A DNA stretch of 64,000 nt from Acidobacteriota bacterium (GTDB lineage: Bacteria > Acidobacteriota > Terriglobia > Bryobacterales > Bryobacteraceae): NCBI GenBank assembly GCA_029776225.1, contig JAKOTR010000033.1, positions 62,001 through 126,000 of the forward strand, written 5' to 3'. The notes under the pieces are model-generated. The model did no database searches. It saw only the letters and a program-made list of their open reading frames with translations, and had not been told where the DNA came from. A program made the position numbers and the translations under genes. Below, in pieces: positions 1-64,000 of the stretch (its first letter is position 1; each line of letters starts with the position of its first letter).

Positions 1-1760
1 ATGCCCTCGCCGGTGTCCGCGACGGTCAGCAGAACATAAGGGCCGGGCCGCAGCTCCGGATGTTCAGTCAGGTCCTGTTCCCGAAGGGTCTCGTTCGACG
101 TCTTGATCGTGAGAACGCCCCCCTGCGGCATCGCGTCGCGCGAGTTGATGGCAAGGTTTACGAGGACCTGCTGGATCTGCCCCGGGTCCGCCCGCACGCT
201 GCGCAAATTGGGGTCGAGCGCCAGCACCAGCTCGATGTCCTCGCCGATAAGCCGCCGCAGCATGCTTTCGGTATCGGTGACGACGCGGTTCAGATTGATG
301 ATCGCCGGCCGGATCATCTGCTTCCGGCTGAAGGCCAGCAACTGGTTGGTCAGGCTGGCGGCGCGGTTGCCGGCTTTCAAAATCTCTTCCAGCGGCGGGC
401 GGCGCGGATCGTCGTCCGGCATGCCGTCAAGCAGAAGCTGGCTGAACCCGGTCACCACCGTGAGCAGATTGTTGAAGTCGTGCGCCACGCCTCCCGCCAG
501 ACGCCCCACGGCCTCCATTTTCTGGGAGTGCCGGAGCTGCTCTTCGAGATGTCTGCGGTCGGTAATGTCGGCAATCACAGAGATCACGCCGGCTGGATTG
601 CCCGAAGCATCACGCTGGACCGTGTTCCAGAGCGCCACGTCGATGAGCCTGCCATCCTTGCGGCGGCGCTGCCGTTCGATTCCCGACAGCGTTTCGCCCC
701 TTTGGGCCCGCTTCAGGTTCGCGCGGAAGAACTCCTGGTCGTTCTCGGGCACCGCGGGGAACACTTCGCCGAGGACCTCCTGCTCGGTCCAGCCAAACAT
801 CCGCTGGGCGGCGAAGTTCCAGCTTTTCACCCTCCCCTCGAAATCCATCGCGATGATTGCCAGGGGCAGCGCTTCGATCAGCGCGCGCAGAGTCTGGTTC
901 GCTTCGCGCAGCCGGTCCTCGGCCTCCTGGCGCTGCGTGATGTCGAGAAAGGAAGAGATGCTGCCTCGCGGCGTCCCGTCGGCGTCGAACAGAGGCGCAG
1001 CGGAGGTCAGAAACCCGATGCGGCGGCCGTCCGGAAACACCGTATCGACCTCGACGTTATCGCTTCGGATGCCCTCCGAAGCCGCTTTCCGCATGGGCCA
1101 CTCATCCGGCGGAAGCTCGCGGCCCCCGCGAAAGAACCTCCAGGGCGGACTTTCCGCCGGAGCGGTTATGGACGCCTTCTCGCCAGCCGGGATCTCCAGC
1201 AGACGCGCCAGAGCCGGGTTGATGCGCGCGCGGCTGCATTCGCGGTCGTCGGCGATGGCGATGCCCACCGGGATCAGGTTCAGCAGGGTCTCCAGCTCGG
1301 CCACGCGGTCCCGCAGCCGTTGATTGAGCGCGGTGATCTCCCTTTCCGCCCTCCTCGCCTCGGTGACGTCGACCGCCATGACCAGCCGCGCCGGCCTGCC
1401 GTTATACACGATCGCGTTGGAATGAACCTCGACCTCGATGATCGTGCCGTCGCTCTTGCGATGCCGCCCCTGGCGTACTCGTGTGCCCCCCGGCTCCGCA
1501 TCAAGCCACTCCACAAACCCGGCGACCTCATCCTCGGGCCGTATCTGCGCGACAGTCATCGAAAGGAACTGCTCGCGGGAGTAGCCGTAATCCCGTATGG
1601 CGGCCTCATTCACTTCCAGAAATTGAAGCGTCCGGGTGTCATAAACCCACATCGGCTGGGGATTTCCGGCAAACAGGATGCGGTACTGGTCAGCGGCCCC
1701 TGACGTGTCGCCGCTCGGCGGCGGGAACTGCATCCCATTGAGATGTGAGGGTTTTTCCAT
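1..1760 (-). CDS. PAS-domain sensor histidine kinase (3' end beyond window)
   Basis: Signal-sensing autokinase; only the first ~586 codons are present and the ATP-binding domain runs off the window. Three PAS domains are readable at about residues 26-135, 153-265 and 288-400. The HisKA helix follows, with the phosphoacceptor His near residue 426 in a [10 protein letters not shown] motif. The N box and the start of the G1 box (DTGEGM) are the last residues seen. There is no transmembrane segment, so it is probably cytosolic. A C-terminal receiver is possible, as in the related hybrid kinase at 53087-55708, which shares the HDFNNLLT and [12 protein letters not shown] stretches. The start is the ATG at 1760-1758. 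Ligand and partner are unknown. Confidence 0.88.
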   Translation of the reverse strand, partial: MEKPSHLNGMQFPPPSGDTSGAADQYRILFAGNPQPMWVYDTRTLQFLEVNEAAIRDYGYSREQFLSMTVAQIRPEDEVAGFVEWLDAEPGGTRVRQGRHRKSDGTIIEVEVHSNAIVYNGRPARLVMAVDVTEARRAEREITALNQRLRDRVAELETLLNLIPVGIAIADDRECSRARINPALARLLEIPAGEKASITAPAESPPWRFFRGGRELPPDEWPMRKAASEGIRSDNVEVDTVFPDGRRIGFLTSAAPLFDADGTPRGSISSFLDITQRQEAEDRLREANQTLRALIEALPLAIIAMDFEGRVKSWNFAAQRMFGWTEQEVLGEVFPAVPENDQEFFRANLKRAQRGETLSGIERQRRRKDGRLIDVALWNTVQRDASGNPAGVISVIADITDRRHLEEQLRHSQKMEAVGRLAGGVAHDFNNLLTVVTGFSQLLLDGMPDDDPRRPPLEEILKAGNRAASLTNQLLAFSRKQMIRPAIINLNRVVTDTESMLRRLIGEDIELVLALDPNLRSVRADPGQIQQVLVNLAINSRDAMPQGGVLTIKTSNETLREQDLTEHPELRPGPYVLLTVADTGEG

Positions 1761-1826
1761 CGGATGAGACCCGAGGCCGCACCCGAAATCAGCCCGGTAC
1801 GGCGAATCAGATCAGCATACCGGAAA

Positions 1827-1860
1827 CAGAGCTGCCCCGCAACGTACTCCGGCAGCTCTG
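1827..1860 (-). terminator. Inverted repeat, candidate terminator after the 1883-2440 gene
   Basis: A perfect 10-bp inverted repeat (arms 1827-1836 and 1851-1860, 14-nt loop) lies just past the stop of the 1883-2440 gene. On the minus strand it is followed only by TTT, so intrinsic termination would be weak. Confidence 0.4.
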
Positions 1861-1882
1861 CCAGGCCTGGATGTGAGCGATT

Positions 1883-2440
1883 TTACTCGCGGCCCACGGG
1901 GGCGGACACGGGCTTCTCTTGCGGCGAGACGCCCCGCGATAGCCATCCTTTCTTCCACAGGAGGAGATACACCACCAGCAGGGCGACATATGTCGAGACC
2001 CATAGCCAGGGCGTCCACCACGGGATGCCGTCGATACTGAAGTTGGAAACCGGCCAGAGGAACCGGGTGGAGTAATAGCTGTAGCTGTGGGTGGGGATGT
2101 CGAGCATGATGTGCAGCAGCCATCCCAGCATCTCGAACAAGACGCGCCGCGCCAGGATGCAGGCGATGCCGAACACCAGCAGGAAAACGAGCACGCTGTG
2201 GCCCGTGGGGTAGAGCGGCAGCCCCAGGCGGACGCGTGGCACCAACTGGCCGCTTTGCGCCGCTCCCGCGCCCTCTACCAGCCGGAGAGCGAGCCCCGCG
2301 CCGATCATCGGCCCAAACGCCAGCACATCGGGGAACACTCCCCACCAGACCGCCCAGCCGGTGCGCAGCCGGATTCCCCTCGTTCGCTTTGCTGCCACCG
2401 CGGCTGCAGCCGTCCACAAGCCATGCGCCACGATCTCCAT
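1883..2440 (-). CDS. Membrane protein, YdjM/DUF457-like
   Basis: A 185-residue integral membrane protein with about four hydrophobic helices. It resembles the YdjM/DUF457 'membrane-bound metal-dependent hydrolase' family: early PDVL, GHSVLVF in mid-protein and LLHIMLDIPTH further on supply the His/Asp residues typical of the family. Substrate is unknown. It lies 63 nt downstream of the S9 peptidase gene on the same strand and may share its transcript. Confidence 0.6.
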   Translation of the reverse strand: MEIVAHGLWTAAAAVAAKRTRGIRLRTGWAVWWGVFPDVLAFGPMIGAGLALRLVEGAGAAQSGQLVPRVRLGLPLYPTGHSVLVFLLVFGIACILARRVLFEMLGWLLHIMLDIPTHSYSYYSTRFLWPVSNFSIDGIPWWTPWLWVSTYVALLVVYLLLWKKGWLSRGVSPQEKPVSAPVGRE

Positions 2441-2503
2441 CTTCGACTCCCCTCTTAGCGCACTGTAGCGCAGAGCGGCAACAGCCGCAGGGGCGCGCTC
2501 CCG

Positions 2504-4558
2504 TTACGGTTGCGGGGCCGGTTCCGCCTGCGGGGCGGGCACGCGGGGCTTGTTCACCCACTCCGTGAGCCAGTCCAGAACGGTCTTGTACCAGAGAACG
2601 CTGTTCTGAGGTTTCAAAATCCAGTGGCCCTCGTCGGGGAACACGAGCAGCTTCGAGGGCACTTTTTGCAATTGCAAAGCGGTGAACAGTTGCAGCCCCT
2701 GGCCGTAGGGCACGCGGAAATCCAGCTCGCCGTGGATGACCAGCGTCGGAGTGCGGAATTCCTTCGCGTACTTGCTCGGAGAAAACTTCTCGTACACCTC
2801 CGGGTTCTCCCATGGCGCGCCGCGAAACTCCCAGAGCGGGAACCACAACTCCTCGGTCTCCCCGAACTTGCTCGCCAGATCGTATACGCCGGCGTGGGAA
2901 ACGAGCGCCTTGAACCGCTGCGTGTGGCCCAGAATCCAGTTCACCATGTAGCCGCCGTAGGAGCCCCCCGCAGCCGCCATCTTCTCGGGGTCGGCCCACG
3001 GCTGCTTCGCGACGTAGTCGGCCACGGCCATGATGTCGTCGAAAGGCTTGCCGCCCCAGTCCGAGTTGATTTCGTCGATGAATTTCTGGCCGTATCCCGT
3101 TGATCCCCGCGGATTTGGCATGACAACAACGAAGCCGGCGCCGGCGAACACCTGGGCGTTCCAGCGGTAACTCCAACTCTCGCCCCAGGCGCCCTGCGGG
3201 CCGCCGTGGATCAGAAACAGCACCGGATACCGCCTGCCGGCTTGGAAGCCCGGCGGTTTGAGCAGGAAGCTCGAAACGCGGGCCTGGTCCGGGGCTTCCA
3301 CCGTGAATTCCTCGAACCTGGGAAGATCGTATTCGCTCAGCAGCACGTCGTTGAAATGCGTGAGCTGGCGTTCGGCGCCCCCGCTCGGCGCGGCGAAAAT
3401 CTCGCTCGGCCGCGAGCCGGTCTGCTGGGTATAGACGAGCGTCTTGCCGTCTGGCGTGAGGCGGATATCATCAATGGTCCTGCTGCCCGAGACGATCGTC
3501 AGAGCGCCGCCGCCGGAAACAGGGACCATCTGGGCGCCTTGCCTGCCGCGGTCCTCGAGCGTAAAGAATATGCGTGTGGAATCGGGCGACCAGGTGAAGC
3601 TGGTGACCCACCGGTCGGTGCTTTCGGTCAGCGAGGTCAGGTTTCCGGTCGCTCGTTCGAGCACCACGAGCCGCCACCGGTCGCTCTCGTATCCGGGCCG
3701 GTATTGCGCGCGCCAAGCCAGATACTTGCCGTCCGGAGAGTAGGCCGGGGAGTTGTCGGCGGCGGGGTTCTGGGTAATTTTGGTCGGCTCGCCGCCCGTA
3801 ATCGGGACCACGTAGATGTCCGAGTTCGTGCTGACGGCCGGAACCTCATCGGATATGGCAACGTAGGCGACTTCTGCCCCGTCGGGCGAGATGGCGTAAT
3901 CGTCGGGCCCGCCGAGCGAGAATGGGGGAACGTCGCGGTCGCCCGGAGTGAGGTCCTTCACTTCCCCGCCCGCCGCCGGCACGACGAGCAGGTGGCGGCG
4001 CCGCGCCCCCTGCCATTCCGACCAGTGGCGGTAGAGCAGGGTGGTGTAGATGCGGGCTTTGACCTTAGAGTTCTTCTCTTCCTCGAGCCGCTTCGCGTTG
4101 CAGGCGTTGTCGGCCCCGCACTCGGGGTACACCTCGCTCGTAAAGAGCAGGTTCGCGCCATCGGGGGAATAGAGTACGCCGCCCGCTCCCGTGGCGAGGT
4201 AAGTCACCTGGCGGGGATTCGACCCGTCCGCGTCCATGATCCAAACCTGAGGGGTGCCGCTGCGATCCGAGATGAAGGCGATCCGGCGGGAGTCGGGCGA
4301 CCAGCGCGGCCGCTCATTCCTGTCGCCGCTATGGGTAATGCGCACCGGAGCGCCGCCGCTCACCGGGACAACGTAGATGTTTGAGGACCTCTTATTCGCG
4401 TCGACATCCACCGTCTGGACGGTAAACGCGACGGTGCGGCCGTCGGGCGAAACTTGCGGGTCCGAAACGCGCGCGAGTTTGAGAAGCGCGTCCACGTCGA
4501 ACGGCTTCTGCGCGCACAGGGGAGCAGCCAACGCAAGAAGTAGAAAAATCAGCGGCAT
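2504..4558 (-). CDS. Secreted S9 family prolyl oligopeptidase-type serine peptidase
   Basis: A 684-residue exported peptidase predicted to cleave oligopeptides in the periplasm. The N-terminus is a signal peptide (MPLIFLLLALAAPLCAQ). Residues ~20-390 contain PD40/WD40-like propeller repeats (SPDG, SPDS motifs). The C-terminal alpha/beta hydrolase domain has the catalytic Ser in GGSYGGYM (~533), Asp in HGELDFRVP (~610) and His in DEGHW (~642). The family identification is firm. Peptide specificity (dipeptidyl- versus acylaminoacyl-peptidase) is not readable. It ends in a Pro/Ala/Gln-rich tail. The divergent neighbour starts 75 nt away. Confidence 0.92.
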   Translation of the reverse strand: MPLIFLLLALAAPLCAQKPFDVDALLKLARVSDPQVSPDGRTVAFTVQTVDVDANKRSSNIYVVPVSGGAPVRITHSGDRNERPRWSPDSRRIAFISDRSGTPQVWIMDADGSNPRQVTYLATGAGGVLYSPDGANLLFTSEVYPECGADNACNAKRLEEEKNSKVKARIYTTLLYRHWSEWQGARRRHLLVVPAAGGEVKDLTPGDRDVPPFSLGGPDDYAISPDGAEVAYVAISDEVPAVSTNSDIYVVPITGGEPTKITQNPAADNSPAYSPDGKYLAWRAQYRPGYESDRWRLVVLERATGNLTSLTESTDRWVTSFTWSPDSTRIFFTLEDRGRQGAQMVPVSGGGALTIVSGSRTIDDIRLTPDGKTLVYTQQTGSRPSEIFAAPSGGAERQLTHFNDVLLSEYDLPRFEEFTVEAPDQARVSSFLLKPPGFQAGRRYPVLFLIHGGPQGAWGESWSYRWNAQVFAGAGFVVVMPNPRGSTGYGQKFIDEINSDWGGKPFDDIMAVADYVAKQPWADPEKMAAAGGSYGGYMVNWILGHTQRFKALVSHAGVYDLASKFGETEELWFPLWEFRGAPWENPEVYEKFSPSKYAKEFRTPTLVIHGELDFRVPYGQGLQLFTALQLQKVPSKLLVFPDEGHWILKPQNSVLWYKTVLDWLTEWVNKPRVPAPQAEPAPQP

Positions 4559-4633
4559 ACTGGAATTGTAACGTGTGAGGAGCCGGTTGGCCTGTCTCCC
4601 ACTGTGCTAGCATAGTGAATTCAACCGACTTTC

Positions 4634-5149
4634 ATGATTCGCGCCTATCGCGGCATTCTGCCCCGAATCGCCGTTTCCGCCTATGTTGATCCCAGCGCCC
4701 AGGTCATCGGGGACGTGACCGTCGGGGAGCGCTCGAGCATCTGGCCCAACGTCACCGTGCGCGGCGACGTGCACTACATCCGCATCGGCGACGACACCAG
4801 CATACAGGACAACTCCGTGCTTCATGTCGAGCACGACCTGTGGCCGCTGATCATTGGCAACCGGGTAACGGTGGGACACTCGGCTGTCCTCCACGGCTGC
4901 GTGATCGAAGATGAGTGCCTGATCGGCATCGGCGCCATCGTCCTGAATGGCGCGCGCGTGGGCACGGGATCGATCATCGCCGCAGGCGCGGTGGTACCCG
5001 AAGGAATGCAGGTGCCCCCGCGCAGCATGGTGATGGGGATCCCGGGCAAAGTCCGCCGCGAAGTGACCGACGCCGAACTCGAACGCATCCGCGAAGGCTC
5101 CGCCAACTATGTTCGATACCGCCAAGTCTACAAGGATGAAGTAATTTGA
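4634..5149 (+). CDS. Gamma-carbonic anhydrase family hexapeptide-repeat protein
   Basis: A 171-residue left-handed beta-helix protein of the YrdA/PaaY/gamma-CA class. It has successive hexapeptide turns (VIGDVTVGERSSIWPN, VGTGSIIAAGAVV). The three expected zinc ligands are present: the first His in VLHVEHD and the other two in VGHSAVLHG. The short C-terminal helix is also present. Activity could be CO2 hydration or a thioesterase-like function; many family members are inactive as anhydrases. It is the first gene of a run with hisS and aspS, overlapping hisS by 4 bp, so translation is probably coupled. Confidence 0.85.
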   Translation: MIRAYRGILPRIAVSAYVDPSAQVIGDVTVGERSSIWPNVTVRGDVHYIRIGDDTSIQDNSVLHVEHDLWPLIIGNRVTVGHSAVLHGCVIEDECLIGIGAIVLNGARVGTGSIIAAGAVVPEGMQVPPRSMVMGIPGKVRREVTDAELERIREGSANYVRYRQVYKDEVI

Positions 5150-6393
5150 TTCGCGCTGTGAAAGGAATGCGGGACCTGCTGCCGCCTGCGACCGGCGTGT
5201 GGAACTACGTCGAGGACGCGGCGCGGCGGGTATTCCGCTCGTACAATTACCACGAGATTCGCACGCCGGTCCTCGAAGAGACCCAGTTGTTCGCGCGCGG
5301 GGTGGGCGAGGAAACCGACATCGTCACGAAGGAGATGTACACCTTCGAAGACCGCGACGGCAGCTCGCTTACGCTGCGTCCCGAGGCGACCGCGTCGGTC
5401 ATCCGCGCCTACATCGAGCACCGGCTCGACCAGCGGCCCGGGGTTCAAAAACTTTACTACATAGGGCCGATGTTCCGCCGCGAACGGCCGCAAAAGGGCC
5501 GTTATCGGCAGTTCTTTCAGATCGGCGCGGAGGCGATCGGATCCGAGTCGCCGTTTCTCGACGCCGAGGTGATCGAGATGGTGGTGGAGCTGTTCCGCGC
5601 CATCCGCCTCGAGGGATTCAAGCTGCTGCTCAACTCGGTGGGCTGCCCGGAGTGCCGCAAAGCATTTTCCGCCAAACTGCGTGAGGAGCTGGCCAAGGTG
5701 GCGCCTTCGCTGTGCGCCGATTGCCGCCGCCGCGCGGAAACCAATCCGCTGCGCGTGCTTGACTGCAAGGTCCCGGAGGATCAGCCCATCATCGACGCGC
5801 TGCCGTCGATCCTCGACCACCTCTGCGAGGGTTGCCGCACGCACTTCGATGCCGTGCAGCGGTATCTGACGGACCGCGCCATCGAGTTCGAAATCCGGCC
5901 GCGGCTGGTTCGCGGGCTGGATTACTATACGCGCACGACATTCGAGGTGGTGCACGGCGCGCTCGGCGCGCAGAACTCCGTGATGGGCGGCGGGCGGTAT
6001 GATGGACTGGCTGAAGCGTTGGGGTCGAAGATCCATTCGCCGGGCATCGGCTTTTCGATCGGCGAAGACCGGCTCGTGATGAGCCTGGAGGAGAGCCGCA
6101 AAGCGGAGTTCACGCCGGAACTGGACGTCTTCATCGCTCCGCTGGGCGAGCCTGCGCTGCGGGAATGCGCGATTGTGGCGCGCGAGTTGCGGCGGAGCGG
6201 CCTGGCGGTCGAGATCGCTCCCGAGGGGCGGCTGAAACGCGCGATGGAACTGGCGAACAAGCTGGCGGCCCGCTTCGCACTCATCGTGGGCGAGGACGAG
6301 ATCGCATCCGGGAAGTATACTTTGAAGAACATGGCCTCCGGAGAGCAGCAAAGCGTTGCAATGGAAGAGTTGTTGAGGGTGGTACGTGGCTGA
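5146..6393 (+). CDS. hisS: Histidine--tRNA ligase
   Basis: Class II aminoacyl-tRNA synthetase charging tRNA-His; 415 residues, normal for the family. It opens with the family signature KGMRDLLPP. Motif 2 is in [17 protein letters not shown], and the histidine-A motif is [12 protein letters not shown]. Motif 3 lies in [11 protein letters not shown], and the anticodon-binding domain covers ~325-415. The start is TTG at 5146, supported by an AAGGA ribosome-binding site 9 nt upstream and by alignment of the N-terminus. It overlaps the upstream stop by 4 bp and aspS by 8 bp. Confidence 0.97.
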
Positions 6394-8170
6394 AAACTGT
6401 GTGCCTCTTGATTTCTTGGGCGATCTGCGCCGCACGCATACCTGCGGCGAACTGCGCGCATCCCATGCCGGCTCGCGCGCGCTGCTGATGGGGTGGGTCC
6501 ACCGGCGGCGCGACCTCGGCGGGGTGATCTTCGTGCACCTGCGGGACCGCGACGGCGTGACGCAGGTGGTGTTTCGTGAGGATACGGAGAAGACAGTCCA
6601 CCAGAAGGCGGAACTTCTGCGTTCGGAGTACGTGATCGCGGTGGAAGGCGAGGTGACATTGCGCACGCCCGACACCGTGAATCCGAATATCGAGACCGGC
6701 GAGGTGGAGCTGGTCGCGGACAAGCTCTGGATCCTGAACGATTCGCGCACGCCGCCGTTCCCGATGGAGGACACGGTGGACGTCTCCGAGGACGTCCGGC
6801 TGAAATACCGTTACGTCGATCTCCGCCGGCCGCTCATGCAGCGGAATATCATGCTGCGCGCAAAGGCCTCCTTTGCGGCGCGGGAGTTCCTTTCTTCGCA
6901 GGGGTTTCTGGAAATCGAGACGCCCTACATGACCAGCTCGACGCCCGAGGGCGCGCGCGACTTCCTCGTACCCAGCCGCATTCAGCCGGGTTGCTTCTAT
7001 GCTTTGCCGCAATCGCCGCAAATCTTCAAGCAACTGCTGATGGTGAGCGGGTTCGAAAAATACTTCCAGATCGTGCGCTGCTTCCGCGACGAAGACCTGC
7101 GCGCCGACCGCCAGCCCGAGTTCACACAGATCGACCTCGAGATGTCGTTCGTGCGGCAGGAGGACATCATGGAGGTCATCGAGCCCCTGGTGCAGGCAAT
7201 CTGCCGCACGGCGGGATATGAACTCCAGCTTCCGTTCCCGCGCATGACTTACGAGCAGGCGATGCGTAGCTACGGCAGCGACAAGCCTGACCTGCGGCTG
7301 CCGCCGTTCTACACGGTCGAGGATCTGTTCCCCGGCGCGATGTTGACCGGAGAGGGCCTTCCCCTGGTGGCCATCGTTATACCCAAGGCCGGCGGCATCA
7401 GCCGCAAGGAACGCGACGAATGGAAAGCCTTCGGAGCCGAGCGCGGGCTGCGCGTTTACGACGACGTGAAGCGCCTGGACCGCGACTATCCCGGCCCGAT
7501 GGCCGAAGTGCGGGCGCGCACCGGGGCATGTCCCGAGGACCTGCTGCTGCTGGCAGGATGGACCGGACCGGCGCCGGCGCACCGCCCCGAGCACGCCGTG
7601 TTGCAGGCGTGCGGCCAACTGCGGTTGCAGGCCGGGCAGAAGTACAACGACAAGCACAAGCTCCTCGATCCTCGCGACTTGCGCTTTGCCTGGGTGATGG
7701 ATTTCCCCATGTTCGAGTGGAACGAGGAGGAGGGCCGCTGGGAAGCCGCTCACCATCCCTTCACCTCGGTGCATGATGAGGACCTGGACAAGCTCAGCGT
7801 AGACCCGGAGGCATGCCGCGCCAAGTCCTACGACCTGGTGCTCAATGGCGTCGAACTCGGCTCGGGCTCGATCCGCATCCACCGGCGCGACGTGCAGGCC
7901 AAGGTTTTCCAGGCTCTCGGACTCAGCGACGAGGACGCCCGCGTGCGCTTCGGCCACTTGCTGGAAGCTCTGGAATACGGCGCGCCTCCGCACGGCGGCA
8001 TCGCCCTGGGGCTCGACCGCCTGGTGATGATCCTGTCGGGCGAAAACTCGATCCGGGACGTGATTCCGTTCCCGAAGACGGCGAAAGGCACGGACTTGAT
8101 GTGCGGCGCTCCCTCCCCCGTGTCCGAACAGCAACTGCGGGAATTGGGGATCGCTTTGCGGAGACGGTAG
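6386..8170 (+). CDS. aspS: Aspartate--tRNA ligase, bacterial type
   Basis: Class II synthetase of 594 residues. It has an N-terminal OB-fold anticodon-binding domain (~20-130) and the catalytic core with motif 2 ([18 protein letters not shown]). A bacterial GAD insertion covers ~300-410, and motif 3 is GLDRLVMIL near the C-terminus. The OB-fold loop reads [10 protein letters not shown], like discriminating enzymes rather than the His variant of non-discriminating ones. Specificity is inference, since no gatCAB gene is visible here. The start is GTG at 6386, inside the end of hisS, preceded by GAGGGTGG. Confidence 0.97.
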
Positions 8171-8192
8171 GGAATACGCCGGCGGCGCTGGC

Positions 8193-8218
8193 GGCCTCGC
8201 CTTGTGATTCGCGAGGCC
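8193..8218 (+). terminator. Hairpin after aspS
   Basis: An 8-bp perfect stem (8193-8200 with 8211-8218, 10-nt loop) lies 22 nt past the aspS stop. There is no U tract, so it is only a weak candidate terminator or processing structure before the phosphodiesterase gene. Confidence 0.3.
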
Positions 8219-8231
8219 ATAAGCTGAGAGT

Positions 8232-8747
8232 ATGCGGATTGCCATTCTCTCCGACATACACGACAACGTCTGGAAACTCGCGGGCGCGCTGGAGGCGGCC
8301 GCCGACGCCGGCGCGCTCATCTGCTGCGGCGACCTCTGTTCCCCGTTCATCGTGCACCAGATGGCGCGGGCGTTCTCCAACCCCATCCACATCGTTTTCG
8401 GAAACAACGACGGCGACCGGTTCCGGATCGCACTCAACGCGCGCAACTACGCGCACGTGCGAGTGCACGGGGAGTTCTTCCAGGGAGAGTTTGACGGCAA
8501 GCGCTTCGCCGTGCACCACTTCGACAACGTCGGGCGGGAAATAGCCCGTTCCGGCGAGTTCGACGTGGTGTGCTTCGGGCACAACCATGTTTACGAGGTG
8601 TGCCGCATTGGACGCACCCTGGCCATCAACCCGGGCCCGCTGATGGGCGCTACGTTCGCGCCCGACGGCACGAGGACGGACGTCGCGTCAACCTTCGTGA
8701 TCTACGACACGGCGGCGGACTCCGCTATACGAAACGAGGTCCGGTAG
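8232..8747 (+). CDS. YfcE/MJ0936-type metallophosphoesterase
   Basis: A 171-residue calcineurin-like phosphodiesterase of the YfcE/MJ0936 group. The metal-binding motifs are in order: SDIHDN (D-x-H), CCGDLC (GD), GNNDG (GN-D) and CFGHNHVYE (GH-x-H). The expected single histidine before the last motif lies in VHHFDNVG. The protein is soluble. Members hydrolyse phosphodiesters in vitro with unclear physiological substrates. It has the plus orientation of its neighbours and ends 20 nt before the POTRA protein. Confidence 0.85.
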   Translation: MRIAILSDIHDNVWKLAGALEAAADAGALICCGDLCSPFIVHQMARAFSNPIHIVFGNNDGDRFRIALNARNYAHVRVHGEFFQGEFDGKRFAVHHFDNVGREIARSGEFDVVCFGHNHVYEVCRIGRTLAINPGPLMGATFAPDGTRTDVASTFVIYDTAADSAIRNEVR

Positions 8748-8767
8748 TCCCGGCGTCACACTAAAGT

Positions 8768-10075
8768 ATGCTCTTGCTCGCCGCCGCCCTCCTGTTAGCG
8801 ATGCCCGCGCCGGCTCAGAAGCCCGCGGCCCGCGAAACCAGGCCCGCCACGGAGATGGCCTGGCCCATCGAGAGCATCACGATTACAGGCAATCGTGAGT
8901 ACTCGCGCGAGCAGATCCTGGCGGCTGCGGGAATCAGGCAAGGCCAGATGGTCCGCCCGCCGGACCTCGAAGCCGCACAGAAACGCCTGCTGGACACGGG
9001 GGTATTCGAGGAAGTCGCCGTCCGGTTCGAGCCCGCCGCCAGTGGCAAAGGCTACGCCGTCTCTTTCGAAGTCTCCGAAGCCGGCCCCTTCTTTCCCGTG
9101 CGGTTCGAAGATCTTCCCGCCTCAGAGGAGGAGCTGGTGAAGGTGCTCAAGCAGTCCGACCCGTTCTTCGGCCCCCGAATCCCCGCCACCGAGGCGATCG
9201 TCAACCGCTATGCCCGGGTCATTGAAAATCACCTGGCGGGCAAGGACAAGGTTGTGGGCAGGCTGGCGCCGGACGAGGCCGGCCAGTTGGCGGTGGTGTT
9301 CCGCTCCGCAAGGCCGCTGCCCGCCGTCTCCCGCGTCCGCTTCACCGGCAATGAGGTGCTGCCCTCCAGCGCGCTCGAAAACGCGATCAACGCCGTCGCC
9401 ATCGGCCTTCCCTACACGGAAAAACAGTTCCGGAAACTATTGGACGCCAATGTCCGCCCGCTGTACGAGGCCCGGGGGCGCGTCCGCGTCTCATTCCCCG
9501 AGATTCAGCAGGAAAATGACCCGGCGGTCAAGGGCGTGGTGCTCACCGTCAAAGTGGTCGAAGGCCCGAGTTACTCGCTCGGCGAGTTCACGGTGGACGG
9601 GACGGGCATTCCCCGGGAGGAACTGCTCAAGGCGGAGAACCTCAAGAAGGGCGACGTCTTCAACATCAAGCAGCTGCAGGCCGCTGTGGAGCAAATCGAG
9701 AGGCGACTTCGGCGCGAGGGCTTCATGCAGGTAAAATCCACCCAGGAGCGGCGCATCGACGACGAGGCGAAAACGGTGGACCTGGCCGTCCACGTGACCG
9801 AAGGGCCCCGCTACCGTTTCGGCCGCCTCGCGATCGAAGGGCTGGACGTGATCACCGAGCCGGCGATCCGCAAGATGTGGGGCATGAAGCCCGGCGACCC
9901 GTTCAACGCCGATTATCCCGATTACTTTCTCCGCCGCGTGAAAGAAGACGGCGTGCTGGACAACCTCGGCGAGACCAAGGCCGTCGTGAAGGTTGACGAG
10001 GCCGCCAAGACTGCAGATGTCACTCTCATCTTCCGCGGAGAACCCGCCCCGAAGCCCAAGCCATCCAGGTTCTAA
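8768..10075 (+). CDS. Exported POTRA-domain protein lacking a beta-barrel
   Basis: A 435-residue protein with a signal peptide (cut after PAPAQ) and serial POTRA modules. Clear modules lie at ~33-107, ~191-274, ~275-352 and ~353-427, with a diverged one at ~108-190. Each clear module begins with a strand such as ITITGNREYS, VRFTGNEVLP, FTVDGTG or LAIEGLD. In BamA/TamA such modules precede a ~350-residue outer-membrane barrel. Here the protein ends in a Pro/Lys tail right after the last module. It is probably periplasmic and could act as a scaffold or chaperone for outer-membrane assembly; that role is inference. Confidence 0.75.
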   Translation: MLLLAAALLLAMPAPAQKPAARETRPATEMAWPIESITITGNREYSREQILAAAGIRQGQMVRPPDLEAAQKRLLDTGVFEEVAVRFEPAASGKGYAVSFEVSEAGPFFPVRFEDLPASEEELVKVLKQSDPFFGPRIPATEAIVNRYARVIENHLAGKDKVVGRLAPDEAGQLAVVFRSARPLPAVSRVRFTGNEVLPSSALENAINAVAIGLPYTEKQFRKLLDANVRPLYEARGRVRVSFPEIQQENDPAVKGVVLTVKVVEGPSYSLGEFTVDGTGIPREELLKAENLKKGDVFNIKQLQAAVEQIERRLRREGFMQVKSTQERRIDDEAKTVDLAVHVTEGPRYRFGRLAIEGLDVITEPAIRKMWGMKPGDPFNADYPDYFLRRVKEDGVLDNLGETKAVVKVDEAAKTADVTLIFRGEPAPKPKPSRF

Positions 10076-10117
10076 ACGTCCGGAAACACGCGGCAGTCAT
10101 GCTATCGTGAAAAAGTT

Positions 10118-10903
10118 GTGTCCGATTCGCCGCTGAACGTTCGTCTGGAGCAATACGAGGGCCCCCTCGATCTGCTGCTTGATCTGATCCGCAAGCAGAA
10201 GATCGACATCTGGGACATTCCTATCGCGAAGATCACGGCCCAGTACCTGGAGTACCTCGACCGCGCGGCCGCTCTGGACATAGAACTCGGCGCGGAGTTC
10301 ATATTCATGGCCGCCACCCTGATCCACATCAAGTCGCGGATGCTGCTTCCGAGGGATCCAGAACTCGAAAAGATGTCGCCGGAGGAAGACCCGCGGCGAG
10401 AGCTGGTGGAAAGGCTGCTCGAACACGAACGGTTCAAGAACGCCGCTGAGATGCTCCAGCAGAAGCGGCTGATCGAGGAAAACGTCTGGTCGAACCCCCA
10501 GATTCAGAAATTCCTTCCCGACGACGAGGGACCGGAACTGGCGGTGACGCTCATCGACCTCGTAAAAACGTTCGAGCAGGTGCTCGAAAGGGCGAAGAAC
10601 CGGCCGGTCTATCAACTGAATCACGAGGACGTTACCGTCCCGGACATGGTCCGCTACCTGAGATCGCTGTTCAAGAGCAAGCCGCGGAACGAGCGGCTGT
10701 CGGTTGTCCAGCTTTTTGAACAGCAGCGCAGCCGGCGCGCGATGATCTGCCTGTTTCTGGCCATCCTGGAGATGGTCAAACTCCAGGCACTCGTTCTGGT
10801 GCAAAAGGATCCGTTCGGGGAAATCATGCTCAGGGCGCACAAACGGTTCGACGAAATCTTCACCGACGAAACAATCGCCGCCATCAATGAGGGTTACAGC
10901 TAG
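10118..10903 (+). CDS. scpA: Segregation and condensation protein A (kleisin)
   Basis: The kleisin subunit of the SMC-ScpAB complex, which organises and helps segregate the chromosome. The N-terminal signature EQYEGPLDLLLDLIRKQKID is intact and contacts the SMC neck. The C-terminal winged helix (from about SVVQLFEQ to the end) would bind the SMC head. Length (261 residues) is typical. The start is GTG at 10118, without a strong ribosome-binding site. scpB follows 73 nt later, the usual pairing. Confidence 0.95.
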   Translation: MSDSPLNVRLEQYEGPLDLLLDLIRKQKIDIWDIPIAKITAQYLEYLDRAAALDIELGAEFIFMAATLIHIKSRMLLPRDPELEKMSPEEDPRRELVERLLEHERFKNAAEMLQQKRLIEENVWSNPQIQKFLPDDEGPELAVTLIDLVKTFEQVLERAKNRPVYQLNHEDVTVPDMVRYLRSLFKSKPRNERLSVVQLFEQQRSRRAMICLFLAILEMVKLQALVLVQKDPFGEIMLRAHKRFDEIFTDETIAAINEGYS

Positions 10904-10976
10904 TACACGCTGATCCGCGGGCCCGCTAGCCGCCGGCTGCGGCAAAATAAAAGCTAACACTAACGCCAGGAGACGA

Positions 10977-12710
10977 ATGGAAGAAGCAGGAAAGAAGCCA
11001 GAGAATGCGTCCGCCGCGACCACGGAATTGACGGCGCCGGAAGCCGCCGCGGAAGAGAGCCGGTCTCTGTCCGAGTCATCCGAGACGGCGGCTAGGGAGG
11101 AGCCCGCCCAGACGGAGCACGCCGAAGTGGCCGTTGTGGAGCTTGCCCAGGCGGAGCAGGCCGAACCAACGGCCGTGGAGCCCACAAAGGCGGAGCAGAC
11201 CCAAGCGGACCAGGTTCAGGCGGACCAAACTGAAGCGGCGGTCGTGGAACCCGCAGAGGCGGAGCAGGCCGAAGCGGCCGCCGTAGAGCTCGCACAGGCG
11301 GACCAAGCCGAACCAACAGCCGTGGAGTCGGCCGAGGCGGAGCAAAGCGAAGCGGACCAGATTCAGGCAGATCAAGCCGAGCCGCCGGCCGTGGAAACCG
11401 CCGAGGCGGACCGGGCCGAAGCGGCGGCTGTCGAGGAATTGGCCCAGACGGATCAGGCCGAAGTGACCGCCGTAGAGCCCGCACAGGCGGACCAGGCCGA
11501 AGCAGAGCAAGTTCAGGCGGACCAAACCGAGGCGGCCGCCGCCGAAAGTACCGGCGATACGGAAGCAGCCGCGGCCGACAAGCTTCCCGGACTCTTTGAA
11601 GACCAGGCCCCCGCCGCCGAGGACGATGCGGAGCTTAAGGCCGTGGTCGAAGCCATCGTCTATGTGGCCGAGGAGCCAGTCCCGGCCGCGCAGATCGCCG
11701 CCGCGATTCAAAGGCCCGAAAAGGACGTCAGGCGTGTGTTGAGCGAACTCATGGCCGAGTATGCGGGCCCCGCCCACGGCATCACGATCCGCGAGGTGGC
11801 CGGGGGTTTTCAGATGGCCACGAAGCCCGAGCACCACGAGACGATCCGCGCCTTTGTGAAGAGTCTCAAGCCGCCGCTCAAGCTGTCGCTGCCCGCCCTG
11901 GAAACTCTGGCCGTGATCGCCTACAAGCAACCCATCACCGCCCCCGAGATCATGGAAATCCGCGGCGTCCAGGGCACGGGCGTGCTAAAAACCCTGCTGG
12001 ACCGCAAGCTCATTCAGACCTGCGGCCGCAAGAACGTCATTGGCCGGCCGATTCTGTACAAGACAACCAAGGAATTTCTGGTCCAGTTCGGCCTGAAGGA
12101 CCTCTCCGAACTTCCCACGTTGAAGGAGTTCGAAGAACTCCGGCGGCTCGCGGTTGACGAGCCCGAAACCCCGGAGACTCAACCGCAGTCCGCAACCGCG
12201 CAGACTCAACCGGAACCGGAAACGGCGCAGGCTGAACCGAAGCCCGAAACCGCGGAGACTCAAGCGGAACCCGAAACTGCGCCAAGCGAACCGAAGACCG
12301 GGACCTCTGAGGCTCAACCCGAGCCTGAAGCCGCGGAGAGTGAACCGGCGCCCGAAGCTGCGCAGACTCAACCGGAACCCGAAGCTGCACAGACCGAACC
12401 GGAGCCTGAGGCCTCGGAGACTGCATCGGAGCCCGAGACCGCGGAGAGTCAACCGAAGCCTGAAGGCTCCGAAACTGAGCCGGAGCCTGAGACCGCGCAG
12501 GCTCAACCGCAGCCTGAAACGGCGGAGACTGAGCCGGAACGCGAAACCGTGCAGGCCGAACCCGAACCTGAAACCGCGGCGACTGAACCGGAGCCCGACA
12601 CTGCGGAGGCTGAACCGCAGTCCGTAACCGCGGAAACTCAACCGGGGTCTGAAGACGCGGCGGCCGAACCCGAAAAAACTCCCGAACCAGCGGCGAATCC
12701 GGATGCCTGA
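10977..12710 (+). CDS. scpB: Segregation and condensation protein B with long low-complexity arms
   Basis: ScpB dimerises through two winged-helix domains and regulates SMC-ScpA. Only residues ~216-390 form the conserved core (AELKAVVEAIVYVAEEPV, LETLAVIAYKQPITAPEI, RGVQGTGVLKTLLDRKLI). The ~215-residue N-terminal arm is built of Ala/Glu/Gln/Asp/Val repeats (QADQAEPTAVE-like). The ~185-residue C-terminal arm is built of ~10-residue Pro/Glu/Thr/Gln repeats (QPEPEAAQTE-like). Typical ScpB is near 180-220 residues, so this one is about three times longer and strongly acidic. An AGGAGA ribosome-binding site precedes the ATG. The stop overlaps rluB. Confidence 0.93.
   Translation: MEEAGKKPENASAATTELTAPEAAAEESRSLSESSETAAREEPAQTEHAEVAVVELAQAEQAEPTAVEPTKAEQTQADQVQADQTEAAVVEPAEAEQAEAAAVELAQADQAEPTAVESAEAEQSEADQIQADQAEPPAVETAEADRAEAAAVEELAQTDQAEVTAVEPAQADQAEAEQVQADQTEAAAAESTGDTEAAAADKLPGLFEDQAPAAEDDAELKAVVEAIVYVAEEPVPAAQIAAAIQRPEKDVRRVLSELMAEYAGPAHGITIREVAGGFQMATKPEHHETIRAFVKSLKPPLKLSLPALETLAVIAYKQPITAPEIMEIRGVQGTGVLKTLLDRKLIQTCGRKNVIGRPILYKTTKEFLVQFGLKDLSELPTLKEFEELRRLAVDEPETPETQPQSATAQTQPEPETAQAEPKPETAETQAEPETAPSEPKTGTSEAQPEPEAAESEPAPEAAQTQPEPEAAQTEPEPEASETASEPETAESQPKPEGSETEPEPETAQAQPQPETAETEPERETVQAEPEPETAATEPEPDTAEAEPQSVTAETQPGSEDAAAEPEKTPEPAANPDA
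11100..11560 (+). repeat. Degenerate tandem repeats encoding the ScpB N-terminal arm
   Basis: In-frame imperfect repeats built around codons for QADQAE, EPTAVE and AEQAE. Units vary in length and order, which suggests slippage or unequal exchange. They create long open frames on the other strand that I treat as artefacts. Confidence 0.8.
12160..12690 (+). repeat. 30-bp periodic repeats encoding the ScpB C-terminal arm
   Basis: About 17 imperfect 30-bp units encode decapeptides of the form (Q/E)PEPE(A/T)A(Q/E)(T/S)(Q/E). The period is regular, unlike the N-terminal arm, so the two arms probably expanded independently. Confidence 0.8.
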
Positions 12711-13452
12711 AGAGCGGCTCCAAAAAATCCTTGCCCGCGCCGGCATAGCCAGCCGGCGGCACGCCGAGCAGTACATCGTCGACGGAAGGGTCACCGTCAA
12801 CGGGAAAATCGTCACCGAACTCGGCACGAAGGCGGACCCCGAGCGCGATCACATCAAGGTGGATGGGAAGCTGATCCGCCTGCCGAAGCGGATGGTCTAT
12901 CTTGCGTTCAACAAGCCGAAGGGCGTGGTCACCACCGCTTCCGATCCGCAGGGGCGTCCCACGGTCCTCGATTTCGTAAAGGGAATCAAGGAGCGCGTGT
13001 TCCCCGTAGGCCGTCTGGACTACGCAAGCGAGGGGCTGTTGCTGCTCACCAATGATGGCGAGTTCGCAAACCGCGTCATGTCGGCGTCCACGCACCTCCC
13101 CAAGACGTACCTCGTGAAGGTGAACGGCAGGCTCACGCCGGAGCAGGAAGAGCGGTTCCGGGCCGGCGTTCCGCTGCACGGCAGAAGGACAGCCCCGGCC
13201 GGGCTCCGCCTCATCAAGCCCGCCCAGAACCCCTGGTACGAGGTAACGATCATTGAGGGCCGGCACCATCAGATCCGCGAGATGTTCAAACATTTCGGCA
13301 GACTGGTCGAAAAGATCAAGCGCGTTAAAATCGGATTTCTGGAGCTAGGCCCCTTGCAGCCCGGCCAGTGCCGTCCCCTCACGGCTGCTGAGATCGGGCG
13401 CTTTCGAAGGATACTGAAATTGGGCGAAGCGAAAGATGACAAGCATCCCTGA
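12703..13452 (+). CDS. rluB: RsuA/RluB-family rRNA pseudouridine synthase
   Basis: A 249-residue pseudouridine synthase, most likely modifying helix 89-region uridine of 23S rRNA. An N-terminal S4 RNA-binding domain (~2-60, RLQKILARAGIASRRHAEQ) precedes the catalytic domain. The catalytic Asp lies in VGRLDYASEGLLLLTNDG, followed by the ITEGRHHQIREM-like motif (here IIEGRHHQIREMF). RluB versus RsuA/RluF cannot be settled by eye, though the scpAB-rluB order favours RluB. It overlaps the scpB stop by 8 bp, implying coupled translation. Confidence 0.9.
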   Translation: MPEERLQKILARAGIASRRHAEQYIVDGRVTVNGKIVTELGTKADPERDHIKVDGKLIRLPKRMVYLAFNKPKGVVTTASDPQGRPTVLDFVKGIKERVFPVGRLDYASEGLLLLTNDGEFANRVMSASTHLPKTYLVKVNGRLTPEQEERFRAGVPLHGRRTAPAGLRLIKPAQNPWYEVTIIEGRHHQIREMFKHFGRLVEKIKRVKIGFLELGPLQPGQCRPLTAAEIGRFRRILKLGEAKDDKHP

Positions 13453-13825
13453 GATCCTGCAAGGAGCACGAACAATCGCCGTGGTGGGCCTGTCGAGCAA
13501 GCGCGCCCGCCCCAGTTACGGCGTCTCAGAGTACATGCAGCGGGCGGGTTACCGGATCATCCCGGTGAACCCGAATGAAACCGAGGTGCTAAACGAGCGG
13601 GCATACCCGGATTTGGATTCGATCCCCGAACCGGTTGATATCGTCAATATCTTCCGGCGATCGGAATTCGTCCCGGAAATTGTGGACGCGGCGATTCGCA
13701 TTCGCGCCAAGGTGATCTGGATGCAGGAGGGAGTCGTTCACGAAGCCGCGGCAGAAAAGGCGCGGCAAGCCGGCCTTACCGTGGTGATGGACCGCTGTAT
13801 TCTGAAGGAGCACAGAAAGATCTGA
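13436..13825 (+). CDS. CoA-binding domain protein (YccU type)
   Basis: A 129-residue single-domain Rossmann protein of the CoA_binding family. It has the nucleotide loop AVVGLSSKRARPSYGVSEYM, then the VNPNE and VDIVNIFRR strands and the VIWMQEGVVHEAA segment. The terminal VMDRCILKEH is also typical. Family members bind CoA or resemble succinyl-CoA synthetase alpha domains, and their role is undefined. It starts 17 bp inside the 3' end of rluB and ends the plus-strand cluster. Confidence 0.85.
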   Translation: MTSIPEILQGARTIAVVGLSSKRARPSYGVSEYMQRAGYRIIPVNPNETEVLNERAYPDLDSIPEPVDIVNIFRRSEFVPEIVDAAIRIRAKVIWMQEGVVHEAAAEKARQAGLTVVMDRCILKEHRKI

Positions 13826-13827
13826 AG

Positions 13828-13852
13828 CGCTGCCGCAAGTTCCGCGGCGGTG
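13828..13852. terminator. Hairpin between convergent genes
   Basis: A nine-pair stem with two G-U pairs (13828-13836 with 13844-13852) lies between the stops of two convergent genes. It could act on both strands. T-runs are short. Confidence 0.35.
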
Positions 13853-13857
13853 GCGGC

Positions 13858-14487
13858 TTACTTCTTCTTGATCGTCTCGCCTTTGCGCAGCAGGGTGGGC
13901 TTTCGCTTCTTTTCCTCGGCTGCTTTCGCTTCTCTGGCCCTCTTTTCTTCCACGTCCTTCGGCTGCATCAACGCTTCCCGCTCTTTCTCCTCCCGGGCTT
14001 CCCGCGCCAGGACCTCCTCGGTGCGCTTTCCGAGATCTTCGGCGGCGGCCTCCAGGCTGTCGCGGGTGGTGTCGATGGCCGTGGCGAGGGCGAACTCGTA
14101 GCGGCTCATGTCCTTCGGTTTGCTCTCGTTGATCTTCTCGAGCACGGCCAGCATCTGTTTTTCGGCTTCGCTGACCGCCTTCATGCCCGCGCTGATGTCG
14201 AGATTCTTCCGCAAAGCGTCGTCGGCCACCGTGTCAATGGCGTCGATAATCTCGGTGTACTGCTCGAGGAGTTCGTGCACCATGACGGCGCGTCCCGGCT
14301 TGTCCTCCTTGAGAAGCGACTGGATCTGGTCAAGCCTCTGGCGGGCGAACTGGGTGTACAGCCTGAGGCGGTCGTTCGGCTCTTGCGCCTCGCGTATCCG
14401 TTCGATTTCGTAGGTGGTGAGAAAATCGCGCTGCGCGAGCGCCGGCAGCGAAACGGCCATGAAAAAGGCCATCAAAAGTCGGAGCAT
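13858..14487 (-). CDS. Secreted alpha-helical protein, unknown function
   Basis: A 209-residue protein with a signal peptide (MLRLLMAFFMAVSLPALAQ). The mature part is entirely charged helices, likely coiled coil, and it ends in a highly basic KGETIKKK tail. I recognise no catalytic motif. It is the last of three overlapping or abutting minus-strand genes (TPR protein, small helical protein, this one) and starts 1 nt after its neighbour's stop. Residues ~20-60 (TYEIERIREAQEPNDRLRLY) resemble helices of the middle gene, hinting at a shared fold. Confidence 0.6.
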   Translation of the reverse strand: MLRLLMAFFMAVSLPALAQRDFLTTYEIERIREAQEPNDRLRLYTQFARQRLDQIQSLLKEDKPGRAVMVHELLEQYTEIIDAIDTVADDALRKNLDISAGMKAVSEAEKQMLAVLEKINESKPKDMSRYEFALATAIDTTRDSLEAAAEDLGKRTEEVLAREAREEKEREALMQPKDVEEKRAREAKAAEEKKRKPTLLRKGETIKKK

Positions 14488-14488
14488 A

Positions 14489-14938
14489 CTAGTCCTTCTT
14501 GCCGCTCATGATGCCCGCCAGCAAATCGTCATGGATTTTTTGAATCGACTCGCTGATCCTGTCGATGCTGTCGCGGTCGAGCGCGCTCATCTGTTCGCGG
14601 AAGTCGGCGAGCCGTTTCAGCAGCTCGCGGGTCCTGATCTCGGCCCTTTTGAAATGCTTGGGGCTTCTACTCGGGTCCTTGCCGGTTTCCTTCAAGGAGT
14701 CGTAAGCCAGCTGAACCGATTCCTTGATCTCATCCAGAAATGCGACGGTCTGGGCCAGGTCTCCCTTTTCCAGATAGGCGTCGCGGGCGTGCTTGAACGC
14801 TTCCTGGGCGTTTTTGAGGGCTTTGTCGGCGCGTTTTTCAAGATTGCGTTCGGTTTTGATGGACGCAAGGTCCGCTCGCAATGGAATGGCCAGAACGCAA
14901 CAGCAAACCGCGGTTGTCAGCCAGCTCCAAGCGATCAT
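14489..14938 (-). CDS. Small exported helical protein, unknown function
   Basis: 149 residues. The signal-peptide-like N-terminus (WLTTAVCCCVLAIPLRAD) contains a cysteine cluster. The mature part is helical and Lys/Glu/Asp-rich (EKRADKALKNAQEAFKHARDAY). The start overlaps the upstream TPR gene by 4 bp, so the two are translationally coupled. No domain recognised. Co-export with the TPR protein suggests a periplasmic complex, which is inference. Confidence 0.6.
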   Translation of the reverse strand: MIAWSWLTTAVCCCVLAIPLRADLASIKTERNLEKRADKALKNAQEAFKHARDAYLEKGDLAQTVAFLDEIKESVQLAYDSLKETGKDPSRSPKHFKRAEIRTRELLKRLADFREQMSALDRDSIDRISESIQKIHDDLLAGIMSGKKD

Positions 14939-16149
14939 CTCCTCAGCTCCCTTTCGATAATACGCACTCTCTGGCGCGCTTTGAATTCCTCGTTCGGGTT
15001 CTGCCCGTTGTCCGTGGCGAGAAATTTCTGATAGCTGGCCAGGGCGCCCTTCAAATCACGCATCTTATCCAGCATGATCGCGCGCAGGAAGTGGTGAACG
15101 GACCGCTCGGCCCCCAGCTCGCGAATCCGGTCCAGCGCCGCCAGGGCCTTGGGATAGTCCTCCAGCAAAATGAGCATGGCCGAGAGCTCGTTCCACCCTT
15201 CCACCGAATCGGGCCGCCCCTGGACCACGCGATAAAACTCGCGGGCGGCTTCCGCAAATTTGCGCTGGTCTCGCAGCTCGCGGCCGTAGGCCAGCCTCAG
15301 ATCCAGGTTGTCCGGATCCGCGTCAACGGCCTGCTGGAGAAGGGGCAGCTCCTTATCGGGTTGCTTGGTGTCGCGATAAGCCTGGGCCAGGGCCAGCCGG
15401 TTGGCGGAGGTGGGGGCCTTCTGCACCGCCCACTCCAGATGCGGAATCGCTTCGGCCGCCTTGCCCGTCTCGATCAGCAGATGACCCAGCCGCTCCCGAG
15501 CGGCAATGTTCTCCGGAAACTCGCGATACACCGCGATGGCCTCGGCCGCCTGCCCATTCTTTTCGTACAGCGGCCCCAGTTCCAGCAGCGCCTCCTTCAG
15601 CGTGGGATCGAGTTCAGCGGCTCTGCGGAAGTGCGCCTCCGCCTCCTTGAGCTGATTGTTGCGGGCGCTCGACCGCGCCAGTCCCAGCGCGGCCGGGGCT
15701 GACTTCGGGTCAAGTTCGGCAGCCGCCCCGTAAGCCTTCGCTGCCCGCGCGAAGTCGCCGGTGTCGAAAAGCGCGTCGGCCAGGTAGAGCCGCGGCCTGA
15801 ATTCTTTCGGACGAGCCTCGGCGGCGGCCTCCAGGTACGGGATGGCCTCAGCGGCCTTCTTCATTCGGAGCAGCACCATCCCCAGATTTAGCTGGGCTTC
15901 ATAGAGCCCGGGCTTGAGCTCCAAAACCTTCTTGTAACCGGCGACCGCCGGCTCGTCCTTCCCGGCAAGGCTGTACGCGAGGGCAAGGTTGAACTGGATG
16001 GCGTAATCGTCCGGAGCAGCCTGGGCGGCCTTCTCCAGATGCTGGGCCGCCAGCTCGTACTTCTCCTCTTCGAGAGCCTTGAGCCCTTCCGCCGCAAAAT
16101 CCTGGCTTTGGAGTAGCAGCCACAGGGCAGCCGCGGCCCGCAACCACAT
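14935..16149 (-). CDS. TPR-repeat protein, exported
   Basis: 404 residues with a short hydrophobic N-terminus ([18 protein letters not shown]). About ten tetratricopeptide repeats fill the protein (repeating A-x-x-H/Y-L-E-x-A, P-x-x-x-x-x-x-x-L-G-x-x-L). TPRs mediate protein-protein contacts, and no catalytic domain is present. It is the first gene of the three-gene set down to 13858 and probably the scaffold for the two helical partners. Confidence 0.8.
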
Positions 16150-16180
16150 GCCCCCATTGTAGCCCCTGCTCTGTCGAACT

Positions 16181-16207
16181 CGGGCGGATTAACACAGGAT
16201 CCGCCCG
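16181..16207 (-). terminator. Hairpin downstream of gltD
   Basis: A perfect 9-bp stem (16181-16189 with 16199-16207, 9-nt loop) lies 17 nt past the gltD stop. No U tract follows, so it is either a factor-dependent terminator or a 3' stabiliser of the gltBD message. Confidence 0.4.
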
Positions 16208-16223
16208 ATGACTGCGGCCGGAA

Positions 16224-17637
16224 CTACGGCAGGGAGCTTCGCCCCATCAGGTACGCATCGACGCTGCGCGCCGCTTTGCGGCCTTCGGAGATCGCCCAGA
16301 CTACCAGCGACTGGCCGCGGCGCATGTCTCCGGCAGCGAACACTCCCGGCACCGAAGTCATGTAGGTCGCGTCGGTTGCGACGTTGCCGCGCGCATCCAG
16401 TTGCACACCCAGTTCTTCGAGCATTCCGCCCCTCGCCGGCCCGGTGAAGCCCATGGCCAGCAGAACCAGGTCAACTTCCAGCACGAACTCGGTTCCGGGC
16501 ACCGGCTCGAACGCCGGCGGCGGGCCGACGCGAACCGCGTGAAGCTGCGTCACATTGCCGTTGGCGTCCCCGGTGAACTTGATTGTCGCCACCGACCACT
16601 CGCGTATCCCGCCTTCCTCGTGCGAGCTCTCCACCCGCAGTTGCAGCGGCCAGAGCGGCCACGGCGTTTGGGGCGCCCGCTGCTCGGGCGGCATGGGCAT
16701 GATCTCGAGCTGGTGAACCGAAACGGCTTTCTGCCGGTGGCAGGTACCCAGGCAATCCGCGCCGGTGTCGCCGCCGCCGATGATCGCGACGCGCTTGCCC
16801 GTGGCCAGGATTTCCTCGTGCGGCGGAATGGGATCGCCGGCCACGCGGCGGTTCTGCTGCGCCAGAAACTCCATCGCGAAGTGGATGCCCTTCAGTTCGC
16901 GGCCCGGCACTTTGAGGTCGCGCGGGCTCTCCGCTCCGCCCGCCAGCAGAATGGCGTCGAACTCCGCACGCAGCCGCGATGCCGGGATGTTGCCGCCCAC
17001 GTGCGAGTTGGGGCGGAACATCACACCTTCGGCCTCCATCTGCCTGAGGCGGCGGTCGAGGACGCGCTTCTCCATCTTGAAATCGGGAATGCCGTACCGG
17101 AGCAGCCCGCCGATGCGGTCCGCCTTCTCAAACACCGTGACGGTGTGGCCCGCCCGGTTTAGCTGCTGCGCGGCGGCCAGGCCCGCCGGACCGGAACCCA
17201 CCACGGCGATCTTCTTTCCAGTGCGCGTCCGCGGCGGTTCCGCAACGACCCAACCCTCGTCAAACGCGTGCTCGATGATCGATTTTTCGATCTGCTTGAT
17301 GGTCACCGGCGGCTCGTTGATCCCCAGCACGCACGCCGCTTCGCACGGCGCGGGGCAGACCCGCCCGGTAAACTCCGGGAAATTGTTCGTGGAGTGCAGC
17401 ACGCGGATCGCGTCTTTCCACCGGTCGCGGTAGACGAGGTCGTTCCAGTCCGGAATGATGTTGTTCAGCGGGCATCCGGTGTGGCAGAAGGGCACGCCGC
17501 AATCCATGCAGCGCGCTCCCTGTGTCCGCACCTTGTCCTCGGGGAACTCCTCGTAGATTTCGAAGTAGTCGTTGATGCGCTCGGCGACGGGCCGCCGCCG
17601 AGGCAACTCCCGTTTGTACTCCAGGAATCCAGTAGGT

Positions 17638-17645
<8 letters not shown>
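16224..17645 (-). CDS. gltD: Glutamate synthase, small (beta) subunit
   Basis: The NADPH-dependent subunit passes electrons to GltB for making glutamate from glutamine and 2-oxoglutarate. The 473 residues carry the N-terminal iron-sulfur cysteines ([17 protein letters not shown] and [12 protein letters not shown]). Next come the FAD-binding GxGxxG ([19 protein letters not shown]) and a second Rossmann motif for NADPH ([13 protein letters not shown]). The C-terminal [11 protein letters not shown] closes the FAD site. Its start overlaps the gltB stop by 8 bp, so the subunits are co-translated. Confidence 0.97.
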
Positions 17646-22206
<4,561 letters not shown>

Positions 22207-22233
22207 AGTTGAAACCACTCACCCCGCGAAGGA

Positions 22234-22277
22234 GGTGTGTACTCTGCGCCCCATCGGCTTAAGCCAATGAACACACC
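22234..22277 (-). promoter_or_regulatory. Possible structured leader of gltB
   Basis: A perfect 7-bp inverted repeat (22234-22240 with 22271-22277) encloses a 10-bp palindrome (22256-22265), just upstream of the gltB ribosome-binding region. If transcribed it would fold into a two-tier hairpin next to the translation start. No known riboswitch class recognised. Confidence 0.35.
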
Positions 22278-22314
22278 AGAGTTACCAGTCAGCATAACGG
22301 ATGTTTGGATATAA

Positions 22315-22381
22315 GTCAATTGGAAATTGACACATTTGCAACATTAGTTTATCTAATGTTTTAAAAATAAGTTGATCTTAT
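22315..22381. promoter_or_regulatory. Three inverted repeats, likely LysR-type operators
   Basis: An AT-rich stretch between divergent gltB and the LysR gene holds three dyads: 22315-22331 (7-bp arms), 22341-22359 (7-bp arms around TTTAT) and 22367-22381 (5-bp arms). The last two contain ATTAG-N5-CTAAT and ATAAG-N5-CTTAT, both fitting the T-N11-A LysR box. Centres are 27 and 24 bp apart, roughly two helical turns. The base composition contrasts sharply with the GC-rich surroundings. Confidence 0.7.
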
Positions 22382-22400
22382 GTTATAGTGGATTCTAGAT

Positions 22401-23300
22401 GTGAATTTCGAACATCAACGTCTTTTTCGCGATATCGTCCAGTCGCGCAGCATCAGCCGCGGCGCAGCCATGAACGGCATCAGCCAGTCGGCGGCCAGCC
22501 AGCACATCCGCGAACTGGAGAACAGGTTGGGAGCGCCCCTGCTGGACCGCTCAAGCCGGCCGTTTACCCTCACCCCGGCCGGGCGCCTCTACGCCGACCT
22601 CTGCCGGGACGTGCTCCGCCGCTACGAGGAATTCGAGATCGCCCTCGAAGCCCTGAAAACCGAGGTGGAGGGCGTCGTGCGCGTTGCATCCATCTATTCC
22701 ATCGGGCTCTCGGAGATGACCTTCCTCAAAGAAGAGTTCGCCCGCCGCTATCCCTCCGCGCACCTGAACGTCGAATATCTTCGGCCCGAGAAGGTTTATG
22801 AGGCGGTGCTGGATGACCGTGCGGACCTCGGGTTGCTCAGCTACGCCACGCCCTCCCGGGAACTGGTCGCGATCCCCTGGCGTCAGGAGCGGATGGTGCT
22901 CGCCGCCTCCCCGTCGCATCCGCTGGCGCGCAAATCGAGCGTTCAGCCGGAGGAACTCGCCGGCGTGGATTTCGTTGCCTTCGATGAGGACCTGCCCATC
23001 TGCCGCGAAATCAATCGTTTTCTGAAGAGCCGCGGCATCGAAGTGAATCGCACCATGCACTTCGACAACATCCAGATGATCATCCAGGCCGTTGTCCTGG
23101 GCGCCGGCGTGAGCATCCTGCCCCAGCGCTCATTGACCGCCGAAATCAAGCTCGGCCGCCTGGTGGGCATTCCCATCGAGGCGGAGCTGGTGCGCCCGCT
23201 CGGGATCATCCACCGCAAGCGCAAGAAGTTCAACAAGGCGGCGGCGTTGTTTCTGGAGCTCCTTCAGGAGCAGCCGGCAGCGGAAATGCAACCGGCGTAA
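22401..23300 (+). CDS. LysR-family transcriptional regulator, probable gltBD regulator
   Basis: 299 residues. The N-terminal winged helix-turn-helix (~3-62, SQSAASQHIRELENRLGAPLLDR) is followed by a linker helix and a periplasmic-binding-protein-like effector domain (~90-290). Its divergent position from gltB is the GltC arrangement of Bacillus. Control of glutamate synthase in response to a nitrogen or carbon metabolite is therefore inferred, and the effector is unknown. The start ATG... is read as GTG at 22401 (VNFEHQR, translated Met). LysR proteins usually repress their own gene from the shared operator region. Confidence 0.88.
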   Translation: MNFEHQRLFRDIVQSRSISRGAAMNGISQSAASQHIRELENRLGAPLLDRSSRPFTLTPAGRLYADLCRDVLRRYEEFEIALEALKTEVEGVVRVASIYSIGLSEMTFLKEEFARRYPSAHLNVEYLRPEKVYEAVLDDRADLGLLSYATPSRELVAIPWRQERMVLAASPSHPLARKSSVQPEELAGVDFVAFDEDLPICREINRFLKSRGIEVNRTMHFDNIQMIIQAVVLGAGVSILPQRSLTAEIKLGRLVGIPIEAELVRPLGIIHRKRKKFNKAAALFLELLQEQPAAEMQPA

Positions 23301-23373
23301 TCGGATTTCCGGCCGAACCTTACCGCATCCCGTCTCGTCACACTAACAAGCGCCCCTTTGGAGTGCGCTTCCT

Positions 23374-24213
23374 ATGAGGCTATTGACACCATTTGTATTG
23401 CTGGCCGCAGCCGCAGCATTCGCCCAGGTCCCTGAAGGCAGGTTCGAGCGTACGCTGCGCGTATCCGGACCCGTGCGCCTGGATTTGATCACCGATTCCG
23501 GCGGAATCTCGGTCGCGCGCGGAGAACCGGGGACCGTGCAGATCCGCGGAATTCTGAACGGCCGCGGCGGGGCGGACCCCGGCGAAGTCGAGCGGCGAAT
23601 CCGGGCCCTGGAACAGAATCCCCCGATAGAGCAGACCGGGAACACGATTCGCGTCGGACACGTGGAAAGCAAGAAGCTGCTGAAAGGCGTCTCGATGCGT
23701 CTTGAAGTTTTGGCGCCTCCCGACAGCAGCCTCGTTGCCCGAGCCGATTCGGGCAAAATCCGGGTCGAGGGAATTGAGGGGCCGGTTGATGCCGAGGCCG
23801 ATTCCGGAGGCATTGTGGCAGCCGGCATCGGCTCGAAAGTGCGAGCCGTAACCGATTCCGGCGGCATCGAAATCCGCCGCGTCAGCGGGCCGGTGTTTGC
23901 GCGCGCGGATTCGGGCGGGATCGAAGCGCTCGAGGTCGCCGGCGCCATCGACGTGGAAACCGATTCCGGCGGCGTCCGTGTTTCGCAGACCACTCCCGCC
24001 CCTGTTCGCGTGGAAGTGGACTCCGGAAGCGCCGAGGTGAGACTCGCCCCGAATGCAGGCTACACCCTCCTCGCAAGGTCGGACAACGGGCGCATTGACA
24101 CGGAGCTCACGGTTCGCAGAACCACGTCTAGAAATCGCGTCGAAGGCACGATCCGCGGCGGTGGACCGCGGGTAGACATAGAGGTGGATTCCGGAAACGT
24201 TCGGATCGAGTAA
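23374..24213 (+). CDS. Exported beta-solenoid protein with 18-residue DSGG repeats (DUF4097-like)
   Basis: 279 residues with a clear signal peptide (MRLLTPFVLLAAAAAFAQ). From ~125 to ~235 the protein is a run of ~18-residue repeats, each opening with (A/T/E)DSG(G/K)I: VARADSGKI, AEADSGGIV, AVTDSGGIE, ARADSGGIE, VETDSGGVR. Looser copies occur before and after, including VDSGNVRIE at the C-terminus. Such spacing suits a right-handed beta-helix as in DUF4097 adhesin-like proteins. No TM anchor or catalytic motif. It probably sits in the periplasm or on the surface; role unknown. Confidence 0.75.
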   Translation: MRLLTPFVLLAAAAAFAQVPEGRFERTLRVSGPVRLDLITDSGGISVARGEPGTVQIRGILNGRGGADPGEVERRIRALEQNPPIEQTGNTIRVGHVESKKLLKGVSMRLEVLAPPDSSLVARADSGKIRVEGIEGPVDAEADSGGIVAAGIGSKVRAVTDSGGIEIRRVSGPVFARADSGGIEALEVAGAIDVETDSGGVRVSQTTPAPVRVEVDSGSAEVRLAPNAGYTLLARSDNGRIDTELTVRRTTSRNRVEGTIRGGGPRVDIEVDSGNVRIE

Positions 24214-24309
24214 GCGCCGAAGCCGGCACGCTGCTGCACCCCCACGGCCGCGGCGCGCCTCTGGAAGGCGGACCTGGACCGGCTGGCCGCCTGAAGCCGG
24301 AACCGGCGG

Positions 24310-25164
24310 CTAGTCGAACACCACCGTCTTGTTGCCGTACACCAGAATGCGGTGTTCGAGGTGCCACCGCACGGCGCGCGACAACACCACGCGCTCCAGG
24401 TCGCGTCCTTTTTGTATCAGGTCCTTTAACTGATCCCGGTGCGAGACGCGGATCACGTCCTGCTCGATGATCGGCCCGTCGTCCAGGATCTCGGTTACGT
24501 AATGGCTGGTGGCCCCGATCAGTTTCACCCCGCGCTGGAAGGCGGCATGATACGGGCGCGCGCCGCTGAAAGCCGGCAGGAACGAGTGGTGGACGTTGAT
24601 GATGCGCTGGGGATACCTGGCGACGAAGCCCGGCGAGAGCACCTGCATGTAACGCGCCAGCACGATCAGGTCCACCCCGCACTTTTCGAGCAGCTCCAGT
24701 TGCCGGCACTCGGCCTCGGCCTTCTTGTCTTTTTCGACCGGCACGTGATGGAACGGGATGCCGTGGAACGCGGCCAGCGGGGCTGCATCGGGATGATTGC
24801 TGATGATCAGCGGAATGTCGCAGGCAAGCTCGCCCGTCTGGTGGCGGTGCAGCAGATCCATCAGGCAGTGCAGGTAACGGGAAACGAAGATCGCCACTCT
24901 GGGCCGCACGCCGGAGTACTCCACCCGCCAGCGCATCTCGAAGCGCTCCGCAACCGGCTCGAAGGCGGCCGGCAGTTCTTCGGCGGGAAGGTCGAAGTCA
25001 TCCAGCGACCATTCCACGCGCATGAAGAACAGTCCCAGGTCGTTATCCTGGTGCTGGTCGGCGTGCAGAATGTTGGCCCCGTGCTCGTAAAGGAAATTGG
25101 CGATGGCGGCGACAATTCCTTTCCGGTCCGGGCAATCGATTAGTAATATGGCTGTGTTCGCGAT
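24310..25164 (-). CDS. purU: Formyltetrahydrofolate deformylase with no ordinary start codon
   Basis: Hydrolyses 10-formyl-THF to formate and THF. The N-terminal ACT domain reads in frame ([33 protein letters not shown]). The formyltransferase domain follows, with [18 protein letters not shown] and the catalytic Asp in [11 protein letters not shown]. No ATG, GTG or TTG exists in frame before the Met at 25023, which would delete the ACT domain. The in-frame ATG at 25179 is immediately followed by TAA. I place a provisional start at ATC 25164 (284 residues, normal for PurU). Follows the EamA pair closely on the same strand. Confidence 0.8.
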
Positions 25165-25189
25165 AACACCAGTTTACATCGGAGGGCGC

Positions 25190-25552
25190 CTACAGCATCA
25201 ACAGCGCGACCCCGGCCGCGACAAACGCCGCCCCGATCCAGCGCATCCTTTCGATGCGCTCCTTCAGGATCAGCCTGGCCAGGGCGGTTTCAACCAGGTA
25301 GGTGGCGGCCGTAGCGGGGATGGCAAAACTCAAGTCCGTGATGGAGAGTAAGGCCAGCAGGGAAAAGAAGGAAACCGTCATGGCGGCGATTCCGCCCAGC
25401 ACAAACCGGTTCCGCAGAACAGTTGCCACCAGCCGCCCGACCGCGCGCGGGTTGAACTCCCGCACCTCGCCGTGGCGCCTCATCCCGGCGGCGTTCAGCA
25501 AGTCCGCTGTGGCGTTGCCCGCCAGAATCAGTCCCAGCAGCAGCCATCTCAT
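25190..25552 (-). CDS. Half-size EamA/SMR-like membrane protein
   Basis: 120 residues with four predicted membrane helices, the size of an SMR or half an EamA (DMT) transporter. The last helix pair follows the EamA pattern (AIPATAATYLVETALARLILKERI then WIGAAFVAAGVALL). It overlaps the other half-size gene by 4 bp, so the two probably form a heterodimer like ArnE/ArnF. Substrate unknown. Confidence 0.7.
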   Translation of the reverse strand: MRWLLLGLILAGNATADLLNAAGMRRHGEVREFNPRAVGRLVATVLRNRFVLGGIAAMTVSFFSLLALLSITDLSFAIPATAATYLVETALARLILKERIERMRWIGAAFVAAGVALLML

Positions 25553-25983
25553 CGGCCGGCGCCGGCCTCCTGGGCCGCCTTCCGCGGTGTCGTACAGAGT
25601 TTTGTGCGCCCTACCAGAGCCGCCCCGATGGTGATCAATCCGATCCCCGCCCAGCGCGTGAGTTCGATCTCTTCATCGAGAAAAACCCGGCCCATGATGG
25701 CGGTGCCCACGTAGCTGACAGAAGTCACCGGCATCACATAGCTCAGGTCCGCCCGGCTGAGCAGCGACAACTGCGCGAGGAAGGCCAGAATCAGCACGCA
25801 CACCCCGGCGCCCACCCAGGGGTTGAGAATTCCGGCAAGGAAAGCGGGAAGCGAGGTGGTGAGCAAGGCGCCCAAATCGTTCATTCCCTGGCTGAGTGAA
25901 AAATTCCCAAAAACATTGCCCAGAACCACGGCCGCAACCAGTGCGCTGGTCCGGACTCCGCCTCGGGGCACAGCAGACTGCAT
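25549..25983 (-). CDS. Half-size EamA/SMR-like membrane protein, partner
   Basis: 144 residues, about four membrane helices, with an EamA-like second half (MPVTSVSYVGTAIMGRVFLDEEI, then WAGIGLITIGAALVG). The reading frame extends to 26022, but the Met at 25983 leaves a more ordinary N-terminus. The stop overlaps the start of the 25190-25552 gene by 4 bp. The pair could be a paired small multidrug-resistance-type exporter or lipid-sugar flippase; nothing nearby decides between these. Confidence 0.65.
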   Translation of the reverse strand: MQSAVPRGGVRTSALVAAVVLGNVFGNFSLSQGMNDLGALLTTSLPAFLAGILNPWVGAGVCVLILAFLAQLSLLSRADLSYVMPVTSVSYVGTAIMGRVFLDEEIELTRWAGIGLITIGAALVGRTKLCTTPRKAAQEAGAGR

Positions 25984-26046
25984 CCTATTCCATGGTAAAC
26001 CGCGAACGGCGGGCCGTTGCACGGCGGCGCGGGACGCCGGGCGAAC

Positions 26047-26925
26047 TCAGCTACTACGGCTCGCTCCGGCGCCCGAGGCGCGGGCGCGCTCGATCTCGGC
26101 GTTGATCTCCGCGCCCACCAGAATCGCAATGCCACCGATGTAAAGCCAGAGCAGCAGAATGATTACGCCGCCCAAAGAGCCGTAGGTCAGGTGGTAGTGG
26201 TTCGCGTACCGCAAGTAGAAGCGGAACCCGAGCGACGCCGCAAGCCAGAGCAGCACGGCTGCCTGGGCGCCCGGCGACATCCATTCCCACTTCGGGCGCT
26301 TGCGGTACGGCGCGAAGCGGTAAAGAAGGTTGACGCCGATCAACACGAAGAAAACCGCCACCGGCCACCGCCCGACCTTCCAGGCCACCTCGAACGCTCT
26401 CTGGTATCCGAACCAGCCGGCCAGGGCCGCTCCCAGCTTGCCGCCGCCAAGGATCAGCGTCTGGGAAATCACCGTGAAAACGGAAAGAGCGACGGTCAAC
26501 CCGATTGCGATCAGCCGCACTTTCCACCACGGCCGCTCATCCTTAACGTCGTAAGCTCTGTTCAGGCCCGCCGTGAGCGCCGCCATGCCCTTGGACGCCG
26601 CCCAGAGCGTCCCGATCAGACCGATCGAGAGTTTGCCCCTGCCCGCACCCGAAGAGATTTCCAGCAGCGTCTCCCGGATCAGCCGGAACGCCGAGACCGG
26701 CGCCACCCTCCGGAAGTATCCCAACAGGCTGTCCCTCAGCTCGTCGCTCTGGGCGAAATATCCGAACAGGGTAGTCAGGAACAGCAGCAGCGGAAACAGC
26801 GCGAGCAGAAAATAAAACGAAAGCTGGGCGGCCTGCCCGAGGACGTCGTCCGCGCCCACTTCGTGCCAGACCCGCTTCAGCAGCTCCTTCCAGCTCAGAC
26901 CGCCGAATTTCCGGACACCGGACAT
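26047..26925 (-). CDS. YihY/BrkB-family inner membrane protein
   Basis: 292 residues with about six membrane helices. YihY-family hallmarks are present: AAQLSFYFLLALFPLLLFL near the N-terminus, WAASKGMAALTAGLNRAYDV in the middle, and GSLGGVIILLLWLYIGGIAILVGAEINAE at the C-terminus (cited in parts). It was once annotated as ribonuclease BN, but the family is now regarded as membrane proteins of uncertain, possibly transport, function. A GGGAGGGAG ribosome-binding site precedes the ATG. It lies 33 nt after treT on the same strand. Confidence 0.88.
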   Translation of the reverse strand: MSGVRKFGGLSWKELLKRVWHEVGADDVLGQAAQLSFYFLLALFPLLLFLTTLFGYFAQSDELRDSLLGYFRRVAPVSAFRLIRETLLEISSGAGRGKLSIGLIGTLWAASKGMAALTAGLNRAYDVKDERPWWKVRLIAIGLTVALSVFTVISQTLILGGGKLGAALAGWFGYQRAFEVAWKVGRWPVAVFFVLIGVNLLYRFAPYRKRPKWEWMSPGAQAAVLLWLAASLGFRFYLRYANHYHLTYGSLGGVIILLLWLYIGGIAILVGAEINAEIERARASGAGASRSS

Positions 26926-26958
26926 GGTCTTCTCCCTCCCGGCGCGCCCGGCGGAGGA

Positions 26959-28188
26959 CTACCACAGGCGGACGATGTCCTCATCCGGGTGATCGAGCGC
27001 GAGCAGAAGCAGTACGGCATCCTCGACGTGCCGGGTCACGAGAAAGTTCTGCTTGACGTGCTGGTATCCATTTTCGCCCATAACGCGCCGGAGCTCAGGA
27101 TTGCCGAGCAGTTCCAGAGCGCGATAGGCCGCGCCTTCCGGCGAGTGCACCAGGTACCCCGTCACGCCGTTGATCACCTGAAGCTTGATGCCGCCCACCG
27201 CGCCGCCGATCACGGGCTTTCTCTTCCACAGCGCCTCGCTGACCGTCAGCCCAAAGCCTTCGCGGATCGACTTCTGAAACACGATGGTGGACCCGCGCAC
27301 CAGCGCATTGATGGCCAGGTCGCTGAACGGCGGGAGCTCCAGCACGTGGATATCGGGGTCGCCCGCCGCCTCTTCGCGGACCTGCTGCAAGACCTCTTCG
27401 CCTTCCGGGTCGTCGGTCGCCCCGCCGCCCGCCAGCACGAGCTGGCAGTCGAACCGCTTTCGCACCATCCGGTAAGCGGCGATGACCCCGAGCGGATCCT
27501 TAAACCGGTCGAACCGGGAAATCTGGGTGAGGATCGGCCGCCTGGGATCGATTCCGAACCGCTCGAGCGTGCACCGGATCTCTTCCTCGTCCAGTTCGCG
27601 GTTCTTGTCGCTGAGCGGATCGATCGACGGCGGCACCATGTATTGCGGAATCGAGAGTTGCCGGGCGAAATCCGGCATCGAAAAAATGGCGCCGTCGTAA
27701 CGCTCGACGAACGGCTGGAGAAAGTCCCAGACCTTGCGCTGGGGATTCGAAATATCGACGTGGCAGCGCCATACCCAGCGCCTGTGATCGTTCCCCCTCG
27801 CCTGGATCAGTCCCGCCGGCTGCGGATCGTGGATCAAGATCACGTCGGCATCGAGGTTCATCGAACGCAGATTGGTTTCCGTCGTCTCCAGGTACGTCTC
27901 GAGCATGGCGTCCGTGATGGTCTCCGGCTTACCTTGCAGCGCATTGTGGAAAGCCTTAGTGACCTCGAAGAACGCCTGGTTGCCCTTGATCACGTCCCAG
28001 GTGGCGTCGATGCCCAGGTCCGCCAGCAGCGGCACGATCCTGGTGAGCAGCTCCGCCACGCCTCCGCCCACCGCCGTCGAATTGATGTTCTTGAACCGCC
28101 GCCCGCGCACGCGCTGGGCGAGCGCGCGGATCTCATCTACCACCGCGTGGCCAATCACGCCGGCATAATCTTCCAGTGTTACCGCCAT
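26959..28188 (-). CDS. treT: Trehalose synthase, TreT type (GT4 glycosyltransferase)
   Basis: A GT-B glycosyltransferase of 409 residues resembling archaeal TreT, which makes trehalose from NDP-glucose and glucose. Signs are the N-terminal NSTAVGGGVAELL loop, VILIHDPQPAGL, RCHVDISNP, and the C-terminal donor site with the EGFGLTVSEALWKRKPVIGG pair of glutamates. It lacks a trehalose-phosphate route partner here. It overlaps the DUF5752 gene by 10 bp. Trehalose would serve as compatible solute or reserve. Trehalose phosphorylase is the main alternative, being close in sequence. Confidence 0.85.
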   Translation of the reverse strand: MAVTLEDYAGVIGHAVVDEIRALAQRVRGRRFKNINSTAVGGGVAELLTRIVPLLADLGIDATWDVIKGNQAFFEVTKAFHNALQGKPETITDAMLETYLETTETNLRSMNLDADVILIHDPQPAGLIQARGNDHRRWVWRCHVDISNPQRKVWDFLQPFVERYDGAIFSMPDFARQLSIPQYMVPPSIDPLSDKNRELDEEEIRCTLERFGIDPRRPILTQISRFDRFKDPLGVIAAYRMVRKRFDCQLVLAGGGATDDPEGEEVLQQVREEAAGDPDIHVLELPPFSDLAINALVRGSTIVFQKSIREGFGLTVSEALWKRKPVIGGAVGGIKLQVINGVTGYLVHSPEGAAYRALELLGNPELRRVMGENGYQHVKQNFLVTRHVEDAVLLLLALDHPDEDIVRLW

Positions 28189-28859
28189 CCGCGCTTCGCC
28201 CCCAGCTCGATGATGTCTGCCTTCAATTCGTCCAGGCTCCTCAGATACGGATCCAACGAGTCGATCTCGCGCGCCAGCTCCGTTTCCCCGCGGTCCGCCA
28301 GCCAGCGCGAGAAATCGTTGGTGTTGCGCTCCAGGCGCAGCCGCGCCTCGAAAAAGTGATAGAACAGGGATTCGTTCGTGACCTGCGGAAGCCGCCGGAA
28401 GAAGTCGGCGGGATCCTGCGCGATGTTGCCGGTCGGCAGCACAAAGCTCTTCGACCGTGAGAAATAGAACTCGTCGCCGGGCGGCGCGGTTCTGCCGTTA
28501 TCCGGGTTCTCCGCGAGATAGCCCCGGATCTTGGCGATGATCTCCTCGCGCAGCGCGCGGATCGACGAAAAGGAAAGCAAGTCGATCGCGGCCAATTGTT
28601 CCGCCAGCACGTCGAGCTGAAGCGCCTCGGAGATCCACAAGGCGAAATCGTTATAGAAGAGCGGCTTTTCGAAATGGTGCGCGAGATACTGGTGGTGCGT
28701 GTGGTAGAAAATCGAGGACCCGCCCACGCGTTCCAGCCCGGCCAGCAGCTCGCTCAGGTTGCGGGCGGAGATTCCGGTCAACTGGATCAGCCGCCGCTCC
28801 GTGTAGAACTCAAACGTGGAGTCGCCGGTCAACTCTGCCTCCCTGCTCCCAACCAGCAA
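28179..28859 (-). CDS. DUF5752 family protein
   Basis: 226 residues, soluble and largely helical. It opens with FEFYTERRLIQLTGISARNL and has a conserved SSIFYHTHHQYLAHHF segment and a later ESLFYHFFEARLRL repeat of the FYH motif. This matches DUF5752, which I know as a companion of trehalose/glycosyltransferase genes, with no assigned activity. It overlaps treT by 10 bp. The start is uncertain: TTG at 28859 or TTG at 28832. The paired FYHxH motifs could form a metal or ligand site (inference). Confidence 0.7.
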   Translation of the reverse strand: MLVGSREAELTGDSTFEFYTERRLIQLTGISARNLSELLAGLERVGGSSIFYHTHHQYLAHHFEKPLFYNDFALWISEALQLDVLAEQLAAIDLLSFSSIRALREEIIAKIRGYLAENPDNGRTAPPGDEFYFSRSKSFVLPTGNIAQDPADFFRRLPQVTNESLFYHFFEARLRLERNTNDFSRWLADRGETELAREIDSLDPYLRSLDELKADIIELGAKRGWR

Positions 28860-28980
28860 ACGGGCAGAGAGCGCTTGACCGGCGAGCTGCCATTTTCAAA
28901 AACGCGAAAGGCTACCGCTTCAGGCAGCGCGGCACACGCCCGAGCGGCCCGCCATCCATTGTGCAGGTTCAATTCCGGCC

Positions 28981-29634
28981 TCACGAAATGATTTTTTTGC
29001 GCACGGCGTACAGCACGATTTCCGCCGTGTTGTGCAGGTTCAACTTTTGCATGATGTGCGTGCGGTGCGTTTCCACGGTGTACAGGCTGAGATTCAGCAG
29101 TTGGGCCACTTCCTTGTTCGACTTCCCTTCGGCAAGCAACTGAAGCACTTCGCGCTCGCGGTCGGTCAGCAGCTCGTAGGAATCCTGCATGCCACGCTGC
29201 TGCAGATATCGCATGTAGTCCTCCAGCAGCGTTTTTGCGATCGTGGGACTGAAGAACGGCCTGCCTTTGGAGACCGCCTGCACCGCCCGCACCACGTCCA
29301 GTTCCGCGGAATCCTTCAACAGGTAGCCCTTCGCCCCGGCGCTGAGCGCCCTGAGAAGATACGATTCGTCCGAGTGCACGCTCAGCATGATCACGCCCGT
29401 TCCGGGGCTTCGCTTGGCGATCTGCGAGGTGGCGTCGATGCCGTTCAGGTTCGGCATGGCGATGTCCATGATGACCACCGAGGGGTTCAGCTCCTCGACC
29501 ATGCGCACTGCTTCGCGGCCGTCGCTCGCTTCGCCCACCACTTCCATTCCGGGTTCGCTTTCCAGCACAAAGCGCAGCCCCTTGCGCACCAGGCCGTGGT
29601 CGTCCGCCAGCAGAATCCTGATCTTGTCGCTCAT
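28981..29634 (-). CDS. LuxR/NarL-family response regulator
   Basis: 217 residues: an N-terminal receiver (~1-120) with acidic pocket LADDHG, phosphoacceptor Asp in VVIMDIAMPN and Lys in GYLLKDS, then a C-terminal LuxR helix-turn-helix (~150-210, LTDREREVLQLLAEGKSNKEVA). It overlaps its kinase by 4 bp, so they form a dedicated two-component pair. The position between the channel/glycosyltransferase operon and DUF5752-treT suggests it could control solute synthesis; no binding site was identified. Confidence 0.92.
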   Translation of the reverse strand: MSDKIRILLADDHGLVRKGLRFVLESEPGMEVVGEASDGREAVRMVEELNPSVVIMDIAMPNLNGIDATSQIAKRSPGTGVIMLSVHSDESYLLRALSAGAKGYLLKDSAELDVVRAVQAVSKGRPFFSPTIAKTLLEDYMRYLQQRGMQDSYELLTDREREVLQLLAEGKSNKEVAQLLNLSLYTVETHRTHIMQKLNLHNTAEIVLYAVRKKIIS

Positions 29635-30983
29635 GCCGTTGCCGTCTCTTTCTCCTTCTGGAGCGGAATTTCGGCCGAGAGAACCGTCCCTTTGCCGGGC
29701 TGCGAGAATACCGAGAACCGGCCTCCCAGCTCCCGCACGCGCTCCTCGATTCCGATCAGGCCGAGCCCGCGCCCGCGGGACTCCGCCGCGTTGAAACCAA
29801 TCCCGTCGTCCTGAATCGTGATCGCCAGCGCGTCCCCGCCGCCGTGGACCGAAACGCGGATCTCCTTAGCCTTCGCGTGGCGCGCGCAATTGGTGAGCGC
29901 TTCCTGCACCACGCGGTACACGCAGGTGCGGTGCTGGTCGGGGAGCGTATCGAGCCGCCCCTCGAGCTGAACCGTCACCGGAACTCCAAAGCGCCGGGAG
30001 AACTCGCGCGCCTGCCACTCCACCGCCGGCCCCAGGCCCAGATCGTCGAGCATCGAGGGCCGCAGTCCCATCGCCAGGTTGCGGACCGCGCGCAGCGCCT
30101 CCTCCGACAGCCGCACCGTGGCTTCGAGCCGCGCCACGAACTCCGCTTCCGGGGCGGTCCGCACATGCCTCAGGTTGCGGATCTCCATTCGCTGCGCCGT
30201 CAACATTTGCCCGATTTCATCGTGCAGCTCCCGGGCGATGACTCGCCGTTCTTCCTCCTGCGCTTTCAGCAGTTGCTGCGACAGGCTGCGCAATTCGCGT
30301 TCGGCCGCCTCCGCCCTGGCGCGCTGCGCCTCCGATCTCTGCTCCAGGCGGCTGATCCTGTAAATGCTGCCCGCCGCCACCGCGAGTCCGAGCAGCAGGG
30401 TAACGGTGAGCAATTTGCCCACGTACAGCGGCAATTCCGATTCTTTCTGTTCGACTTCCTCCCGCTGCCGTTCCAGATTCGCGCGGTTCAGCTCGCGAAT
30501 TTCGCGCGCCATTCCCAGGGCGGCATCTCTCCGCGGCAGCACTTCCCGCCGGAGAAAGACCGTGCTGAAGGCCAGTTTCTGCTCAGGCGTCCATTCAAAC
30601 AGCGGATCCAGCGAATCCCAGTACCGCTCCAGCTCCGACTGAAGCTGGACCAATTTCTCTTTCTCGTGGCCCCCCAGGACCTCCTCCAGGGCCTTCAACT
30701 GGTTAGGGGTGGCGGCGCGGATCTCGAGCAACTGGCGCCGGTAGCTTTCCGCGGTCAGATTGGAACGGTCCAGCAGAAAGTCCCTTACCAGCACGCCGGA
30801 AAGGTGAATCTCATTGCGGACCTCGTTTAGAATGCGTTCGCCTTCCTGATACCTGCGATGGAGCGAGGAGATCTCACCGAAGATGCGTTGCGCCCGTTGA
30901 AGCTGAGTCAGCCCCGAGAGCGCAATGAGCACAATGAGGGTGCCAAAGGCAATGGCCAGAAACGGCCAGGTCCGCAATCGCAT
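29631..30983 (-). CDS. Membrane sensor histidine kinase (HisKA_3 type)
   Basis: 450 residues. TM1 (~8-27), then a helical extracytoplasmic sensor of ~160 residues (four-helix-bundle-like, FGEISSLHRRYQEGERIL), TM2 (~193-213) and a coiled coil. The HisKA_3 dimerisation domain has His in RRVIARELHDEIGQ. The ATPase domain follows, with VVQEALTNCARHA and IQDDGIGFN. This is the NarX/DesK class that partners LuxR-type regulators, matching the overlapping downstream gene. Helical sensors of this kind often respond to mechanical, osmotic or small-ligand cues, so the stimulus is open. Confidence 0.9.
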   Translation of the reverse strand: MRLRTWPFLAIAFGTLIVLIALSGLTQLQRAQRIFGEISSLHRRYQEGERILNEVRNEIHLSGVLVRDFLLDRSNLTAESYRRQLLEIRAATPNQLKALEEVLGGHEKEKLVQLQSELERYWDSLDPLFEWTPEQKLAFSTVFLRREVLPRRDAALGMAREIRELNRANLERQREEVEQKESELPLYVGKLLTVTLLLGLAVAAGSIYRISRLEQRSEAQRARAEAAERELRSLSQQLLKAQEEERRVIARELHDEIGQMLTAQRMEIRNLRHVRTAPEAEFVARLEATVRLSEEALRAVRNLAMGLRPSMLDDLGLGPAVEWQAREFSRRFGVPVTVQLEGRLDTLPDQHRTCVYRVVQEALTNCARHAKAKEIRVSVHGGGDALAITIQDDGIGFNAAESRGRGLGLIGIEERVRELGGRFSVFSQPGKGTVLSAEIPLQKEKETATA

Positions 30984-31050
30984 CCTAAACTAGCATTGTC
31001 TCGCAAATGCAGCACTGCTCGTGGGAAGTCTCGCTTCTTGCCGGCCGGGC

Positions 31051-31761
31051 TCACAGGTGGTCCCAGAGAGACCGTTCCTGCGTCTGCGCTGCGGCAGGCT
31101 GCTGCTGAGCTTCCCGGACGCGGCGCTGCACAGCGTCATGGGCTCCGATGCCCACCGCGATGCTGGCGGCCAGCACCATCCCGCCAACCAGCGTGATGAA
31201 CGCCGCCAGAAAGACGGTGCGGGCGAAATCCAGGTGGTCCGCCGCAACGACAACCGATACGAAAACGGTGAACAGGCGCACCGCCGTGGCCAGCGCCCGC
31301 GGGTACGGGATGCCGTCATTGCAGGCCCACACCAGCACGCTCCGCCCCAGGTACTGGCCCAGCCATACGCCCGCCAGAACGATGGCGCCCGCGGTGATCA
31401 GCTTCGGAAGCAGAAACACTACGGTCTCGATGATCCTGGATGTCAGCTCGGTGTTGAATGCGCTCAGCGCCGTCAGAGCGCCGGCCAGCAGAATGCCCCA
31501 AAACACGGTGGACGCCACGAGCCGGGCGGCGCGCAGTCTGCCGGAACGGCCCAGCATCGAAGACAGGCCGCTCTGGGACAGAAACTGATCGAAGCCCGAC
31601 ACATTGGTCACCCGGAGCAGCAGCAGCCGCGCCAGCTTGGCGAACAGCAGCGCAGCCAGGAAAATGACCAGGCCCGCCAACAACGGCGGCAGATAAGCCG
31701 TAGTGATTGACCCCAGACGCTCCAGCGTCCTTTCTAATATTTGCTGTAACGCCGCAATCAT
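31051..31761 (-). CDS. Conserved-TM-helix (mechanosensitive-channel-like) membrane protein
   Basis: 236 residues with about five membrane segments and no MscS beta domain. Two 'conserved TM helix' repeats are visible: LPPLLAGLVIFLAALLFAKLA with VSGFDQFLSQSGL, and LLPKLITAGAIVLAGVWLGQ with RALATAVRLFTVFV. This is the repeat found at the N-terminus of some MscS-like channels. The C-terminus is hydrophilic and Gln-rich. It overlaps the glycosyltransferase gene by 4 bp, tying a possible osmotic channel to solute synthesis. Confidence 0.7.
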   Translation of the reverse strand: MIAALQQILERTLERLGSITTAYLPPLLAGLVIFLAALLFAKLARLLLLRVTNVSGFDQFLSQSGLSSMLGRSGRLRAARLVASTVFWGILLAGALTALSAFNTELTSRIIETVVFLLPKLITAGAIVLAGVWLGQYLGRSVLVWACNDGIPYPRALATAVRLFTVFVSVVVAADHLDFARTVFLAAFITLVGGMVLAASIAVGIGAHDAVQRRVREAQQQPAAAQTQERSLWDHL

Positions 31762-33107
31762 GGTTTAGCCTCCAATTCGGCTTTTTGCATCACCCGGGAT
31801 TTTTTCCCTCCGCTTGGCCGTTCGTGCGCAGCGGTATCCTTCTGGTCCCAGCGCGCGATAAGATACGGCTTCATTCTTTCGAAGCACAGACAAAGCTCTT
31901 CGATTTTTTCCTCCACCTGCGCGGAAAACAGGTTTTCGGTTTCGATGACAAACGACGCGACCCTCGCCAGATAAAGCGGGGTGAGCGACCGCAGGAGGTG
32001 GCCGCGTTCCAGCGGCTTCGCCCTGTGGGCGCAAGCGAACTCGGCGATAATCTGGAACCACAGCTCGTCGGGCAGATGAAAGGGACCATGCCCTTCCTGG
32101 AGACTGCGGTCGAGTTTCAGCACCGCGGTCAGGGTCTCCTTGTCGAGCGCCATCGCCCAGACCTCGGGCAGTTCGCGGCAGCCCCGGTGGAATGCGCCAA
32201 GCATGCGGTCGAGGTTCACCGCGATCGGGTCCAGTCCGACGTCGAAACGGAAACCAAACAGGTCCACCGGCGTGCTTCCGGTGCGGTTCCGCCAGACCGG
32301 CTCGTACTGCTCCATCAGCAGGAACACGCTCCCCACCACCTGATGCAGCATGGCGCTGAGGTCCGCTCCCGGGTCCTTCGCATCGTGCAGCTTCGCTCCG
32401 AGAAAGCTCTGGCAGATCCGGAAACCCTCGGCGATGGCGATTGTCGTCATCCAGATGTCTATGCCGTAGCGCGCGACGTCGGTTTCCCAGTCGTTCCTTT
32501 GCAGGTAACGGTCGATCAGCGCCGCCGACATGCCGAAGTCGCCGCCGATCGGCTGGCGCACCTGGGCCCCGTAGAGCGCCCGCGTCAGCGGATACACGAT
32601 GCTGTTCGTGATGGTGCCGTCGTACTTGTGCCGGTGATAATAAGGCGCCACGAAATCGTAGCCGGCATATAGAACCGGGCGCAGCAGCAGGTCGATCCAT
32701 TCCGGGGTAATCGACCGCAAATCGGAGTCGATCACCGCGCACGCCTTGGCGCCTAGCCGCTGCGCGATGGCAAAAATCATCCGGAACGCGCTGCCCTTCC
32801 CCGGAATCCCGTGATAGGGGAACGACAGCCGGTGCACGGGCAGCATGGGCGTGGATAACAGCAACAGCCGGGCATCGTCGAGTTGTGTCGATAGCACCGC
32901 CTCCCGCGTGCCGTCCGTGGATCCACCGTCCGAGTTTACGATTACCGCCGGAAACTGCGGAAAGTACTTGGCGAGCCCCGCCTGGGCGGCCCGCACAACG
33001 TGACTGATCGTCCGGACGTTGTTGAAGCTTGGAATGCCGATCACAATATCGGCCGTTTGGATACGCTGCAAGGCTATAATCGCCTGTTCAGAGAGCAGGC
33101 TGTCCAC
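31758..33107 (-). CDS. GT-A glycosyltransferase, mannosylglycerate-synthase-like
   Basis: ~449 residues, no TM. The N-terminal GT-A fold has DIVIGIPSFNN, VNSDGGSTDGT, the PGKGSAFRM donor loop and a DSD metal motif in AVIDSDLRSITPEWID. The middle (PYYHRHKYDGTITNSIVYPLTRAL, QPIGGDFGMS, YGIDIWMTTIAIAEGF; cited in parts) follows the layout of Rhodothermus mannosylglycerate synthase. The likely product is a glycosylglycerate or related solute; donor and acceptor are unproven. I use GTG 33107 because GGAAGGGAG lies five nt upstream, although the frame opens at 33131. Confidence 0.75.
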   Translation of the reverse strand: MDSLLSEQAIIALQRIQTADIVIGIPSFNNVRTISHVVRAAQAGLAKYFPQFPAVIVNSDGGSTDGTREAVLSTQLDDARLLLLSTPMLPVHRLSFPYHGIPGKGSAFRMIFAIAQRLGAKACAVIDSDLRSITPEWIDLLLRPVLYAGYDFVAPYYHRHKYDGTITNSIVYPLTRALYGAQVRQPIGGDFGMSAALIDRYLQRNDWETDVARYGIDIWMTTIAIAEGFRICQSFLGAKLHDAKDPGADLSAMLHQVVGSVFLLMEQYEPVWRNRTGSTPVDLFGFRFDVGLDPIAVNLDRMLGAFHRGCRELPEVWAMALDKETLTAVLKLDRSLQEGHGPFHLPDELWFQIIAEFACAHRAKPLERGHLLRSLTPLYLARVASFVIETENLFSAQVEEKIEELCLCFERMKPYLIARWDQKDTAAHERPSGGKKSRVMQKAELEAKP

Positions 33108-33139
33108 TCGATCTCCCTTCCTGCTCAGCATACCCCTTT

Positions 33140-34369
33140 CTATGCCGCGCAGGCTTCGGCTGGGGCAGCCGTATCCTCGGCGGCTGCTTCAAGAAGAAGA
33201 TCGAAAAACTCGGGAATCGCCGACAGCACACGGTTCCAGCTCGGGATCAGCGGCCGGCCGAGCGGGTCCTCGCAAAACTCCTCGGCCGCCTCCTGGAGGC
33301 TCTTGGCGAAGGTCGCGACGGCGAGCTCCTCAGCGTGGCGGTCGAAGCACAGGCCGTTCAGCAGGGCATCGGCATAGTAGCGGTCGATGGTGTCTTCGGC
33401 AAGCCGGACATAGCGCACCTGCAGGCTGCGGAAGTGATCCCGGGTAAGCACGATTCCCTCCCCGGCCATGGTGCGGAACAGCGACTTGGAGATGTCCACC
33501 GTCATGCGCCGCAGCCCTTTCGTCGGATCGTTCTCCGAAAGGCTCTGGTGTTTGTGCTCGTAGTTGTCGGCGAGGTCCACCTGGCACACCCGGGCCGTGC
33601 TGCAGTTGCGGAAAACCTCGGCCAGAACGCCTACCTCCAGCCCCCAGTCGCCCGGAATCCGGTTGACGCGCGCCAGTTTCGCCTTCATCGCAAACTCGCC
33701 GGCCAGTGCGTAGCGGAAGCTGTCCAGAAACTCGAGGAACGGGGCACCGGACACCATGCCCTTCAGGGCCCTGATCAGCGGCGTAATGAACAGCCGGGTG
33801 GCGCGGCCGTGCATGCGGTCCGTCGTTCTCGCGTAGTACCCCTTGCAGAACTCGAATCCCAGGTTCGGGTTCGCAACCGGGTAGCACAACCTGGCCAGCA
33901 TGCGCCGGTCGTAGTTCAGGATGTCGCAGTCGTGCAGGGCGATGACGTTGCAGTCGCCGCGGGCCAGCAAATAGCCGTAGGCCAGCCAGCACGACCGGCC
34001 CTTGCCGTCCGGGCCAGCCGAAAGGTTCGCATCTTCCAGCATCCGGAAAAGCGCCTGCGTCCGCTCGCTGTCGACCCAGAGGATGGTCACGTTAGAGAAG
34101 TCTTTGAAAAATTCCCGCACGTGCTCGTACTGGCGGGCATTGGCGCGGCCCAGAACAACCACGATCCGCCGGAGGTATCGCACCCGCGCCAGTTCCGCCC
34201 GTATGCGAATCATGGCTGAGGTCTCAAACTCCGAATACAGGGCCGGCAGAACCAACCCGATGGGATTCTGCTCGGCAAACTCCTCGAGCTCAGCCTCCAG
34301 CCTGGGCAGACCGTCAGGGTTCAGGCGGTGGAGCGTCGTGACCATTCCGGTCTGGTAAAAATCGCCCAT
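33140..34369 (-). CDS. GT-A glycosyltransferase, glucosyl-3-phosphoglycerate-synthase-like (GT81)
   Basis: 409 residues. GT81-like features: GLVLPALYSEFET, the GKGRSCWLAYGYL donor loop, the metal motif in ALHDCDILNYDRRM, then FCKGYYAR, ALAGEFAM and the acceptor-site stretch IPGDWGLEVGVLAEVF. The VDLADNYEHKHQSL metal-binding His region is also present. GpgS makes glucosyl-3-phosphoglycerate, the precursor of glucosylglycerate; no GpgP phosphatase is in the window. The start at 34369 is fixed by AAGGAGG (AGGAGG at 34375-34380); the longer frame to 34474 is probably untranslated. First gene of the operon with the next glycosyltransferase and the channel. Confidence 0.78.
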   Translation of the reverse strand: MGDFYQTGMVTTLHRLNPDGLPRLEAELEEFAEQNPIGLVLPALYSEFETSAMIRIRAELARVRYLRRIVVVLGRANARQYEHVREFFKDFSNVTILWVDSERTQALFRMLEDANLSAGPDGKGRSCWLAYGYLLARGDCNVIALHDCDILNYDRRMLARLCYPVANPNLGFEFCKGYYARTTDRMHGRATRLFITPLIRALKGMVSGAPFLEFLDSFRYALAGEFAMKAKLARVNRIPGDWGLEVGVLAEVFRNCSTARVCQVDLADNYEHKHQSLSENDPTKGLRRMTVDISKSLFRTMAGEGIVLTRDHFRSLQVRYVRLAEDTIDRYYADALLNGLCFDRHAEELAVATFAKSLQEAAEEFCEDPLGRPLIPSWNRVLSAIPEFFDLLLEAAAEDTAAPAEACAA

Positions 34370-34466
34370 TTTTGCCTCCTTAATTAAGCTTAATGACCGA
34401 TCGCAGCGGTTCCAATACTGGCTAGTTTCCACCCCGAAACGGGAAACGCCGTAGAGGGGCTCTTTT

Positions 34467-35027
34467 TCAGGCACTAACGCCCGCTGCTTCGGTTTCCAGC
34501 CGCCAGTGATCCCAGGCAGCGGTTATTATGCCGACAAGTTCCTCTGACTCGAAGGGCTTGGCCAGCACATCGTACCCGCCTGCGTGAACAACCTCGTTCC
34601 ACAGGCGATCGTCCGCGCGGTTCGCCACCACGATGAGCCGGGGCGCCGGACGCAGCGACGCTTTCTGCACTGCGGCCCAGACGTCCTTCCAGCAGCCGCC
34701 CGGAAATGTCCTTTCCACGACGACTACCGGTATTGTTGCCTTTCGCAACAGGACATCCGCCCGGCGGAGGCTGCGCGCCCGGAGCAGGCGAAAATCAGGC
34801 TTCCGCAGTATGCTCCTGAGGGCCGCGTGGTCGTTGTCGAAAGGACCTACCAGCAACAGCGGAATCTGCGGGCGGTCCCGATGGACGGCACGTTGATGCT
34901 CCGCGATCCAGATCCTGGCTTCGACATCGAAACGGCCCACGCGACTTTCCCGCGGGACAATGCGCTCCAAGAATCTCCTCCGGTGTCCGATTTTCTTAGG
35001 ATACGAACCCGGCCCTGGCGTGCCCAT
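34467..35027 (-). CDS. Degenerate response-regulator receiver (pseudo-receiver)
   Basis: 186 residues. An unusual basic N-terminus (~1-53) precedes a single receiver-like domain: first strand PLLLVGPFDNDH, then PVVVVERTFPGG where the phosphoacceptor Asp is Glu (residue 105), then LIVVANRADD and the conserved Lys in DVLAKPFES (157). The Asp-to-Glu change could mimic the phosphorylated state or mean loss of phosphotransfer. No output domain. It lies 97 nt upstream of the GT81-like gene on the same strand and may regulate that operon by protein contact. Confidence 0.65.
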   Translation of the reverse strand: MGTPGPGSYPKKIGHRRRFLERIVPRESRVGRFDVEARIWIAEHQRAVHRDRPQIPLLLVGPFDNDHAALRSILRKPDFRLLRARSLRRADVLLRKATIPVVVVERTFPGGCWKDVWAAVQKASLRPAPRLIVVANRADDRLWNEVVHAGGYDVLAKPFESEELVGIITAAWDHWRLETEAAGVSA

Positions 35028-35122
35028 CCCGCATTTCCTGTATCCTGTGCCGGAAGGGACGTGAGACGGTTTCTTTGGAAGCCAAGGGAGGCGAGGTGGG
35101 AACTGAAAGCTAAGTTGTCTGC

Positions 35123-35566
35123 CTACAGAGACTTACGTAAAACTGGGGCCAGCGCGCGGTCGAATGACAGGCTTCCCGCGCCACTAACCAGCAGGAACAG
35201 CGAGCCGAGAAGCATACAGTAGTCCGTCCGCGACTCATGGGCCATCGCCCAGAAGCCCCTCGCCATGAGAATCGGGATTTTCGTTGTGGCGATTGCTACT
35301 AACATATTGATAATAAGTGGAATGGCAGCCAGCCGGGTGGCCAGCCCGACAATTAACAGCGCCCCGCAAACCACTTCGACGCCGCCTACGAAGGGCGCCG
35401 TGACGTCCGGCAGCGGGATACCGATCTTCGCAAACCGCCCCGCACCCAGCGCCGCCGGGAACAGGAATTTCTGGATCCCTTCGGAGAGGAATACACCTCC
35501 CACCATAAGCCGTATCAGGATGTTGGCGCGCGGAGCCCCGGCGTAGAAAACCCAGCGGCGAGTCAT
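35123..35566 (-). CDS. DoxX family membrane protein
   Basis: 147 residues with four membrane helices, matching DoxX: ILIRLMVGGVFLSEGIQKFLFP at the N-terminus, a central FVGGVEVVCGALLIVGLATRLAAIPLI (quoted in part) and YCMLLGSLFLLVSG at the end. DoxX proteins are linked to quinone/thiosulfate oxidation or redox stress in some bacteria; the role here is unknown. Probably a single-gene unit followed by the pseudo-receiver gene. Confidence 0.85.
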   Translation of the reverse strand: MTRRWVFYAGAPRANILIRLMVGGVFLSEGIQKFLFPAALGAGRFAKIGIPLPDVTAPFVGGVEVVCGALLIVGLATRLAAIPLIINMLVAIATTKIPILMARGFWAMAHESRTDYCMLLGSLFLLVSGAGSLSFDRALAPVLRKSL

Positions 35567-35750
35567 ACCCCATTATGCCCCCGCAAAGTATTTAAGGAAC
35601 TTAAAAAGGGCGTCCCCGGCGCGCCTGAGAGACGAAGAGCACAGGAACCAGCCCGCAAGGAGATTTTGAGAACGCAAAAAGAGTCCGCCTCGCGATGTGG
35701 ATTGCGCGCAGGAGCGAGACCTTACCTCACAGACTTGGGTGTAAGGCCGC

Positions 35751-35793
35751 AAAAAAAGCGTCCGCCTTCCGGGCTCAAGAAGAAGGCGGACGC
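35751..35793 (-). terminator. Rho-independent terminator of the TIGR03437 gene
   Basis: A perfect 12-bp GC-rich stem (35758-35769 with 35782-35793, 12-nt loop) is followed on the minus strand by seven T residues (35757-35751). It begins 9 nt past the stop of the 35803-37515 gene and is the clearest intrinsic terminator in the window. Confidence 0.92.
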
Positions 35794-35802
35794 AAGGAGC
35801 GA

Positions 35803-37515
35803 TTACTCGATCGCCACGAGCACTTCTCTGGTGACGTCGTCCCCTACCCGCATCCAGAACGGCACCCGGTCGCCTTTCGGCGCGTCGTCCGGTATGCGGA
35901 CGTTGATCCGGTAGACCCCGACCAGACCCGGCGCCAGGCCCGCATAATCCGGCGTCGAGGACGGCGGATCGCCGAACGGCCAGCGCGGCCCGAAAAACGC
36001 CGTTACCGGCGCCGTGAGACGCGCCAGCGGTTCTTCCGACGGACCGGCTTCCGCCGTGCGGATCTCCGGAGAAACCGGCCCGAATCCGAATCCGTAGACC
36101 ACCAAAATGTCGCCCGGACGCGCGCGTTGCGCCGGAAGGCCCGGCGCCGGCGGCATCGGCAGGGTGTAGCCGCGAGAGGCATTCTGGATTACGCCGTACT
36201 CGCCGAAAGGCAGGATGCGCGGCCCGCGCTCGTGCAGTTGCACCGCCACGGTATTGCCCAGCCATCCGTCGCGCTCCACCTGCACGTAAACCTCGCCCAG
36301 CGGCGTCTCAAACGGCATCTGGAAGTTGATTTGGCCGTAAGAGACATAGAAAAGGGGGGCCGGTTCGCCGTTCACCAGCACGCGCGTGCCGCCGAGTTGT
36401 GTGGGCAGGGGGATGCTTTCGGCGCTTTTGGGTCCGTCATAGGCGAGTTGCTCGCCGAACAGCGCCATGATCTGCCCCGGAGCCACGGGGTCCTGCGGCA
36501 GGAAGGTGGCGGCGTTCACGGTACCGCGGTAGAAAGCCAGCGGCGGCCCCTGCGCCACGACCTCAAGCTCCACGGGAACCGTGACCGTGCCGTTCACCGC
36601 GTTGCTCTCAAAGGCGAGCGAACCCCGGTAGAGCCCGGGCCCGAGGCCCGCCGGATCGGCCGTGACCAGAGACTCCTCCTGGGAATACGACAGCCACTCC
36701 CCGCCGGATGTAGTGGACACCGCAACGCTGGAGACGCTCAGCTCTCCCTCGCCGCGGTTGTGCAGGTACAGACTCTGGGACTGTTTCGGCGTGCTCTCGG
36801 CGATGCGGAAGGAGATTTTGGGCGAGGAGGGCTCGACGATGGGTTCCGTCGTGACGTGCAGCGTGACGTTGACCCGCTTGTTATCCGCGGCGAATTCCGA
36901 GTTCGAAATCGTCACCGAGCCGGAGTATCGCCCCGGCCCCATCCCTTCCTGGGGTGTTGCGGTTACGATGTGCGTAAACCCGAACCGAAAGCTGCCGTTG
37001 CCATGGGTGGCAATGGCAAGCCAGGGCCGGCCGTCCTGGGTCTTCACGTTCCATCGAACCGGCTGGTTGGTTGTCATCTTTGCCGAGGCCGACCCGTTCG
37101 GCGCGGCGTACAACTCGATTCCGTCGGGCACGCCCCCGCCGATCTGCACGATAACCAGGATGGTCTGGGGCGCATCGACCGCAGCAGGATCGCTTACGGT
37201 GATCGTGGCCGTATGAGTTCCGGGTTCCAGATTGGCGGTCAGGAGCGCAACCTCGATGGGCAGGCACGAGCCCGCGGGAGCGGCGCAAGCCCGCGGCGCG
37301 CCGAGCGACGGCTGCGCCCATGAGGCCGACGTCGCGAGCGAGAGCGAGAGCTGGCCGTCGCCCGCATTCCAGGCATCGACAAACTGGGGCGAGCCGTTAT
37401 GGCCTTTCGCAATCGAGTAAGGGCCGATCGCCGTGTGGGCCAGCCGCAGCTTGGGAGCGGCCGCCGCGGCGCCGGTGAAGATCAGAAGGAGTGCCGCCGT
37501 CCGGAATGCGCTCAT
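35803..37515 (-). CDS. Secreted BACON-like / TIGR03437 (Solibacter C-terminal domain) protein
   Basis: 570 residues with a signal peptide (MSAFRTAALLLIFTGAAAAA). Residues ~30-320 hold three immunoglobulin-like BACON-type modules (SLSLATSASWAQPS, KMTTNQPVRWNV, VSTTSGGEWLSYSQEE), each followed by an 'L-x-P-G-x-Y/H' strand. Residues ~332-565 match TIGR03437: VNAATFLPQDPVAPGQIMAL, NGEPAPLFYVSYGQINFQMP, ILVVYGFGFGPVSP (parts). The family is abundant in Solibacter and its relatives; function unknown, likely extracellular adhesion or carbohydrate contact. The first ~235 nt upstream and the terminator suggest a monocistronic unit. Confidence 0.88.
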   Translation of the reverse strand: MSAFRTAALLLIFTGAAAAAPKLRLAHTAIGPYSIAKGHNGSPQFVDAWNAGDGQLSLSLATSASWAQPSLGAPRACAAPAGSCLPIEVALLTANLEPGTHTATITVSDPAAVDAPQTILVIVQIGGGVPDGIELYAAPNGSASAKMTTNQPVRWNVKTQDGRPWLAIATHGNGSFRFGFTHIVTATPQEGMGPGRYSGSVTISNSEFAADNKRVNVTLHVTTEPIVEPSSPKISFRIAESTPKQSQSLYLHNRGEGELSVSSVAVSTTSGGEWLSYSQEESLVTADPAGLGPGLYRGSLAFESNAVNGTVTVPVELEVVAQGPPLAFYRGTVNAATFLPQDPVAPGQIMALFGEQLAYDGPKSAESIPLPTQLGGTRVLVNGEPAPLFYVSYGQINFQMPFETPLGEVYVQVERDGWLGNTVAVQLHERGPRILPFGEYGVIQNASRGYTLPMPPAPGLPAQRARPGDILVVYGFGFGPVSPEIRTAEAGPSEEPLARLTAPVTAFFGPRWPFGDPPSSTPDYAGLAPGLVGVYRINVRIPDDAPKGDRVPFWMRVGDDVTREVLVAIE

Positions 37516-37561
37516 GGCTCGTATCTCCTGCCTCTCTAAGACAAAGCTGGCGGCTTTTTAA

Positions 37562-37636
37562 CGACTCCGGCGCCCGGCCAACAGCAGCACCGCACGGCCG
37601 GGCGTATTGGAGTCGAGCTATACGCACGGCCGTGCG
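37562..37636. repeat. Nested inverted repeats between tpiA and the TIGR03437 gene
   Basis: Outer arms 37562-37568/37609-37615 (7 bp) flank inner arms 37571-37579/37596-37604 (9 bp, perfect), giving a long two-part stem. A 14-bp perfect palindrome (37623-37636) follows directly. It lies 55-130 nt past the tpiA stop. It may end the six-gene operon, although no T-run is adjacent, or it may be a mobile-type palindromic element. Confidence 0.5.
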
Positions 37637-37690
37637 GCAGAACCAGCCGCGCCGGTTCCGGTGTGTGACGGGGATTTTTCGGCGAGCGCT

Positions 37691-38440
37691 TTAGAAATTG
37701 ACGATCTTGCCGAAGCTGGCGGGATCCAGGCTCGCGCCGCCCACCAGCACGCCGTCGATATCCGGCTGCGCCATGAGGTTTTTCACGTTGTCCGGCTTCA
37801 CGCTGCCGCCGTACAAAATGCGAACGGCGTCGGCCGCAGCCTTTCCGTAGACGGCCTCGGCCCGGCTCCGCAGAAACCGGTGCGCCTCCTCGGCGATTTC
37901 GGGCGTGGCCGTCCGGCCCGTGCCAATCGCCCATACCGGCTCATACGCGATCACGATTTTCGCGAACTGCTCCGCGCTTAGCTTGGCGATGCCACCGGCG
38001 AACTGCGCCTCCAGCACGGCTTCGGTCTTGCCGGCCTCGCGCTCTTGCAGATGTTCGCCGACGCAGACGATCGGCTTCAGGCCGTATTCAAGCGCCGCCT
38101 GCGTCCGCTTCAGCACCGTCTCATCGGTCTCGCCGAAGTACTGCCGCCGCTCGCTGTGGCCGATGATCACCCACTGTATGCCGAGGGCCGTCAGCATCGG
38201 TCCGGAAACCTCTCCGGTATAGGCGCCTTCCTTCGCCCAGAACACGTTCTGCGCCCCGATCTCGATCCGCGAGCCTTTGGCCGCGGCAACGGCGGCGGCC
38301 AGGTTCGTAAACGGGGGGCAGATCACGATGTCGGCGTGATCGGATTTCTCCACCAGCGGCCGGAACTTCTCAAAGAATTCAGTAGTCTCGGAGGCGGTCT
38401 TGTACATCTTCCAGTTGCCCGCCATTAGTGGTCTTCTCAT
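37691..38440 (-). CDS. tpiA: Triosephosphate isomerase
   Basis: Interconverts dihydroxyacetone phosphate and glyceraldehyde-3-phosphate in the cytosol. 249 residues, canonical. The active-site Asn-Lys is in GNWKMYK, His in [12 protein letters not shown], Glu in [15 protein letters not shown]. The phosphate loops IGTGRTA and YGGSVKPDN are intact. It is the last gene of the run from yebC, overlapping deoB by 4 bp, so it is expressed together with nucleoside and DNA-repair genes rather than with glycolytic neighbours. Confidence 0.98.
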
Positions 38441-39606
38441 AGGATTTCGTCTAGAAAACTAGTTCCTTTCTCAAGATGAAGATCAAAATTGTGAGCCACG
38501 GTGCGGCCGATGTCGGCAAGCGTCGCGCGGATGCCGAGGTTGTGCCCCCGGCGCGCGCGCGGGCCGTAGACCAGCAGCGGCACGTACTCGCGGCTGTGGT
38601 CGGTCGAGGGCGTGGTTGGGTCGTTGCCGTGGTCAGCGGTGAAAATCACGAGGTCGTCCTCGCGCAGGCGCCCAAGCAACTCGGGAACCCAGGCGTCCAC
38701 CGCTTCCAGCGCCGCCGCGTAGCCCTCGACGTCGTTTCTATGGCCGTATAAGGCGTCAAAATCTACCAAATTCGTGAATATAAGTCCAGTTGAAGCGCTA
38801 TCCAGCGCGGCCAAAGTCTTTTCCATGCCATCGGCGTTTCCTTTGGTGGGCAAGGAACGCGCGACGCCGCGCCCGAGAAAAACATCGGATACCTTTCCGA
38901 CCGTAACCACCGGAACGCCCGCCGCAGCCAGGCGGTCGAGCAGCATGCCCTCGGGCGGCGGCACGGCGTAGTCGTGGCGGCTGGCGTTGTCGCGCTGGAA
39001 AGCGCCGGGCTCACCCACGAACGGCCGCGCGATGACGCGTCCCACCTCGTGCGGCCCTCGCAGGATCTCCCGCGCGATCTCGCACATGCGGTACAACTCG
39101 GGCAGCGGGATCACGTCCTCGTGTGCCGCGATTTGAAAGACGCTGTCCGCCGACGTATATACGATCGGCGAGCCCGTGCGCATGTGCTCTTCCCCGAGTT
39201 CCTTGATGATCTCGGTGCCCGACGCCGGGCGGTTCCCGAGCGTCTTCCGGCCGGTTCGCCGCTCGAACTCCCCGATGATCTCCGGCGGAAAACCGTTCAG
39301 ATAGACCGGGAACGGCCGGGCGAGATGGATGCCGGCAATTTCCCAATGGCCGGTGGTGGTGTCCTTTCCGGGGGAAGCCGGCGCGCAGAGCCCGTATGAG
39401 GCGGCGGGCCGCTCCACCGGTTCCAGGCCGGCGATGGGACGGATGTTAGCCAGCCCGAGGCCGCGAAAATTGGGCAGCCGCATTGGCCGCACGCGCGCGA
39501 TGTTGCCCAGGGTGTCGCTGCCGGAATCACCGTACGCGGCGGCGTCGGGCGCTTCGCCCGCTCCCACGCTGTCGAGCACGATGATGGCGACGCGGCGGAA
39601 CCTCAT
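38437..39606 (-). CDS. deoB: Phosphopentomutase
   Basis: Converts (deoxy)ribose-1-phosphate to the 5-phosphate in nucleoside salvage. 389 residues of the alkaline-phosphatase superfamily. The N-terminal metal site with [16 protein letters not shown] and the later [18 protein letters not shown] metal cluster are intact, and TTGHWEIAG is the family hallmark. The start overlaps the TPR-thioredoxin gene by 4 bp and the stop overlaps tpiA by 4 bp. The two together channel ribose phosphate towards glycolysis. Confidence 0.97.
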
Positions 39607-40859
39607 TCGCCAAGCGCCTGCCGGATGCGGGCGGTCAGCATGTCCACAAAGCGATCGGGGTTGAACCTCATCCGGCTCTCGACTTCGCCCTTTTTACCGA
39701 TCAGGACGGCGGTGGGGATGACATCGATACCCAGCGCGGCAGAAAGACCGTCCTCGAAATAAACCTTGTCGTCCCAGTTGTTCTCGGCGATGAACTCCGG
39801 CACGCGCGAGCGGTCCTCGTCGGTGTTGATCGACAGGAAGACCACGTCGGGGCGGCTCCGGAACTCCTGCTTGACCTTTTCGTAGAGCGGATACTGAGCG
39901 CGGCACGGACCGCACCAGGTAGCCCAGAAATCCAGGACCAGCACCTTTCCTCGCAGCGAGGAGAGCGCAAGCTTATCGCCGCGAAGCCCGGAAAGCGTGA
40001 ACTCCATGGGATCGGAAAGCTCCGCGTTCGGATCGAGCTCCCGCAACCGCGCCCGGCGTTCGGCGATGAGCGCGGCCGTGCGATCGTACGCCTGGAGGAT
40101 CAGATCGCCCAGCCCCGTCTCCGAGCCTTTGAGCTTGCGGTAAAGCTCGCCCATCCGGCGGCGATCCGCGGCGCGGGAGGCATCGCTGGCGCGGGGGTCG
40201 GGGAGGGTGAACGCGTCGGCGTAGTGCGGAATCGCCTCTTCCAGCCGTCCGGCTTCGGCCAGCCAGCGGCCGATCTCGCGCGCGCCTTCACTGGTCGGCC
40301 AGGTTTCGTAACTCCTGCGCGCCAGCTCTACGGCCTCGGGGCTGCGGCCCAGCGTGCCTGCCGCGCGCGCCTGCAGCACGAGCGCCTTGGCAAGGCCGCG
40401 GTCGATCCGCTCGCGCCAGCGCGCCGCGCGGATGCGTGAAGGACGCTCGGTCCCGTCAAGCTCGCGGTATGCCTCTTCCAGGCGGCGGGAGTAGTTGAGC
40501 GCGCGTCCGGCGGCGGGCTTGTCCTCAGATGCAAGCAGTGCTTCCGCCACGCGGCCGAGAAGCTCCACGTCGCCGGGATCGCGCGCCAGCACGCGCTCGC
40601 CGTAGAGCGCGATGCGGCGGTTGTCATTCAGCTCGATAGCGGCCTTCACCAACCCGCGTTCCAGATCGGCGCGCCGTTCGGTTTGCGGAAATCTTGCGAG
40701 GTGATTTTCGAGGCCGCGCACAAAATCAATGGTGCTGGAACCGGCCTCGACGAGGGCGCGGTAGAGGGCCTCGTCTTCGGTTTCCCGGCTATCCTGCGCG
40801 CCGGCGGCCAGTGCGGCAGCGCAGAGGATCCACAGGACGGCAGGGATGCGCGCCTTCAT
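39603..40859 (-). CDS. TPR-like / TlpA-type thioredoxin fusion, exported
   Basis: 418 residues with a signal peptide ([14 protein letters not shown]). Residues ~25-270 are helical TPR-like repeats ([19 protein letters not shown]). Residues ~285-418 form a TlpA/ResA-type thioredoxin domain with the redox pair in [15 protein letters not shown] (~313) and [11 protein letters not shown] after it. It probably acts as a periplasmic thiol-disulfide reductant; the TPR part would recruit a client. It overlaps its neighbours on both sides by 4 bp. Confidence 0.88.
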
Positions 40860-41485
40860 TGCCCCGCCGCCGGTTTCGGGTTGCGAATGAGGTCGGCCAA
40901 GGTGGCGGCGCGCTCGCGGGCCATGTGCATGTACGTCTCGTTCTTCGCGATGCGGTCCAGCAGCGGCAGGAACTGCTCGGCGGCGACCAGCCGCCCGCGG
41001 TTATACGAGACGTGCAACTGCAAAAGCGCCTGGTTCACGCCGAGCTTATCAAACTTCGCCGCGCGTTCGAGGTTGATATAGTGGCGCTGGCTCTCAGAGA
41101 TGCGTTCGAACCAGTCGAGCAGCTTTTGAGCCTCGGGTTCCACGGAGTAGTTGAACTGGACTTCCTTCTTTTCCGGGCCGTTCTCGTAGCGGAAGGTCTT
41201 GATTCCTGTCTTGGCGACCTTCAGCCCGGATTCAAGCGGCCGCGAGAAATAGCCCAGCTTCTCCGTGAGTGCGAAGATCTCCTCGGTTTCCTTGGGGTGG
41301 AGATTGAAGACGAGCGGGTTGTCGTCGTCGGGTGCTTCTTTGTATTCGCCTCGCCCCTGCTTGTCGATCGCGATGGCGACATAAGCGGGGTCGCTGCCCG
41401 GAAAAGACTTCGAGTAGATGATTTTGGGCGACTCAGCCGCGGACAGCATCGCAACGGCTGCGAGGGAAACCAGCAGCGTTCTCAT
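40856..41485 (-). CDS. Exported protein of unknown function
   Basis: 209 residues. Signal peptide [18 protein letters not shown] starts at the Met 41485, overlapping the ruvC stop by 4 bp; the upstream extension of the frame is not used. The mature protein has a beta-rich first half ([17 protein letters not shown]) and a helical second half ([18 protein letters not shown]). No family recognised. Tight coupling to the exported TPR-thioredoxin protein suggests a functional pair. Confidence 0.75.
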
Positions 41486-41970
41486 CGCGTCACTCCCACG
41501 ATGTGGCGCGTGGCGTGGCAGATCGCCGCCGCGCAAGCGTCGGAAGCGTCCTCAGATTCCAGGGCACGGTCGAGATTCAGGAGGGAACCCACCATCATCT
41601 GCACCTGTTGCTTCTCCGCGCGGCCGTAGCCGACCACGCTGGTCTTGATCTCAAGCGGCGAATATTCACCGCATTCCAGCCCTGCTTCGGCAATCACCAG
41701 CATTACGGCGCCCCTCACGTGCGCGAGTTTGAGCATCGTCTTCACGTTTGCGCCGTAAAAGACTTCCTCAATGGCGGCGGCCTCCGGCGCGTGCCGCCGG
41801 ATCAATTCCCTCAACTCGCCGGCGATGTGTGCGAGCCGCGTTTCCAGCGGGCGGGCGGGGCTGGTCCGGATCACTCCGGCCTCGATGAGGCGGTGCGACC
41901 GCCCGTCGCTGTCAATAATCCCGTAGCCGGTGCGCTCCGTGCCGCAATCGATGCCCAGAACGCGCATCAC
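41482..41970 (-). CDS. ruvC: Crossover junction endodeoxyribonuclease RuvC
   Basis: Holliday-junction resolvase, 162 residues. Catalytic acidic residues are in place: Asp in [14 protein letters not shown], Glu in AAIEEVFYG, Glu in [12 protein letters not shown], and the terminal Asp pair in [14 protein letters not shown]. It follows yebC after 7 nt, a common order. ruvA and ruvB are not nearby. The second Met (41967) is an equally good start. Confidence 0.96.
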
Positions 41971-41977
41971 CGGCCCG

Positions 41978-42724
41978 CTACTGAGCCAGCGCTTCCATCA
42001 CGCTCTCGTCGATATCGAAGTTGGCGAAGACGTCCTGCACGTCGTCGTGCTCTTCGAGTACTTCGGCGAGTTTGAGCATGGAGGCGGCTTCCTTGCCTTC
42101 CAACTTCACCAGCACATTCGGAATCATGGCCAGCTTGGCCGAGCTGGTTTCAATCCCCGCCTGCTGAACCGCTGCCACCACGGCGTCGTGCGCTTCCGGC
42201 GGAGAGATGATTTCCCACTGGGTCCCATCGTTGCGAATGTCTTCGGCGCCGGCATCGATCACGATTTCCATGAGCTGCTCTTCGGTGGCGTTCTCCTGCG
42301 GAATGAGGATCTGGCTCTTGCGCTCGAACAGGCGGGCCACGCTGCCCTGCTCGCCGAGTTTGCCTCCGAATTTCGAGAACAGGTGCCGGATTTCGCTGAC
42401 GGTGCGGTTCCGGTTGTCCGTCGCCGCGTGCACGAGCAGGGCGACTCCGCCCGGCCCGTACCCTTCGAAGGTCACTTCCTCGATCTGACCGCCTTCCAGT
42501 TCGCCCGTGCCACGCTGGATGGCGCGTTTGATGTTGTCAGACGGCATGCTGACTGCTTTGGCCGCGAGAATGGCGGTTCGCAGTCGCGGATTGGAGTCCG
42601 GGTCGCCGCCGTTTCGTGCGGCAATCATGATTTCTTTAATGATGCGGGTGAATATCTTTCCCCGCTTAGCGTCCAGGGCGGCCTTCTTATGCTTAATCGT
42701 CGCCCACTTCGAATGTCCTGACAT
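41978..42724 (-). CDS. yebC: YebC/PmpR-family regulatory protein
   Basis: 248 residues, full length for the family. Signature N-terminus [22 protein letters not shown] and the [27 protein letters not shown] and [12 protein letters not shown]-like (here [11 protein letters not shown]) motifs. Members have been described as DNA-binding regulators and, more recently, as factors acting on stalled ribosomes; which applies here is not decidable. First gene of the six-gene operon to tpiA. Confidence 0.95.
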
Positions 42725-42855
42725 GCGAACCTCGGGGAGGAACAGAATACCGGTGTCGTGAACCGATCAAACGCAGGATATCAGAATCAAGGATTGCCAC
42801 TCAAGTCGTACAAAGCTCTGGCGAGAGTACCGTTTCCCGGCGGCTTACCTTACAC

Positions 42856-43992
42856 TTAGGAGCCGCCAAGCCTCCGGAGCTGCCTGTGCGCCAGGCGGCT
42901 CCACGGGGCGGTCTCACGGCGCCGGTAGCGGGGGGCGGTGCGCGCCGCCTCGATCGCGCGGGCGTACATACGCCGGGCAGCGGCAACGTCGCCCAGGTTC
43001 TCGAGCACCTGGCCGTAGTAGTACAGACCTTCCGGGTCATAGGGGCGCCGCTCGACATAGGTTTCCAGCTCGCGCCGCGCGTCGCCGTACTGCCGCGCTT
43101 CCAGGTACACGGCGCCGACTTCCCGCAGGATCTCGTTCATGCTGTGCGTTTCGTCCTGGTTGACGACGGTCTGGAAGTGCTCGAGCGCCTCCTTCAGGCG
43201 GCCCTGCGCGCGCGCAATGCGGCCTAACTGGAAATGGGCGTCGGTGAGGGATGGATCGATCGCCACCGCGTTCTGGAACCGCCGCACGGCTTCGCCAATC
43301 TGGCGCCTCTGCTGGTAGATGAGGCCGAGCTGGTATTGCGCATCGGCGTCGTGCGGATTCACCGCCGCGGCATCGAGCATCCGGCGGAAGGCCTGCCGGC
43401 GGCGCAGTCCCGCTCCCAGGCGGCTGAACTCGGCGCCAAGGTAAAAGAAGATCAGAATCAGGAAGAACGGGGACGCCATCCAGCGGAGGATGTACTGAAG
43501 AGGCATCCAGAAGAAAGCGACCGCGATCAGCGGAATCCAGGAGAGCGCCACTACTCCGGCCGAAATGCCATTGCCCACGCCGAAAACCGTGCGGACCGCG
43601 AAGAACATCAGCACCCCGAAGAAAGCGTAGGCGAGCGCGGCGGCGATCGGGAATGCCGCGTAGGGGAGAAACATGAGGGCGGCGAGCAGGGGGATTTGGG
43701 AAGCCGTCCACGCCATCGCCGTGCAGGTGAGCAGCGGCGAGTAGTCGCGCTCGAAAACCGTTCCGAACGCGCCCAGCCGGCCGAGCAGCGTCGCCGTCAG
43801 GATCGTGGAGGGCACATAGACGGCTGCCAGCAGCAGCAAGGGGACATAAAAGCTCACGCGGAACGGCAGCAGCCATCCGGCCGCGAGCGCGGCGAAACCG
43901 GCAAAAAGGAGGCTGCCCTGGTCGAGTATGCCGCTCATCGCGGAGGCGGGATGGTGAAACAACTCAAACAGGAGCTTAAGATTGCGCAACAC
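42856..43992 (-). CDS. Membrane protein with Yip1-like and TPR domains
   Basis: 378 residues. The first ~195 contain about five membrane helices in a Yip1-like arrangement (LFELFHHPASAMSGI, then FLPYAAFPIAAALAYAFFGVL in part). A hydrophilic C-terminal half follows with at least four TPRs (ADAQYQLGLIYQQRRQIGEA, DAHFQLGRIARAQGRLKEA). The TPRs probably face the cytosol. Role unknown. Divergent from galU with ~86 nt between. Confidence 0.75.
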   Translation of the reverse strand: MLRNLKLLFELFHHPASAMSGILDQGSLLFAGFAALAAGWLLPFRVSFYVPLLLLAAVYVPSTILTATLLGRLGAFGTVFERDYSPLLTCTAMAWTASQIPLLAALMFLPYAAFPIAAALAYAFFGVLMFFAVRTVFGVGNGISAGVVALSWIPLIAVAFFWMPLQYILRWMASPFFLILIFFYLGAEFSRLGAGLRRRQAFRRMLDAAAVNPHDADAQYQLGLIYQQRRQIGEAVRRFQNAVAIDPSLTDAHFQLGRIARAQGRLKEALEHFQTVVNQDETHSMNEILREVGAVYLEARQYGDARRELETYVERRPYDPEGLYYYGQVLENLGDVAAARRMYARAIEAARTAPRYRRRETAPWSRLAHRQLRRLGGS

Positions 43993-44078
43993 TTTGGATC
44001 AGGATAACAGCGGCGGGTCGAAGGGGGGAACCCGGAGAAACGTCCTATTCCGAGGAGTTGGCCTGTTATATTCAAGAG

Positions 44079-44966
44079 GTGATTCGAAGCGCAATTGTTC
44101 CGGTGGCGGGCCTTGGCACGCGATTGCTGCCCGCTACAAAGTCCCAGCCGAAAGAAATGCTTCCGGTGGCGCGGAAGCCGATCGTGCAGTACGTAGTGGA
44201 AGAACTGGCGGCAAACGGCATCGACCAGGTGCTGTTCATCACGGGCCGCAACAAGACTTCCATCGAAAATCACTTCGACAGCGACCCCGAACTGCTGCGC
44301 ACGCTCAACTCGGCAAACAAGCAGGAACTGCTCGAACAACTGGCGTTTGAGGACCTCAAGACGCACTTTTTCTACACGCGGCAGCGTTTCCAGCGCGGGC
44401 TGGGCGATGCGGTGCTGTGCGGAGAGAATTTCGCCGGCGAGGAGCCGTTCGTGGTGGCGCTGGGCGATTCGATTCTCGGGCTGCACGCGAATTCGCAAAC
44501 CGTGGCGCGCATGATCAAGGTGTTCGAGGACCGGCGGGCGAGCGCCGTGATCGCGGTGGAGGAAGTTCCGCCCGAGCAGACCATGCATTACGGCATCGTG
44601 CAGCCGGCTGAAGACGGGGAAGGTGAGGCCTTCCGGATCGTGAGTCTGGTGGAGAAGCCGAAACCGGAAGAGGCGCCCAGCAATCTCGCCATTGCGGGGC
44701 GTTACGTGTTCTCGCCGCTGATCTTCGACATGATCCGGCGGGTGCAGCCGGATCACAGGGGCGAAATCCAGCTCACCGACGCCATCCAACTGATGTGCGA
44801 GGAAGGCAAGCGCGTGCTGGCGTTGAAGCTGCCGCCCGGTGAGCGCCGTTACGACATCGGTAATTTTGCGAGTTACTTCGAGACGTTCGTCGAGTTCGCG
44901 CTGGCGGACCCGGTCCACGGCCCCTGCCTGCGCGCGTTCCTGGAACGCATCCTTCAAAAATCCTGA
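44079..44966 (+). CDS. galU: UTP--glucose-1-phosphate uridylyltransferase
   Basis: Makes UDP-glucose for glycans and possibly for the glucosyltransferases at 27-34 kb. ~295 residues. Nucleotide-binding signature IVPVAGLGTRLLPATKS, then KEMLPVARKPIVQYVVEE, ALGDSILG metal site and SLVEKPKPEEAPSNLAIAGRYV. The frame opens with TTG at 44058, but the GTG at 44079 gives the usual GalU N-terminus; neither has a clear ribosome-binding site. The next gene starts on the base after its stop. Confidence 0.95.
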   Translation: MIRSAIVPVAGLGTRLLPATKSQPKEMLPVARKPIVQYVVEELAANGIDQVLFITGRNKTSIENHFDSDPELLRTLNSANKQELLEQLAFEDLKTHFFYTRQRFQRGLGDAVLCGENFAGEEPFVVALGDSILGLHANSQTVARMIKVFEDRRASAVIAVEEVPPEQTMHYGIVQPAEDGEGEAFRIVSLVEKPKPEEAPSNLAIAGRYVFSPLIFDMIRRVQPDHRGEIQLTDAIQLMCEEGKRVLALKLPPGERRYDIGNFASYFETFVEFALADPVHGPCLRAFLERILQKS

Positions 44967-46370
44967 ATGAAACGGCTGTTCTTCGCGGCGCTGTTGACGG
45001 GACTGGCGGCCTGCCGCCTGTGCCACATCGGCGTGCTGTGGACCGAGGAGAACCTGCCGATGGCGGCGGCGATCCAGATGCTCGGCGGCAAGACGCTTTA
45101 CCGCGACGTCTGGTTCGACAAGCCGCCGCTGACCTCCGCGGTTTATCTGCTGTGGGGCGCGCAGGCGGGCTGGCTGCTGCGCGTTGCCGGGGCGCTGTAC
45201 GTCTTCACCGCGTGCGTGCTGCTCTACCGTTTCGCGAGCCGCATGTGGAGCGAGCGGGAAGGGATGCTGGCCGCCGCGCTGCTGGGCTTTTTCCTGACGT
45301 TCGGAATTCCGGCGGCCGTGATTCCGCTGGCGTCAGACCTGCTGATGGCGGCTCCGCACATCGCGGCCGTGTACCTGGCCTGGCGCGGGCGGCCGCTGTG
45401 GAGCGGTGCTCTGGCCGGAGTGGCTTTCCTCGTCAGCAGCAAGGCGGTGTTCGTGATTGCGGCATGCGCGTTGTGGCAGTACCGCGCGCTGCCGCAGCTC
45501 GCCCTGGGCTTTCTGATTCCCAACGCGGCGGCGCTCGGCTGGCTGTGGATGCGCGGGGCGTTCGGGGATTACCTCGAGCAGGTGTGGCGGCTCGGTTTCC
45601 TCTACGCGGGGGACACGTTCTTGGAGAATCCGGTGGCAGCCGGGCTCAGGCGGACCGCGAACTGGATGGGCTTCCACGCGGCGCTCGTGGCGGGCGCGGC
45701 CTGGTACTGGCTGCGGGAGCGGAAACCCGACCGGCTGCGCATGGCGCTGTGGGCGGCGCTGGCGCTGGCGGGCGTGACGGCGGGATGGCGATTTTTCCCG
45801 CGCTACTATTTCCTGCTGCTGCCGGTGATGGCGCTGGCCGCGGCGCGGGGGTATATGCTGATGCCGCGGCGGCGGGCGGCGGCGCTGCTCGCGCTCACGC
45901 TGGCGGTTCCGTTCGTGCGGTTCGGACCGCGGTACGTCTTGCTGGCGCGGGATGCGCTCTCCGGGCGGCCCTCCGAGTGGGTCGACGTGGCGATGGACCG
46001 CGACAGCCGGGAGGCGGCACGCCTGATAGGCGAGCAGGCGCGGCCGGGGGATACGCTGTTCGTCTGGGGATACCGCCCGGACCTCTATATCTACACCCGG
46101 CTGCCCGCCGCAACGCGTTTTCTGGAATCGCAGCCGTTGAGCGGCGTGCTGGCGGACCGCCACCTGTTCGCCACCGATTCGGTGGCGCCGGAGTGGGCGC
46201 GGCGGAACCGCGAGGAACTGGTTCGTTCCCGGCCAAGCTTCATCGTAGACGGGTTAGGTAACTATAACCCGCGGCTGGCAATCGAGAAGTACGCGGACTT
46301 ACAACCCTGGCTGGCGCAGTACGAGCGCCTGAGCGGGACGCCGTTTTGCGTTATCTACCGGCGGCGGTGA
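44967..46370 (+). CDS. Integral-membrane glycosyltransferase, GT39/ArnT-like
   Basis: 467 residues with ~10 membrane helices. The first periplasmic loop carries LYRDVWFDKPPLTSAVYLL, the acidic/PP(L)T motif of PMT/ArnT-type enzymes that use polyprenyl-phosphate sugars. A C-terminal soluble domain (from ~345) has RPGDTLFVWGYRPDLYIYT. Substrate unknown; the zero-gap linkage to galU hints at a glucose-derived lipid-linked donor. The stop codon lies inside the hairpin at 46358-46402. Confidence 0.8.
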   Translation: MKRLFFAALLTGLAACRLCHIGVLWTEENLPMAAAIQMLGGKTLYRDVWFDKPPLTSAVYLLWGAQAGWLLRVAGALYVFTACVLLYRFASRMWSEREGMLAAALLGFFLTFGIPAAVIPLASDLLMAAPHIAAVYLAWRGRPLWSGALAGVAFLVSSKAVFVIAACALWQYRALPQLALGFLIPNAAALGWLWMRGAFGDYLEQVWRLGFLYAGDTFLENPVAAGLRRTANWMGFHAALVAGAAWYWLRERKPDRLRMALWAALALAGVTAGWRFFPRYYFLLLPVMALAAARGYMLMPRRRAAALLALTLAVPFVRFGPRYVLLARDALSGRPSEWVDVAMDRDSREAARLIGEQARPGDTLFVWGYRPDLYIYTRLPAATRFLESQPLSGVLADRHLFATDSVAPEWARRNREELVRSRPSFIVDGLGNYNPRLAIEKYADLQPWLAQYERLSGTPFCVIYRRR

Positions 46371-46402
46371 CGCCGAAGCACATCTTGCTTCACTGCCGCC
46401 GG
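46358..46402. terminator. Hairpin between convergent genes
   Basis: A 13-bp stem with one G-U pair (46358-46370 with 46390-46402, 19-nt loop) covers the stop of the GT39-like gene and precedes the 3' end of the M1 gene. It can serve both convergent transcripts. T-runs are absent. Confidence 0.5.
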
Positions 46403-46420
46403 CAATTGCTCTCTCAGCTC

Positions 46421-48175
46421 TCACATCTTTTTCACTTCCATCTCACAAAGCACCGCGTGAAGAGGATTGAACTCCACCCGCTCCGGCACGAAGCCTAACT
46501 GGAACTTGAACGGAGTGTTTTCGCCCTCGACGATAAGCTTGCCGGACATGCCTTTTTGTCCTGCAAACATCAGGACAGGCAGCACCGTCCGGAAGTTCTT
46601 GGACACACCGCGCTGCTCAACCGTTCCATGGAACAGAGCACCTTTCTCATTGGGAGTAATGCCGTACCGTACGGTTAGGGACGGCTGTTCCGAACCGTAG
46701 ACCCACTGGTTGAAGAACCAGGACATGTCCATGCCGAAGTGCTCTTCGATGATTTTCCGGAAATCTTCGGTGGAAGCATCGCGGCCGCGGTAGGTTTCGA
46801 CAAAGTCGCGCATCATTGCGATGAATCGCGAGTCGTCACGGGTGGCGAAGTTGTACGCAATCATCCGAAGCATATGCAGCACATAAGCGCCCTTGGCGTA
46901 GACGAGCCGCGAGAATGCGTCGGGATTTCTAACCGTGCTCAGCCGCCGCCCGAGCCAGATGGGGCCGGCATCGCAGGCGCGCAGCCTGGAGTTATACAGC
47001 GGGGCGAAGATGGAGTCTCTTTGCCCTTCCAGATAGGTACGGAACTTGGCGTCTCCTCCAGTCGCGTGCAGGTACAGGCCTGCCGAGTACTCCGCGAAGC
47101 CTTCCGACAGCCATTCGTCGTGGCAGGTCTTCACGCCGACCAGGTGCCCCCACCACTGGTGCGCGACCTCGTGCGGCCCGACCCCCTCAAGGAACTCCCG
47201 CGTCGATCTGGAATGACTGATCCCCCACTGGTTGCGGATGGTCGGATCGAGAAATGCAATGTATGGCAGGAAGACCAGCGTAGGCCAACTCTGCCCGTAG
47301 GATCTGACAGGCTGCTGGGTGATCGACAGGGCTGGGAACCCGAGCGGACCGAAGTAATGGGTAAAGAGTTGAATTGAACCCACAGCTTCCGACAAAGCGG
47401 CATTGGCCATGCCGGTAGTGGTGATAGCCCCTCCAATGCCCAACTGGGACGCGCCCCTCTGGCTGGCGATCATGTCCATTTGCCTAAGCTCGTCGTTGAG
47501 CCTGTCGTTTACATAGACGGTAATCTCCGTGCCGCCTTGTTTGGCCGATTTAGTCTTGAACGAGCCGAAATTAAACCCTACCACGGTGTAAGGAATTTCC
47601 GTATTCCGTTCCGAAATCGAGTAATTTCCCTCGGTGGAACGTCTTATAAGTTTGCCGGTTCCGACCAGCGTGAATTCCTTCGGCGTCCGGGACCGTAGCT
47701 GGTACACCGCGCGGTCCGTAAACGGATCGCCGGGGATGTCCAGTTTCGGAAACCAGCTTGACCTGCTCCCCACATAGAAGTTGCCGTTGCCTTCTTTTTG
47801 GACTACGTCTTCGCCGGCGTACTCGACTGTCAAGACGCCTTTCTCGCCCTTCACGAGCGGCTTGGGAAAGATCACCCACAGGTCAGCGTCTTTTCTCTCG
47901 TCTTCCTGAATGAATTTCAACTCGGCGCCGCGGGCGGTCATTCTTGATACGCGCAGGCGGGGAGCAAGGCGCACATTCAGCAGGCGGGCGCCGTCCGCTA
48001 GCGATGCAAACTCGATCTCCGCGGCCCCGCTCAGTTTGCCGCTCTTTTCGATCGTCACATCGATCTTCGTGGCCAGGGTGTCGACCAGCGCACGGGCGGC
48101 GGGACCCGGGTCGCCGGGCAGGTGAAACGACGTCCAGGTGTCAAACATATTGCGTTCCTGATGGAGGAGCAGCAC
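46421..48175 (-). CDS. M1 family aminopeptidase, main frame (5' part frameshifted)
   Basis: 584 codons from GTG 48175. The M1 zinc site is intact: HEVAHQWWGH, then exactly 18 residues to the Glu of LSEGFAEYSAGLYLH. The N-terminal propeptide-like beta domain (VTIEKSGKLSGAAEIEFASL) and the C-terminal helical region (GYRGRD, FFNQWVYGSEQPSLTV; parts) are normal. This is not the true N-terminus: frame-matching sequence continues upstream in another frame (next entry), and the two join by one −1 shift at the T5 run 48218-48222. Secreted zinc aminopeptidase if the full protein is made. Confidence 0.8.
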   Translation of the reverse strand: MLLLHQERNMFDTWTSFHLPGDPGPAARALVDTLATKIDVTIEKSGKLSGAAEIEFASLADGARLLNVRLAPRLRVSRMTARGAELKFIQEDERKDADLWVIFPKPLVKGEKGVLTVEYAGEDVVQKEGNGNFYVGSRSSWFPKLDIPGDPFTDRAVYQLRSRTPKEFTLVGTGKLIRRSTEGNYSISERNTEIPYTVVGFNFGSFKTKSAKQGGTEITVYVNDRLNDELRQMDMIASQRGASQLGIGGAITTTGMANAALSEAVGSIQLFTHYFGPLGFPALSITQQPVRSYGQSWPTLVFLPYIAFLDPTIRNQWGISHSRSTREFLEGVGPHEVAHQWWGHLVGVKTCHDEWLSEGFAEYSAGLYLHATGGDAKFRTYLEGQRDSIFAPLYNSRLRACDAGPIWLGRRLSTVRNPDAFSRLVYAKGAYVLHMLRMIAYNFATRDDSRFIAMMRDFVETYRGRDASTEDFRKIIEEHFGMDMSWFFNQWVYGSEQPSLTVRYGITPNEKGALFHGTVEQRGVSKNFRTVLPVLMFAGQKGMSGKLIVEGENTPFKFQLGFVPERVEFNPLHAVLCEMEVKKM

Positions 48176-48218
48176 TTCGTCGTCGCCCTGCGGATCGATG
48201 ACGAACAGGACCGGCCGT

Positions 48219-48684
48219 TTTTCCGTCCGTGAATATCGGCAATCAGCAGGCGCTCTCTCGGAGAACAGAAGCCCGCCAGCAGGCGGGCCTCGATGTTTCT
48301 CCGGAGCGTATCGCGAAATAGCTTGCGAAAATCCTGCAGGACATCGCCGGCTTTGGAGAGCTCCGGCGCGGGCCGCGCGTTGAGTCCGGCGGCGAGCTTC
48401 GTTACGGTTTCATCCGTTGCGACGAGCACCAGTTCTCGAAATGGCTCTTCCACTTCGGGCCTGCCGCCGGTAAATCGCCGGAGCTGGCGGTCTTCAACCT
48501 CATCGGGAGGCTTTAGGGAAAAGCTGCCGTCGCCGAGGAACACCGCCCCGGAGACGCGCCCGCCAACCGGCGTGAGCATATACAGCGTTCCTTGGGTGAA
48601 ACGAAACGTCGTGCCGCTCCCGGTATCGAGCACCGCGTTTTCGAGAACAAAGGAGTTGTTCGCGTCCGGAGTTACGGTGCGCAA
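48219..48684 (-). pseudogene. 5' fragment of the M1 aminopeptidase gene, out of frame
   Basis: Codes a beta-rich domain (NNSFVLENAVLDTGSGTTFR, GRVSGAVFLGDGSFSLKPP, ELVLVATDETVTKL) ending ERLLIADIHGRK, which in the adjacent frame continues as RPVLFVIDPQGDDEVLLLHQE. One extra A in the minus-strand A5 run restores a single protein. The start is unclear: in-frame codons extend upstream (QTDQELLDNYRQL), but the only convincing signal peptide (LVLVSASCVLAAG) is in a different frame, suggesting a second one-base loss near 48738. Confidence 0.65.
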
Positions 48685-48972
48685 CTGCCGGTAGTTATCG
48701 AGCAGTTCCTGGTCGGTCTGGCTGAGTAAGTGGAGCCCGCCGCCAGAACACAGGAAGCAGAAACCAGAACCAGCCAGCAGATTTTGGATATAGAGAGCAG
48801 TATATGCGAAGTGTCTCGAAATGAAAGTTCCAATTTGACGAAAAGATTACTGGATCGCAGCCGCAAGGAGCCCGCTAACGGAATTCCACCAGCCGGAACC
48901 CCTGGTCCTGGTTATTACCAGCCGCTGCCTGAGTGTAATAAAGCATTTTGGCGATCCGCCGATAAAACCATT

Positions 48973-50193
48973 GTGGATGTTTTTGTGGCCCGGCAGGCGA
49001 TTTTCGATCGCCGCCTGGAAGTGTTCGGATATGAGCTGCTGTTCCGGTCCTGCCGTAACAACGCCTATGACGGCGTGGACGGCGATCTGGCGAGCTCGCA
49101 GGTGATTTCCAGCAGCTTCTATTCGATCGGGATCGAAAACATCCTGGGGGGAAAGCGGGCGTTCATCAATTTTCCACGGAAGCTGCTGGTGGAAGACTGC
49201 GCTTCGCTGCTGCCGCGGGAAGTGGCGGTAATCGAAATCCTGGAAGGCGTCGAAGGGGACGAGGAGGTACTGGAGGCGTGCGCCGCGCTGCGGCGGCGGG
49301 GGTATCTGCTGGCGCTGGACGACTTCGCTGACGGGAAGAAGGCGTCCCCGCTCACCCAACTGGCCGACATCATCAAGGTTGATTTCCGGGTCACCGAGCC
49401 CGCCAAGCAGGAGGAACTGGTCCGCCGGTACGGGCGGCGCGGCATACGCATGCTGGCGGAAAAAGTAGAGACGCAGGCGGAGTTCGAGCGGGCCCGGAAA
49501 ATGGGCTACTCGTATTTCCAGGGGTATTTCTTCGCCCGTCCGATGATCGTTCACGGGCGGGAGATACCCGGGTTCAAGCTCAACTACCTGCGTATTCTGC
49601 GCGAAGTACACCAGCCGGAGCTGGACTACAAGCGTCTGGAAGAGCTGCTGAAGCCGGAGGTATCGCTCACTTACAAACTGCTGCGGTACGTAAACTCCGC
49701 GGTATTCGGGTTTAACCGGCGGATCGAATCCATCAAGGAAGCGCTGGTGCTGGTGGGAGAAAACGAAATCCGGAAGTGGGTTTCGGTAGTGGTGCTGCCG
49801 CAGATGGCGGGGAACAAACCGGGCGAGCTCGTGGTGACGGCGGCGGTGCGGGCGCGATTTTGCGAACTGATGGCAAAGCCGGCCGGGCTGGAGTCACGCG
49901 AGCAGGAACTGTTCCTGATGGGGCTCTTTTCACTGCTCGACGTGATGATGGACCAGCCGATGGAGGCCCTGTTGGATCAGCTCAATACGGCCGACGACAT
50001 ACGGGCGGCGCTGCTCGAAAGCGCTCCGGAAGGCGATCGCGTGGCCAGCGTCTACGCGCTGATGCGCGCCAATGAGCAGGCGGACTGGGACAAACTCGCG
50101 GCGATCGCCAGGCAACTGGCGATACCAGTGGAACGAATCCCGGAGATCTACATGGAAGCGGTCCAGTGGGGGGACCGCATATTCAGGACGTAG
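48973..50193 (+). CDS. EAL-HDOD (YuxH-type) signalling protein
   Basis: 406 residues. An N-terminal degenerate EAL domain (~1-185) begins VDVFVARQAIFDRRLEVFGYELLFRS; the EAL triad is ELL and most metal ligands are altered (IEILEGVEG, LALDDFADG, IIKVDF). It is therefore probably a c-di-GMP-binding or inactive module. The C-terminal HDOD domain (~190-385) has LLRYVNSAVFG and ALVLVGENEIRKWVSVVVL. The start is GTG 48973 by family alignment; the open frame to 48730 runs into the divergent peptidase gene and is unlikely. Confidence 0.85.
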   Translation: MDVFVARQAIFDRRLEVFGYELLFRSCRNNAYDGVDGDLASSQVISSSFYSIGIENILGGKRAFINFPRKLLVEDCASLLPREVAVIEILEGVEGDEEVLEACAALRRRGYLLALDDFADGKKASPLTQLADIIKVDFRVTEPAKQEELVRRYGRRGIRMLAEKVETQAEFERARKMGYSYFQGYFFARPMIVHGREIPGFKLNYLRILREVHQPELDYKRLEELLKPEVSLTYKLLRYVNSAVFGFNRRIESIKEALVLVGENEIRKWVSVVVLPQMAGNKPGELVVTAAVRARFCELMAKPAGLESREQELFLMGLFSLLDVMMDQPMEALLDQLNTADDIRAALLESAPEGDRVASVYALMRANEQADWDKLAAIARQLAIPVERIPEIYMEAVQWGDRIFRT

Positions 50194-50202
50194 CGTCCCC
50201 CC
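50168..50202. terminator. Hairpin between convergent genes
   Basis: A perfect 8-bp G-C stem (50168-50175 with 50195-50202, 19-nt loop) spans the stop codon of the EAL-HDOD gene, 22 nt from the 3' end of tkt on the other strand. No T-run. Confidence 0.45.
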
Positions 50203-50223
50203 GGAAAGGCACTACTAACCCGC

Positions 50224-52152
50224 TTACCCACGAGCCTGCATACTGCTCGCCACAGACTGCCGGACGGCGTTGGCGATGTGCCGGCGGGAAATGCCAAACA
50301 TGTCCAGGAGTTCGGCGGGCTTGCCGCTGCGCGGAATGGCGCTGACGGCCAGCTTGCGAAGCTGAACGCGCTCGCCGGCGAGCGCGGCCAGCACGGAGTC
50401 GCCGAGGCCGCCGTGCGCGTAGTGGTCCTCCACCGTGATGACGTTTCCCCCTGTTTCCCGGCTTGCGGCGATGAGCGCCTCGCGGTCGATCGGCTGGATG
50501 CTGAACAGATCAATGACCCGCGCCGCGATGCCTTCCCTGGCGAGGTCGTCGCAGGCAGCCAGCGCCTCAAACAGCGTGACTCCGCCGGCAACGATCAGCG
50601 CGCGGTCGCTGCCGGATTGCCGGAGAATCTTGCACCGGCCGATTTCGAATTTCTCGTCGGGGCCGTAGATCACCGGAGAGGCCGGGCGGCCCAGCCGCAG
50701 GTACGCCGGACCGCGGCAATTCATCACCAGTTCGACCGCTCTCCACGTGCTGGTCGCATCGGACGGATACAGAACCACCATGTCCGGCTGAGCGCACATC
50801 ATCGCGATGTCCTCCAGGGCCATCTGCGATGGGCCGTCCTCGCCAATGGAGACGCCGACGTGCGTGCCGGCGAACTTGACGTTGGCTTTGCTGATGGCGG
50901 CCATGCGGATGAAATCGCCCGCGCGTGTCAAAAAACAACCAAAGGTGGCCGCGAAAGGAATCTTGCCTGCCGCGGCCAGTCCCGTGGCCGCGCCGACCAT
51001 ATTCTGCTCGGCGATGTAGCACTGGAAAAAGCGGTCCGGGCACGCCTTGTGGAACTCCTCGGTGTAGGTGGAGTTCTTGACGTCGCCGTCAAGAACCACG
51101 ACGCGCGGGTTCGCGCACCCAATCTCCGCCAGCGCGTCGCCGAATGCCTTGCGGGTCGCAATTCCCTTCTCGCCCGGCGTGTAGGGCGGCAGGCCGGACG
51201 GGCGGGACTCAGGCAGGCCGCCTTCGGGCTCCGCCGCGGTGGGCAGATTGGGCGTCCAGAGCGGAACGGGGCTTTGGAGTTGCGCTTCCAGGGAGGCGAC
51301 GACCCTTTCGGCAAGCTCCGGCTTCAGGGGCTTGCCGTGCTCGCCTTCTTTCCCTTCCACATCGAGCAAGCTCTTTCCTTTTATGGTCTTGGCCAGCACG
51401 ACCGTGGGGCGGTCCGGCGTCTTTGCGGCTTTGGCGTAGGCCTTCAGCAACTCGGGGATGCTGTGCCCGTCCACCGGGATGGCCTGCCATCCGAAGGCTT
51501 CCCAGCGCTTCTTGTACACGTCGAGGTCGTACTGCAGAGCCGTCGGCTCGCTTTGCCCGAGCCGGTTGATGTCTATGGTGGCGCAGAGGTTTCCGAGCCC
51601 TCTCTGGGAGGCCATCTGAGCCGCCTCCCACACGGAGCCTTCCGCAGTTTCGCCGTCGCCCAGCAGCACATAGATGCGCCGGCCGGTGCCGTCGAGCCGG
51701 GCGGCGAGGGCCATGCCGACTCCCGCCGACAATCCCTGGCCAAGCGAACCGGTGGCGACATCGACGAACGGCAGCCTGGGCGTGGGGTGGCCTTCGAGGT
51801 CCGAATCGGCGCGCCGCAGCGTGAGCAGCCGCTCGACGGGGAACGCGCCCGCTTCGGCCCAGGCGGCGTAAAGGATTGGGGCCGCGTGGCCCTTCGAGAG
51901 CACGAATTTGTCGGCGCGCGGATCGCCCGGATTGGCCGGGTCGTAGCGCATCACCGAGAAGAACAGCACAGACATGATTTCGGCGCATGAAGCACAGGTG
52001 GTGGGGTGGCCGCTGCCCGCCGCCGTAGTTGACCGCACCGAATGGATGCGGAGGCGGACTGCCTTGTCTTCGAGGAGCTGAATGGAGTTGTTCTTTCCGG
52101 CGCGTGCCTTGCTCGCGCGCCGGGGTGGTTGGACATCATTGTTCCCGCGCAT
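50224..52152 (-). CDS. tkt: Transketolase
   Basis: 642-residue thiamine-diphosphate enzyme of the pentose-phosphate/Calvin sugar interconversions. N-terminal GSGHPTTCASCAEIM, GSLGQGLSAGVGMALAARL and the ThDP motif GDGETAEGSVWEAAQMAS, then the pyrimidine-domain FFQCYIAEQNM Glu and GVSIGEDGPSQMALEDIA. The C-terminal domain has ITVEDHYAHGGLG. A GGGAGGGAG ribosome-binding site precedes the ATG. The split-enzyme arrangement is not used: one chain covers both halves. Confidence 0.96.
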   Translation of the reverse strand: MRGNNDVQPPRRASKARAGKNNSIQLLEDKAVRLRIHSVRSTTAAGSGHPTTCASCAEIMSVLFFSVMRYDPANPGDPRADKFVLSKGHAAPILYAAWAEAGAFPVERLLTLRRADSDLEGHPTPRLPFVDVATGSLGQGLSAGVGMALAARLDGTGRRIYVLLGDGETAEGSVWEAAQMASQRGLGNLCATIDINRLGQSEPTALQYDLDVYKKRWEAFGWQAIPVDGHSIPELLKAYAKAAKTPDRPTVVLAKTIKGKSLLDVEGKEGEHGKPLKPELAERVVASLEAQLQSPVPLWTPNLPTAAEPEGGLPESRPSGLPPYTPGEKGIATRKAFGDALAEIGCANPRVVVLDGDVKNSTYTEEFHKACPDRFFQCYIAEQNMVGAATGLAAAGKIPFAATFGCFLTRAGDFIRMAAISKANVKFAGTHVGVSIGEDGPSQMALEDIAMMCAQPDMVVLYPSDATSTWRAVELVMNCRGPAYLRLGRPASPVIYGPDEKFEIGRCKILRQSGSDRALIVAGGVTLFEALAACDDLAREGIAARVIDLFSIQPIDREALIAASRETGGNVITVEDHYAHGGLGDSVLAALAGERVQLRKLAVSAIPRSGKPAELLDMFGISRRHIANAVRQSVASSMQARG

Positions 52153-52273
52153 CCCTTTCTCCCTCCCTGAGTAGGCTTTTCTAAGCCCTTAATTCCGAAT
52201 TCGTTAGCCGGGGGCGGCAACGGGCTCGCCACGCTAGCCGTCCTAATAGTATGCTCGCATAGGGAGGGCAGCC

Positions 52274-53077
52274 ATGAGGCTTCTAAGCACAGCGGTCCTG
52301 GTTGTGGTTTTCGCAACCGGCGCCTTCGCCCAACGCGGCGGTTTCCGCGGCCACGGAGGGGCTGGTACAGGGTCGCGCGTCATCGCTCCACCCCTGGTGG
52401 TGAAGGGCACGATTCCCATAAGAACGTACGGCTCGCCGTTCGGCTTCGGAAACGTTGTGTTCCCGGGCACGGGTACGCAGCCTCCGCTCATCAGCCCGTT
52501 CTCATTCCCTTCGACCTTCGCCGACCGCCTGGGGGCAACCGTCAGCGGGTTCCCGGGGTTCAATGGCGCGCCGTCGCGTTTTGGCCGGTTTGACAGGTTT
52601 GGACCGGCGGTGATTCCCTACCCCATTCCCGTCTACGGGGGCGGGTTTGACGGCGGCGGATACCCGCCGAACGTAACGATCGTGATGCCGCCGCAGCAAT
52701 ACCCGGCGCAGGCCGGCGCTCCGGTGACAATCAATCAGAATTTTCTGCCCGAAGGTTCGCGGGAAGTGATTCAGGAGTACGCGCCGGAGGCGCCGGAAAG
52801 CGCTCCGCCGCAGCCCTCCTCGGGGCTACGGATGTATCAGGCTCCCACTCCCGCGGCGCAGGCGCCTCCCGAAGAGCCAGTGATGTTTCTGATCGCGCTT
52901 AAGGACAGCTCCGTCTACAGCGCGGTTGCCTACTGGGTGGAGGGGGAATCGCTCCATTACATCACGCCGCAAGGGAAAGCCAACCAGGTGTCGCTCGCGC
53001 TCGTGGACCGGGACATCTCCCAAAAGCTGAACGAAGGCCGCAAGGTGGAGTTCCGGCTTCCGGCGGAAGCAAAATAG
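52274..53077 (+). CDS. Exported Gly/Pro-rich protein of unknown function
   Basis: 267 residues with a signal peptide (LLSTAVLVVVFATGAFAQ). The mature N-terminal ~170 residues are Gly/Phe/Pro/Arg-rich and disordered-looking (RGGFRGHGGAGTGSR, RFGRFDRFGP). Then comes a Pro/Ala linker. A compact C-terminal domain (~205-265) reads VMFLIALKDSSVYSAVAYWV and SLHYITPQGKANQVSL. Similar domains occur in many Acidobacteria-type secreted proteins, without known function. Monocistronic, flanked by oppositely oriented genes. Confidence 0.7.
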   Translation: MRLLSTAVLVVVFATGAFAQRGGFRGHGGAGTGSRVIAPPLVVKGTIPIRTYGSPFGFGNVVFPGTGTQPPLISPFSFPSTFADRLGATVSGFPGFNGAPSRFGRFDRFGPAVIPYPIPVYGGGFDGGGYPPNVTIVMPPQQYPAQAGAPVTINQNFLPEGSREVIQEYAPEAPESAPPQPSSGLRMYQAPTPAAQAPPEEPVMFLIALKDSSVYSAVAYWVEGESLHYITPQGKANQVSLALVDRDISQKLNEGRKVEFRLPAEAK

Positions 53078-53086
53078 CCGGCGAAC

Positions 53087-55708
53087 TCACCGCTTTCCGT
53101 TGTCGAGCACCTCACGCACTTTGCGCGCGAGCACATCCGAGAGGAACGGTTTGTTGAGAACCGCGACCCCGGGCTCCAGGACTCCGTGCTGCACGATGGC
53201 GTCCTCCGTGTAGCCGGTCATGTAGAGCACCTTGAGTTCGGGGCGAACCGCGCACAGCCGAGAGGCGAGTTCCCGGCCGCTCATGTTCGGCATCACCACA
53301 TCGCTCAGCAGCAGGTGAATGGGACCGGGGTGCTGCTCGCAAATCCGGAGGGCCTCCTCGCCGCAGGACGCCTCGATCACCCGGTAGCCCTGATGCATGA
53401 GCATCTTCCGGACGAGCTTGCGAACTCCATATTCGTCCTCGACCAGCAGGATGACTTCCCGGTCTGCCGGAGGCGGAGTGGAAGCGGGGGCGCGCTCTGC
53501 CGGAGGCGCGATTTGGCCGTTTGCGCGGGGAAAGTAGAGAGTGAAGTGCGTGCCCACGCCGGGAGTGCTGCGCACCTGAATGTCCCCTCCACACTGCTTG
53601 ACAATTCCGTAGACGGTGGACAGCCCAAGCCCGGTGCCCTTGCCGGACTCCTTGGTGGTGAAGAAGGGCTCGAACAAGTGGCCCATCACTTCCGGGGTCA
53701 TGCCCACACCGGTGTCGATTACCTCAAGCACGACGTAACTACCGGGGGGAAGATCGGGACCGCCCTTTTCCGACTCGCTCAACTCGACACGCGACGTCTT
53801 TATGCTGAGCCTGCCGCCGGTCCGCATGGCGTCGCGCGCGTTCACCACCAGGTTCATGATCACCTGCTCGAGATGGCTCTGATCGGCTTTGACCGCACCC
53901 GCCCCGGGCTCGAGCACGATCTTCAGCTCGATGTCCTCGCCGATTAGCCGGCGCAGCATGTTATCGAGAGTCACGATGAGACCGTTCAGATCCACGATCC
54001 GGGGCTGGACGACCTGCCGCCGGCTGAAAGCCAGCAGCCTGTTGGTGAGCGTTCCGGCGCGCTCGGCGGCCCAGAGGATCTCCTGAGCGTAGCCCCGGAG
54101 CCGGTCGTCATCGGGCAGTGAATCGCTGATCATCTGGCTGTAGGCGCCGATGACGGTGAGCAGGTTGTTAAAGTCGTGCGCCACTCCGCCGGCAAGGCGC
54201 CCGACTGCTTCCATCTTCTGCGATTGGAGGAACTGCTCTTCGAGCCGCTTGCGCTCGGTGATGTCCCGGGCAATGCCCTGGACGGCAACGGGATTGCCGT
54301 TGCGGTAGACAAGGTGCGTGCTCACCTCCAGCGTGAGCCGGCGTCCATCTTTTGTGATGATCTTCAGTTCGTAGGTGGCGTTCGGGTCGCCTCCCAGGTT
54401 GCGGGCGACCATGGCGTAGACGGTTTCCAGATCCTCCGGCACAACCAGTTGGGCGATGTTCATTTTCAGCGCCTCGTCGGCGGTGTAGCCGGTGATCTTC
54501 TGGGCGGCCTTGTTGATGGAGGTGAAATTGCCGTTCAGGTCGTGAACGTAGATGAGGTCCTTGGCGCCGTCAAACAGCTCGCGGTAGCGGTGCTCGCTGG
54601 CGCGCAGAGTTTCCTCGGCCCGCCGGCGTTCGGCAATTTCCGCCTTGAGCTCCTCGTTGGCGCGAGCCAGTTCCAGAGTCCTCTGTTCCACCCGGGCTTC
54701 GAGTTCGACCCGCGCGGCATCGAGGGCTTCCTGAATGCGCTTGCGCTCAGCGATCTCACGCTGGAGTTCCGCGTTCGCCTTCTCCAGTTCCTTGGCCCTC
54801 AGATTGGCGGTCTGCGCCAGATAACCCGCGATCGCGCCCAGCAGGGCAACCAGGACTCCAACTCCGCCCACCACCCACAGCAGCACGGTTGGGGAATCCA
54901 GCGGCGGCACAGCGGCGCGCACCGCTGCGGGAATTGAGATCGGGACAAACGCCGGGAGAATGCCGGGACCGCCCGCCTGCCCCAAGTGTTCCGCGGCCGG
55001 CTCCACGGTTCCCCACGCTTGCCGCGTCTCCGCCGCCATCGCGGTGAACGAGAGGCAGACAGCAGCCAACACTACACTAGCGCCGGCGGGCAGCGCAGCC
55101 AGCCTGCACTTCGGCGCTGGCCGGACCTGGCGCCACGAGGAGACTAAAATGCCGGCGCCGAGCACGATGAATGCAGCCGCCATGCTCCGCCCCGCCGGCG
55201 TGCGGACCCAACTCTGCCGCGCGGCAGCCCACCACAAATCTCCAAGCAGTGCGGCACAGCCGGCCGATGCGACAATCGATCCTATGGCCCCGGACAGCCA
55301 CAGCCGCCAATGCGGCCTGTTTTTCGTGTTCCTCAGCAGGAGGGCCGAAGCAGACAAGGAGACGCACAAAGCGACGGGAGGCGTTATCTGCCAAAGGGGC
55401 AGCGGAGAGAGGGCATCGAGATGCAGGAGTTCGTAAAACCCAAGTGTGATGTCGAGCATGCCCGCGGCGAGCACAGCGATGCCGCACAGCGCCGCCGGAA
55501 TGCGCTTTCCAAAGGCTGTCGCCGCCAGACCGGCTCCGAGCAGCAGCAGGGCGGCGAAGTCCGACGGGGCGATTCGAACCAGAGCGTCGCTTCCGGTGTG
55601 CATCAGCGCGCGGAGAGCGAGGAGAGTAGCCAATACCCCCGCACACGCCAGAGCAAAATCCGGTGTGTTTTTTCTGTTTTCCCGGGTTTCGTACTTGCAC
55701 AAGTTCAT
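53087..55708 (-). CDS. Membrane-bound hybrid sensor histidine kinase with receiver
   Basis: 873 residues. About eight membrane helices (~15-280), a coiled coil (~285-355) and a PAS domain (~369-490). HisKA follows with His ~510 in [10 protein letters not shown], then the ATPase domain (~600-730; [25 protein letters not shown]). A C-terminal receiver (~745-865) has VEDEYG, phosphoacceptor Asp in [10 protein letters not shown] and the NKPFL Lys. It is a close relative of the kinase at 1-1760, sharing core motifs; that one lacks the membrane region. Signal and target unknown. The divergent gene begins 83 nt away. Confidence 0.92.
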
Positions 55709-55791
55709 CCACTGGCGCTCCGGGGCCGATTTCGGAAAACAAAGTATACACCAGCTACATAATAATGGCGATATGTTTGGGTGGAGGAATT

Positions 55792-56211
55792 GTGGCGGCG
55801 AAGACCCGTAGCGAACACGCCACGGATGACGCCCTTGAGGAATATGCGTTAGGCCGGATTCGGGGCGCGGCGCTGGCGAAGCTGGAAGAACACCTGCTGA
55901 TTTGCGAGGAGTGCCAGGACCGGCTCTCTCAGCTCGACATGTTCGTTCAGGGCATCGCAGATGCCGATGGGCTCCTCGATTACGTAGGATTCAGTCACGA
56001 TACGGCCGACGGCCAGGTGAACCTGGAAGCCACACGATCGCGTGGACGTGAGTGGATCGCGCGGTTCCAGGGCGCTCACCTCGATGGCGTGGAAACGTTC
56101 AATTCGCTGCGGGAGGCATTCCGCTTCCTGCAGCGCTCGTTTAGCGAAATGTATCCGGAGCACCGCTGCACCCGGCGCTGCGGCAGGCTGCAGAAACCTC
56201 CCCGGTCCTGA
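55792..56211 (+). CDS. Small zinc-finger-like (zf-HC2-type) protein
   Basis: 139 residues. The N-terminal helix-loop-helix (DDALEEYALGRIRGAALAKL) leads to EEHLLICEECQDRLSQL, the H-x3-C-x2-C arrangement of anti-sigma zinc fingers. No membrane helix and no sigma factor gene nearby, unlike classical anti-sigma factors. The C-terminus has further Cys (HRCTRRCGRLQ). I choose GTG 55792 because GGAGG lies four nt upstream; the frame stays open to 55663. Perhaps a soluble ZAS-like regulator of the divergent kinase (inference). Confidence 0.6.
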   Translation: MAAKTRSEHATDDALEEYALGRIRGAALAKLEEHLLICEECQDRLSQLDMFVQGIADADGLLDYVGFSHDTADGQVNLEATRSRGREWIARFQGAHLDGVETFNSLREAFRFLQRSFSEMYPEHRCTRRCGRLQKPPRS

Positions 56212-56228
56212 CAGCCAGCAATCCAGGT

Positions 56229-57077
56229 CTAGCGTTGTCCGGGCACGAGCTGCACTGGCTCCGTAGTCTGGAACGTCAGTAGTGTTTCCGCAGGCACCTT
56301 CACATCACTCCCGCGGGTCAGTATCTGAGTTCCAGCTCCGGCAGCCGCTCCGGCCACAGCTCCGATGGCGGCCCCTCTACCGCCGCCGGCAAGAGCGCCC
56401 AGAAGTGTTCCGAGCGCGGCGCCGCCGCCCACGTAACCGGCTGTGCGGCGATTCGCGCCCAACCCCTGTTCGCCTTGCTGAGTCACCGGACCGGTGGCCA
56501 CCAGGAAGCTGCGCCCGCCGACGGAAATACTTTGCAGGTCCAGAGCCACCTCAGGCGTTCCGAACGTCCCGCCGCTGGAAACCTCTCTGACGACCAAAAC
56601 CGCGGGCGAGCCCGACGGCACCACGACGTTGCCCGACTGTCCAACAATATCCTGGGCCACAGTGGCCGAGTATGTCCTGCCGCCCACGACTCCCTCGGGC
56701 GTTGAGGACCTGCTGACCATAGTGCTGGTGTCGATCGCCTCGTTGGTGCGTACCGTGATCTGTGTGCCGGCCGGTATTACCGCGTACTGAGACTGAGCAG
56801 CGCTTGAGCCGGTCCGGTAGGGTCCGTATGCGCTCTGCTGAGGATATTGAGCTGCTGGATATTGAGCCGCTTGGTTGTTCTGGAATTGCAGCGACTCCAC
56901 GTGGTCAATGTTATACGTTCGCGTCTGGCCGGTATCGCTCTGGAAGGTGATCGTCGTGCCCGTTGCGGAGATTAATCTGCCCCGGTCGAAAGATCCGTCT
57001 CGGAGAACAAGCACGTCCGCCCAGGCGGCAAATGCGAGTACCAGCAAAGCCGCTATCATCACACGTAGCTTTCCCAT
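56229..57077 (-). CDS. Exported protein with glycine-zipper segment
   Basis: 282 residues, signal peptide LRVMIAALLVLAFAAWAD. A short beta module (VLVLRDGSFDRGRLISATG, TITFQSDTGQTRTY) is followed by a Tyr/Gln/Ala linker (AAQYPAAQYPQQSAYGPYR). A barrel-like domain with VIPAGTQITVRTNEAID comes next, then a glycine-zipper hydrophobic hairpin (GYVGGGAALGTLLGALAGGG and AAIGAVAGAAAG). It ends with VKVPAETLLTFQTTEPVQL. It probably associates with the outer membrane or periplasmic face; function unknown. The family is frequent in Acidobacteria. Confidence 0.72.
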   Translation of the reverse strand: MGKLRVMIAALLVLAFAAWADVLVLRDGSFDRGRLISATGTTITFQSDTGQTRTYNIDHVESLQFQNNQAAQYPAAQYPQQSAYGPYRTGSSAAQSQYAVIPAGTQITVRTNEAIDTSTMVSRSSTPEGVVGGRTYSATVAQDIVGQSGNVVVPSGSPAVLVVREVSSGGTFGTPEVALDLQSISVGGRSFLVATGPVTQQGEQGLGANRRTAGYVGGGAALGTLLGALAGGGRGAAIGAVAGAAAGAGTQILTRGSDVKVPAETLLTFQTTEPVQLVPGQR

Positions 57078-57095
57078 AGCTCCTCCTGACTACCG

Positions 57096-57431
57096 TCAAT
57101 ATCTGAGCAATCGGCCCGCCACGCGAAGGCGCTTTATCCCCAAGGGCTTGTCACGCTTCTGGTACGAGGCAAGGCGGCAAAATTTGCGGAACCCCGGAGG
57201 TGTGACTCCGGAATTTCTTTCCACGATCAGGCGCAACGCCGGTCCGCTTGCGCAGGCGTGTACCCCATCCGCCCCAGGGTGGATCGAAGCTCGCGCAGTA
57301 TATCGGCGGACCACTTTGGAATGTAGAAAGGGGGGATCCTCCGCGAGCCGGAGCAGCGTGTCGCACAGCGGCATCGGCGCGAGCACGCAGGTGTCAAGGA
57401 CCGCGATGTACTGATTACTCTCCGCGATCAT
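57096..57431 (-). pseudogene. PIN-domain toxin remnant, frameshifted
   Basis: From ATG 57431: ESNQYIAVLDTCVLAPMPLC with the first PIN Asp, then LCDTLLRLAEDPPF. At the C6 run (57330-57335 on the plus strand as G6) the expected continuation moves frame: FYIPKWSADILRELRSTLG and RMGYTPAQADRR read in the adjacent frame and then hit a stop. The rest of the domain, with its further acidic residues, is missing. Removing one base restores the N-terminal half only, so this is a decayed toxin gene. It overlaps the antitoxin stop by 17 bp. Confidence 0.7.
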
Positions 57432-57879
57432 CCGGCGGGTCCAGATCGTACAGGCCTTCGTCGGCTTCGGCCCGAGTGAGGTCATCGAGGATCTTGCGCC
57501 GGCTGGAATCCCTCCTGGCCTTGTACGCCAGCAGGTCGCGGACATAGATGCGCCGGTGCGTCCCGACCATGTGGTGCGGAATCTCGCCTCGCTCCAGGAG
57601 TTTGATCAGGAACTGGCGCGAGACGCCGAGCATCCGCGCGGCTTCGACGGTGGTGAGCTGCGCATCGTTTTGAACGATAGCGACGGACCGGCCCTCGCAG
57701 AGGCCGGCGATCAATTTCACCAGGAACTCGTGGAGGGAGGCGGGCAACTTCTGAGTCTTGCCGTCCGGGCCGACCAGCCTGGCCCGGCTTCGCTGGATTT
57801 TTTGGTACAACTCCAAGACCTGTCTCTGGTCGCTCTCTGAGAAAGCAAGCGGGACGCGCGCCTTTCTTTTCGGCAGCAT
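57415..57879 (-). CDS. Excisionase-type (HTH) antitoxin-like DNA-binding protein
   Basis: 154 residues. The N-terminal half is a helical region (SDQRQVLELYQKIQRSR) like antitoxins that pair with PIN toxins. The C-terminal MerR/excisionase-type helix-turn-helix has LTTVEAARMLGVSRQFLIKLLE and GEIPHHMVGTHRRIYVRDLL (parts). Start at Met 57879 with GGAGG eight nt upstream; the frame extends to 57900. Because its toxin partner is broken, it is an orphan antitoxin. It could still autoregulate at the repeats 57915-57929. Confidence 0.8.
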   Translation of the reverse strand: MLPKRKARVPLAFSESDQRQVLELYQKIQRSRARLVGPDGKTQKLPASLHEFLVKLIAGLCEGRSVAIVQNDAQLTTVEAARMLGVSRQFLIKLLERGEIPHHMVGTHRRIYVRDLLAYKARRDSSRRKILDDLTRAEADEGLYDLDPPDDRGE

Positions 57880-58234
57880 GGCGAAAGCCTCCGCAACCAT
57901 TATCCGCTACAAAAGCTATAAATGCTATATCTGTCCAGCCATCAGTGCCCCAGCAGACTGATGACGCCAGCCCTGTGCGGCAAAACGAAGCGCGGCATCT
58001 CTCTGGCCGGGCCCTGGATGTAAGTTAGGGTCCCTGGGGGCGAGGCGATGGCGCTCGCAGTTGACGTATCATTGTTCCAATGCAAACAGGCAACATTCAG
58101 GATAAGGGGGAGGTGACTCTCAACCACGTGCCCGGTGTGATTGGCGGCCGCGCAGCGTGGGCGCATATCGTATCGTTTCCGCCGGGTGTTCGTGGATCTC
58201 GTCAGAGGGGAAGGGGGCTGGCCCGGGCAACCGC
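57880..58234. other. Intergenic region between antitoxin and Aas-like gene
   Basis: Apart from the repeat at 57915-57929 and a possible 52-codon ORF from 58080, I see no gene or structured RNA in this ~350-nt region. A TTGACG hexamer (58062-58067) is a possible −35 box but has no convincing −10. The stretch 57901-57935 is AT-rich. Confidence 0.5.
57915..57929 (-). promoter_or_regulatory. Direct repeats, possible antitoxin operator
   Basis: GCTATA occurs twice, three bases apart (57915-57920 and 57924-57929), 36-50 nt upstream of the antitoxin start in an AT-rich patch. Such repeats commonly bind autoregulating antitoxins. Confidence 0.4.
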
Positions 58235-58238
58235 ATGA
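58080..58238 (+). CDS. Possible small ORF ahead of the Aas-like gene
   Basis: 52 codons (MQTGNIQDKGEVTLNHVPGV...) ending in TGA that overlaps the ATG of the downstream gene (ATGA). Inside it a strong ribosome-binding sequence, GGGGGAGGTGA at 58106-58116, lies 11 nt before an in-frame GTG at 58128. Start could therefore be 58080 or 58128. No homology recognised. Its purpose could be translational coupling of the downstream acyltransferase rather than a stable peptide. Confidence 0.25.
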   Translation: MQTGNIQDKGEVTLNHVPGVIGGRAAWAHIVSFPPGVRGSRQRGRGLARATA

Positions 58239-60382
58239 TCCGGTCTCTCGTCTCCCGGCTGCTGCGATTCATCTTCCGGGTGCGCGTGCGGGGCACGCTC
58301 GGGCGCCACGAGAAGCTCCTTATCGTCGCGAATCACCAGTCGCTGCTCGACGGCATTCTGCTCGGGGCGTCGCTGCCGGTACAGCCGGTCTGGGTGCTGC
58401 ACACGGAGGTTGCCGCCCACTGGTGGGTCCGGCTGCCGATGCGCTTCCTTCCCCACCTGGTAGTAGACTCCACGCATCCGATGGCGATGAAGTCCGTCAT
58501 CGCTCTGGTGGAATCCGGACGGCCCGTTCTCATTTTCCCGGAGGGCCGCGTCACAACCACCGGGTCGATGATGAAGATCTACGAGGGCCCGGCCTTTGTG
58601 GCAGCCAAGACCGGCGCTACGGTGGTCCCCGTCCACATTGACGGCGCGATCTATACCTACTTCAGCCGCGCGCGCACCGGATATCCGCGAAAGCTCAGGC
58701 CGCGCATCACCATCACCATTCTGCCGCCGCGGACAATAACCGCGCCCGAGGGAGTGCCGTCGCGCGCGCGCCACCGCATGGGCGCCGAGGCGCTGCGCAA
58801 AATCATGCAGGAGGCCGCGTTCGCCTCTTACGAAAAGACCACGCTGTTCCCCGCCCTGCTCGACTCCATTTCGCTGTACGGGAGGCGCCGCCGCGTGCTC
58901 CGCGACATCCAGAAAGAGGTCACATTCGGCCAGATCCTGAAGGGCAGCCTGGCGCTGGGGCGGCTGGTTGCGAAACTCAGCCGGGAAGGAGAAACAGTAG
59001 GCGTGCTGATGCCGAACGTCGCCGCCACGGTTTCGCTGCTCTACGGCATGTTCGCGATGCGGCGCGTCCCCGCGCTGCTGAATTACACCGCCGGACACGA
59101 GACCATACGGAGCACCTGCCGCGCGGCCGGCCTGCGCACGGTGATCACGTCGCGCGCGTTCCTCGAGAAAATGAGGCTGACCGGGCTGCCCGGCAAACTC
59201 GACGGAGTGAAAGTAGTCTGCCTGGAGGATCTGCGGTCGCAGTTCCGGCTGACCGACAAGCTCTGGCTGATGTGCTGGGCGCTCTGGTTCCCGCGCGCGG
59301 CCGCGCGGCGGGCGAGGCCCGAAGAGCCCGCGGTCATCGTCTTCACTTCCGGTTCGGAAGGCAAGCCGAAGGGAGTGGCGCTCAGCCACGACAATTTCAT
59401 CTCCAACCTGGCGCAGATCCGCGCGGTGATCGAGTTCACGCCCGCGGACAAGCTGCTGAGCGCGCTGCCGATGTTTCATACCTTCGGCCTGACGGTTGGC
59501 ATTTTTCTGCCATTCTCGCGCGGCTGCAGCGTCCTGCTTTACACTTCTCCGCTGCATTACCGGGTGATTCCGGAGCTGATTTACAGTTACGACTGCACGG
59601 TGCTGTTCTCCTCGAGCACCTTTTTGGGCAACTACGCCAGGCACGCCAACCCGTTCGACTTCCGCAGTCTCCGGCTGGTGGTGGCGGGAGCGGAAAAGCT
59701 CAGCGACGACGTGCGCAAGCTGTATTTTGAAAAATTCGGCATACGCATCCATGAGGGCTACGGTGTCACAGAAACTTCCCCGGTGCTCTCCGTGAATACG
59801 CCGATGGCCTTTAAGACCGGCACCGTGGGCGAGCTGTTCCCGGGCCTGGAGTACCGCATCGAACCGGTGCCCGGCATCGCTAAGGGCGGCCTGCTGCACG
59901 TGCGGGGGCCGAACGTCATGCTCGGCTATATTTCCGAAGAGCAGCCCGGCGTCATCCAACCCACGCGCTCCATTTTCGGCGAGGGCTGGCATAACACCGG
60001 CGACATCGCCGAGGTGGACGAGGAAGGTTTCATCACCATTCACGGGCGCGTGCGCCGGTTCGCCAAAGTGGCCGGGGAAATGGTCTCGCTGGACCAGGTC
60101 GAGAGGGTTGCCCGCGCCGCATCGCCCCAAGCCGCGCATGCCTCGACCGCCGTTGCGGAACCGGGGCGCGGCGAAGTGATCATCCTGTTCACCGATGACC
60201 GCACGCTGCGGCGGGAGCGGTTGCTGGAAGCCGCGCGCGCCATCGGGGCGCCGGAGCTGGCCGTTCCGCGCCGGATCATCATGCTCGACGAGATTCCGCA
60301 GCTCGGCAGCGGCAAGACGGACTACGTCACGCTGAACCGCCTGGCTCGGGAATTGCAGTCCTCGCAGACCGTCGCAAGCTGA
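58235..60382 (+). CDS. Aas-like bifunctional acyltransferase / acyl-AMP ligase
   Basis: 715 residues. Domain 1 (~1-205) is a PlsC-type lysophospholipid acyltransferase with NHQSLLDG (H-x4-D) and IFPEGRVTTTGS. Domain 2 (~225-715) is an AMP-binding acyl-ligase: IVFTSGSEGKPKG (P-loop), LPMFHTFGL, GYGVTETSPVLS, NTGDIAEVD and the catalytic Lys in LGSGKTDYV. The order equals E. coli Aas, which re-acylates lysophosphatidylethanolamine. Start at ATG 58235 overlaps the preceding small ORF stop; the longer frame to 58157 lacks support. The MFS gene follows after 3 nt. Confidence 0.88.
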   Translation: MIRSLVSRLLRFIFRVRVRGTLGRHEKLLIVANHQSLLDGILLGASLPVQPVWVLHTEVAAHWWVRLPMRFLPHLVVDSTHPMAMKSVIALVESGRPVLIFPEGRVTTTGSMMKIYEGPAFVAAKTGATVVPVHIDGAIYTYFSRARTGYPRKLRPRITITILPPRTITAPEGVPSRARHRMGAEALRKIMQEAAFASYEKTTLFPALLDSISLYGRRRRVLRDIQKEVTFGQILKGSLALGRLVAKLSREGETVGVLMPNVAATVSLLYGMFAMRRVPALLNYTAGHETIRSTCRAAGLRTVITSRAFLEKMRLTGLPGKLDGVKVVCLEDLRSQFRLTDKLWLMCWALWFPRAAARRARPEEPAVIVFTSGSEGKPKGVALSHDNFISNLAQIRAVIEFTPADKLLSALPMFHTFGLTVGIFLPFSRGCSVLLYTSPLHYRVIPELIYSYDCTVLFSSSTFLGNYARHANPFDFRSLRLVVAGAEKLSDDVRKLYFEKFGIRIHEGYGVTETSPVLSVNTPMAFKTGTVGELFPGLEYRIEPVPGIAKGGLLHVRGPNVMLGYISEEQPGVIQPTRSIFGEGWHNTGDIAEVDEEGFITIHGRVRRFAKVAGEMVSLDQVERVARAASPQAAHASTAVAEPGRGEVIILFTDDRTLRRERLLEAARAIGAPELAVPRRIIMLDEIPQLGSGKTDYVTLNRLARELQSSQTVAS

Positions 60383-60385
60383 TCC

Positions 60386-61690
60386 ATGCGCGAGCCGCTC
60401 AGCACCACCCGGGAGCGTATCGGTTGGTATTTCTACGACTGGGCGAACTCGGCGTTTTCCACAACGGCGATCACCCTGCTGCTTGGCCCCTATTTGAGCT
60501 CGCTGGCCGCGGCAGCGGCCGATGCGCAGGGGCTGGTGCATCCTTTCGGCATTCCCGTCTACGCGCGCTCGTATTGGGGCTATCTCGTCGCGCTCTCGGT
60601 GCTTTCGCAGGTCTTTTTTCTGCCGCTGGCGGGCGCGCTGGCCGATGCGACCGGGAAGAAGAAGCAACTCCTCGCTTTGTTCGCCTACATAGGCGCGGCG
60701 GCGACGGCGGCGATGTTTTTCGTACGCGGCGCGGCGTATCTGGCGGGGGGCGTGCTGTTTCTGATCGCGAACCTCGCCTTCGGCGCTTCGGTCGTGGTGT
60801 ACAACTCGTTTCTGCCGGACATCGCGAGCGAGCGGGAGCGCGACGAGGTGTCGTCCAAAGGCTGGGGATTCGGCTATCTCGGCGGAGGGCTGCTGCTGGC
60901 GCTGAACCTGGCGCTCGCGTCGCAAGCGGAGGCGCTCGGGTTGACCGAGGAACAGGCGATCCGCATCAATCTCTGCTCGGCCGGCGTCTGGTGGGCGCTA
61001 TTCACCGTGGTCCCGGTGGCCACGCTGCGCAACCGCGCCGCGGAAGTCCCCCGCGCAGCCGCCCGGCCGTTCGGCAACCTGATGGCTACGCTCCGCGACC
61101 TGCTCCACTATCCCCAGGCGCTGTTGTTCCTGCTTGCCTATCTGCTCTATAACGACGCCATCCAGGCCGTGATCGCGCTTTCCGCGCAGTTCGGCTATGA
61201 CGAGTTGAAGATGCCGATCGCGACGCTGTCGCTGGCGATCCTGATGGTGCAGTTCGTGGCGTTCTTCGGCGCGCTGGTGTTCAACTGGATCGCCGCCCGC
61301 ATCGGGGCCAAGCGCGCCATCCTGCTGGCGCTGGTGATCTGGACGGGCGTGCTGGTGAACATCTACCTCGCAGTGCGGACCACGGCGGAGTTCTTTGTGA
61401 TGGCGGCGATGGTGGCGCTGGTTCTGGGAGGCAGCCAGGCGCTGAGCAGGTCGCTGTTTTCGCTGATGATCCCGAAGAGCAAGGAAGCGGCGTATTTCGG
61501 ATTGTACGAGGTCAGCGACAAGGGCACGAGCTGGCTGGCGCCGCTGATTTTCGGGCTGGCGCTTCAGCTCACGCAGAGCTACCGGCTGGCGATCCTTTCG
61601 CTGGTGGTGTTTTTCATTTCGGGAATGGCGGTGCTGGCGCGCGTCGATGTGCGCCGCGGCGCGCTGGACGCCGGCAACGAACCGGTCTAA
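60386..61690 (+). CDS. MFS transporter, UMF1 (Atg22-like) family
   Basis: 434 residues, ~12 membrane helices. N-terminal ERIGWYFYDWANSAFSTTAI is the UMF1/YxiO signature, followed by ALADATGKKKQLLALFAYIG and FGASVVVYNSFLPDIASE. No periplasmic binding partner. It follows the Aas-like gene by 3 nt, paralleling the E. coli lplT-aas pair where an MFS flippase feeds lysophospholipid to the acyltransferase. That role here is inference, since UMF1 is a different subfamily from LplT. Confidence 0.85.
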   Translation: MREPLSTTRERIGWYFYDWANSAFSTTAITLLLGPYLSSLAAAAADAQGLVHPFGIPVYARSYWGYLVALSVLSQVFFLPLAGALADATGKKKQLLALFAYIGAAATAAMFFVRGAAYLAGGVLFLIANLAFGASVVVYNSFLPDIASERERDEVSSKGWGFGYLGGGLLLALNLALASQAEALGLTEEQAIRINLCSAGVWWALFTVVPVATLRNRAAEVPRAAARPFGNLMATLRDLLHYPQALLFLLAYLLYNDAIQAVIALSAQFGYDELKMPIATLSLAILMVQFVAFFGALVFNWIAARIGAKRAILLALVIWTGVLVNIYLAVRTTAEFFVMAAMVALVLGGSQALSRSLFSLMIPKSKEAAYFGLYEVSDKGTSWLAPLIFGLALQLTQSYRLAILSLVVFFISGMAVLARVDVRRGALDAGNEPV

Positions 61691-61745
61691 CCGGAGCGCC
61701 GTATCCCGGCTGCGCTCTGATAGAATAGGCGCGAACGGCCCCCTT

Positions 61746-62948
61746 ATGGATTCACGTCGAAGGTTTATCGGGAAAATGACCGGAGGCATCGCCGGAAGTT
61801 TCGCGGCGCCCCCGGCGGTACTGGGCGCAAACGATCGCATCCGGCTGGGCCTCATCGGCGCCGGCGATCGCGGCATGCAGCTCGCGCGCGAGGCCCTCGC
61901 GTGCGCGAACACGGAGTTCGTGGGATTTGCGGACGTCTACACGAGGCGGCTCGAAGAGGCGAAGAAGCTGGCCCCGGAGGCAAAGACTTACTTCGATTAC
62001 CGCTATTTACTCGACGACAAGAGCATCGACGCCGTCCTGATAGCCACGCCACAGCACCTGCATTGCGAGCACTTCTGCGCGTCGCTCGACGCGGGCAAGC
62101 ACGTCTACCAGGAAAAGACGATGGCCTTCACCGTCGAGCACGCCAAGCGCATGCGGGCGGCCCTCCAGCGCGCCGGCAAGCGCACAGTGCAGATCGGCCA
62201 TCAGGCCTGCTCCTCCGGCCAGATGACGGATGCCATGAAAATCCTGGCCACCGGGTACGTGGGAAAGATCACCGCCATCCACGCGCACATGTACCGCAAC
62301 ACGCCGCACGGCAAACCGCAGTGGAGCCGGCCGATATACCCCGACATGACTCCCGAAAACATCATCTGGAGCGCGTTCCTGGGCGAAGCGCCGAAGCGTC
62401 CTTTCGACGCTAACCGTTATTTGAACTGGCGGTTCTTCTGGGACTATTCCGGCGGCAATTTCTACGAGAACATGTGCCACCAGGTAGCGTTCTGGTACAA
62501 AGCGCTCGGGCTGCAAATTCCCAAAGCCGTCACCGCCGTGGGCGGAATCTATCTGTGGAAGGACGGCCGCGAAGTTCCGGACACGATGAACGTGGCGATG
62601 GAACAGCCCGAGGAGATGCTGTTCACCTGGGATTCGGGATTCGGCAACAATTACTACGGAGTCACGGAAGAGGTGCTCGGTACCGACGGCACGATATCCA
62701 AGGGCCAGCATATCCGTTACCTGCCGCAGAAAGTGAACCGTCCGGACGGCACCGAGATGATGGGCCAGACCCCGACGCAGCGGCACGCGCACATGCAGAA
62801 CTTCCTGGATTGCATACGGTCAGGCCAGGAACCGAACTGCCCGTTCGAACTGGGCTACCGCGTAACAATCGCAACCCGGATGGCGGTGGAGAGTTACCTG
62901 CAGAAAAGGACCGTCCGCTGGGATCCCGTTAAAGAAGAAATCATCTAG
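61746..62948 (+). CDS. Tat-exported Gfo/Idh/MocA family oxidoreductase
   Basis: 400 residues. A twin-arginine signal ([17 protein letters not shown]) precedes the Rossmann domain ([20 protein letters not shown]), so the NAD(P)-dependent enzyme is folded before export. [17 protein letters not shown] holds the conserved Glu-Lys (EK) pair of the family. C-terminal segments [20 protein letters not shown] and [12 protein letters not shown] belong to the substrate domain. Likely acts on a sugar or inositol derivative; substrate unknown. The longer open frame (from 61647) overlaps the MFS stop and is not used. Confidence 0.9.
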
Positions 62949-62957
62949 AAATTTGGA

Positions 62958-64000
62958 TGGATTTCGAGTACACCGCCGAGCAGGTTCAGCTCCGCAAGTC
63001 GGTGCGGGAATTCGCCGAGGCGGAAATCGCTCCCCACGTACTCGAATGGGATGAATCGCAGACCTTCCCCCGCGAGGCCATCCGCAAGCTCGGCGCGCTC
63101 GGCTACATGGGCGCGATTTTTCCGGAAGAACTGGGCGGAGCGGGCCTTGGTTACATCGAGTACTCGATCATTATCGAGGAACTGGCGCGCGTGGATCCTT
63201 CTGTATCGCTGATCGTGGCCGCCCACACCTCGCTCTGCACGAACCATATTTACGAGGCGGGGACGGGGGAGCAGCGGTGGCGGTACGTTCCGAAACTGGC
63301 CAGCGGTGAGTGGCTGGGCTGCTGGTCGCTCACCGAACCTGAGGCCGGGTCGGATGCCGCCGGCACCCGCTCCTATGCCGTGCGTGACGGCGACTGCTGG
63401 GTGCTCAACGGCTCGAAAACATTCACCACGAATGCGCACGAGGCTGATGTCTGCGTCGCGATGGCGGTAACGGACCGCACCGCCTCGCACCACGGCATTT
63501 CGGCCTTTATCATCGAAGCCGGCACGCCGGGCTTCCGCCTCGGGCGCAAGGAGAACAAGCTGGGCATGCGGGCCAGCCCCACCGGCGAAGTGATCTTCGA
63601 GAACTGCCGGCTCGCTGCCTCGCAACTGCTCGGCAAGCCCGGCGAGGGATTCATCGACAGCCTGAAAATTCTCGATGGCGGGCGCATTTCCATCGCGGCG
63701 CTTTCGGTGGGCCTGGCTCAGGGTGCTTACGACATTGCGCTGAGCTACTCCAGGCAGCGCCGCCAGTTTGGCCGGCCGATTTCAGAATTCCAGGCCATAC
63801 AGTTCAAGCTGGCCGATATGGCCGCATCCATCGAGGCCTCGCGGCTGCTGGCCTACCGGGCCGCTTACCTGAAAGATCAGGGCCGGCGCGTGACGCGCGA
63901 AGCCGCCATCGCCAAGCTGTTCGCCTCCGAAGCGGCGGTAAAGGTGGCCGAGCAGGCGGTGCAGGTGCTCGGTGGATACGGTTTCATCAAGGATTACCGC
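62958..64000 (+). CDS. Acyl-CoA dehydrogenase (3' end beyond window)
   Basis: 347 codons present. FAD-dependent alpha,beta-dehydrogenation of an acyl-CoA. N-terminal helical domain opens [20 protein letters not shown]. The FAD/substrate motifs [12 protein letters not shown] and [13 protein letters not shown] follow, with [18 protein letters not shown] and the C-terminal helical [19 protein letters not shown]. The last codons visible are in [12 protein letters not shown]. The usual catalytic Glu (IYEGT region) would lie just beyond the edge. Starts 9 nt after the oxidoreductase stop. Confidence 0.95.

Follow-up and report, generated by a model that had tools for sequence, protein, structure and literature searches.

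Seven minus-strand genes occupy positions 26959 to 34369 of the window, which is the whole 64,000-nucleotide stretch of acidobacterial DNA that was analysed, and all seven open reading frames were found where, and of the kinds that, the first-pass annotation had claimed. In the direction of transcription they encode a GT81-type glucosyl-3-phosphoglycerate synthase-like enzyme (gpgS, 33140..34369; NF040724 and alignment to mycobacterial GpgS structures); a mannosylglycerate-synthase-fold glycosyltransferase, labelled GT2 in this analysis (31758..33131; PF21969, the MGS structure 2y4k and an AF2 model); a membrane protein resembling the transmembrane part of MscS without the MscS beta domain, labelled MscTM here (31051..31761; PF05552, the conserved TM helix of MS channels); a sensor histidine kinase of the HisKA_3 type (29631..30983; HisKA_3 and HATPase_c above cut-off); a LuxR/NarL-type response regulator (28981..29634; Response_reg and GerE above cut-off); a DUF5752 protein homologous to the solved OrfY (28179..28859; PF19027 and a profile match to 4cso); and TreT, the trehalose glycosyltransferring synthase (26959..28188; PF21269, 6zj4 and 2x6q). 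The genes had been described as joined by overlaps or short gaps, which is correct for the three overlaps (10, 4 and 4 bp) and for a gap of 8 bp, but less so for the two remaining gaps, of 67 bp between MscTM and the kinase and of 121 bp between LuxR and DUF5752, the latter provided that the TTG start of DUF5752 is correct. The motif AAGGAGG stands upstream of the gpgS ATG. A promoter-like scan gave no sites (1.4 expected), and a terminator-like scan gave 12 sites against 8.6 expected, which is of no help in interpretation. About 10 kb from the cluster, on the plus strand, the GalU-like UTP-glucose-1-phosphate uridylyltransferase gene expected near 44 kb was located (44058..44966), though its TIGR01099 score of 305.7 bits is below the equivalog cut-off of 326.8; its product could possibly supply the donor for the cluster enzymes. 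A literature search at listing level found no description of the seven-gene cluster.

The window GpgS scores 351.5 bits (E 5.5e-105) with NF040724, half of the equivalog cut-off of 700, a value reached by none of 61 relatives and none of 199 phylum genomes. It aligns with mycobacterial GpgS structures (E 0.00037), and in this alignment K123, D147, D149, T191, E245 and H272 (Lys, the DxD motif, the acceptor Thr, Glu and His) lie opposite the mycobacterial residues; all six are invariant in 16 sequences. Fold and residues thus uphold the GT81-like label. The reading of the region as a compatible-solute locus is also supported, but the phosphatase required after GpgS is encoded on another contig of the same genome, outside the window locus (G000:C62:87084-87869), though inside the cluster in many relatives. 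This MPGP-family phosphatase scores 224 bits against a TIGR01486 cut-off of 164.75, and the genome holds the three kinds of gene expected for a mannosylglucosylglycerate pathway, namely a GpgS-like enzyme, a second glycosyltransferase and an MPGP-family phosphatase.

GT2 scores 25.9 bits with Pfam MGS_GT (PF21969), just below the cut-off of 27; a genome scan with that family matched nowhere and is uninformative, because the controls gave no match either. The profile match to MGS (2y4k) has an E-value of 2.7e-6, and the AF2 model (pLDDT 85.9; residues 29-426) superposes on MGS with Z 34.3 across 354 residues, covering the whole fold including the C-terminal domain, and on GpgS with Z 20.6 across 223 residues. 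That GT2 is a plain duplicate of GpgS is ruled out by an identity of 23% over part of the length and by the different best fold. The aligned GT2/MGS pairs are K112/K76, D135/D100, D137/D102, R167/R131, D171/D135, I174/I138, T175/T139, D225/D192, H249/H217 and M261/M229. PMC2581804 assigns K76/D192, D102, H217 and I138/T139 of MGS to an ion-pair network, to metal binding and to the binding of the acceptor carboxylate. Judged by the alignment, GT2 retains the metal, donor and glycerate-carboxylate residues of MGS, and the GT78-like label is supported by fold and residues. The ten catalytic positions are invariant in the 80 best GT2 loci (80/80) and in all 12 phylum loci above 600 bits, the window being one of the 12; among 18 lower-scoring loci, two are gapped at K112, D135 and D137, and the other seven positions are kept in 18/18. 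R189 of GpgS, the Arg adjacent to its acceptor Thr, corresponds to Thr173 in GT2.

MscTM scores 25.9 bits with PF05552 (cut-off 22), its only Pfam match, and 50.4 bits with NF033912 (cut-off 100); the cytoplasmic beta domain of MscS is missing and the model is all helical. In a structural search with this model MscS took ranks 1 and 2 (Z 9.9 and 9.5, the next row 7.1), values in the range where the tool advises caution with helical models, and Foldseek gave no match at E <=0.001, with MscS at E 3.1. The protein had been called channel-like, a word founded on its apparent likeness to the transmembrane part of MscS only. MscTM follows GT2 in 79 of the 80 best GT2 loci and still adjoins paralogues with damaged catalytic positions. 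A universal GT2-MscTM pair is ruled out by the 18 lower-scoring loci, none of which has MscTM within 1.5 kb flanks, by the high-scoring locus L146, where MscTM instead precedes GpgS (L176), and by L041, where MscTM was not found and the GT2 copy is flagged for one in-frame TGA.

Across genomes, GT2 travels with the other two enzymes of the putative pathway. Among the 61 relatives, 19 of the 21 matching genomes were counted as having GT2 (G057 and G006, with 217 and 31 bits, were excluded) and 20 of 22 as having the phosphatase (excluding G053 and G060, with 75 and 79 bits); GpgS is present in 19/19 of the GT2 genomes and the phosphatase in 16/19, the three genomes lacking it being 62, 81 and 64% complete. 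In the 199-genome phylum sample, the line for GT2 was drawn at 390 bits after the list had been seen, leaving 31 of 61 matching genomes, distributed over 22 families; 33 of 36 were counted for GpgS (excluding G086, G161 and G198, at <=35 bits) and 33 of 88 for the phosphatase (excluding matches below 90 bits). GpgS accompanies GT2 in 28/31 and the phosphatase in 29/31, a figure that includes G071 and G099 (64 and 57 bits), added back because their phosphatase genes adjoin gpgS, and that would otherwise be 27/31. GpgS without GT2 occurs in 4/23 relatives and, by the 390-bit line, in 5/33 phylum genomes, three of which do have GT2 matches of 266-289 bits. Fisher values for these co-occurrences overstate certainty, because related genomes are not independent.

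The identity of TreT is supported by the TreT N-terminal domain (PF21269, 192.8 bits, cut-off 27), by its GT-B partner domain (Glycos_transf_1, 74.3 bits, cut-off 26.4) and by matches to the trehalose phosphorylase/synthase 6zj4 (448 bits, residues 5-397) and to TreT 2x6q (371.9 bits); with NCBIfam TreT_Thcocales, a Thermococcales model by name, it scores 403.6 bits, below the equivalog cut-off of 775. The neighbouring protein matches PF19027 with 215.1 bits (cut-off 23) and the profile of 4cso with E 1.7e-44. It was the depositors who named 4cso a "transcription factor", and literature searches on DUF5752 and OrfY found nothing. TreT and DUF5752 occur in the identical 10 of 61 relatives and are neighbours in 10/10; the control genome of Sulfolobus acidocaldarius has matches for both families. 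TreT is contiguous with the remaining cluster in the window and in 2/51 closer loci, many loci being cut by contig ends. In 29 more distant loci, gene clusters, named from one representative each, include TreY (13/29), TreT (11/29), TreZ (11/29), GT20 (6/29) and glycerate 2-kinase (6/29), and those found in at least 5 of the 29 comprise trehalose genes, glycerate kinase and GlgC, along with several that were not identified.

The locus is best described as a set of modules: GpgS-phosphatase, GT2-channel, DUF5752-TreT and kinase-LuxR. The cassette is met again in varying form in several phyla, and a check of gene order showed that the linkage is conserved across genomes and phyla, so that homologues are not singly scattered. 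Chance adjacency is ruled out by the recurrence of gene pairs in relatives and in other phyla; the seven genes are a modular compatible-solute cluster and no chance run. Among the loci read, the full seven-gene order was present in no genomes but that of the window and two others, represented by L085 and by L058, which shares its contig with L029; both have a phosphatase gene inserted on the opposite strand. The sensor is a different matter: a window-type kinase is found in 22/51 and LuxR in 21/51 of the closer loci, and each in 0/29 of the more distant ones, so that what was taken for the cluster's "own sensor" looks like a local addition. A regulator site shared by gpgS and the DUF5752-TreT pair was not found; a dyad upstream of gpgS is present in 5/37 regions, the window not among them.

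Taken together, the locus is rather probably a cassette for compatible-solute synthesis and release in a Bryobacteraceae-type acidobacterium. GpgS would transfer glucose from NDP-glucose to 3-phosphoglycerate, and the MPGP-family HAD phosphatase would remove the phosphate to give glucosylglycerate, to which GT2 would most likely add a further sugar, the result being a solute of the mannosylglucosylglycerate or glucosylglucosylglycerate type. Trehalose would be made from NDP-glucose and glucose by TreT, with DUF5752 as its partner; MscTM may let solutes out upon hypo-osmotic shock, and expression may be under the control of the kinase/LuxR pair. We infer all substrates and products, the role of MscTM as a channel and the mode of regulation; the reading is based on which genes are present and adjacent, on their co-occurrence, and on folds and active-site residues. 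The GT2 extension step, taken alone, is a tentative assignment with a chance somewhat short of even. The claim of three solute syntheses is not established, as GT2 may extend the GpgS product rather than make a separate solute.

GT2 might instead be a one-step sugar-glycerate synthase like MGS or Ggs, with free D-glycerate as its acceptor and working in parallel to GpgS, the products then being two monoglycosyl glycerates and trehalose; this differs from the main reading in the GT2 step only and lies near the first-pass view. MGS, itself a one-step enzyme, is the closest to GT2 in fold and residues, the carboxylate site kept in GT2 is the one that MGS uses for glycerate itself, the replacement of GpgS R189 by Thr173 suits an unphosphorylated acceptor, and a glycerate 2-kinase is present in 6/29 of the distant loci and, in L176, lies between the phosphatase and GT2. 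A self-sufficient enzyme, however, would need neither partner, and GT2 is found without GpgS in only 3/31 and without the phosphatase in only 2/31 phylum genomes, so that we regard a one-step synthase as rather unlikely.

The role of the sugar-glycerate and of MscTM could also be construed otherwise. Mycobacterial GpgS serves the synthesis of methylglucose lipopolysaccharide (MGLP), according to PMC2581804, and a sugar-glycerate that primes or heads an envelope or storage glycan, with MscTM as the membrane partner of GT2, would suit both the near-constant position of MscTM after GT2 and its lack of the beta domain of full MscS; the identified recurrent genes of the distant loci nevertheless point to trehalose, glycerate kinase and GlgC, and MscS is the best structural match of MscTM, which makes such a primer very unlikely. 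Highly improbable is a mainly non-catalytic GT2 that activates a solute synthase, with MscTM as the channel. Its model is the Thermoproteus tenax GT, which according to PMC3634074 lacks synthase activity alone yet activates TPSP, and it draws on the paralogues with damaged catalytic positions that MscTM still adjoins and on L122, where a TPSP-type fusion (712.7 bits, cut-off 634) directly precedes GT2-MscTM; against it stand the invariance of the ten catalytic positions, the different fold of the T. tenax GT, a GT4 enzyme by the same source, and the lack of TPSP among the seven window genes.

Returning to the extension of glucosylglycerate, it is conceivable, and put forward with reserve, that GT2 represents an undescribed enzyme family whose members add a sugar to glucosylglycerate to give a diglycosylglycerate, and that it forms with MscTM a synthesize-and-release unit linked to the making of trehalose. 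This would apply to Acidobacteriota, Nitrospirota and further groups, from which, to our knowledge, such solutes have not been reported. If the cassette reading is true, bacteria of soil and the subsurface that are hard to culture would gain a stress-solute pathway open to testing, there would be an uncharacterized family of glycosyltransferases whose acceptor is narrowly predicted, and the T. tenax operon, in which solute synthesis is paired with a channel-like protein, would have a counterpart in bacteria.

How does the cluster compare with known systems? TreT and DUF5752 are clear homologues of the solved TreT and OrfY (PDB 6zj4, 2x6q and 4cso, of archaeal origin), the pair here being embedded in a sugar-glycerate cluster. 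Petrotoga mobilis reportedly makes mannosylglucosylglycerate by a GpgS-MggA-phosphatase route (ascribed to Fernandes, 2010); the likeness lies in GpgS, a second glycosyltransferase and a phosphatase, and we know of no channel, trehalose or sensor linkage of that route. MGS (2bo4, 2y4k; GT78) comes from Rhodothermus marinus, as given in PMC2581804; GT2 matches it in whole-length fold and in metal, donor and acceptor-carboxylate residues, but the identity is about 15-17%, the Pfam MGS_GT score falls just short, and Tyr220 of MGS lies opposite Lys252 of GT2. The nearest precedent is the msc-gt-tpsp operon of Thermoproteus tenax (PMC3634074), which likewise unites a glycosyltransferase, a short MscS-transmembrane-like protein and trehalose synthesis, and for which synthesis under stress followed by release via the channel has been proposed; a TreT pathway is also present in that organism, and according to the authors no TPSP/TPS loci other than those of Thermoproteus and Pyrobaculum have this arrangement. 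Its glycosyltransferase, however, is a GT4/GT-B enzyme and is thereby ruled out as a homologue of GT2, which is GT-A with the MGS fold, and its trehalose enzyme is TPSP, whereas TreT is used here and no GT20 is found among the seven genes.

The first-pass annotation had described seven minus-strand genes in the window (G000:C80:62001-126000, part of a genome of 5.18 Mb in 115 contigs), and reading the open frames finds all of them as described. Pfam and NCBIfam assign them to TreT (26959-28188), DUF5752 (28179-28859), a LuxR-type regulator (28981-29634), a HisKA_3 kinase (29631-30983), a protein with the conserved TM helix of MS channels (MscTM, 31051-31761) and two sugar-glycerate-type glycosyltransferases (GT2, 31758-33131, and GpgS, 33140-34369). 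The locus is made of known kinds of gene, newly combined, plus one uncharacterized enzyme family, GT2. Just before gpgS, positions 34467-34925 encode a weak response-regulator-like receiver domain, which among 22 relative loci has a weak match in L042 only. Past TreT on the same strand, the stretch 25190-26925 holds a YihY/BrkB protein after a gap of 33 bp, and two small membrane proteins that are EmrE-like by eye.

GpgS scores 351.5 bits against the NCBIfam model GpgS_Meth, half of the equivalog cut-off, and mycobacterial GpgS structures align with it. All family matches of GT2 are below threshold (MGS_GT, 25.9 against a cut-off of 27 bits; NF010496, 41.8 against 262). A 35-sequence GT2 profile searched against the PDB finds mannosylglycerate synthase, MGS (E 2.7e-6), ahead of GpgS (0.0011), and the AlphaFold2 model of GT2 (pLDDT 85.9) resembles MGS along its entire length, with 354 residues superposed at rmsd 3.3 (Z 34.3), and GpgS more weakly, with 223 residues at rmsd 2.7 (Z 20.6). 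The GT2 residues aligned with K76, D100, D102, R131, D135, I138, T139, D192, H217 and M229 of MGS are invariant in the 80 best loci (80/80); D100, R131, D135 and M229 are positions with functional roles. Roles are also assigned in the literature to K76, D192, D102, H217, I138 and T139 of MGS, and I138 and T139 bind the acceptor carboxylate (PMC2581804). Thr173 of GT2 stands where GpgS has the Arg adjoining the acceptor Thr. Because the MGS residues are kept and Thr173 replaces this Arg, GT2 should be an active enzyme whose acceptor bears glycerate, probably without a phosphate at the place of the GpgS Arg. In GT2 paralogues at L042:9260-10489, L044:11295-12605 and L045:9137-10420 the DxD or other catalytic positions are damaged, and MscTM still comes directly after them. 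In genomes of the same class within the phylum sample (e.g. G154 and G223), GT2 matches are confined to the C-terminal half (profile 180-420) of open frames of 403-466 aa, which suggests a diverged N-terminal half.

Among the window's own genome and 60 relatives (61 in all), full-length GT2 is present in 19 and GpgS in 23, and strong matches place the MPGP-family phosphatase, the HAD-type enzyme predicted to dephosphorylate the GpgS product to glucosylglycerate, in 20; for MscTM, matches of ≥250 bits occur in 20 genomes and an edge fragment occurs in G039. All 19 GT2-bearing genomes have GpgS and 16 have the phosphatase, the other three being 62, 81 and 64% complete. In the phylum sample of 199 genomes, the window's own included, GT2 was counted at ≥390 bits, a line chosen after the list was seen, and is present in 31 genomes across 22 families. 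GpgS occurs in 28 of these (vs 33/199 overall) and the phosphatase in 29; GpgS is missing from G095 and G108 (80 and 79% complete) and G148 (97%), and G106, G164, G185, G214 and G253 carry GpgS without GT2 at that line. The Fisher values of these co-occurrences are not probabilities, because the genomes are related. The dependence of GT2 on GpgS and the phosphatase is near one-way, and it is mainly for this reason that GT2 is placed downstream of glucosylglycerate.

In many relatives the phosphatase gene itself, of HAD-IIB type, either separates the channel gene from the kinase or adjoins gpgS, and in L030 it exceeds the MPGP-family cut-off (244.2 vs 164.75). The window's genome has its own copy outside the seven-gene locus (G000:C62:87084-87869, 224 bits), adjoining a further LuxR-type regulator gene. 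At L173:10575-12329, directly 3' of the phosphatase and GpgS, a GH13 sucrose-phosphorylase-like gene (182.9 bits vs a cut-off of 334.4) could, as a guess, encode a glucosylglycerate phosphorylase.

A contig profile search with a 22-sequence GT2 alignment matched at least 597 stretches, at least 552 of them relatives, and the best 80 were kept, labelled Acidobacteria, Nitrospirae, deltaproteobacterial, Zixibacteria and a few others. Gene counts in these loci are lower bounds, because contig ends cut many of them. The 51 closer loci (L051-L100, L102), mostly labelled Bryobacterales or Acidobacteria, show GpgS in 37, the phosphatase in 23, the kinase in 22, LuxR in 21 and TreT with DUF5752 in 2, and the 29 more distant ones (L101, L103-L130) show GpgS in 14 (three being fragments at a contig start), the phosphatase in 11, TreT in 11 and DUF5752 in 10. 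GpgS, GT2, MscTM and TreT stand all together in 2/51 closer and 9/29 distant loci. The kinase and LuxR genes are seen in none of the 29 distant loci among the best 80. The earlier compatible-solute interpretation holds in part. Representatives of the distant gene clusters were identified as TreY (13/29), TreZ (11/29), and GT20 trehalose-phosphate synthase, glycerate 2-kinase and GlgC (6/29 each); the GT20 gene of L122 is a TPSP-type fusion immediately 5' of GT2-MscTM. Of 37 closer gpgS upstream regions, five (L057, L062, L066, L085 and L088) carry an ATAC-N8-GTAT dyad (7 of 8), possibly the LuxR site, at -64 to -67 relative to the start of gpgS, with 0.9% of random segments reaching the same score; it was not found upstream of the window's gpgS.

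MscTM lies within 160 bp after GT2 in 79 of the best 80 loci, and in L100 the contig stops 135 bases past GT2. At the best 30 GT2 places of the phylum sample, viewed together with flanks of 1.5 kb, MscTM adjoined 11 of the 12 above 600 bits and none of the 18 at 420-495 bits. The gene order is MscTM-GpgS-phosphatase-glycerate kinase-GT2 in L176 and GpgS-MscTM-phosphatase in L170, with no GT2 within the latter stretch. Judging by these orders and the 18 lower-scoring places, part of the family has MscTM associated with the sugar-glycerate genes, and not with GT2 alone. Pfam finds the conserved helix of mechanosensitive channels in it and no beta domain, and its model contains helices only (pLDDT 84.8, pTM 0.55). 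MscS takes ranks 1 and 2 in structure comparison, with Z 9.9 and 9.5 against 7.1 for the third entry; both values fall under the caution line that applies to helical models, and Foldseek returns no match at E ≤0.001 with the model; channel activity is for these reasons a lead only.

TreT and DUF5752 occur in the same 10 of the 61 genomes, adjacent in all 10 and with GT2 in 8. DUF5752 immediately precedes TreT in 12 of the 13 TreT-showing loci among the best 80, the 13th TreT beginning at a contig end. TreT matches 6zj4 with 448 bits, and the DUF5752 profile matches 4cso ('OrfY protein, transcription factor', E 1.7e-44), which originates from Thermoproteus tenax. In L029:1181-3451, directly after TreT, a GT20 trehalose-phosphate-synthase domain follows an N-terminal stretch that is membrane-sensor-like by eye.

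The closest comparison considered is the msc-gt-tpsp operon of T. tenax, which joins a short MscS-transmembrane-like protein, a glycosyltransferase and trehalose synthesis (PMC3634074). The window locus falls outside this operon type: the T. tenax glycosyltransferase is a GT4 enzyme, non-homologous to GT2. The architecture nevertheless resembles that of the window locus, and in the model of its authors the solute is made under stress, with efflux upon relief (PMC3634074).
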